From Parvibaculaceae bacterium (lineage in GTDB: Bacteria; Pseudomonadota; Alphaproteobacteria; Parvibaculales; Parvibaculaceae), in NCBI GenBank assembly GCA_029209985.1, contig JARGNZ010000003.1, forward strand, positions 1 to 32,188: a stretch of DNA of 32,188 nucleotides. The letters run 5' to 3'. Numbering within the stretch: the stretch's first letter is position 1; every line of letters begins with the position of its first letter. Positions 1 to 32,188 of the stretch are shown here, one piece after another. A program made the translations under genes and the position numbers. Below the pieces are notes generated by a model, which saw only the letters and a program-made list of their open reading frames with translations, ran no database searches and had not been told where the DNA came from.

Positions 1-631
1 CAAAAACTTCTTCAAGAGAAGAGTTTGTAGGTGATACGCCCCAACCGTTTGCATATGGATCATGCACACCAGCGTCAGGAGTGTAAGAAACACCCAACTG
101 GAAGCCGCTCAAACGTGGAGTGAAGTAAGATACTTTTGGTGCATCTTCTGTAGCCAACGCGTAAGTTGACGGAGAAGAAACAGTTGTACCTGCATTGTAG
201 ATGTTTGGTGAGTCTACGCCGTTACCTGGAACGAACCAAGGTGAGCTGTAGTGCATTTTGAAGGCAGCACCGTCTGTGCCACCGATTTCAACGCGACCAA
301 AACCACCTTCAAGATAAGCAAATGCTTCTTGGAAAGTAGCTTCATCACCTTGGCTTGTAGAAGCGCCTTCGTCATCACCCAATTCGATGATCAAAGAAGC
401 ACCAGCAACAAGACCATTGTCCAAAGTGCCTTCGCCGTTCACTTCAAGTGACCGTGCGGAGATAGCAACTTTAGTATCGTCTGAATCAAAGTTGTCGTCA
501 GCGTCTACGAAGTAGAAGCCAGTCACGATACCACCAGAAACCGTTACGGTTAGGGGATCGGAAGCGAATGCTGGGCCAGCAAGCAAGCTAGCAGTAACGA
601 GCGCGCTCGTACCTAATAGGGTCTTTTTCAT
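1..631 (-). CDS. Gram-negative porin, 5' part only
   Basis: This is an outer-membrane diffusion channel of the general porin type, cut off by the left window edge after about 210 codons. The ATG at 631-629 is preceded by a GAGGAAC ribosome site. The product begins MKKTLLGTSALVTASLLAG and has a clean signal peptide ending at AFA-SDP. It continues as alternating short strands and acidic loops (VTVSGGIVTGFYFVDADDN, then EAFAYLEGGFGRVEIGGTDGAAF), the pattern of alphaproteobacterial porins. The GRVEIGGTDGAAF stretch resembles the GxxxxGxxDG strand found near the pore in this group. It stands alone on the minus strand and faces the long gap at 632-1419, so it probably has its own promoter there. 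The class of protein is clear. Solute specificity cannot be read from it. Confidence 0.85.
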   Translation of the reverse strand, partial: MKKTLLGTSALVTASLLAGPAFASDPLTVTVSGGIVTGFYFVDADDNFDSDDTKVAISARSLEVNGEGTLDNGLVAGASLIIELGDDEGASTSQGDEATFQEAFAYLEGGFGRVEIGGTDGAAFKMHYSSPWFVPGNGVDSPNIYNAGTTVSSPSTYALATEDAPKVSYFTPRLSGFQLGVSYTPDAGVHDPYANGWGVSPTNSSLEEVF

Positions 632-720
632 GTGTTCCTCGCAATTCAGAATTAGGCTGTTAACCTGGCGGCGTTTGATAGTCCAATTAGGACCCCCAAA
701 TCATCCACCGCGTAGCAGAC

Positions 721-735
721 TAGACATTATGTCTA
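721..735. promoter_or_regulatory. Palindrome in porin leader
   Basis: TAGACA-TTA-TGTCTA is a perfect 6-bp inverted repeat around three bases. It lies just downstream of the predicted porin -10 element, about 90 bp before the porin start. It could be a repressor operator or a 5' leader hairpin. The regulator is unknown. Confidence 0.35.
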
Positions 736-754
736 TGTGCACGAACTGAATTAA

Positions 755-778
755 TCAACATCCCACTCCCCCCGTCAA
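755..778 (-). promoter_or_regulatory. Putative porin promoter
   Basis: On the minus strand, TTGACG (778-773) is followed about 18 bases later by ATTAAT. These resemble sigma-70 -35 (5/6) and -10 (4/6) elements. The position, about 125 bp before the porin start, would give a leader of roughly 120 bases. It was read by eye and no transcript data are available. Confidence 0.35.
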
Positions 779-1326
779 GCACACACGCTGCAATTTGAAT
801 GAAATTTGACAGCCTGTTGCATAAACCGCACAACACCTTACCGAATGGTTAACAAGATAGCCTAGAATGCCGCTAGAAAAGGCATTTACGTGATTACTAT
901 TGTGGCATCCTGCTTCAAAAGAGAGTGTCTTTTTAGTCACACATAGGACAGGTGGGAGTCTATTTGACTCACAGCTGAGCCGGATTATTCAATACTGAAA
1001 CGCATGGAAACGGATGGTAGAATCCAGACAACATCTAAAAGGACATAATTTAATCGAGTAAAATTAAATGGTGAAAATTGTATTTCCCAATGCGTTTTCA
1101 CCTCGATTGGGCAGCTTATTTTACCTCCCCTCATTTTCCCGTCGTGCGCTTAAATCAGCTTAAACGCCTCTAAAAACGCCCTATTTGAGGCTTTCCTTTC
1201 ACATAACGCCAAGAACGTTGGACGCCCGCCGCGAAAATAGCTATAAACGCAGTAACTTGGCTGGATGGGTGCCCAAAAACAGTTGATTCCATTTTACCAA
1301 GGACAAGGGCACGGCTGCCGACATAT

Positions 1327-1364
1327 CCAGCACTTGAACGCTGGACCAGCACTTAAACGCTGGA
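1327..1364. repeat. Tandem 19-bp palindromic repeat upstream of lipoprotein gene
   Basis: Two head-to-tail 19-bp copies, CCAGCACTTGAACGCTGGA and CCAGCACTTAAACGCTGGA, differ at one base. Each copy is itself an inverted repeat (CCAGC, 8 bases, GCTGG). The pair ends 55 bp before the lipoprotein ATG. Two side-by-side palindromes this close to a start look like a double operator. Alternatively they could form a hairpin in the leader RNA. Confidence 0.55.
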
Positions 1365-1419
1365 GAAGAGGCATCGGCAGTAGAACATTTGCATAGAAGG
1401 TTTAGAGGCTAAAATCCTG

Positions 1420-1995
1420 ATGAAGCGCAATATGAATTCAAAGACAAACTCCGCCCTGAAATCACTCTGCATCGGCATCACAGCCGCAGGTGTGGCGCTA
1501 ACCTTAAGCGCATGCGGTCCGTCCACCAGCAGCTACCCATCAGGGAGTTCAGGCACATGGGGCCCGAACAACCCAACCGGTAAAGAAAGAGAGCCTGGCA
1601 TCTTCGGCGATGACGGCCTTCAAATTTTCGGCGGCGGTGAAGAAGCCTCTTCTGGTGGCAATGGCATCGGCGTGAATTCATTTTTGTGGCGCGCATCCCT
1701 TGATACACTTTCCTTTATCCCACTACTTTCAGCCGATCCTTTTGGCGGTGTCATCATCACCGATTGGTACACAGCCGCTGAAACACCCAATGAGCGGTTC
1801 AAAGTAACAACCTACATTCTAGACAAGCGCCTCCGGGCAGATGGCCTCAAAGTAGCCGTTTTCCGCCAAGTGCGGGATGCAAACGGGGATTGGGTTGACC
1901 TTGCCGCCCAAAAAGACACGTCAATCAAATTGGAAAACGCCATTTTGATCCGCGCACGTCAACTCCGCATCAGCACAATCGAAGCTGAAGGCTGA
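1420..1995 (+). CDS. DUF3576-type lipoprotein
   Basis: The product is a 191-residue secreted lipoprotein of unknown function. The N-terminus is basic (MKRNMNSK), then hydrophobic, and ends in the lipobox LSAC, so Cys32 would be lipidated. A low-complexity Ser/Gly/Pro linker follows (about residues 33-75). The C-terminal domain from about residue 83 (NSFLWRASLDTLSFIPL, DPFGGVIITDWY, then KLENAILIRARQLRIS) matches my memory of the DUF3576 family, common in alphaproteobacteria and often next to leuS. The ATG at 1420 is used here, with an AGAGG-like site about 10 bases upstream. The ATG at 1432 is an alternative that keeps the signal. The gene is monocistronic, closed by the two hairpins at 2002-2065. 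An envelope role is an inference from the lipobox only. Confidence 0.8.
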   Translation: MKRNMNSKTNSALKSLCIGITAAGVALTLSACGPSTSSYPSGSSGTWGPNNPTGKEREPGIFGDDGLQIFGGGEEASSGGNGIGVNSFLWRASLDTLSFIPLLSADPFGGVIITDWYTAAETPNERFKVTTYILDKRLRADGLKVAVFRQVRDANGDWVDLAAQKDTSIKLENAILIRARQLRISTIEAEG

Positions 1996-2001
1996 TTTTG
2001 A

Positions 2002-2029
2002 GCTGGGTCTTAACCCTTTAAGACCCAGC
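2002..2029. terminator. Perfect 12-bp hairpin after lipoprotein gene
   Basis: GCTGGGTCTTAA (2002-2013), loop CCCT, then TTAAGACCCAGC (2018-2029) form a perfect stem seven bases after the lipoprotein stop. There is no T run after it, so it may protect the 3' end or assist the T-rich terminator that follows, rather than terminate by itself. Confidence 0.5.
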
Positions 2030-2043
2030 ACACCAAATTTCAG

Positions 2044-2065
2044 CGCGGCTTAGGCCGCGTTTTTT
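2044..2065 (+). terminator. Rho-independent terminator
   Basis: CGCGGC (2044-2049), loop TTAG, GCCGCG (2054-2059) and then six T bases form a textbook intrinsic terminator on the plus strand. It separates the lipoprotein gene from leuS. Confidence 0.85.
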
Positions 2066-2132
2066 GTTTGGTTCCTACCAAATTCTGTCGACCTAAACTG
2101 ACACTATCCTCGTCAGAAACTTTGAGAACACC

Positions 2133-4748
2133 ATGACCGATACCAGCAGATACAACGCCAAAGCGGTTGAACCAAAATGGCAAAAAAACTGGACCGAAGC
2201 CGAAAGCTTTAAAACCAAAGAAGCAGCAGACGCACCCGGCCAGGAAAAATACTACGTATTGGAAATGTTCCCCTACCCTTCAGGTCGTATCCATATGGGA
2301 CACGTCCGCAACTACGCCATGGGTGACGTGGTGGCACGCTTCAAACGTGCCGCCGGATATAATGTTTTGCATCCCATGGGGTGGGACGCCTTTGGCATGC
2401 CAGCAGAAAATGCTGCCATGGAAAACAATGTCCACCCCGGTGCCTGGACCCACAAAAACATCGCCGCCATGCGCGCGCAGCTCAAAGAAATTGGCCTCTC
2501 CATCGATTGGGACCGAGAGTTTGCGACCTGCGATCCAGAATATTATCAACACGAACAAGCCATGTTTCTCGACATGATGGATGCGGGCCTGATCACACGC
2601 AAAAAGTCCTCCGTTAACTGGGACCCCGTAGATCATACCGTTCTGGCCAATGAGCAAGTCATCGATGGAAAAGGCTGGCGCTCCGGCGCTTTGGTAGAGC
2701 GCAAAGAACTCACCCAATGGTTCTGCACAATCACCGACAAAGCTGACGACCTCTTGGCTGGCCTTGATAAATTAGATCGCTGGCCCGAAAAAGTACGCGT
2801 CATGCAAAAGAACTGGATTGGCCGCTCTGAGGGAGCCCACGTCTTTTTTGAGATCGCTCAAACATCGCCCGCTCTGGACAAAACCGATACGCAGATTGAC
2901 GTATTTACAACCCGGCCCGACACCCTGTTTGGGGCCTCTTTTTGTGCCCTATCCCCCGGCCACTCACTCGTCAAAAAACTTGCTGCACAAAACCCAGACC
3001 TTCTTGCCTTCGTCAAAGAATGCGAGCAAATGGGCACAAGCGAAGAGGCCATCGAAAAGGCTGAAAAACGTGGCTTTGATACAGGCCTTACCGTTAAGCA
3101 CCCCTTCCGTGACGGCGAAACATTGCCCGTCTACGTCGCAAATTTTGTCTTAATGGATTACGGCACCGGCGCAATTTTTGCCTGCCCTGCCCACGATCAA
3201 CGCGATATTGATTTTGCACGGAAATATAATCTACCCGTCTTGCCTGTTGTGGCTCCCAAAGGCTTAAAAGACAAAGAGCTTGCCGACTTTGTAGCTGAGC
3301 TTGCTCAAGGCGACACTGCATTTTCCGGGGACGGCGTGGCCATCAATTCAGGCTTCCTTGACGGTCTGCCTGTCAAAAAAGCCAAATCCGTGGCCATCGA
3401 AAAATTGGAAGCCCTAAAAGCCGGCGAAGGCACGGTAAACTACCGCCTACGCGACTGGGGCATTTCGCGCCAACGCTATTGGGGCTGCCCAATTCCGATT
3501 GTTCATTGTGACACCTGCGGGATCGTTTCCGTTCCGAAAGAAGACCTGCCAGTGGAATTGCCGGAAGATGTATCTTTCGACAAACCGGGCAATCCACTAG
3601 ATCACCATCCAACATGGAAGCACACGACCTGCCCCAAGTGTAAGGGCAAGGCCGTGCGAGAAACCGATACCTTTGATACATTTGTCGATAGCTCTTGGTA
3701 TTTCGCACGCTTCTGCTCACCAAAAGCAGACACCCCCACCATCCCCGCTGCGGTCGATTACTGGTTGCCAGTAGACCAATATATTGGGGGGATCGAACAT
3801 GCTGTTTTGCACCTGCTCTATTCGCGTTTCTTTACCCGCGCAATGGAAGCAACCGGCCATGTAGGCATTGATGAGCCCTTTGCCGGTCTCTTTACCCAAG
3901 GCATGGTCACGCACGAAACCTATAAGACAGAAGACGACAAATGGGCCTCCCCCGATCAACTTGATTGGTCTGGACCCGCCCCAACCCTCAATGGCGCGCC
4001 GATTAAAGTTGGCCCCATTGAAAAAATGTCGAAATCAAAAAAGAACACCATCGACCCAACGGCCATCATTGACCAATACGGCGCAGATACAGCCCGTTGG
4101 TTTATGCTGTCTGACAGCCCCCCAGAGCGGGATGTTCAGTGGACAGAACAAGGCGTTGAAGGCGCATGGCGCTTCACCCAACGCTTTGCCCGTCTGATTG
4201 ATGCCCAAGCGGGATCTTTGTGCGCCATCAATACGGCACAACCAAAATTGGATGAAGCCGCAGAAGCATTGCACCGTACAGTGCATAAAACCGTCGACAC
4301 GGTTACAAATTCGCTAGAAAACTTGCGCTTTAACCGTGCCGTGGCCCTTATTTACGAACTCACAAATGCCACATCTGCCTTCAAAGGCAAAGATGCGGCA
4401 GCCGCAGCATGGGTAAAACGAGAAGCCCTAGAAGTGTTGACCCAACTGATCGGCCCCATGATGCCTCATTTGGCCGAAGAATGCTGGGAAACACTGGGCC
4501 ACACAACTTGGCTCACACAAACCAATTGGCCTGTTGCAGATCAAGAGCTCTTAGTAGATGATTCAATCACGCTCCCCGTACAAATCAACGGGAAGAGACG
4601 TGACGAAGTTACTGTGGCCGCCGATGCCGACCAAAAGACGGTCGAAGAAGCAGCCCTCGGACTGGAAAAAGTAAAACAAGCCATTGGTGACAAGCCAGTG
4701 CGCAAGATAATTGTTGTACCTGGAAGGATCGTCAATGTTGTCATCTAA
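2133..4748 (+). CDS. leuS: Leucyl-tRNA synthetase
   Basis: The product charges tRNA-Leu with leucine in the cytoplasm and edits mischarged products. The 871 residues match the usual bacterial length. The class I HIGH-type signature is HMGH (about 54-57, within [15 protein letters not shown]) and the KMSKS loop is intact (about 631-635). The editing domain shows [12 protein letters not shown], and a zinc-like Cys set occurs near CDTCG and CPKCKGK. The protein ends in [11 protein letters not shown], a typical LeuRS tail. The ATG at 2133 follows the terminator by 67 bp and has only a weak ribosome site. The 3' end overlaps lptE by 14 bp, so leuS, lptE and holA look like one operon. The strand choice makes this gene head-on to the presumed replication fork from the origin at about 23.5 kb. 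Confidence 0.98.
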
Positions 4749-5268
4749 AGTCTGGACGCCGCACATTCAACCCGTGCTTAAAATGATGACAGTCACAGTG
4801 CTTAGCCTCGCATTGACAGGCTGTGGCTTCCGCCCCCTCTACGGCACCAGCGAGCAAGGAACGTCGATTTTAAAAAATCTGGCGTCCATTGATGTGCATG
4901 CTAAAAATGACACGATTGGTCGTGAGCTAGAATTTGGCCTTGAAAATACCCTTGGTTACGATGGCACCGATGCCTATCAGCTGGTGATGACCTACGAACG
5001 GGCAAAGCGCAATATCGTGATTGAGCAAGACCAAGAAGTCACACGCCGAAACTTACAGCTCACCGTGAACTTCGCTTTACGTCAAAGCGGTACCAGCAAG
5101 ATACTTTTCAAATCCACAGCTTTTTCTGTTGTGGGCTACAACTTGGTCGACACCGAATTTGCCAACATCATGAGTGAGCGCGATGCCGATAACCGCGCGG
5201 TAGCCGCTCTATATGATGATATTCGGGCGCAATTGGCCATTTACTTCCAACGCCAAGAAAAAAGCTGA
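4735..5268 (+). CDS. lptE: LPS-assembly lipoprotein LptE
   Basis: This is an outer-membrane lipoprotein that plugs the LptD barrel and helps insert lipopolysaccharide. The product is 177 residues: a hydrophobic signal ([13 protein letters not shown]), a lipobox at LTGC, and right after it CGFRPLYG, the hallmark of alphaproteobacterial LptE. The start is placed at the ATG 4735 because GGAAGGA lies six bases upstream. An upstream in-frame TTG (4711) lacks such support. The ribosome site and start lie inside the leuS 3' end (14-bp overlap), suggesting translational coupling. holA begins ten bases after the stop. The placement leuS-lptE-holA is the usual one in this class. Confidence 0.93.
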
Positions 5269-5278
5269 GGCGGCTCCC

Positions 5279-6340
5279 GTGAAACTAAAGCCGAGGGAAA
5301 TTGACGCCTTTGTGCGCAAGCCAGATCCCTCCGTACAAGCCATTCTTGTTTTCGGTCCAGACCAAGGCTTGGCACATGATCGTCTCAATAAAATTGCAAG
5401 AACAGTTGTAGATGACCTAAGCGATCCTTTTCGTGTTGTGGACATGAATGACACAGACCTAAAGGCTGATCCTGCACGCTTAGCCGATGAAGCCGCCGCA
5501 ATTTCTATGATGGGGGGGCGCCGTATTGTGCGCATCCGTAATGCCGCAGACGGGCTGACAAAAATCATCAAACCATTTTTAGAAAACCCAACAGGCGACG
5601 CTCTTATTCTGTTTCAAGCAGGAGATCTAACACCGCGTTCTTCTTTGCGTAAATTGTTTGAAGGATCAAAAAAAGGCGCTGTGGCCCTCCCCTGTTATGC
5701 CGATGACGCCCGCTCTCTGGAAGGCATCATTCGTGAAACCCTCAATGCTGCAAAACTCACAATTGAGCCGGAAGCCCTTGCTTACCTCACAAGTCATTTA
5801 GGCTCTGACAGAGGGGTAACACTCAGTGAGCTGAATAAGTTGACCCTCTATATGATGGACCCAGATCAATCATCCGCACAGAGTCCAACAGTCACGCTTA
5901 ATGATGTGCTTGCTTGCGTGGGAGACACCGCCGCCATTCGGATTGATGATATTGTAGATGCCTGCGCGGGCGGAGATTTTCAGGCTCTTGACCGTGCTCT
6001 CTTCAAAGCAGTGGAAGCCGACACCTCCCCGATCGCCATTCTAATGGCCGTCACACGCCACATGACCCAATTACACCTGGTTTTAGGCCAAGTGGATGCC
6101 GGATCCCCACAAGATGCCGCCATTAAATCATTACGGCCACCGGTTCATTTTGCTCGGCAAGGGGCTGTAAAACGCCAATGTTCCCTGTGGGACAGACGCC
6201 GTCTGGATCGCGCACTAACACTTTTGGCCGAAGCCGACCAACAATGCAAAACAACGGGATTTCCCGATAAAGCCATCTGTGGCCAGGCTTTAATGCGGAT
6301 TGCACAAGGTGCCCGCGCCCCACGCCCCCGCATCAGATAA
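5279..6340 (+). CDS. holA: DNA polymerase III delta subunit
   Basis: Delta is the clamp-loader subunit that opens the beta sliding clamp for the replicative polymerase. The chosen GTG start at 5279 gives 353 residues beginning MKLKPREIDAFVRKPDP, the usual opening for alphaproteobacterial HolA, and it has GAGG eight bases upstream. The longer ORF from ATG 5213 would overlap lptE by 56 bp and add a basic, non-conserved 22-residue lead. The motif ILVFGPDQGLAHDR replaces a P-loop, as expected for delta, which does not bind ATP. The GGRRIVRIRNAAD strand and the long helical C-terminus fit the family. It is the last gene of the operon, closed by the hairpin at 6341-6365. Confidence 0.93.
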   Translation: MKLKPREIDAFVRKPDPSVQAILVFGPDQGLAHDRLNKIARTVVDDLSDPFRVVDMNDTDLKADPARLADEAAAISMMGGRRIVRIRNAADGLTKIIKPFLENPTGDALILFQAGDLTPRSSLRKLFEGSKKGAVALPCYADDARSLEGIIRETLNAAKLTIEPEALAYLTSHLGSDRGVTLSELNKLTLYMMDPDQSSAQSPTVTLNDVLACVGDTAAIRIDDIVDACAGGDFQALDRALFKAVEADTSPIAILMAVTRHMTQLHLVLGQVDAGSPQDAAIKSLRPPVHFARQGAVKRQCSLWDRRRLDRALTLLAEADQQCKTTGFPDKAICGQALMRIAQGARAPRPRIR

Positions 6341-6365
6341 AAAGGCCTGCTTTAAGCAGGCCTTT
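6341..6365. terminator. Bidirectional terminator between holA and leuA
   Basis: AAAGGCCTGC, loop TTTAA, GCAGGCCTTT form a 10-bp stem with A and T flanks, so it can act on both strands. It lies directly after the holA stop and 11 bp after the leuA stop, where the two convergent transcripts meet. Confidence 0.85.
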
Positions 6366-6376
6366 CAAATGTTTAA

Positions 6377-8101
6377 TCAGGTATCTGACAATTGGTTGGA
6401 AACTGAAATCAGCGCCTCTAAAGAGGCCTGCACAATATTAGCATGAATACCTGCCCCCCAAACAATCCGGCCATCACTGCTTTCAACTTCCACATAAGCA
6501 ACAGCCGATGCATCCGCACCAGACCCAATGGCATGCTCTGAATATGTTTTGAGCGTCATATCTAACCCGCAAGATGTTTTCATCGCATCAACAAAAGCAT
6601 CAATCGGACCCGTGCCATACCCTTCAATATCTTTGTGCTTTCCATCCACCTTAATTTCAGCAGACAAAACCCGGCGCGTAGGATCTTGTGAATCTGGTTT
6701 TGTGCGGTAGGTCACAAAGGAATACGGACGGTCACGTTCCAAATAAGTTTCTTCAAAGATCCGCCAAATTTCATCCGACGTCACTTCTTTCCCAGTTTCA
6801 TCCGTGATCTGTTGAACCACTTTAGAGAACTGTGATTGAAATGCTTTCGGCATATCCAAACGGAAATCTCTTTGAAGCAAGTAAGCAACGCCGCCCTTAC
6901 CTGACTGAGAATTCACACGTACAATCGCTTCATACGAACGCCCCAAATCTGCCGGATCGATAGGCAAATATGGAACAGCCCAAACAGGATCATTAGATTT
7001 TTCCTGTGCTTCCATGCCCTTCTTAATCGCATCTTGGTGCGAACCAGAAAAGGCCGTGAACACCAAATCACCCACATATGGATGGCGCGGATGAATAGGA
7101 AGCTGATTACAATGAATGGCAATATCACGCAGCTTATCAATGTTTGTAATCTGCAATTGTGGATCAATGCCTTGTGTAAACATATTCAAAGCAATGTTCA
7201 CAACATCAACATTACCGGTACGCTCACCGTTCCCAAACAAAGTGCCTTCCACCCGGTCTGCGCCCGCAAGCACACCCATTTCAGCCGCCGCAACACCAGT
7301 GCCCCGGTCATTGTGCGGGTGCAGACTTAAAATAACGCTGTCCCGGCGATCCAAATTGGTATGCATCCACTCAATTTGATCCGCATAAAGATTAGGAGCG
7401 GCCATTTCAACCGTGGCCGGTAAATTCAAAATAACTTTGCGCTCAGGAGTTGGCTGCCAAACATTCATCACCTCTTCACAAACTTCTTTGGCAAAAACCA
7501 ATTCAGTTCCGGTGAAGCTTTCTGGTGAATATTCAAACATAACTTCCGTATCAGGAACAGATTTGATCAAATCCTGACAAATGCCAGCACCCTTCACGGC
7601 AATATCAACAATACCCGCTTTATCCATGCCAAACACAACACGGCGTTGCAGCGTAGAGGTTGAATTGTATAAATGCACAATCGCACGCGGCGCGCCGCTA
7701 ATGGCTTCAAAGGTGCGTTGAATAAGCTCAGGCCGCGCTTGGGTAAGCACCTGAATGCTCACATCCGCTGGGACCGCTTTATCCTCAATAATGGAGCGAA
7801 CAAAATCAAAGTCTGTTTGAGAGGCAGCCGGAAAGCCAACTTCAATTTCTTTGAAACCCATTTCAACCAACGCATCAAACATAATCCGTTTGCGTTCTGG
7901 GTCCATGGGTTCAATCAAAGCCTGATTGCCATCACGCAAATCGACAGAACACCAAACCGGTGCTTGCGTCAGAATTTTGTCTGGCCATTGCCGGTTCGGC
8001 AACTTGATCGGTTGAAAGGTTTGATATTTTTCAATCGGCATGCCGGATGGCATTTGGCGCTCGCGTGTATTGCGAGTTGGTAACGTTTTAGATGTCGTCA
8101 T
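6377..8101 (-). CDS. leuA: 2-isopropylmalate synthase
   Basis: The enzyme condenses acetyl-CoA with 2-oxoisovalerate, the first committed step of leucine synthesis. The product is 574 residues, fitting the longer LeuA subfamily (also seen in actinobacteria) rather than the roughly 520-residue enterobacterial form. The HMGL-like catalytic barrel shows SVDLRDGNQALIEPM near the N-terminus and the metal-binding HPHNDRGTGVAAAE and GNGERTGNVDVV segments. The C-terminal third is the leucine-sensing LeuA dimer domain (VSNQ end, with YVEVESSDGRIVWGAGI). The ATG at 8101 has AGGA nine bases upstream. The gene is alone on its strand, inserted between the convergent holA and the downstream end of parB. 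Its leader (8102-8245) contains attenuator-like complementary segments. Confidence 0.96.
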   Translation of the reverse strand: MTTSKTLPTRNTRERQMPSGMPIEKYQTFQPIKLPNRQWPDKILTQAPVWCSVDLRDGNQALIEPMDPERKRIMFDALVEMGFKEIEVGFPAASQTDFDFVRSIIEDKAVPADVSIQVLTQARPELIQRTFEAISGAPRAIVHLYNSTSTLQRRVVFGMDKAGIVDIAVKGAGICQDLIKSVPDTEVMFEYSPESFTGTELVFAKEVCEEVMNVWQPTPERKVILNLPATVEMAAPNLYADQIEWMHTNLDRRDSVILSLHPHNDRGTGVAAAEMGVLAGADRVEGTLFGNGERTGNVDVVNIALNMFTQGIDPQLQITNIDKLRDIAIHCNQLPIHPRHPYVGDLVFTAFSGSHQDAIKKGMEAQEKSNDPVWAVPYLPIDPADLGRSYEAIVRVNSQSGKGGVAYLLQRDFRLDMPKAFQSQFSKVVQQITDETGKEVTSDEIWRIFEETYLERDRPYSFVTYRTKPDSQDPTRRVLSAEIKVDGKHKDIEGYGTGPIDAFVDAMKTSCGLDMTLKTYSEHAIGSGADASAVAYVEVESSDGRIVWGAGIHANIVQASLEALISVSNQLSDT

Positions 8102-8107
8102 GACCTT

Positions 8108-8245
8108 CGGTCCTATTTTGATTTAATGGGTGGGACCGCTACAGCCGCCGGATGTCCCTGAAGATTTGGACCGACGACTGCCTATTAGTCGAACATCTTG
8201 AGATGCTTGACCACTGCAATCATTCAAAGAAGCGCAATGCTGCAT
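8108..8245 (-). promoter_or_regulatory. Candidate leuA leader / attenuator
   Basis: On the minus strand four segments can pair in exclusive ways: A CGGTCC (8173-8168), B GGGAC plus CCG (8158-8148), C CGGTCCC (8138-8132) and D GGACCG (8113-8108). D overlaps the AGGA ribosome site of leuA. B pairs with C, or C pairs with D and hides the ribosome site. Two short leader ORFs end here. One of 40 codons (8245-8123) has rare CTA-ATA (Leu-Ile) codons at 8188-8183, just before A. One of 12 codons (MIAVVKHLKMFD, stop TAA at 8187-8185) starts at 8223. Neither has a clear ribosome site, so translation is uncertain. The layout suggests ribosome-mediated control, but I do not recognise a named RNA family. 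Confidence 0.4.
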
Positions 8246-8637
8246 ATAGCAAACTGTGGAAGTGACAGGCAAGAGATGACCTCAAAATTCAAATAGGCAG
8301 AAGAATTACAAAGAATTAGATGGAATATTCAAGCAGCCTTCAAAACCCAAAACTTACAAACGGAAGAAGCTTCCTAAAATCGCTCAACAGCGAATGCCCG
8401 GTCCGTGTCAAACGGCCGGGTTGGTAAGTCGTAGGTCAAGAATGTTATTCCAGATCATCATGTTCCCAATTTAGGCCTGAATTCGATGAATCGCAACCCT
8501 ACAAACGCTCTCTCTGCTCACCTAAAGCTTAACTTAGTCCCACTTAATACTCGTTAATGCGCGAGAGACGCCCTTATAAAACGAATAATTTACCGAAAAT
8601 ATACGCTCTAAAACAATGAACCACCCAAAATTGGAAC
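8246..8637. other. Gene-free gap between parB and leuA
   Basis: About 390 bp between the 3' end of parB and the leuA leader hold no ORF with protein-like character. The notable structure is a stem at 8397-8420 (CCCGG, bulged T, CCGT, loop GTCAA, ACGG, CCGGG). Next to it is a small CGCT-CAAC-AGCG hairpin (8381-8392), which is followed on the minus strand by ATTTT and could end parB transcripts. The leuA promoter should also be in here, but I could not place it with confidence. Confidence 0.5.
8381..8420 (-). terminator. Paired hairpins, possible parB terminator
   Basis: A 9-bp GC-rich stem with one bulged base (8397-8420) is followed on the minus strand by a 4-bp stem and ATTTT. It lies about 220 bp beyond the parB stop, far for a terminator. 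A small structured RNA is an alternative. Confidence 0.3.
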
Positions 8638-9558
8638 CTAAAGAGGCCCATGTGCCAAGCGCCGGCAAATTTCGTCCAGCTGTTCCAACGTAATATATGA
8701 AATAGTGACGTCGCCGCCCTCATCTCCATGATGATTAACCGAGACGGCCAAGCCCAAGGCATCTGAAATATTTTTCTCCAAGGCCCGGGTATCCGCATCT
8801 TTCATACCTGAGCTTGCCCCAGATTTAGATTTAGATTTGGAGGCGCTCTTAGGCTTAGGGTCCTTATCCGCACGAACCAGCGCTTCCGCCCCCCGAACAG
8901 AAATCCCCTCCGCAACAATTTTGCGCGCCAGGCTTTCGGCATCAGGATGGCCGATTAATGTACGGGCATGTCCCGCAGACAAATCACCCTCTCCAACCAA
9001 GGCCCGTACACTTTCAGGCAATCCCAACAAGCGCAGCAAGTTGGCAACATGGGAACGGCTTTTGCCAATAATTTTGGATAATTGGTCTTGCGTATAAGCA
9101 AATTGGTCAATCAACCGCTGATAACCCATCGCTTCTTCAACCGCATTCAAGTCGGCCCGTTGCACATTCTCAATAATGGCAATTTCCAAAGACTCATGAT
9201 CACTGAGTTCTTTGACAATGACAGGCACTTTATGTAATTGCGCTCGCTGGCTCGCCCGCCAGCGCCGTTCCCCGGCCACAATTTCATAAGATTCATCTTT
9301 TCCGGGGAGCGCGCGCACAACAATAGGCTGCAAAACACCTTTTTCACGGATGGAATCAGAGAGATTTACGAGATCTTCTTCCCGAAAAACCTGCCGAGGC
9401 TGAAACGGATTGGCACGCAGAAATTCAATTGGCACTTCCTTAATGCCCCGACGTCCTGCATCATCCGCATCACCGAGTTCAAAGGCCGCATCATCTCCGA
9501 TGAGAGCCGCCAAACCTCTCCCTAAGCGTGATTTTCCTTGTCCATCTTCGGCGTTCAT
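8638..9558 (-). CDS. parB: Chromosome partitioning protein ParB
   Basis: This is a parS-binding CTPase that spreads as a sliding clamp and, with ParA, segregates the origin region. The ATG at 9558, with GGAGGG just upstream, gives 306 residues. A longer in-frame TTG at 9579 is unlikely. The N-terminus carries the ParA-stimulating basic RLGRGLAALIG stretch (about 11-21). The CTP-binding signatures are PFQPR (51-55), GERRWRA (96-102) and ENVQR (130-134). The helix-turn-helix is YTQDQLSKIIGKSRSHVANL (about 155-174). The C-terminus after a Ser/Lys-rich linker is the dimerisation domain. parA lies 263 bp upstream on the same strand, a gap unusually large for this pair, so parB may also have its own promoter. 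Two perfect parS sites lie 1.8 and 3.8 kb upstream. Confidence 0.97.
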   Translation of the reverse strand: MNAEDGQGKSRLGRGLAALIGDDAAFELGDADDAGRRGIKEVPIEFLRANPFQPRQVFREEDLVNLSDSIREKGVLQPIVVRALPGKDESYEIVAGERRWRASQRAQLHKVPVIVKELSDHESLEIAIIENVQRADLNAVEEAMGYQRLIDQFAYTQDQLSKIIGKSRSHVANLLRLLGLPESVRALVGEGDLSAGHARTLIGHPDAESLARKIVAEGISVRGAEALVRADKDPKPKSASKSKSKSGASSGMKDADTRALEKNISDALGLAVSVNHHGDEGGDVTISYITLEQLDEICRRLAHGPL

Positions 9559-9821
9559 AAGCCCTCCATTTCTTAACAAAACTGGTGCGCGGGCCGCGTT
9601 ATCACCAATTTATCCCCAATTAGTCCTACCCGGTAGTTCCACAGAGAAGTCCCCGTTTCTGCGGTTTTTCGCCCATATTTTTCAAAACTTGAGGCTGGTA
9701 TGGCTAAATGTTAATAATTTCAATAGGTTAAAGTGAAGTATTAAGAGTCCTAAGAGACTCGTTTAACGTGTACTCGAAATACATTGATTCCATTGCGTGT
9801 TATCCAATCTCAGCCGGAATC
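9559..9821 (-). promoter_or_regulatory. parA-parB intergenic region with GANTC inverted repeat
   Basis: This 263-bp AT-rich gap separates parA and parB. It contains GAGTC (9745-9749) and GACTC (9756-9760), forming an inverted repeat around six bases. Both are GANTC sites, the target of the cell-cycle methylase CcrM in alphaproteobacteria. TTAA words occur nearby at 9728 and 9741 but with a 9-base rather than 7-base gap, so they do not fit the CtrA consensus. A parB promoter here is an inference. Confidence 0.35.
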
Positions 9822-10700
9822 TTACGCAGCGGGTTTTTGGGCTAACATTTTCTCACGCGCAATCAGTTCCGCAGCCAATCTTAGATAGGCCTGACTACCA
9901 GTACATTTAAGGTCATATACAATCGCCGGCTTGCCGTAAGACGGCGCTTCAGAAATACGTACATTTCTTGGGATCACGGTACGGTAAACCTTGTCACCAA
10001 GATACGACCGCACGTCATCTTCCACCTGCGTAGAGAGATTATTGCGTTTGTCATACATGGTAAGCACAATGCCTTGAATATCCAAATCTGGGTTCAGGCT
10101 TGTTTTTACCCGCTCAACAGTCCGCAACAATTGGCTCAACCCTTCAAGCGCAAAAAACTCGCATTGCAAGGGCACCAAAATAGAATCTGCAGCAGTCATA
10201 GCGTTAATCGTCAAAAGATTGAGCGAAGGCGGGCAATCAATCAGGACATAAGAGTAAGGCCGTTGACTCACCGCCGCATCACGCCCTTCCCGCGCATGCC
10301 CAGATAATGGCATCCGGTGCAACGCATCCCGCAACCGATGGGAGCGCCGCGACACACTGCTCAATTCCAATTCAGCGCCCAACAAATCCATTGTAGAAGG
10401 AATGAGGTCTAGGCCCGGAACCTGTGTCGGCACAATTGCATCTTCAGCCAATCGGGTCCCAATAAGCACATCATACGCAGAAACCGACCGCTCGCTACGC
10501 TCAACACCAAACCCAGTGCTCGCATTTCCTTGAGGGTCCAAATCAATAACAAGAACACGCTCTCCGACCGCTGCCAGAGCTGTACCCAAGTTAATTGCCG
10601 TTGTCGTTTTACCAACACCGCCCTTCTGATTGGCCAGAACTAGAATGCGAGGCTCAACAGCACCGGCTTCTACAGATTGGTTTTCAGTCGTATTAGACAT
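9822..10700 (-). CDS. parA: Chromosome partitioning ATPase ParA
   Basis: This is a deviant-Walker ATPase that forms a nucleoid-bound gradient and moves ParB-parS complexes. The deviant Walker A motif KGGVGKTT is at about residues 26-33 in a 292-residue product. LVIDLDPQGNASTG is the A' region and YVLIDCPPSLNLLT is Walker B. The C-terminal SEAPSYGKP is typical of chromosomal ParA. I placed the start at ATG 10700 because AAGGTGG lies seven bases upstream. An in-frame ATG at 10754 would add 18 residues and overlap rsmG by 14 bp. It follows rsmG closely, in the conserved order mnmE-mnmG-rsmG-parA-parB. Start choice is the only real uncertainty. Confidence 0.97.
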   Translation of the reverse strand: MSNTTENQSVEAGAVEPRILVLANQKGGVGKTTTAINLGTALAAVGERVLVIDLDPQGNASTGFGVERSERSVSAYDVLIGTRLAEDAIVPTQVPGLDLIPSTMDLLGAELELSSVSRRSHRLRDALHRMPLSGHAREGRDAAVSQRPYSYVLIDCPPSLNLLTINAMTAADSILVPLQCEFFALEGLSQLLRTVERVKTSLNPDLDIQGIVLTMYDKRNNLSTQVEDDVRSYLGDKVYRTVIPRNVRISEAPSYGKPAIVYDLKCTGSQAYLRLAAELIAREKMLAQKPAA

Positions 10701-10740
10701 ATTCTGGCCACCTTGCTGGGACGCATCCCTAGAGGGAAAA

Positions 10741-11379
10741 TCAGGACTCGACATGACCAAGGCCTGTCACCTGAAGAACAACCCCAGTCTCACTAGACTG
10801 GCTTTGCTCCATTTCACTATCGAATTTCCAATATTTACGCGCCTGGGTCAATTCATCTGTGGCCCCTTCACCCTTTAAATAGAGGCCAACGGTGTTTTCT
10901 TTCCAAAATGGCGCTGAAAGGCCAAGAAGTTTAGGAAGCGGCGCCAAAGCTCGGGCCGTTACAACATCAGCCTTCAGGTCTGTCAGTTGCTCAATGCGAA
11001 CGGAATGAACCGTTGGCTTAACCCCCGCAGCACGGCACGCTTCTCGGACAAAAGTGCACTTCCGTTGATCGCTATCTACCAGATGAACATCCATATCTGG
11101 ACGTTTTTCTGCCAACAAAATGGCCAATATCGCACCGGGAAATCCCCCGCCACTTCCAAGGTCTACAAGGGTTTGAGCCTCATCGGGAATTTTACCCATA
11201 AGCTGAGCGCTATCCAAAAAATGGCGCTGCCAAAGGTCCTCTAAAGTCCCTTTTGACACCAAATTGATCGCCTTTTGCCACTTAATGAGAACAGACTCGT
11301 ATAACGAGAGTCGGGCAACTGTTTCACGTGAAACATTCGCGAACCGGAAAAAGGATTCCGCATCAATGACTTGCGGCAT
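10741..11379 (-). CDS. rsmG: 16S rRNA (guanine-N7) methyltransferase RsmG
   Basis: RsmG methylates G527 (E. coli numbering) of 16S rRNA using S-adenosylmethionine; its loss gives low-level streptomycin resistance in several bacteria. The product is 212 residues with the SAM-binding LVDLGSGGGFPG at about 71-82 and the acidic VHLVDSDQRKCTFVRE segment. The ATG at 11379 has AAGGAA eight bases upstream. Codons 15-20 (NVSRET) are written by a perfect 16-bp parS site, so the gene carries a centromere in its coding sequence. It follows mnmG by 39 bp and precedes parA. Confidence 0.96.
   Translation of the reverse strand: MPQVIDAESFFRFANVSRETVARLSLYESVLIKWQKAINLVSKGTLEDLWQRHFLDSAQLMGKIPDEAQTLVDLGSGGGFPGAILAILLAEKRPDMDVHLVDSDQRKCTFVREACRAAGVKPTVHSVRIEQLTDLKADVVTARALAPLPKLLGLSAPFWKENTVGLYLKGEGATDELTQARKYWKFDSEMEQSQSSETGVVLQVTGLGHVES
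11320..11335. promoter_or_regulatory. parS: parS site 1 (perfect), inside rsmG
   Basis: TGTTTCACGTGAAACA is an exact match to the 16-bp palindromic ParB-binding consensus. It lies within the rsmG reading frame and encodes NVSRET on the minus strand. It is about 12 kb from the presumed oriC. Confidence 0.95.
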
Positions 11380-11418
11380 GATTGGTATTCCTTAGCACTA
11401 CGAAAAGAAGATAGGAAA

Positions 11419-13284
11419 TCAGCCGGTTTTTGCCCGGCGTGTCCGCTTAATATATAAGAGTAATACCGTTAAAGAGGCCGGAGTAATACCCTCTAAACGA
11501 GAAGCTTGCCCTAAAGAGGAAGGCTTTGCCCGCTCCAGTTTAGATTTGACCTCATTAGAAAGGCCCGCCACCAAATTATAGTCAAAGTCTGGCGGAATAC
11601 GTAAATTTTCATCCCGGCGAAAAGCCTTAATATCAGCTTCTTGCCGATCCAAATAGCCAGCATACTGGGCATCAATCTCAACTTGTCCTAAGATTTTGGG
11701 GTCCAGCGTGTTCAAATCCGGCCAAATCTCTTGAATTTTGGCCAAAGGCACCGTTGGATATGCCATCAGATCAAAAGCACTGCGTCGCACCCCATCCTGA
11801 TTAATTTTCAGACCGGATTTAGACAAAGCCGCCGGCGTCATCACCAAACTTTCAGTCAATTCACGGGCTGACGCAAGCAAAGTCATTTTTTCATCAAACA
11901 AATGACCACGCTTAGAGCCAACAAGACCAACAGCAACACCCAAATTGGTCAATCGCTGATCTGCATTGTCCGCACGAAGGGTCAAGCGATATTCAGCCCG
12001 TGAGGTAAACATCCGGTAAGGCTCAGAAACACCCTTGGTAATCAAATCATCGATCATCACACCCAAATAGGATGATGCACGATCAAAAATCACATCATCG
12101 CTACCCGAAACAGATCGAGCCGCATTCAACCCCGCGACCAGTCCCTGCCCGGCAGCCTCTTCATAGCCTGTCGTGCCGTTAATTTGACCTGCTAAATAAA
12201 GACCTGGTTGTGTCTTGGTCTCCAAAGTCGCCAACAGCTCTCGAGGGTCAATATAATCGTATTCAATTGCATAGCCCGGCTGAAGAATGGAAACCTTTTC
12301 CAATCCGGGAATGGAGCGTACAAATTGCTCCTGAACACCTTCCGGCAAGGCTGTAGAAATACCATTTGGATAAACAGTATCGTCATCTAAGCCTTCAGGC
12401 TCCAAAAAGATCTGATGCGTATCCCGCTGGGCAAAGCGAACCACTTTATCTTCAATCGATGGGCAATAGCGCGGCCCCAAACCTTCAATCATCCCTCCAT
12501 ACACCGGGGAATCTTTAAGATTCTCTCGGATAATGTCATGAGTGGTCGAAAGCGTACGCGTAATATGGCAATCAATCTGAGGCGTTGTGATTTTATCCGT
12601 CAAAAACGAGAAGGGAACCGGTGGGTTATCTCCCGGTTGCCGCTCTAATGACGCCCAATCAATGGTTTTGCCATCAAGACGAGGCGGCGTCCCTGTTTTC
12701 AAACGCCCCAATTTAATACCCAATCCATAGAGGCGGTCAGAAAGACCAAGAGCTGGCGCATCTCCTACACGACCGGCCGGAGTGCGTTTATGACCAATAT
12801 GGATCATCCCCCGCAAAAACGTGCCCGTGGTAAGAACTACTTTAGGGGCAAAATAAGACGTACCATCCCCCGCAACAACACCCTTCAAAACCCCATCTTC
12901 AACAATAAGGTCTTCAGCACCCCCCGCGATCACATCTAAGTTTTCGTGGTTGAGGATCTCAGCCTGCATCGCATTTCGATATAGTTTTCGATCACTTTGA
13001 GCGCGCGGCCCTTGAACAGCCGCTCCCTTACGTCGATTGAGCAGACGAAACTGAATACCTGCCGCATCAGCAACCCGCCCCATCAAACCGTCAAGCGCAT
13101 CAATCTCTCGAACTAAATGCCCCTTCCCCAATCCACCAATTGCCGGATTGCAGGACATTTCACCAATGGTTTCAATTTTGTGGGTCAGAAGAAGGGTTCG
13201 CGCACCCACACGGGCGGCTGCACTAGCCGCCTCGCAGCCCGCGTGTCCGCCACCAATAACAATGACATCAAAGCGATGGGTCAT
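11419..13284 (-). CDS. mnmG: tRNA uridine-5-carboxymethylaminomethyl modification enzyme MnmG
   Basis: MnmG is an FAD- and NADH-dependent partner of MnmE that installs the cmnm5 group on U34 of certain tRNAs. The product is 621 residues, the family's usual size. The dinucleotide-binding motif is [12 protein letters not shown] at the N-terminus. Also visible are [26 protein letters not shown] and the [15 protein letters not shown] and YCPSIEDK segments that hold conserved folate- and FAD-binding residues. The C-terminal helical domain ends [14 protein letters not shown]. Its start lies 71 bp after the mnmE stop, and the second parS site fills part of that gap. Confidence 0.98.
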
Positions 13285-13339
13285 CGCATATTCCTTTCAA
13301 CAGGCCGGAGAGTATCCTCTCCTCACTATGGACTCGTTT

Positions 13340-13355
13340 TGTTTCACGTGAAACA
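13340..13355. promoter_or_regulatory. parS: parS site 2 (perfect), between mnmE and mnmG
   Basis: A second exact TGTTTCACGTGAAACA lies directly beside the mnmE stop codon (13356-13358) and 56 bp before the mnmG start. The two sites are 2.0 kb apart and flank mnmG, forming a small origin-proximal centromere. Confidence 0.95.
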
Positions 13356-14726
13356 TCACTTGCCAATACAAAAATCCCGAAACACAACATCAAGCAGTTC
13401 TTCAACGTCCACGCGCCCGCTCAATCGTCCTAAAGCCCTTAAAGCAAGCCGGATTTCCTCCGCCGCAAACACTTCATCTCCCTCAGCCTGAACAATCTCT
13501 ATGGCCTGTTCCAAATGCAACTGACAGGCAGAAAGCTCATCTCTATGGCGCTGCCGCGTAATCAATGCCGGTTCCCGCCCCTCAAATCTATCCTGTACCA
13601 ACCGCTCTAAGTCCGCCAAAAAGTCGTCAAGACCAAGGCCAGACTTAATAGAAATCCCACAAAATCCTTCCGGAACCGAATCTAGTGACTCTTTCCCTGC
13701 CCCCAAAAGGTCCACTTTATTCAGCAGAGGAAAATCAAACCTAGAAGACGCCTCCACCCCCGAAGTACTACCGGTAGAACCAGACATTAGGAATTCGTTA
13801 GCATCTTGATCGCCTCCAACAAGCAATATCGTCAGATCCGCAGAACCGGCCCGAGCTAAAGCCCGTTTAACCCCTTCACGCTCAACAAGGTTGTCGGTTT
13901 CCCGTAGACCCGCCGTATCCGCCAAAATCACTGGCATGCCCGCAAGGTCCAATCGCACCTCCACAATATCGCGTGTTGTCCCCGCTTCTGCTGAGACAAT
14001 TGCCACATCTCTGCGTGCCAGCCAATTCAACAAACTAGATTTACCGGCATTAGGAGGACCAATAATTGCAACATCGATCCCTTCCCTCACCCGTTCCCCA
14101 CGTATTCCATCAGCTAAAAGCGCATCAATCTCTTCAGACAACCCAACGATAAGAGGCAAAACCGAAAGCGAAAGCCCTTCAGGCACATCATCTTCATCGA
14201 CAAAATCAATGTCAGCTTCCACGTATGCAAGCACTTTAATCAGCCTCTCACGCCACTCCACGCATCGCGCCCCAAGCCCCCCAGACATTTGTTGTAACGC
14301 TTGGCGACGCTGAGCTTCCGTCTCTGCCTCAATCAAATCGCCAATGCCTTCGGCTTCCGTTAGGTCAAATTTTCCGTTCTCGACAGCCCGGCGCGTAAAC
14401 TCCCCTGCCTCCGCAGCCCGGCATCCATCCAGCCTTCCAAGCGCCGCCAAAACAGTCCCCACCACATTGGGACCCCCATGGATTTGAAACTCCGCACAAT
14501 CTTCCCCGGTAAAGCTCGCAGGTCCCACGAACCACAAAACCAAAGCTTGATCCAAAACCTCACCAGATTGCGGATCCCTCAAAACACGGAATAAAGCCTG
14601 CCGAGCAGCCTCAGGTTCACGCCCCGATAAAGCAATCACGGCCTCTTTTGCTAAAGGTCCAGAAACGCGAATAACAGCCACGCCAGCTTTTCCCCGTCCG
14701 CTTGAAAGTGCAAAAATTGTTTCCAT
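13356..14726 (-). CDS. mnmE: tRNA modification GTPase MnmE
   Basis: MnmE is a GTPase that works with MnmG on wobble-uridine modification. The ATG at 14726 begins METIFALSSGRGKAGVAVIR, the family's normal N-terminus, and yields 456 residues. A GTG 42 bases upstream would add a non-conserved lead. The N-terminal folate-binding domain holds GPASFTGEDCAEFQIHGG. The G domain has GPPNAGKSS (about 223-231), TTRD (about 250-253), DTAG (about 270-273) and NKVD (about 336-339). The C-terminal FCIGK motif, whose Cys is typical of MnmE, is intact. A divergent gene starts 125 bp upstream. Confidence 0.97.
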   Translation of the reverse strand: METIFALSSGRGKAGVAVIRVSGPLAKEAVIALSGREPEAARQALFRVLRDPQSGEVLDQALVLWFVGPASFTGEDCAEFQIHGGPNVVGTVLAALGRLDGCRAAEAGEFTRRAVENGKFDLTEAEGIGDLIEAETEAQRRQALQQMSGGLGARCVEWRERLIKVLAYVEADIDFVDEDDVPEGLSLSVLPLIVGLSEEIDALLADGIRGERVREGIDVAIIGPPNAGKSSLLNWLARRDVAIVSAEAGTTRDIVEVRLDLAGMPVILADTAGLRETDNLVEREGVKRALARAGSADLTILLVGGDQDANEFLMSGSTGSTSGVEASSRFDFPLLNKVDLLGAGKESLDSVPEGFCGISIKSGLGLDDFLADLERLVQDRFEGREPALITRQRHRDELSACQLHLEQAIEIVQAEGDEVFAAEEIRLALRALGRLSGRVDVEELLDVVFRDFCIGK

Positions 14727-14851
14727 ACCGAATCGACCACCAATCTGCCGCCAATCAACCGAGCCCACCCGATCGATTACTTTCCTTATTTTTTCAAACC
14801 TATAGGCTCACAATCCCATCCCCGCCTATCGGCCAGATCCATGGAAATACT
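14727..14851. promoter_or_regulatory. Divergent intergenic region mnmE / YyaL-type gene
   Basis: This 125-bp gap separates two divergent starts and should hold promoters for both the mnmE-parB cluster and the plus-strand metabolic genes. I could not place convincing -35/-10 pairs. Confidence 0.3.
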
Positions 14852-16930
14852 TTGCCAAATCAAAACAAAAATCACTTAGCAGAAGAAACCAGTCCTTACC
14901 TGCTTCAACATAAAGACAATCCCGTTCATTGGCGTCCATGGGGAGATAAAGCCCTAGACCTTGCCAAAACAACTGGCAAACCAATCTTACTGTCCGTCGG
15001 GTATGCCGCGTGCCATTGGTGCCATGTTATGGCCCACGAAAGTTTCGAAAATACTGAAACAGCCGCCTTGATGAATGAACACTTCATCAACATCAAAGTA
15101 GATCGAGAAGAACGCCCCGACATTGATGCCATCTATATGGAAGCGCTTCACCATCTTGGCCAACAAGGAGGATGGCCGCTGACCATGTTCCTAACGCCAA
15201 CCGGAGAGCCCTTTTGGGGAGGTACATATTTCCCTCCCGTCCCAAAATTTGGCCAGCCAAGTTTCTCAAATCTACTCGTTGAAATCGCGCGCATCTTTAA
15301 GGAGGAACCGGAAAAGGTCCAGACAAATCGACAGGCCCTGCTATCCGCACTGCGATCCGCGCCCATGAGTGACCCAAAAGCACCGCCAAGAGATATGGCC
15401 CTCACCGTTGCAGAACGGTTACTCCCTGCCTTAGACCCCGTAAATGGGGGCCTAAACGGCGCTCCCAAATTCCCTCAAACCGCCTTGCTCGAGTTGTTAT
15501 GGCGCCGCTATCTGGCCACAAATGACCCCAGCTACGCAGAACCAGTAGAAAAAGCTCTCAATCACATGAGTGAAGGCGGCATCTATGACCACCTAAGAGG
15601 AGGCTTTTCGCGCTATTCTGTCGATGCAGGTTGGCTCGTACCCCATTTTGAAAAAATGCTTTACGACAACGCCCTTCTCCTCTCTCTCATGACATTAGTC
15701 TGGCAACACACCAAAAACCCTCGTTACGCCGCCCGTATATCACAAACGATTGACTGGGTGTCCCGCGAAATGATCACCCACAACGGCGCATTTGCAGCCA
15801 GCTTAGACGCTGATTCAGAAGGGGTTGAAGGCAAGTTCTATGTCTGGTCAGCCCAAGAAATTCAATTAATTTTACAAGAGAACGCATCCCTATTTGGTGA
15901 CGCATATGACATCTCCACCTCAGGAAACTGGGAAGGCAACAACATCCTAAACCGCCTCGCCCATGCCGACGCCCCCTTCGATCAGCACCAAGATAACACC
16001 CTAGCGCCCCTGCGCGCCCGTCTCATGGCCGCCCAAGATGCCCGCATTCGCCCCGCCTGGGACGACAAAGTACTAACCGATTGGAACGGCCTTATGATCA
16101 AAGCTCTGGCAGAAGCAGGCCAAGCCTTCGATCGACAAGATTGGATAGACTTATCAAAAACCGCCTACCAAGCCATAATGCGCGACATGGTACACGACGG
16201 GCGTCTATGCCACGCTTGGCGCCAAGCAGCCGACACACCGGGACGCGCACAACACAAAGCCATGTCTGATGGACTGGCAAATATGATAGCCGCCGCCCTC
16301 ACCCTCTTTGAAATAGAAGCAGACCCCCAGTACCTAGAAAATGCCAAATCTTGGAGCGATGAACTCGACACTTATTATTGGGATCAGAAAAACAGCGGCT
16401 ATTTTTTCACTGCACAAGATGCCGAAGGTCTCATTCGGCGAACCCGAACCGCAAACGACGGGGCCACACCAGCCGCAAATGGCACCATGATCTCTAATTT
16501 AACCCGTCTATACGCCGCCACAGGCCATGAGCCTTATCGTCAAAACGCTGAAAAAATACTCCAAACATTTTCTGCAGATGCCATCAAAAATGCCTTTCCC
16601 CTTGGCACATACCTAACGGGTCTCGACACCCACTTAAATCTCACGCAATTCATCCTCATCCTTCCCGCTGACACACGTGAAACACAGGCGAGTTCACACA
16701 TAGGTAAAGCTTTCAAAAAAGAGATTTTTGCCCTTTCCTGCCCCACACGGTTTTTCATGACTACACGAACCTCTGAGCAATTGCCTCCCTCGCATCCAGC
16801 AGTTGGAAAAACTTGCATCAATGGTCAACCAACCCTCTACGTCTGTCGTGGGACACTCTGCTCAGCTCCCATCACCAAACCAGCTGAACTAAAGGCGACC
16901 CTCGCTCAATTTTCACCTGACGCTGCCTAA
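14852..16930 (+). CDS. DUF255 / YyaL-type thioredoxin-domain protein
   Basis: The product has 692 residues: an N-terminal thioredoxin-like domain followed by an (alpha/alpha)6 glycosidase-like domain. The family includes B. subtilis YyaL and mammalian SPATA20, and its biochemical role is unsettled. The motif CHWCHVMAHESFE (Cys54 to Cys57) is the family hallmark. The catalytic-looking HFEKMLYDNALL and LDADSEGVEGKFYVW segments also fit. I placed the start at TTG 14852, which gives MPNQNKNHLAEETSPYLLQ. The family normally begins a few residues before ETSPYLLQH, and no in-frame ATG lies near. GGAAA lies just upstream. The reading frame extends back to 14702 but would overlap mnmE and has no family match. 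It is followed by a dienelactone hydrolase-like gene. Confidence 0.9.
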   Translation: MPNQNKNHLAEETSPYLLQHKDNPVHWRPWGDKALDLAKTTGKPILLSVGYAACHWCHVMAHESFENTETAALMNEHFINIKVDREERPDIDAIYMEALHHLGQQGGWPLTMFLTPTGEPFWGGTYFPPVPKFGQPSFSNLLVEIARIFKEEPEKVQTNRQALLSALRSAPMSDPKAPPRDMALTVAERLLPALDPVNGGLNGAPKFPQTALLELLWRRYLATNDPSYAEPVEKALNHMSEGGIYDHLRGGFSRYSVDAGWLVPHFEKMLYDNALLLSLMTLVWQHTKNPRYAARISQTIDWVSREMITHNGAFAASLDADSEGVEGKFYVWSAQEIQLILQENASLFGDAYDISTSGNWEGNNILNRLAHADAPFDQHQDNTLAPLRARLMAAQDARIRPAWDDKVLTDWNGLMIKALAEAGQAFDRQDWIDLSKTAYQAIMRDMVHDGRLCHAWRQAADTPGRAQHKAMSDGLANMIAAALTLFEIEADPQYLENAKSWSDELDTYYWDQKNSGYFFTAQDAEGLIRRTRTANDGATPAANGTMISNLTRLYAATGHEPYRQNAEKILQTFSADAIKNAFPLGTYLTGLDTHLNLTQFILILPADTRETQASSHIGKAFKKEIFALSCPTRFFMTTRTSEQLPPSHPAVGKTCINGQPTLYVCRGTLCSAPITKPAELKATLAQFSPDAA

Positions 16931-16996
16931 GCCCCGCGATAGAGTGTCTCCAACATCAATAGGCTGCATCAATGCCAAACCCATTAGGAGAAAATT

Positions 16997-17695
16997 GTGA
17001 GCGGACAAATGATCCAAATTGAAGGCCCAGACGGTACATTCGACGGCTATCTTGCCCTCCCAGAAGGAGGCAAAGGACCTGGCATCGTCGTGATCCAAGA
17101 AATTTTTGGCATCAATAAAAACATGCGCGACATTGCCGACAACCTTGCCGCACAAGGCTACGTCGCACTCTGCCCAGATCTCTTTTGGCGTATTGAGCCC
17201 GGCGTTAATCTGACAGACCAAACAGAAGCAGAAATGGCGCGCGCCTTTGAACTTTTTGGTCTGTTCGATATGGAAACAGGCATTAAAGATGTTGCGACCA
17301 CAATCAGCCACCTACGCAAATCTGACGCCTGCACAGGCAAAGTAGGCTCCATTGGATATTGCCTCGGCGGCATGTTGGCCTACCTCACCGCCACCCGCAC
17401 TGACGTAGATGCCTCAGTCGGCTACTACGGCGTTAACATCCAAACCCTGCTATCAGAAGCAAGCAACATTACAAAACCACTTGCCCTTCACATCGCAGGC
17501 AATGATGAATTTGTCCCCGTTGAAGCCCAAGAACAAATCATCAGCGGACTGGCAGACAACCCCCACGTTGAGCTGTTCCAATATCCCGGTCGCGATCACG
17601 GCTTTGCAAGGTCCGCTGGCACTCATCACCATCCAGAGGATGCTGACACTGCCAATGCCCGCACCTTAGCTTTCTTCAAAAAACACTTGGGATAA
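16997..17695 (+). CDS. Dienelactone hydrolase family protein
   Basis: This is an alpha/beta hydrolase of 232 residues in the carboxymethylenebutenolidase family. A Cys-Asp-His triad is visible: Cys122 in GYCLGG, Asp170 in HIAGNDEFVP and His201 in GRDHGFAR. Glu35 in QEIFGIN corresponds to the Glu that steers the Cys in the family prototype. The GTG start at 16997 is chosen because TTAGGAG lies six bases upstream; an ATG at 17009 is less well placed. No other aromatic-degradation gene lies nearby, so true chlorocatechol-pathway activity is doubtful and a general hydrolase is more likely. A strong intrinsic terminator follows at once. Confidence 0.9.
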   Translation: MSGQMIQIEGPDGTFDGYLALPEGGKGPGIVVIQEIFGINKNMRDIADNLAAQGYVALCPDLFWRIEPGVNLTDQTEAEMARAFELFGLFDMETGIKDVATTISHLRKSDACTGKVGSIGYCLGGMLAYLTATRTDVDASVGYYGVNIQTLLSEASNITKPLALHIAGNDEFVPVEAQEQIISGLADNPHVELFQYPGRDHGFARSAGTHHHPEDADTANARTLAFFKKHLG

Positions 17696-17700
17696 CTTCT

Positions 17701-17734
17701 ATAGCCAAAGACATAAAAGTCTTTGGCTATTTTA
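17701..17734 (+). terminator. Rho-independent terminator
   Basis: ATAGCCAAAGAC, a six-base loop, then GTCTTTGGCTAT form a perfect 12-bp stem followed by TTT, five bases after the hydrolase stop. Confidence 0.85.
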
Positions 17735-17820
17735 ATTCGTACCCGAATTAATGCTCTAAACCCATTATAGGAACTGGGTATTATTCAATCCAATATTTGA
17801 AAAATAAGTTCGGAACCGAA
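17733..17820 (+). promoter_or_regulatory. Paired palindromes and promoter before the quinone oxidoreductase
   Basis: Two inverted repeats share the form TTCGnnnCCGAA: TTCGTACCCGAA (17736-17747, extended to TAATTCG-N4-CGAATTA at 17733-17750) and TTCGGAACCGAA (17809-17820). Their centres are 73 bp apart, about seven helical turns. The second fills the spacer between TTGAAA (17797-17802) and TCTATA (17821-17826), which resemble -35 and -10 elements with an 18-base gap. This is the layout of a paired operator on one promoter. The regulator is not in the window. Confidence 0.45.
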
Positions 17821-17857
17821 TCTATAGCCAAGTTAAGCTCAAAACCAGAGGCACCCA

Positions 17858-18838
17858 ATGACAAAAGCAATCCGTGTAAGCGAACCCGGTGGTCCTGAAA
17901 AAATGACGCTAGAGGACATCACTCTAGAAGATCCCGCTCCGGGTCATGTCAAAGTACGCCACACTGCAATCGGCATAAATTACATCGACACCTACCACCG
18001 CTCCGGCCTCTATCCAATCCCCTACCCCTCCGGTATAGGACTAGAAGCAGCAGGCGAAATAACAGCTGTTGGCGACGGTGTAACTCACCTCAAAATAGGC
18101 GACCGCGTTGCCTATGGCTCCGGTCCCTTAGGTGCTTATTCAGAAGAACAAAACACCTTTGCCGCCCGCGTTGCAAAAATCCCAGACGGTGTCACCGATG
18201 AAGAAGCTGCATGCTTGATGATGAAAGGCATGACAGTCCGTTATCTATTCAAAGGCACCTACAAAGTAAAAGCCGGCGACACGATTCTCTTTCACGCCGC
18301 AGCCGGAGGCGTCGGTCTCATTGCATGCCAATGGGCGAAAGACCTAGGGGTCACTCTCATCGGAACTGTAAGTTCCCAAGAAAAAGCCGAGCTCGCAAAA
18401 GCCAATGGATGTGCCCATGTCATCAATTATAGTCACGAAGACATTGCCACACGTGTAAAAGAAATCACCGATGGCAAAGGTGTGCCAGTTGTCTATGACG
18501 GCGTAGGCAAAGACACTTTCGCCGCCTCCCTCGATTGCCTCCAACCCCGTGGTCTACTGGCAAGTTTTGGGAACGCATCTGGCCCTGTGACCGGTGTTGA
18601 TCTCGGCATTCTCGCCACCAAAGGCTCTCTTTATGTCACCCGCCCAACCATGATCCACTACACGTTGACCCAGGAAGAGTTTGATGAAACCGCCGCAGAT
18701 GTTTTTGATGCGGTCGCACGCGGCGCCATAAAGGCAAACGTCAATCAGAGATATCCATTATCTCAAGCTGCCCGCGCCCATGAAGAATTAGAAACTCGCA
18801 AAACAACCGGTGCAAGTATCTTAATCCCTGGCAGCTAA
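17858..18838 (+). CDS. NADPH:quinone oxidoreductase (zinc-independent, QOR type)
   Basis: This medium-chain dehydrogenase/reductase superfamily enzyme of 326 residues should reduce quinones with NADPH. The N-terminal segment GINYIDTYHRSGLYP is the QOR signature. The nucleotide fold has AAAGGVG (about 147-153), and the zinc-binding Cys cluster of alcohol dehydrogenases is absent, as expected for the quinone reductase branch. The C-terminal HEELETRKTTGASILIP is also family-typical. The ATG at 17858 follows an AGAGG site. It has its own promoter region with two palindromes and ends in a bidirectional terminator shared with rho. QorA is the closest E. coli name, but I do not assign the symbol. 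Confidence 0.93.
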   Translation: MTKAIRVSEPGGPEKMTLEDITLEDPAPGHVKVRHTAIGINYIDTYHRSGLYPIPYPSGIGLEAAGEITAVGDGVTHLKIGDRVAYGSGPLGAYSEEQNTFAARVAKIPDGVTDEEAACLMMKGMTVRYLFKGTYKVKAGDTILFHAAAGGVGLIACQWAKDLGVTLIGTVSSQEKAELAKANGCAHVINYSHEDIATRVKEITDGKGVPVVYDGVGKDTFAASLDCLQPRGLLASFGNASGPVTGVDLGILATKGSLYVTRPTMIHYTLTQEEFDETAADVFDAVARGAIKANVNQRYPLSQAARAHEELETRKTTGASILIPGS

Positions 18839-18862
18839 TAGACTAATCAAGCTACCCAATAC

Positions 18863-18894
18863 AAAAGGCCTGTCATTCGATGACAGGCCTTTTT
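18863..18894. terminator. Bidirectional terminator between quinone oxidoreductase gene and rho
   Basis: AAAAGGCCTGTCA, loop TTCGA, TGACAGGCCTTTT form a 13-bp stem with A-rich and T-rich flanks, so it can work in both directions. It lies between convergent genes. Confidence 0.9.
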
Positions 18895-18942
18895 CATAGA
18901 GTCCATAAGTCACAATATGACTCATACGGATCATATTTTAAA

Positions 18943-20208
18943 TTACGTATTCATGCTGTCGAAGAACTCATCGTTACATTTTGTTTGACGCAATTTATCA
19001 AGCAAGAACTCGATCGCATCCACAGTCCCCATTGGGTTGAGAATACGGCGCAGCACATAAATTTTCTGCAACGTCACTTTGTCCGTAAGCAGCTCTTCTT
19101 TACGCGTACCAGATTTCAGAATATCGATGGCTGGGAAGACCCGCTTATCAGCAACCTTGCGATCCAAGATAACCTCAGAATTGCCTGTCCCTTTAAATTC
19201 TTCAAAAATAACTTCATCCATACGGCTCCCCGTATCGATCAACGCCGTCGCAATAATTGTAAGAGAACCACCCTCTTCAATATTACGTGCCGCCCCAAAG
19301 AAACGTTTTGGACGTTGCAATGCATTGGCATCCACACCCCCGGTCAATACTTTACCAGAGCTTGGCACCACAGTGTTATAGGCCCGTCCAAGACGGGTAA
19401 TGGAATCGAGCAGAATAACCACATCGCGCCCATGCTCCGTAAGCCGTTTAGCCTTTTCAATAACCATTTCAGCTACTTGCACGTGACGCACCGCCGGCTC
19501 ATCAAAAGTGGAAGAAACAACCTCCCCTTTTACAGAGCGTTTCATGTCAGTCACTTCTTCAGGGCGCTCATCAATCAACAAAACGATCAAATAGCATTCC
19601 GGGTGATTGGCAGCGATTGAATGAGCAATATTTTGCAGCAACACAGTTTTACCAGTGCGAGGCGGCGCAACGATCAAAGCCCGTTGTCCTTTCCCCAAAG
19701 GCGCCACAATATCGATCACCCGCGCTGATTTATCTTTCAACGTTGGATCATCAACTTCCATGTTGATTTTTTCATCTGGATAAAGCGGGGTCAGGTTATC
19801 GAAATGAACCTTATGCCGTACTTTTTCTGGATCTTCAAAATTAACAGAATTGACTTTCAACAACGCAAAATAGCGTTCCCCATCTTTCGGGCCACGAATA
19901 TCCCCTTCAACCGTATCCCCTGTACGCAAAGAGAAACGACGAATTTGGCTAGGGCTTACATAAATATCGTCAGGACCGGGCAAATAGTTGGCTTGTGGAG
20001 ACCTTAGGAAACCAAAACCATCCTGAAGAACTTCCATCACCCCTTCACCGATAATATCGATATCTTGCTCAGCCAGTCTTTTCAAAATGGCAAACATCAG
20101 TTCTTGCGTACGCAAGGTACTGGCATTTTCAACTTCCTGCTCTTCAGCAAATGAAAGCAATTCAGTTGGAGACTTAGCTTTGAGGTCGAGCAGTTTGATC
20201 TGCGGCAT
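18943..20208 (-). CDS. rho: Transcription termination factor Rho
   Basis: Rho is a hexameric RNA helicase that ends transcription at rut-dependent sites. The product is 421 residues, normal for the family. The primary RNA-binding fold has GFGFLR (about 64-69). Walker A is PPRTGKT (about 182-188), Walker B is VVILLD (about 263-268), and the Q/R-loop region follows. The start at ATG 20208 gives [18 protein letters not shown], the usual N-terminus. The gene lies in the conserved order hemE-hemH-hemJ-rho, but 366 bp separate it from hemJ and that leader is pyrimidine-rich on the sense strand. Confidence 0.98.
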
Positions 20209-20574
20209 GAAAATTCTCTGTCTTAATTTAGGGAATATTGGAATGGAACGATCAGCTTTGCCATACGTCGATAGGGAATGCCAACCAACACATAATGAGG
20301 CAAAAGAAGAATCTAAAATGAAATCGTATGAAACTCATACTTCAATTAGTCGCGGCCTTCATGAAACAATCAGTGCCACAAAAATGACAAGAGCAAAAAT
20401 CGAAGCACAAATGAACAAAGCTGAAGAAAGGAGTCTAAAAAGGAAGGCAATAGAGAGGAAATGAGACATCAAATTTAAGCAAGGTGAACCCCGCAGAAGT
20501 CAATCTAATGCTAATAAATGCTTATAACCGATTTTTTTTGAAAGGGAAAGTCCAAGATTAAAAAGCTATCCCCC
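20209..20574 (-). promoter_or_regulatory. rho leader region, pyrimidine-rich
   Basis: The 366 bp between hemJ and rho hold no convincing gene. On the rho sense strand the stretch 20460-20401 contains 48 pyrimidines in 60 bases with only 7 G, the composition of a rut (Rho loading) site. Rho autoregulates through its leader in E. coli, so premature termination here is plausible. A 48-codon plus-strand ORF (20318-20464) overlaps this stretch and is judged incidental. Confidence 0.4.
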
Positions 20575-21036
20575 CTAAAATGGGCGCACGATGACCATAA
20601 TAACAATGAAAATCGTCAAAACAGGCGGAATTTCATTCATGATACGCAAAGTCCGAGACGTAAAAGGCCGCTCATCCCGTGCAAATGCTTTACGCCACCG
20701 AGCTAAAAACCCGTGATACCCAGACATAATCAGAACTAAAAAAAGCTTCACATGGATCCAGCCATCAGCCCAATCGATCACACCCGGCGTTAAAAGCAAT
20801 AGGCCCCCAAACAGAAAAGCAGCCCCCATCGCTGGATTGATAATCCGGCGCAGCAAAAGCTCTTCCATCTTTTTGTAATTCTCAGAAATATCTGAACCCA
20901 CAGCGCTTTCGCGGTGATACACAAAAAGACGTGGCAAATAATACATCCCCGCCATCCAGAAAATGACAGAAATCACATGAAGCGCTTTGATCCATAAATA
21001 GCTGGATGACAGGCCATCAAAAAAAATCTCGCTCAT
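20575..21036 (-). CDS. hemJ: Protoporphyrinogen oxidase HemJ
   Basis: This membrane enzyme oxidises protoporphyrinogen IX to protoporphyrin IX, the next-to-last heme step. The 153-residue product has about four membrane segments and the HemJ signatures WIKALHVISVIFWMAGM (with His20), YLPRLFVYH, RRIINPAMGAAF and WIHVKLFLVLIMSGYHG. The ATG at 21036 has GAAGG four bases upstream. It lies 32 bp after the hemH stop on the same strand, so hemE-hemH-hemJ supply consecutive parts of the heme pathway. This is the standard alternative to HemG and HemY in alphaproteobacteria. Confidence 0.96.
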   Translation of the reverse strand: MSEIFFDGLSSSYLWIKALHVISVIFWMAGMYYLPRLFVYHRESAVGSDISENYKKMEELLLRRIINPAMGAAFLFGGLLLLTPGVIDWADGWIHVKLFLVLIMSGYHGFLARWRKAFARDERPFTSRTLRIMNEIPPVLTIFIVIMVIVRPF

Positions 21037-21068
21037 AACACCTTCGCCTTCAACACAACCACCCCAGA

Positions 21069-22136
21069 TTAAGACTTACCAGAGATCAAATCATAAGCCG
21101 AACACCCGTAATCATCTTCACAAATCGCCTTATGCGAAGCTGGATCCGTTGCAAGCGCCTCACGTACTAGCTTACCAAGCGCACCGATAAAGTTGGGTTC
21201 AGTTCCAATAGCTTCAACCCGCAAATAGATAGACACCCCGGCCTCTTTCGCAAGTTCTCCATATTCAATATCAAGCTCAACAAGAGTTTCAGAATGCTCC
21301 GTGACAAAGGCAATCGGGGCCACCACAACAGCTTTCCCATCAGCACCCGCCCGCTTAATTTCATCTTCAGTAGAAGGGACAATCCACTCCATCGGTCCCA
21401 CTCTACTCTGATAACAATCAAGCCAATCAAGCTCAGCCATACCCAACCCGTCCGCAATCGCCCGGCATGTTTGGCGCACATGGTTTTGATAAGGGTCACC
21501 CCCCTCAATCACTGATTTTGGCAAGCCATGGGCTGAAAGCAACAACCGAACATATTCCAAGCCGCCTGCATCCTGAATAGCTTTTTCAACAACAGGTTTA
21601 ATCAAATTCACCTGCCCCTGAATAAAGCCCGGCTCTGTTGGATAAGAGCAAACAATATGCGTGGGTTTATCAAGCTGATTGGCCCGCGCTGCCCGGCCCC
21701 ATTCCTTCAACGAACTTTCGGTCGTTGTTGTGGAATACTGAGGGTAAAGCGAGAGCAAAACAATTTCATCAGCTCCCCAAGCTTGAACCTCCTTGGCGGC
21801 TTGATCAGAAAATGGATGCCAGTAACGCATTGCGATAAAGCATTTTGCATCAAAATCCGCGCCTAAGTCAGTTTCTAAACTGCTGCCCTGTTCAAGCGTT
21901 AAGGGAACAATGGGAGAGCCGCCCCCCATATATTGATAAATCTCCCGTGCAATAGGGGCGCGACGAGAAGAGATTAACTTCGCCACAAGCCATCGAAATG
22001 GATTGGGCAACCGAATGATTGCGGGATCACGAAACAAATTGAACAAAAAAGGTTTCACCGCATCAGGACAATCTGGACCACCCAAATTCATCAAGACAAC
22101 AGCCACTTTCTTTTTTGGCAGATTTGTTTGTGTCAC
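21069..22136 (-). CDS. hemH: Ferrochelatase
   Basis: The enzyme inserts ferrous iron into protoporphyrin IX to make heme. The product starts MTQTNLPKKKVAVVLMNLGG and has 355 residues. MNLGGPD, the YMGGGSPI loop and the catalytic-His segment LLLSAHGLPKSV are all present, as is the late YCSRVGP-like region (here CYQSRVGP). I chose the GTG at 22136, which shares GTGA with the hemE stop and has GGAG eight bases upstream. The longer frame from GTG 22145 lies inside hemE. The stop-start overlap implies translational coupling to hemE. Confidence 0.96.
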   Translation of the reverse strand: MTQTNLPKKKVAVVLMNLGGPDCPDAVKPFLFNLFRDPAIIRLPNPFRWLVAKLISSRRAPIAREIYQYMGGGSPIVPLTLEQGSSLETDLGADFDAKCFIAMRYWHPFSDQAAKEVQAWGADEIVLLSLYPQYSTTTTESSLKEWGRAARANQLDKPTHIVCSYPTEPGFIQGQVNLIKPVVEKAIQDAGGLEYVRLLLSAHGLPKSVIEGGDPYQNHVRQTCRAIADGLGMAELDWLDCYQSRVGPMEWIVPSTEDEIKRAGADGKAVVVAPIAFVTEHSETLVELDIEYGELAKEAGVSIYLRVEAIGTEPNFIGALGKLVREALATDPASHKAICEDDYGCSAYDLISGKS

Positions 22137-23206
22137 GGCTTCCACTCCTTCACCAATTCAACAAGCTCACCCACATGCTCAGGAGGCGTATGTGGCACAA
22201 TTCCGTGTCCTAAATTAAAAACAAAAGGACCGTGCCCAAGGGTATCAAGAATATGCAAAGCACTTTCGCGCATGGTTTCCCCCCCAGCCACAAGCGCAAG
22301 CGGGTCTAAATTCCCCTGCACAGTGCCAAGTGGTTGCAATACTTTTGCCGCCCATGCGGGATCAACACCTGTATCAATGCTAATCGCATTAATACCTGTT
22401 TCCCGAATATAGGTTTCGTAAGAAGCCCCAACACCCTTTGGAAAGCCAATAACAGGTACGTTAGGACATTGATCGGCCAATCGCGCACGCAATCGACGCA
22501 TCGGTTCTAAGCACCATTTGCGGAAATAAGGGGCAGGTAAACTCCCCGCCCACGTATCAAAAATTTGCAAAGCTTCAGCACCAGCCACAACTTGGGCGAT
22601 GAGATAATCCCCAGTGACTTCAGTCAGCAAATCAATGAGCCGCTGAAATGTTTCAGGCTCGTTATACCCTAAAGCCTTTGCCGCTCCTTGGTCGGGAGAA
22701 CCACGCCCCCCCACCATGTAGGTTGCAACGGTCCACGGAGCCCCAGCAAATCCAATCAAAGCGGTTTCATCAGGCAAGGCTGCCCGTAAGCCAGAAACTG
22801 TTTTGAAAACCGGCATAAGATGGTCCAGCACCCGGTCCCCATCAAGCGCATCAATTTGTGCTGCTGTGGTAATCGGTTCTAGAACTGGGCCAATGCCCTC
22901 TTCAAACCGCACTGGTTGGCCTAATGCATCTGGGATTACCAAAATATCAGAAAACAAAATTGACGCATCAAAGCCAAACCGCCGGATAGGCTGCAATGTA
23001 ACTTCAATCGCATGTTCTGGGGTGTAACAAAGATCAAGAAAACTCCCAGCAACTGCCCGGCGTTCTTTGTATTCAGGCAAATACCGACCAGCTTGACGCA
23101 TCAACCAAATGGGAGGGCGATCTGTGGGCTCTCCTCTAAGGGCTTTGAGAAAGCGTTTTTCACTTGATTGGAGAGCAGTGGATGGTGCGGCTGTCTTCGA
23201 TGTCAT
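22133..23206 (-). CDS. hemE: Uroporphyrinogen decarboxylase
   Basis: The enzyme removes four carboxyl groups from uroporphyrinogen III to give coproporphyrinogen III. The product is 357 residues, normal length. The substrate-binding N-terminus RPPIWLMRQAGRYLPEY and the FSDILVIPDALG and GFAGAPWTVATYMV segments are family hallmarks. The ATG at 23206 is preceded only by a weak GTGAGT site. It is the first gene left of the putative origin and is transcribed away from it, as hemE is in Caulobacter and other alphaproteobacteria. Confidence 0.97.
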   Translation of the reverse strand: MTSKTAAPSTALQSSEKRFLKALRGEPTDRPPIWLMRQAGRYLPEYKERRAVAGSFLDLCYTPEHAIEVTLQPIRRFGFDASILFSDILVIPDALGQPVRFEEGIGPVLEPITTAAQIDALDGDRVLDHLMPVFKTVSGLRAALPDETALIGFAGAPWTVATYMVGGRGSPDQGAAKALGYNEPETFQRLIDLLTEVTGDYLIAQVVAGAEALQIFDTWAGSLPAPYFRKWCLEPMRRLRARLADQCPNVPVIGFPKGVGASYETYIRETGINAISIDTGVDPAWAAKVLQPLGTVQGNLDPLALVAGGETMRESALHILDTLGHGPFVFNLGHGIVPHTPPEHVGELVELVKEWKP

Positions 23207-23346
23207 TGTAACTCACTGAGTTTCTTCTAGCCTATGTGAAGGCTGTAAGATTGGGCGTTTCATAGGCGATAGGCAAAACAGTTGATTGAGTGAATGTATA
23301 TCAGGGATAGCTAAGGGCATATCCAATTTCCAAAAGATTTTAATAT

Positions 23347-23382
23347 CTATAGGTAGTGGTAGTAGTAGTACCCTGTGGATAA
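23347..23382 (-). promoter_or_regulatory. DnaA box plus DnaA-trio unwinding element
   Basis: On the minus strand a perfect TTATCCACA (23382-23374) is followed by GGGTA, then CTA CTA CTA CCA CTA CCT, then AT-rich DNA running towards hemE. Box, short GC block and repeated triplets in this order and spacing match the basal unwinding system described for the B. subtilis origin, where DnaA loads on single-stranded trios. The element would open DNA on the hemE side. Confidence 0.7.
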
Positions 23383-23406
23383 GGAGGATTATTTTTTGAA
23401 CTCTTT

Positions 23407-23415
23407 TTATTCACA
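23407..23415 (+). promoter_or_regulatory. DnaA box (TTATTCACA)
   Basis: The sequence matches TTWTNCACA within a T-rich stretch (23391-23411), close to the perfect box at 23374-23382. Confidence 0.6.
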
Positions 23416-23488
23416 CTTATGGAGCCTTTCTAAAGCAATTTCAGATTATTCAAACTGTCATTTTTGTCGCGCGGGATGGATTTGGATT

Positions 23489-23506
23489 CCTTGAGGAGTC
23501 TCAAGG
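23489..23506. repeat. Palindrome in oriC containing a GANTC site
   Basis: CCTTGAG-GAGT-CTCAAGG is a perfect 7-bp inverted repeat around four bases, with GAGTC at its centre and GATTC just left (23485-23489). It may be a protein site or a cruciform element within the origin. Confidence 0.5.
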
Positions 23507-23529
23507 CTCTTCCCTGTGCAAAGTCTTGC

Positions 23530-23538
23530 TGTGGATAA
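23530..23538 (-). promoter_or_regulatory. Perfect DnaA box
   Basis: TGTGGATAA, the reverse complement of TTATCCACA, lies in the middle of the origin gap. A weaker TGTGCAAAG lies at 23515-23523. Confidence 0.75.
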
Positions 23539-23695
23539 GTATAAAGATGGGGACAAGTAAAGCACTACTCTCAAGACATACTTTTATCCCCATGATCCCC
23601 AAGCTGGAGAGTCCGGTTTTCAAGGGACTCATGAAAGTGTGTGCGACTAAGGGATGGCCAAGTAGTACCAATTGACCCTGTTCATATCTCGCCAG

Positions 23696-23723
23696 TTTTC
23701 CACGTTTTCCACAGCTATCCACA
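23696..23723 (+). promoter_or_regulatory. Cluster of three DnaA boxes
   Basis: TTTTCCACG (23696-23704), TTTTCCACA (23705-23713) and CTATCCACA (23715-23723) are three tandem, same-direction DnaA-like boxes. They lie about 120 bp before the PPDK regulator start. The middle one fits the TTWTNCACA consensus. Confidence 0.7.
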
Positions 23724-23841
23724 GGTCCCTACCAAAGTATGACCGCTAAATTTTTGGGAATTTAGTATGCCCTACTGGGTACTGCTGGCTTTTGGGGCGA
23801 ACTGTCGATATTTTACGGTGCATCAACAGTCAGGACATTTT

Positions 23842-24687
23842 ATGGCAACCCGCCGCATTTTCCATCTTCACCTTTTATCCGATGCTACCGGCGAAACTTT
23901 GAATGCGGTGGCGCGCGCGGCGTGTGCCCAATATGAGGATGTGCGCCCGGTCGAGCATATTTATGCGTTGGTTCGGGGTCCAAAACAGTTAGACCGTGCG
24001 ATCGGAGAAATTGAAGCGGCTCCTGGCATTGTGATGTTCACAATGGTCAACGCAGATCTGCGCGATAAATTAGTCCGCAAATGTGCTGAGTTGGAAATCC
24101 CGTGTATCTCAGTGTTGGACCCTGTGATTGGTGCGCTCGGCTCTTATTTGGGCCGCAAAATTTCCAATAAGCCGGGCGGGCAACACGCAATGAATGCGGA
24201 GTATTTTGATCGCATTGAGGCGCTCAATTATACAATGGCCCATGATGATGGGCAGGAAACCGCCGACATCAATGATGCCGATATTGTGTTGGTAGGCGTG
24301 TCGCGCACATCCAAAACACCTACTTGCATTTATTTGGCAAACCGGGGGATCAAAGCTGCAAATATTCCTCTCGTACCCAATGTGCCCTTGCCCGACAGTC
24401 TGATGGTCGCGACAAACCCTCTAATTGTAGGTTTGATTGCAAACCCTGAACGTCTCGTACAAATACGTAAGAACCGGCTTCTTTCTTTGAATGAGAAACA
24501 AGAAACAGAATATGTCGACAAAAAGCTTGTGACCGATGAAGTGGCTCAGGCTCGCAGGCTTTATAATAAGCACGGCTGGGCTACCATCGATGTGACCCGC
24601 CGCTCGATTGAAGAAACATCAGCCGCTGTGCTCAATCTCTATTCCCGCCATCGCCAAGAAATGATGCCAAGCTTGGCGGATGATTGA
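23842..24687 (+). CDS. Pyruvate, phosphate dikinase regulatory protein (DUF299)
   Basis: This is a bifunctional ADP-dependent kinase and phosphorylase that switches pyruvate phosphate dikinase (or PEP synthetase) off and on. The ATG at 23842 gives 281 residues starting MATRRIFHLHLLSDATGETL, the usual opening. An upstream ATG at 23767 lies in the origin region and lacks family similarity. The P-loop-like motif GVSRTSKTPT (about 152-161) and the LDPVIGALGSYLGRK segment are hallmarks. It is the first gene right of the origin, a position it shares in many alphaproteobacteria. Whether the target is PPDK or PEP synthetase cannot be told from this window. Confidence 0.93.
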   Translation: MATRRIFHLHLLSDATGETLNAVARAACAQYEDVRPVEHIYALVRGPKQLDRAIGEIEAAPGIVMFTMVNADLRDKLVRKCAELEIPCISVLDPVIGALGSYLGRKISNKPGGQHAMNAEYFDRIEALNYTMAHDDGQETADINDADIVLVGVSRTSKTPTCIYLANRGIKAANIPLVPNVPLPDSLMVATNPLIVGLIANPERLVQIRKNRLLSLNEKQETEYVDKKLVTDEVAQARRLYNKHGWATIDVTRRSIEETSAAVLNLYSRHRQEMMPSLADD

Positions 24688-24692
24688 GCCCC

Positions 24693-25295
24693 ATGACGCC
24701 ATCCGCTTCTCTTATTCTCGCATCTGGTAGCCAAGTCCGCGCACGCTTATTGGCTGACGCGGGGGTGCCATTTCAGGTTGAAGTTTCAGCGGTGGATGAG
24801 GCAAGGGCAAAGGAACATTTTCAAACTCCCACAGATGGTATGGCCTTGGCTCAACACCTTGCTTTGCTGAAAGCAAAGGCCGTGGGCAAAAAATTTCCAA
24901 ATCACTTTATCTTAGCAGCTGATCAAGTTTTAACCTGCGATGGGCGCCAATTTGATAAAGCAGAAACTACGGCCCAAGCGGCTGAAAACCTAAAATTTCT
25001 GCGCGGCAAAACCCACACGCTGCATAGTGCTCTGTGCATCGTCAAAGACCACGAACAAATATGGGCTCATCAGGATGCAGCACATCTCACTATGCGGCCA
25101 TTTTCAGATGAGTTCCTCACCGACTACCTGCACACAGTCGGAGACACTATTTTAAGCAGTGTCGGGTGTTATCTTTTAGAAAACACTGGCACGCAATTAT
25201 TTGACAAAATCGATGGCAATTATTTCACCATTCTAGGCTTGCCCTTACTACCGGTTTTAGAGTTTGCCCGTCTTCAAGGAATTCTTAAAACATGA
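24693..25295 (+). CDS. maf: Maf family nucleotide pyrophosphatase
   Basis: This house-cleaning enzyme hydrolyses non-canonical or modified nucleoside triphosphates. The product has 200 residues. The N-terminal [18 protein letters not shown] is the Maf signature, and AADQVL contains the catalytic acidic residue. The C-terminal [21 protein letters not shown] is also typical. The ATG at 24693 lies five bases after the stop of the preceding gene, and a TTG at 24684 would overlap that stop. The stop region overlaps aroE (ATGA). The AADQVL form is closer to the YceF subgroup than to YhdE, but that is a guess. Confidence 0.92.
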
Positions 25296-26155
25296 CCGCC
25301 TCACCAACCGCGACACATAAAGTTGTTGTTATGGGATGGCCCATCACCCATTCACGCTCTCCCCTCATCCACTCCCATTGGATTAAAACACTTGGTGTTG
25401 CCAATGCCTCCTACGAAAAACTGGCGGTCAAACCAGAAGACTTGGTTGCCACACTCGAAAGGTTTGATGCGTTGGGATATGTCGGGGCGAATGTCACGGT
25501 TCCCCATAAAGAAACACTCTTTCAGTGGTTGCTTGAAAAACACCATGTAGACGAAAGTGCGCGGCAACTGAAAGCCGTCAACACATTGGTGAAAACGCCA
25601 GATGGTTGGGAAGGCCGAAATACCGACGGCTATGGTTTTATGGCCAACTTGGCCGATCGGTTAAAAAGCTTTGACCCTCAAAAAGGCCCCGCTCTTATAC
25701 TTGGTGCTGGCGGCGCGTCCCGCGCCATTGTGGCGGCATTGGCAAAAGCCGGCGTTCCAGAAATGCGCATTGCCAACCGCACAAAATCACGGGCAGAGCA
25801 TTTGGTGGATGACCTTGGTGTCAGTGCTAAAGTATATGAGTGGGAGGAGTTGGATAAGGGCATGGCAGAGGCCGCATTGGTTGTGAATACAACGTCTCTG
25901 GGCATGAGCGGCATGGACCCGCTTGTCGTAGATTTAAGTCCCCTTCCCACTGATGCCGCCGTAACAGACATTGTTTATGCACCGTTAGAGACAGACTTAT
26001 TGGCTCAAGCTCGGGCGCGGGGAAATCAAGTGGCAGATGGATTGGGCATGTTGCTTCATCAGGCTGTGCCCGGCTTTGAAGCTTGGTTTGGTGTGCGTCC
26101 AGAAGTAACAGAAACATTGCGCACGTTGATCTTAAAAGATCTAGGAGAAGCATAA
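25292..26155 (+). CDS. aroE: Shikimate dehydrogenase (NADP+)
   Basis: The enzyme reduces 3-dehydroshikimate to shikimate in aromatic amino-acid synthesis. The product is 287 residues. The substrate site shows HSRSPLIH (about 20-27), NVTVPHK with catalytic Lys73, and NTDGYGF with Asp112. The nucleotide fold has GAGGASRAI (about 138-146) and [11 protein letters not shown] for NADP binding. The start overlaps the maf stop as ATGA, and the stop overlaps the coaE start as TAATG. The three genes are therefore tightly coupled. Confidence 0.97.
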
Positions 26156-26784
26156 TGCTATTAATCGGTTTAACCGGGTCCATTGGCATGGGCAAATCTG
26201 AAACTGCAAAAATGTTTGTAGCTCACGGCGTGCCGCTCTATGACGCCGATGCAGCGGTACATAAAATTTATGCCCCCGGAGGGGCCGCTGTTGCGCCGTT
26301 GTCAGAGGCCTTTGACGATATTTTAGATGAGCAAGGCGGGATCGACCGCGAAGCATTATCCAAACATGTGTTGGGCAATGCAGAAGCGATGAAAAAACTA
26401 GAAGCAATTGTGCACCCCCTCGTGGGCAAGGAGCAATTAGATTTCATCACTCAAAATGTTGAAAACAACACGCCTATGGTGGTGTTGGATATTCCACTGT
26501 TGTTTGAGACCGGTGGCAAAGCCCGTGTGGATGTTATTGTTGTTGTATCGGCTCCCTATGAATTGCAGCGCGAGCGTGTTCTCAATCGGCCGGGCATGAC
26601 AGCAGAAAAGTTTGAAGCCATTCACGCCAAGCAAGTGGCGGACGAAGAAAAAAGAGTAGGCGCTGACTTTGTGATAGATACCCACAAAGGGCTGGCCCAT
26701 GCGGAGCAAGAAGTGGTTGATATTATTGCCGCGCTCAAAGACCGCAAAGGCAGTGTGCTGGAAAAAATGATGGGCAAAGCGTGA
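26155..26784 (+). CDS. coaE: Dephospho-CoA kinase
   Basis: The enzyme phosphorylates dephospho-CoA in the last step of coenzyme A synthesis. The product has 209 residues. The P-loop [12 protein letters not shown] occupies about 5-16, followed by LYDADAAVH and [11 protein letters not shown], both family-typical. The ATG at 26155 is supported by GGAG seven bases upstream and by the one-base overlap with the aroE stop. A longer frame from 26083 lies within aroE. It precedes dnaQ, the usual order. Confidence 0.96.
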
Positions 26785-26835
26785 TTATTACCCAAGGGCA
26801 GCAATGCAATAGAAACACGCGAGCGGGGAAATAAA

Positions 26836-27555
26836 ATGCGTGAGATTGTACTCGATACGGAGACCACAGGCATCAGCCCGGCAAAGGGCCACAGACTAAT
26901 TGAAATTGGATGTGTGGAACTTGAAAACCATGTGCCGACGGGGCGTGTTTATCACGAGTATATGAACCCTGAGCGCGATGTGGAAAAAGGCGCTTTTGAT
27001 GTGCACGGGCTTTCTACAGAGTTTCTGTCTGATAAACCCCTCTTTGCAGATTTAGCGGCAGGTTTTATTGAGTTCATCGGGGATACGCCGTTGATCATTC
27101 ATAACGCCCCTTTTGATATGGGCTTTTTGAATGCGGAACTCACGCGTCTCAATCATCCAGATTTGCCGAATGAGTTGTCAATGGATCAGGCCATCGATAC
27201 TCTCCAAATTGCACGTCGAAAATATCCCGGCGCCCAAAATTCTCTAGATGCCTTGTGCCGCCGTTTTGGTGTGGATAATTCGGGCCGTGAAAAACACGGG
27301 GCGCTGCTCGATAGTGAATTGCTTGCCGAAGTTTATTTGGAACTTGTCGGCGGCCGCCAGCCGGGCCTTTTGGAAATGGGCGGCGACACAAAAACATCAA
27401 ATGCGGAGACAAGCGGTGGCACCTCGCTTTCAAAGCTGGCGCGTCAAACGCCGCGTACCACACCTTTGCCAAAAGCATTGACTGGTGAGGAGCAGGCCGC
27501 CCACGAAAACTTTGTCGCTGGCTTCAAGTCCACGGCTTTGTGGAAAGAACTTTAA
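26836..27555 (+). CDS. dnaQ: DNA polymerase III epsilon subunit (proofreading exonuclease)
   Basis: This is the 3'-5' exonuclease of the replicative polymerase. The product is 239 residues. DEDDh catalytic residues are all visible: Asp7 and Glu9 in LDTETTG, Asp94 in HNAPFDMGF, His154 and Asp159 in KHGALLDSELL. The C-terminal part after about 170 is a linker and the region that binds the alpha subunit. The ATG at 26836 follows a GGGGA-like site. It sits 51 bp after coaE and ends in a hairpin that also faces secB. Confidence 0.97.
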   Translation: MREIVLDTETTGISPAKGHRLIEIGCVELENHVPTGRVYHEYMNPERDVEKGAFDVHGLSTEFLSDKPLFADLAAGFIEFIGDTPLIIHNAPFDMGFLNAELTRLNHPDLPNELSMDQAIDTLQIARRKYPGAQNSLDALCRRFGVDNSGREKHGALLDSELLAEVYLELVGGRQPGLLEMGGDTKTSNAETSGGTSLSKLARQTPRTTPLPKALTGEEQAAHENFVAGFKSTALWKEL

Positions 27556-27596
27556 GCTAAAGGGCCACCCCAAATGGAAATGGCCCTTCAGCTTAA
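27552..27596. terminator. Hairpin between convergent dnaQ and secB
   Basis: TTAAGCT-A-AAGGGCCA (27552-27567), a 13-base loop, then TGGCCCTT-C-AGCTTAA (27581-27596) form a stem with one mismatch. It starts in the dnaQ stop codon and ends 17 bp before the secB stop. There is no long T run, so it may act as a bidirectional block or mRNA-end protector. Confidence 0.55.
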
Positions 27597-27612
27597 GATT
27601 AGCATCATGCTT

Positions 27613-28110
27613 TTAAGCGTTGCCGACAGTGGCTTGTGCTTCCGACATTTGCTGGCGGTAAAGCAAAGCAAAATCAATCGGATCAATCATGAGAGGTGGG
27701 AAACCACCATCACGGGTTGCGTCAGCCACAATGCGGCGCGCAAACGGGAAGATCATGCGCGGGCATTCGATCAACAACACAGCCTGCATGCTTTCCTGTG
27801 GAATATTTTCCAAACGGCAGATGCCAGCATAAGTCAGCTCAACAATAAAAATAGGTGCGTCTGCTGATTTGGCTTCAACGCTTAGTTTAATTTCAACTTC
27901 AAAATCTGTGTCAGACAAACCGCGCACGCCAACATCCACGTTTACGCCAATTTTTGGAGCCTCAGCTTGTGGCGTCAATGACTGGGGCGCACCTGGATTC
28001 TCAAAAGACATGTCTTTGATGTATTGAGTGATAACCCGCAACTGAGGAGCGTTCTGCTCGTCTTCAGCAAAGCCGCCATTTTCAGCACCAGTTTGATCAT
28101 TTTCGGCCAT
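27613..28110 (-). CDS. secB: Protein-export chaperone SecB
   Basis: SecB is a tetrameric cytosolic chaperone that keeps precursors unfolded and hands them to SecA. The product is 165 residues with an acidic N-terminus (MAENDQTGAENGGFAEDEQ), the IKDMSFENPGAP segment, and the SecB core ending CPRMIFPFARRIVADATRDGGFPPLMIDPIDFALLY, quoted here only in part as FPPLMIDPIDF. The ATG at 28110 has GGAG nine bases upstream. It lies downstream of fxsA on the same strand, with a 188-bp gap. Confidence 0.97.
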   Translation of the reverse strand: MAENDQTGAENGGFAEDEQNAPQLRVITQYIKDMSFENPGAPQSLTPQAEAPKIGVNVDVGVRGLSDTDFEVEIKLSVEAKSADAPIFIVELTYAGICRLENIPQESMQAVLLIECPRMIFPFARRIVADATRDGGFPPLMIDPIDFALLYRQQMSEAQATVGNA

Positions 28111-28298
28111 GTGCCGCAGCTCCTTTAGATAAACGTAAGAGTAAATTGTCCCAAGACCTTAGACCGGATAGGACGAAATATGAGAAGAGTTGGCTATCAT
28201 GGAAAAGCGCGACAAACAACCCAATCTCAAGGCTTTGCTTAATCCCACCAAGCTTGGTCAAGTCTTTAGGCGTCGCGCGGGCCTGTATGTCTGAGCCA

Positions 28299-28811
28299 CT
28301 ATGTCCGGGGCGGTGTGTCATCCTCCGGGCCAACCTCTTCAGCCTCCCCCTCGATGACCATGCCAGTGTGAGAATGTTGGGACCGCTCGCGTCCCCTGCC
28401 ATCGGAGGAATAGTCGAACCGGTCGGGGCGGTCCTCTTCACCAAAGCCAGGGTCAATCGGGCGCATACGCTGCACGGCGCGGGCCGCCAAAGAGTGGCGC
28501 ACCGCAGGTATGAGCAACAAAAACCCAATGCCATCCGTAATAAAGCCGGGGATTAAAAGTAAAATGCCTCCGATGACGAGGAAAAAGCCATGCAGCATTT
28601 CTCCAACAGGCACTTCGTTGCGCGCCATTTTTCGTTGTGCTTCCATTAAGGTGGCAATCCCTTGTTGGCGGATCAGAGCCGTGCCAATCAGTGCGGTTAG
28701 AATGACCGTCGCAATGGTTGGCCATAGCCCAATCCAATCCCCGACCTCAATAAAGACGGCGATCTCTCCAAGTGGAACACACAGAAACAATAAGAAAAGT
28801 AGCAAGGGCAT
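28299..28811 (-). CDS. fxsA: FxsA family membrane protein
   Basis: FxsA is an inner-membrane protein first known for relieving phage T7 exclusion by the F plasmid; its normal role is unclear. The ATG at 28811 gives 170 residues starting MPLLLFLLFLCVPLGEIAVF, with AAGG eight bases upstream. A longer frame would add a non-hydrophobic lead. Membrane segments are visible at about 1-20, 25-45 and 75-100, with IGTALIRQQG and LLLIPGFITDGIGFLLLIP as family motifs. The C-terminus (about 115 onward) is polar and acidic. The gene is divergent from the Tim44-like gene, with 136 bp between starts. Confidence 0.92.
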   Translation of the reverse strand: MPLLLFLLFLCVPLGEIAVFIEVGDWIGLWPTIATVILTALIGTALIRQQGIATLMEAQRKMARNEVPVGEMLHGFFLVIGGILLLIPGFITDGIGFLLLIPAVRHSLAARAVQRMRPIDPGFGEEDRPDRFDYSSDGRGRERSQHSHTGMVIEGEAEEVGPEDDTPPRT

Positions 28812-28947
28812 AGGAAAACCTTTAGAAATCGGCAAATAGAACGGCGAACAGTGGCCATAGCCCCTATTTTGGCATAGCTTAGACAAAAGACATATGACTT
28901 AAAGAGAGGGTGCGCAAAATGAAGGCACCCCAAGAAAGGACCCGCAA

Positions 28948-29652
28948 ATGGGGAGTGAATTCGATCCTCTGACCCTTATCCTGTTGATCATTGCCGTTGT
29001 TGTAATTTTCAAGCTGCGCAGCGTATTAGGCGAGCGCACGGGTCACGAGCAGCCTCCCCAAGAAAAGTCTGCCTTTGACCCTCTTAAAAAAGAACAAGCC
29101 GACAGCAATCAGCGTGCGTCGGGGGATAATGTCATTCCCCTGCCCGGTCAAAACCAGTCTATGCCGACCCGCGAAGACGTGATCAATATTGGCCTGAATA
29201 ACGACCTACCCGGCTTAACCGATATTGCCGTGGCGGATCGTAGTTTCGACCCCGGAACGTTTGTCTCTGGAGGGCGTGTGGCCTATGAGATGATCGTTGT
29301 GGCATTTGCATCAGGCAATCGTGGTGTCTTGCAGGGTCTTCTCAGCCAATCCGTATTTGAAAATTTCGACTCCGTCATTTCTGGTCGTGAAACACGCGGT
29401 GAGACGGTCGAGATGGAGTTTATCGGCTTGGACAGATCAGAAATTGTTGATGCAAAACTGGAAGGCTCTAAGGCGGCCATCACGGTGGAGTTTGACAGCT
29501 CCTTTACCCAATCAGTTAAAAACGAAGAAGGCCAAGTGATTGAAGGGGACCCAATTACGGTTCGTAAGGTCCGTGATATTTGGACGTTTGAGCGTGACTT
29601 GGACAACCAAGATCCCAATTGGCGTGTTGTGGCGACTGAATCAGGCTCTTAA
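28948..29652 (+). CDS. Tim44/TimA family protein
   Basis: The product is a 234-residue membrane-anchored protein related to mitochondrial Tim44. A single N-terminal membrane helix (about 7-25, LTLILLIIAVVVIFKL) is followed by a polar linker and a C-terminal Tim44 domain with ASGNRGVLQGLLSQSVFENF and WTFERDL. In alphaproteobacteria it is widely conserved and usually sits near secB, fxsA and mltA, as here; a link to protein export is inferred from that placing and from Tim44. The ATG at 28948 has AAAGGA about seven bases upstream. mltA follows after one base. Confidence 0.92.
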   Translation: MGSEFDPLTLILLIIAVVVIFKLRSVLGERTGHEQPPQEKSAFDPLKKEQADSNQRASGDNVIPLPGQNQSMPTREDVINIGLNNDLPGLTDIAVADRSFDPGTFVSGGRVAYEMIVVAFASGNRGVLQGLLSQSVFENFDSVISGRETRGETVEMEFIGLDRSEIVDAKLEGSKAAITVEFDSSFTQSVKNEEGQVIEGDPITVRKVRDIWTFERDLDNQDPNWRVVATESGS

Positions 29653-29653
29653 A

Positions 29654-30940
29654 ATGCGCAAAACTCTGCCATTTTTCAGCAGCCCTCAGTCTTTTGGTGC
29701 TGGCCTGTGCCTTGTGGCGTCACTGGTCTTGGCGGCCTGTAGTGGGGAAGATGTGTCTAATCAATCACCACAAACACAATCATCCAAAACGCACTCACCA
29801 AAAGCGGAGCAACAAACGCCGATTTGGGAACAAGTGACTTTTGCAGACCTTCCCGGTTGGCAATCGGACGACCTTTCCGGGGCTTTGCAGGCGTTTCAGA
29901 AAAGCTGTGCACACATCCTAAAGAAGGCCCCGTCTGCTCCCCTTGATGGCAAAACGACAGAGGCCATTCCTTACGGGGTGGCGCAAGATTGGCAGCCCCT
30001 GTGTCGGCAGGCGCAATCAATCAAATCCACAAATACGGCAATGCGAGCGTTTATAGAGGCATCTTTTACGCCACTGCTTGTTACGGATGAGAAACGACCT
30101 CAAGGGCTTTTTACAGGTTATTACGAACCCGAAATAAAAGCATCTCGAACCCGTAGCACACGCTATGCGACGCCGTTTTTGGCGAAGCCTGCAGACTTGT
30201 TGACCCTCAAGCTTGAGCAATTTGACCCGAGCCTAAAAGGGAAAAGCATCCGAGGTCGGGTGGAAGCTGGGCGCTTCATTCCCTATCACGAGCGAGCAGA
30301 AATTGACGCGGGTGTACTAGATGGACAACCCTTGGCGCTGGCATGGGCACAAGACCCCGTCGATGTCTTTTTTGCCCATATTCAAGGATCCGCACGCCTA
30401 AAATTAGACGATGGCTCTGTCACACGCATGGCCTTTGCGGGTAAAAATGGCCGTCCCTATCGCGCCATTGGGCGCGACTTAGTGGCCAGAGGGGCCATTC
30501 CTAAAGACCAAGTTTCCATGCAGTCCATTCGCGCATGGTTGGCCCAGAATCCGGCCTCCCGCGATGAAATTTTACAGCTCAACCCCTCTTACATATTTTT
30601 CCGGGAAGTCGCGATTAAAAACATTGATTTGGGGCCTCCTGGCGCTGCAAACATTCCCCTAACGCCTAATAGGTCCCTAGCGGTGGACCGTTCTGTGCAT
30701 CCGCTGGGCGCGCTCATGTGGTTAGATAGTCACGAACCTCAGCGCGCGGGCGGAGCCAAAACCAAGCCATTTCAACACCTCATGGTTGCCCAAGATACGG
30801 GATCAGCCATCAAGGGCGCTGTACGCGGGGATGTCTTTTTTGGATCTGGCCCCCAAGCAGGTGAGTCCGCTGGTCATATGGCGATGGACGGTCAGCTTTA
30901 TACGCTTGTGCCAAAACACCTTTTGTCCGGCATAAATTAA
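29654..30940 (+). CDS. mltA: Membrane-bound lytic murein transglycosylase A
   Basis: MltA is an outer-membrane lipoprotein that cleaves the glycan strands of peptidoglycan with formation of a 1,6-anhydro end. The start is placed at ATG 29654, giving 428 residues. The signal is hydrophobic and ends in the lipobox LAAC. The catalytic domain shows GLFTGYYEPEIKASRTR and the GKNGRPYRAIGRDLV region. The C-terminal 3D domain carries RSVHPLGALMW and VAQDTGSAIKGAVRGDVFFG with the conserved catalytic-type Asp residues. The longer frame from 29540 lies inside the Tim44-like gene. It starts one base after that gene's stop. Confidence 0.95.
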   Translation: MRKTLPFFSSPQSFGAGLCLVASLVLAACSGEDVSNQSPQTQSSKTHSPKAEQQTPIWEQVTFADLPGWQSDDLSGALQAFQKSCAHILKKAPSAPLDGKTTEAIPYGVAQDWQPLCRQAQSIKSTNTAMRAFIEASFTPLLVTDEKRPQGLFTGYYEPEIKASRTRSTRYATPFLAKPADLLTLKLEQFDPSLKGKSIRGRVEAGRFIPYHERAEIDAGVLDGQPLALAWAQDPVDVFFAHIQGSARLKLDDGSVTRMAFAGKNGRPYRAIGRDLVARGAIPKDQVSMQSIRAWLAQNPASRDEILQLNPSYIFFREVAIKNIDLGPPGAANIPLTPNRSLAVDRSVHPLGALMWLDSHEPQRAGGAKTKPFQHLMVAQDTGSAIKGAVRGDVFFGSGPQAGESAGHMAMDGQLYTLVPKHLLSGIN

Positions 30941-31106
30941 AACCATCAACAGCGTGTGGATCAAAATGTGTATAGTCACTTGTGCGTCATAAAGGCATAA
31001 GCCGCACGCCTGTATCTATATATGCGTAATGTTTTCACGCTAAGATGCTCCTAATACGTCCCATAGGGGCCAAATGGGACCGCCTGAGATGTTAAAAGCA
31101 GGATTT

Positions 31107-31829
31107 ATGAGTAAACGCCGACGCAGTCGCACTCTCAGCCCGGAAGAAAAGAGCCTGTGGCGCACCGTCGCCAGCAGCACAACACCCCGTGCGGGCCAAT
31201 CTTTGGAAAGCTCGCTCACTCAATCCTTCAAGGAAGCCATGGATTTAGCCAGCAGTGCAGATGCAGGGGCAAGTCTCTCTGCGCCTGAGCAAGCAATAGA
31301 GGCATCCATTGCGGATCGGGCAGCAAAGAAAAAGCGTTTGATTAAGGCTCAAAGCAGTGAAGATGCATTGCGACCATTGGTCAAGAAACCAAGGCTTCCC
31401 GATGAGATGCGCCCTCTTCGCGCCAAATTAGGCCCCACAAAGGTGGCACCTCCCCTCACAGGGTTGGACCGAAAGCTCGAGCAAAAACTGGCACGCGGCA
31501 GAATTGAGCCAGATACAAAATTAGATCTTCATGGACACACCCGCACCTCTGCCGAAGAAACGCTTTATCAGTTTTTGAGCAGTGCGCGCGGGCGCGGGTT
31601 AAGGTGCGCTTTGGTTGTGACCGGCAAAGGCGATACAGGCATGGCACAACATACATTGCATGGACGGGAATATTACCACACCCCGGAACGGCGCACAGTG
31701 CTGCGCGAAGCCTTAACCCAATGGATGCATGAAAGCCGGTTTCGGGCGCTGGTCGCAGGTTTTCAACCAGCTCACCCGAGGCATGGGGGCGGAGGTGCCT
31801 TTTATGTCTGGCTCAGGCGGATCAGATGA
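31107..31829 (+). CDS. Smr domain protein
   Basis: The product has 240 residues from ATG 31107 (MSKRRRSRTLSPEEKSLWRTV, the usual opening). ATG 31074 would add 11 residues and also has a purine-rich site. The N-terminal half is basic and low-complexity. The C-terminal Smr domain (about 130-230) has KLDLHGHTRTSAEETLYQF and VVTGKG, followed by the closing HGGGGAFYVWLRR. Smr domains bind or nick nucleic acids in several families; the role of this stand-alone bacterial type is not settled. It follows mltA by 166 bp and overlaps the next gene as ATGA. Confidence 0.9.
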   Translation: MSKRRRSRTLSPEEKSLWRTVASSTTPRAGQSLESSLTQSFKEAMDLASSADAGASLSAPEQAIEASIADRAAKKKRLIKAQSSEDALRPLVKKPRLPDEMRPLRAKLGPTKVAPPLTGLDRKLEQKLARGRIEPDTKLDLHGHTRTSAEETLYQFLSSARGRGLRCALVVTGKGDTGMAQHTLHGREYYHTPERRTVLREALTQWMHESRFRALVAGFQPAHPRHGGGGAFYVWLRRIR

Positions 31830-32188
31830 CCCCATTTGGCCAAAAGTTGAGAAAATTACGCGCAACTCAAGGGCTTACCCAAAAGCAATTGGCGGCGCAA
31901 ATTGGTGTGACGCCCGCGTATCTTTCGGCTTTGGAGCATGGCCATCGGGGCCGCCCAAGTTTTTATCTGATACAACGCATTATTGGTGTGTTGGGGGTCA
32001 TTTGGGATGAGGCAGAAGAGTTGACGCGCTTGGCACGCCTCTCCCATCCTAAGGTGACCATTGATACAAGCGGTATGAGCTCGGATGCTACTGAGTTAGC
32101 AAATGTGTTGGCGGACAAAATTGAAACGCTCAGTCCTGAGGCTTTGCGGGAATTGCTTGCACGTCTGAAAGCCGATGAAACTCAGTCA
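31826..32188 (+). CDS. XRE-family transcriptional regulator, 3' end cut
   Basis: The ATG at 31826 overlaps the Smr gene stop (ATGA) and is preceded by AGGCGG. The 121 codons visible start MTPFGQKLRKLRATQGLTQK and contain a canonical Cro/CI-type helix-turn-helix (KQLAAQIGVTPAYLSALEHG, about 20-39). The later part is helical and ends in LSPEALRELLARLKADETQ at the window edge. Coupling to smr suggests co-expression. The gene may end shortly after the window. Confidence 0.9.
   Translation, partial: MTPFGQKLRKLRATQGLTQKQLAAQIGVTPAYLSALEHGHRGRPSFYLIQRIIGVLGVIWDEAEELTRLARLSHPKVTIDTSGMSSDATELANVLADKIETLSPEALRELLARLKADETQS

Follow-up and report, generated by a model that had tools for sequence, protein, structure and literature searches.

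The window analysed here is a 32,188-nucleotide stretch of a Parvibaculaceae draft genome, and the feature of interest is the intergenic gap between hemE and RP001 (23207–23841), which is the predicted oriC. The left flank of the gap is hemE (uroporphyrinogen decarboxylase, 22133–23206, minus strand), and the right flank is a plus-strand homologue of RP001 (PEP synthase/PPDK regulator family, 23842–24687; NF003742, 1.4e-101), at whose conserved Met the right edge of the gap was placed. A hemE homologue divergent from RP001 is found in all same-family relatives read. The gap is AT-rich (59%, versus 48% for the contig) and contains six DnaA boxes that deviate at no more than one position, whereas the average for the 175 kb contig is 0.15 such boxes per 600 bp. 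Perfect DnaA boxes number just 18 in the whole genome, and two of them fall inside this ~0.6 kb gap, one within the element described below and the other at 23530–23538 (minus strand). Four GANTC sites are also present. On the RP001 side of the gap, tandem DnaA boxes, TTTTCCACA-G-CTATCCACA, occupy 23705–23723 on the plus strand. Several relatives have similar pairs (TTTTCCACACTCATCCACA) in the corresponding position, and on this comparison the tandem may be a second conserved origin element.

The gap is neighboured by hemH, hemJ, rho, mnmE, gidA, gidB, parA and parB. Two perfect parS sites (TGTTTCACGTGAAACA), at 11320–11335 and 13340–13355, are positioned in or beside gidB-gidA and near parAB, both 10–12 kb away from the predicted origin. 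The GC skew shifts from about −0.15 to about 0 at 22.5 kb, a break that favours an origin here, but the profile is noisy and the cumulative minimum of the contig falls at 61.9 kb. The contig also carries dnaA (G000:C49:135878), ~112 kb distant from the predicted origin; in a relative with a complete genome, G011, the distance is ~1.39 Mb. A search for exact matches to the CtrA site TTAA-N7-TTAA gave none within 23207–23841, and the IHF consensus is likewise absent from this gap, though the origin is of the Cori type, with a cluster of DnaA boxes between hemE and RP001. Because of the hemE/RP001 flanks, parAB, the two perfect parS sites and the box cluster, the locus is read as an origin, and judged from its sequence it is very likely that of the chromosome. 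The hemE-linked origin assumed in the original prediction is therefore upheld.

The element under study is read on the minus strand. A perfect DnaA box, TTATCCACA (box 2, 23382–23374), is followed by the GC spacer GGGTA (23373–23369), by the six triplets CTA CTA CTA CCA CTA CCT (23368–23351), and then, from 23350 downward, by ATA GATATTAAAATCTTTTGG, or ATA GATATTAAAATC in the longer reading. This is the order of box, GGGTA, CTA/CCA/CCT triplets and AT-rich DNA that had been predicted. Alignments revealed in addition a weak box, TAATCCTCC (box 1, 23391–23383), which abuts box 2 in the same orientation and whose position reads TGATCCCCG in relatives. The DNA beyond the triplets (23300–23350, minus strand) is 69% AT and is the putative melting zone; nearest-neighbour stability within the gap is lowest for the 40-mer 23331–23370, on the triplet side. 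The span first assigned to the element, 23347–23415, omits this AT-rich DNA (~23300–23350) and includes a different AT-rich stretch, on the other side of the box. The 20-mer TTATCCACAGGGTACTACTA occurs once in the 3.09 Mb draft genome, and CTACTACTA occurs once in the 175 kb contig, at the element. A genome search with ATCCACA-N(0-8)-CTACTA retrieved the element and one unrelated site.

The strand that DnaA would bind reads 3′-GAT GAT GAT GGT GAT GGA-5′ along the tract. The published rule for DnaA-trios, 5′-NTN-3′ on the strand read here and 3′-NAN-5′ on its complement, is obeyed by four successive triplets, GTA CTA CTA CTA, the first of which begins 2 nt past the box, so that the window contains the run of at least three consecutive trios expected of a basal unwinding element (BUS). 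The CCA and CCT triplets break the rule. The first trio is 2–5 nt from box 2 and 11–14 nt from box 1, within the BUS limit of 16 bp, and the box beside the trios, for which a BUS allows up to two mismatches, is the perfect one at 23374–23382.

Conservation of the spacing between box, GC spacer and triplets had been proposed as a check, and it was run on relatives. A strict BUS search in these genomes gave scattered matches at wrong places, and for this reason an alignment approach was adopted. In all 35 same-family genomes in which the gap was read, the order hemE-oriC-RP001 is kept, and the weak box, the perfect-type box and the triplet tract recur (35/35). The family form of the element in these 35 relatives is TTTGATCCCCG-NN-ATCCACA-GG/GC-tract-AT-rich, located upstream of hemE and on the same strand as hemE. 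The element usually lies ~60–300 nt from hemE, and its orientation is constant. Mean site identity in the family is 0.88, 0.74 and 0.60 for the boxes and tract, versus 0.33 at 30–60 nt upstream. In most family members (e.g. L005, L018 and L026) and in many other families, a AAGATTCT/AAGACTCT motif with a GANTC site (CcrM-type) is found 3′ of the tract; the same downstream position in the window reads AAAATCTT, without this motif. Through the GANTC-bearing motif, the melting zone might be coupled to the state of methylation.

A profile of the family element matches other families in the same place and orientation. The class-wide profile R1, a 61-position model built from 34 diverse elements with that of the window included, matches the window at full length (23337–23392, minus strand, E=6.8e-9) as the sole match in the genome. 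Its best match falls at the origin in the held-out genomes G011, G065, G303, G309 and G190, and weakly so in G094. In genome searches, 14 of 32 genomes gave no match at E 0.1, from which it follows that R1 is blind to the most divergent versions of the element. So that elements were not picked by eye, another scan used a weight matrix covering just the two boxes and not the triplets, with the best shuffled score as cut-off and one genome per family; this found the element in most of 36 alphaproteobacterial families outside that of the window. A few of the anchors in the 36 families are visibly wrong, the effect of which is only to dilute the signal. In Caulobacteraceae (L119, L126, L127 and L165) the tract is degenerate and C-rich (L119, for instance, has CCCTCCTGCTCCCTCTTCC), and this may be the reason that the element has gone unnoticed in Cori.

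In the 36 families, the 21 nt after the boxes have a clear three-base periodicity, with a lag-3 identity of 0.478 versus 0.322 in shuffled sequences (z 9.0) and a lag-6 z of 5.5. Runs of at least three 5′-CNA-3′ triplets (3′-GNT-5′ on the bound strand) are found in 16/36 families versus 0.7 expected, a count that none of 1000 shuffles reached. In contrast, runs of at least three 5′-NTN-3′ triplets (3′-NAN-5′) are found in 7/36 families versus 7.3 expected, which is the chance level. These shuffle scores treat the families as independent, and shared ancestry means that this independence is overstated. The enrichments are larger still in a hand-chosen set of 64 elements; since the tract was seen during the choice, they were set aside. 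In the same hand-chosen set, the DNA after the triplets has a mean GC of 0.24 across the class. The phase of the tract relative to the boxes, taken modulo 3, is not fixed in the 36 families, and a rigid structural register is thus unsupported. As a small positive control, canonical trios were sought in the vicinity of dnaA in other Proteobacteria, with no clear result, the origins there being possibly elsewhere. The periodic element is thus real, and across the class its triplets are marked by C in first and A in third place, with the middle base free.

The structure of B. subtilis DnaA on its BUS shows the protein capturing two of the three bases in every trio, the G through Arg202 and Glu228 and the middle A through Asn187, which touches its amine (PMC10721633). 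At the middle position C is tolerated, while G or T is poor (PMC10721633). The BUS authors themselves remarked that the pocket residues are not universal. When DnaAs were aligned to B. subtilis chain 8btg, whose numbering is used here, the DnaA of the window genome was found to have Phe187, Val190, Leu193, Lys202 and Glu228, so that of the Asn187, Arg202 and Glu228 pocket only the Glu is present. Among 90 alphaproteobacterial DnaAs, position 187 is Tyr in 67, Phe in 8, His in 3, Asn in 6 and other residues in 6 (Tyr/Phe/His in 78/90); position 202 is Lys in 90/90, and Glu228 is retained in 89/90.

The genomes with Asn187 belong to two clades (f57 and f101), which do not group as sisters when DnaA is used for a tree, one whose deep nodes are weakly supported. 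Family f57 has Asn187 in 30/30 genomes and a tract that is mostly CTACTACTGCTACTACC, with T as the middle base in 66% of cases versus 28% in aromatic-187 genomes. The tract of f101, which also has Asn187, is CTACTACTT, also given as CTACTACTTACAACTACC. CTN runs of at least three are found in 4/6 Asn187 genomes versus 3/44 aromatic ones (p=0.002, with kinship ignored). The exceptions among the Asn187 members are G094 and G183, which lack a canonical run. On the other side, the window itself is one of the three aromatic-187 genomes with such a run; it has Phe187 yet canonical CTA triplets, and the relaxed code is not illustrated by the window itself. The way in which the middle base goes with residue 187 in these sequences matches the pocket model, in two clades only and with these exceptions.

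The origin context, the architecture of the element, its conservation, the three-base periodicity, the CNA preference and the difference at residue 187 can all be read directly from the sequences compared, and on this ground the interpretation of the locus as a "basal unwinding element" is well supported. We consider it quite probable that the element acts as the opening module of an alphaproteobacterial chromosome origin, namely a BUS with relaxed trios in which a DnaA filament forms on 3′-GNT-5′. Two DnaA molecules, one at the weak box and one at the neighbouring TTATCCACA box, would face the triplets. Starting from them, a DnaA filament would grow onto the complementary strand, with its repeated 5′-TNG-3′ (3′-GNT-5′), at three bases per protomer, and would pull the adjoining AT-rich DNA open for helicase loading. 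Such filament binding and strand opening are proposed by analogy with experiments on B. subtilis and H. pylori (PMC6669920, PMC8287927). In most alphaproteobacteria the trio code would be relaxed, keeping the first G and the third T of the bound strand and leaving the middle base free. The middle base is likely free because position 187 carries an aromatic residue instead of the Asn that hydrogen-bonds the middle A, a causal link that we infer. Taken one step further, residue 187 of the initiator-specific motif might set the middle base of the trio, with Tyr or Phe reading 3′-GNT-5′ and Asn reading 3′-GA(N)-5′, and the single-strand code would then evolve together with DnaA. This broader proposal is tentative, and we hold it to be possible rather than probable.

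The closest alternative is that the tract is an ordinary run of canonical B. subtilis-type DnaA-trios around which the relatives merely vary. The correctly placed GTA CTA CTA CTA of the window and the CTN runs of f57 and f101 would fit this. However, in the 36 other families NTN runs are at chance while CNA runs are more than 20-fold enriched, and most of the class is without Asn187, so this explanation appears unlikely. The same data divide the original claim of a B. subtilis-type unwinding element: the architecture of box, GC and triplets is conserved, whereas canonical trios are not what the relatives conserve, since outside a few lineages 3′-NAN-5′ is at chance, 5′-CNA-3′ is kept instead and DnaA residue 187 has changed. 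It is also quite unlikely that opening takes place on the opposite side, at 23383–23440, beside the TTATTCACA box at 23407–23415. The 40-mers with the highest AT content in the gap (75%) are indeed there, but the weakest 40-mer by nearest-neighbour stability lies over the triplets and beyond, and the class-wide AT-rich DNA, measured in the hand-chosen set, comes after the triplets.

Could the conserved stretch be a promoter or leader element of hemE rather than an unwinding element? It is upstream of hemE in most genomes, and in G190 (L368), where an insertion with a 199-aa ORF separates the element from RP001, it still adjoins hemE. Against this, the element is tied to two DnaA boxes of the same orientation and has AT-rich DNA after it, and in G112 (L074), which has rho in the place of hemE, the best genome match, a weak one (E=0.07), is still upstream of RP001; a role in hemE expression is accordingly given a low probability. 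Just as improbable is that the tract consists of successive weak sites for DnaA on double-stranded DNA, of the W-box or the Thermotoga-like ACCTACCACC kind, in place of single-strand sites. W-boxes are known in Caulobacter (PMC4285127), and some relatives read ATCCACTATCCACT, with a lag-7 repeat (z 3.0); the dominant period, however, is 3 nt, where double-stranded boxes next to each other would give 9–11 bp, and in many tracts (CAACAACAACTACAACC) a box core is absent. Slippage can create short CTA repeats, but a chance microsatellite is hardly credible for a tract whose homologue stands in the same place in 35/35 family relatives read and in many other families.

The reading that we favour, a BUS with relaxed trios, would place the window within an already known kind of element; what we propose as new is the class-wide relaxed triplet and its tie to residue 187. 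No alphaproteobacterial study of trios or of the initiator motif was found in the openly accessible literature, which does not prove that there is none. The choice of strand by DnaA is known structurally for B. subtilis, and an altered class-wide triplet together with a changed pocket offers a natural test of that structure. It may also explain why the model alphaproteobacterial origin is not described through trios. If residue 187 does set the middle base, alphaproteobacteria would have a trio code of their own, not described so far and overlooked by current BUS finders. BUS predictions that demand the middle A are suggested to be no better than chance in this class, where 5′-CNA-3′ should replace the rule.

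Compared with the BUS of B. subtilis (DnaA-box#6/#7, spacer and DnaA-trios), the window element likewise has two boxes side by side in one orientation, a short spacer of GC type, a repeat of three bases and AT-rich DNA, and its polarity is the same. It differs in that the weaker box is the upstream one, and the class differs in that most members have 3′-GNT-5′ rather than 3′-GAT-5′ and a DnaA mostly without Asn187 and without Arg202. Pelliciari et al. (2021, PMC8287927) predicted a BUS in 1755/2070 bacterial origins (85%), with a tree that includes Proteobacteria classes, which weakens the original suggestion that trios are unexpected in alphaproteobacteria. Their rule, as given there, calls for a box and at least three triplets within 16 bp, with the middle A required; the window would pass it, whereas in alphaproteobacteria the required middle A is at chance. 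The same authors suspected that some trios deviate by lacking the middle adenine (PMC8287927).

The hemE/RP001 pair, hemE/CC0001 in Caulobacter, flanks the experimentally known origin there (PMC1914354). Cori of Caulobacter crescentus, with its G-boxes, W-boxes, CtrA and IHF sites, shares with the window the hemE/RP001 flanks, the AT-rich DNA and GANTC, and the core of TGATCCCCG in relatives is close to the W-box consensus TCCCCA (PMC4285127). Unlike Cori, the window gap is without an exact TTAA-N7-TTAA or IHF consensus, and for Cori no triplet element is described in the openly accessible literature. CAA-type tracts read TTGTTGTTG on the bound strand, which is similar to TTGT and TTATT, the single-strand motifs in the DUE of E. 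coli; the E. coli system, however, works through a DNA loop with IHF, whereas in the window the triplets come directly after the box.
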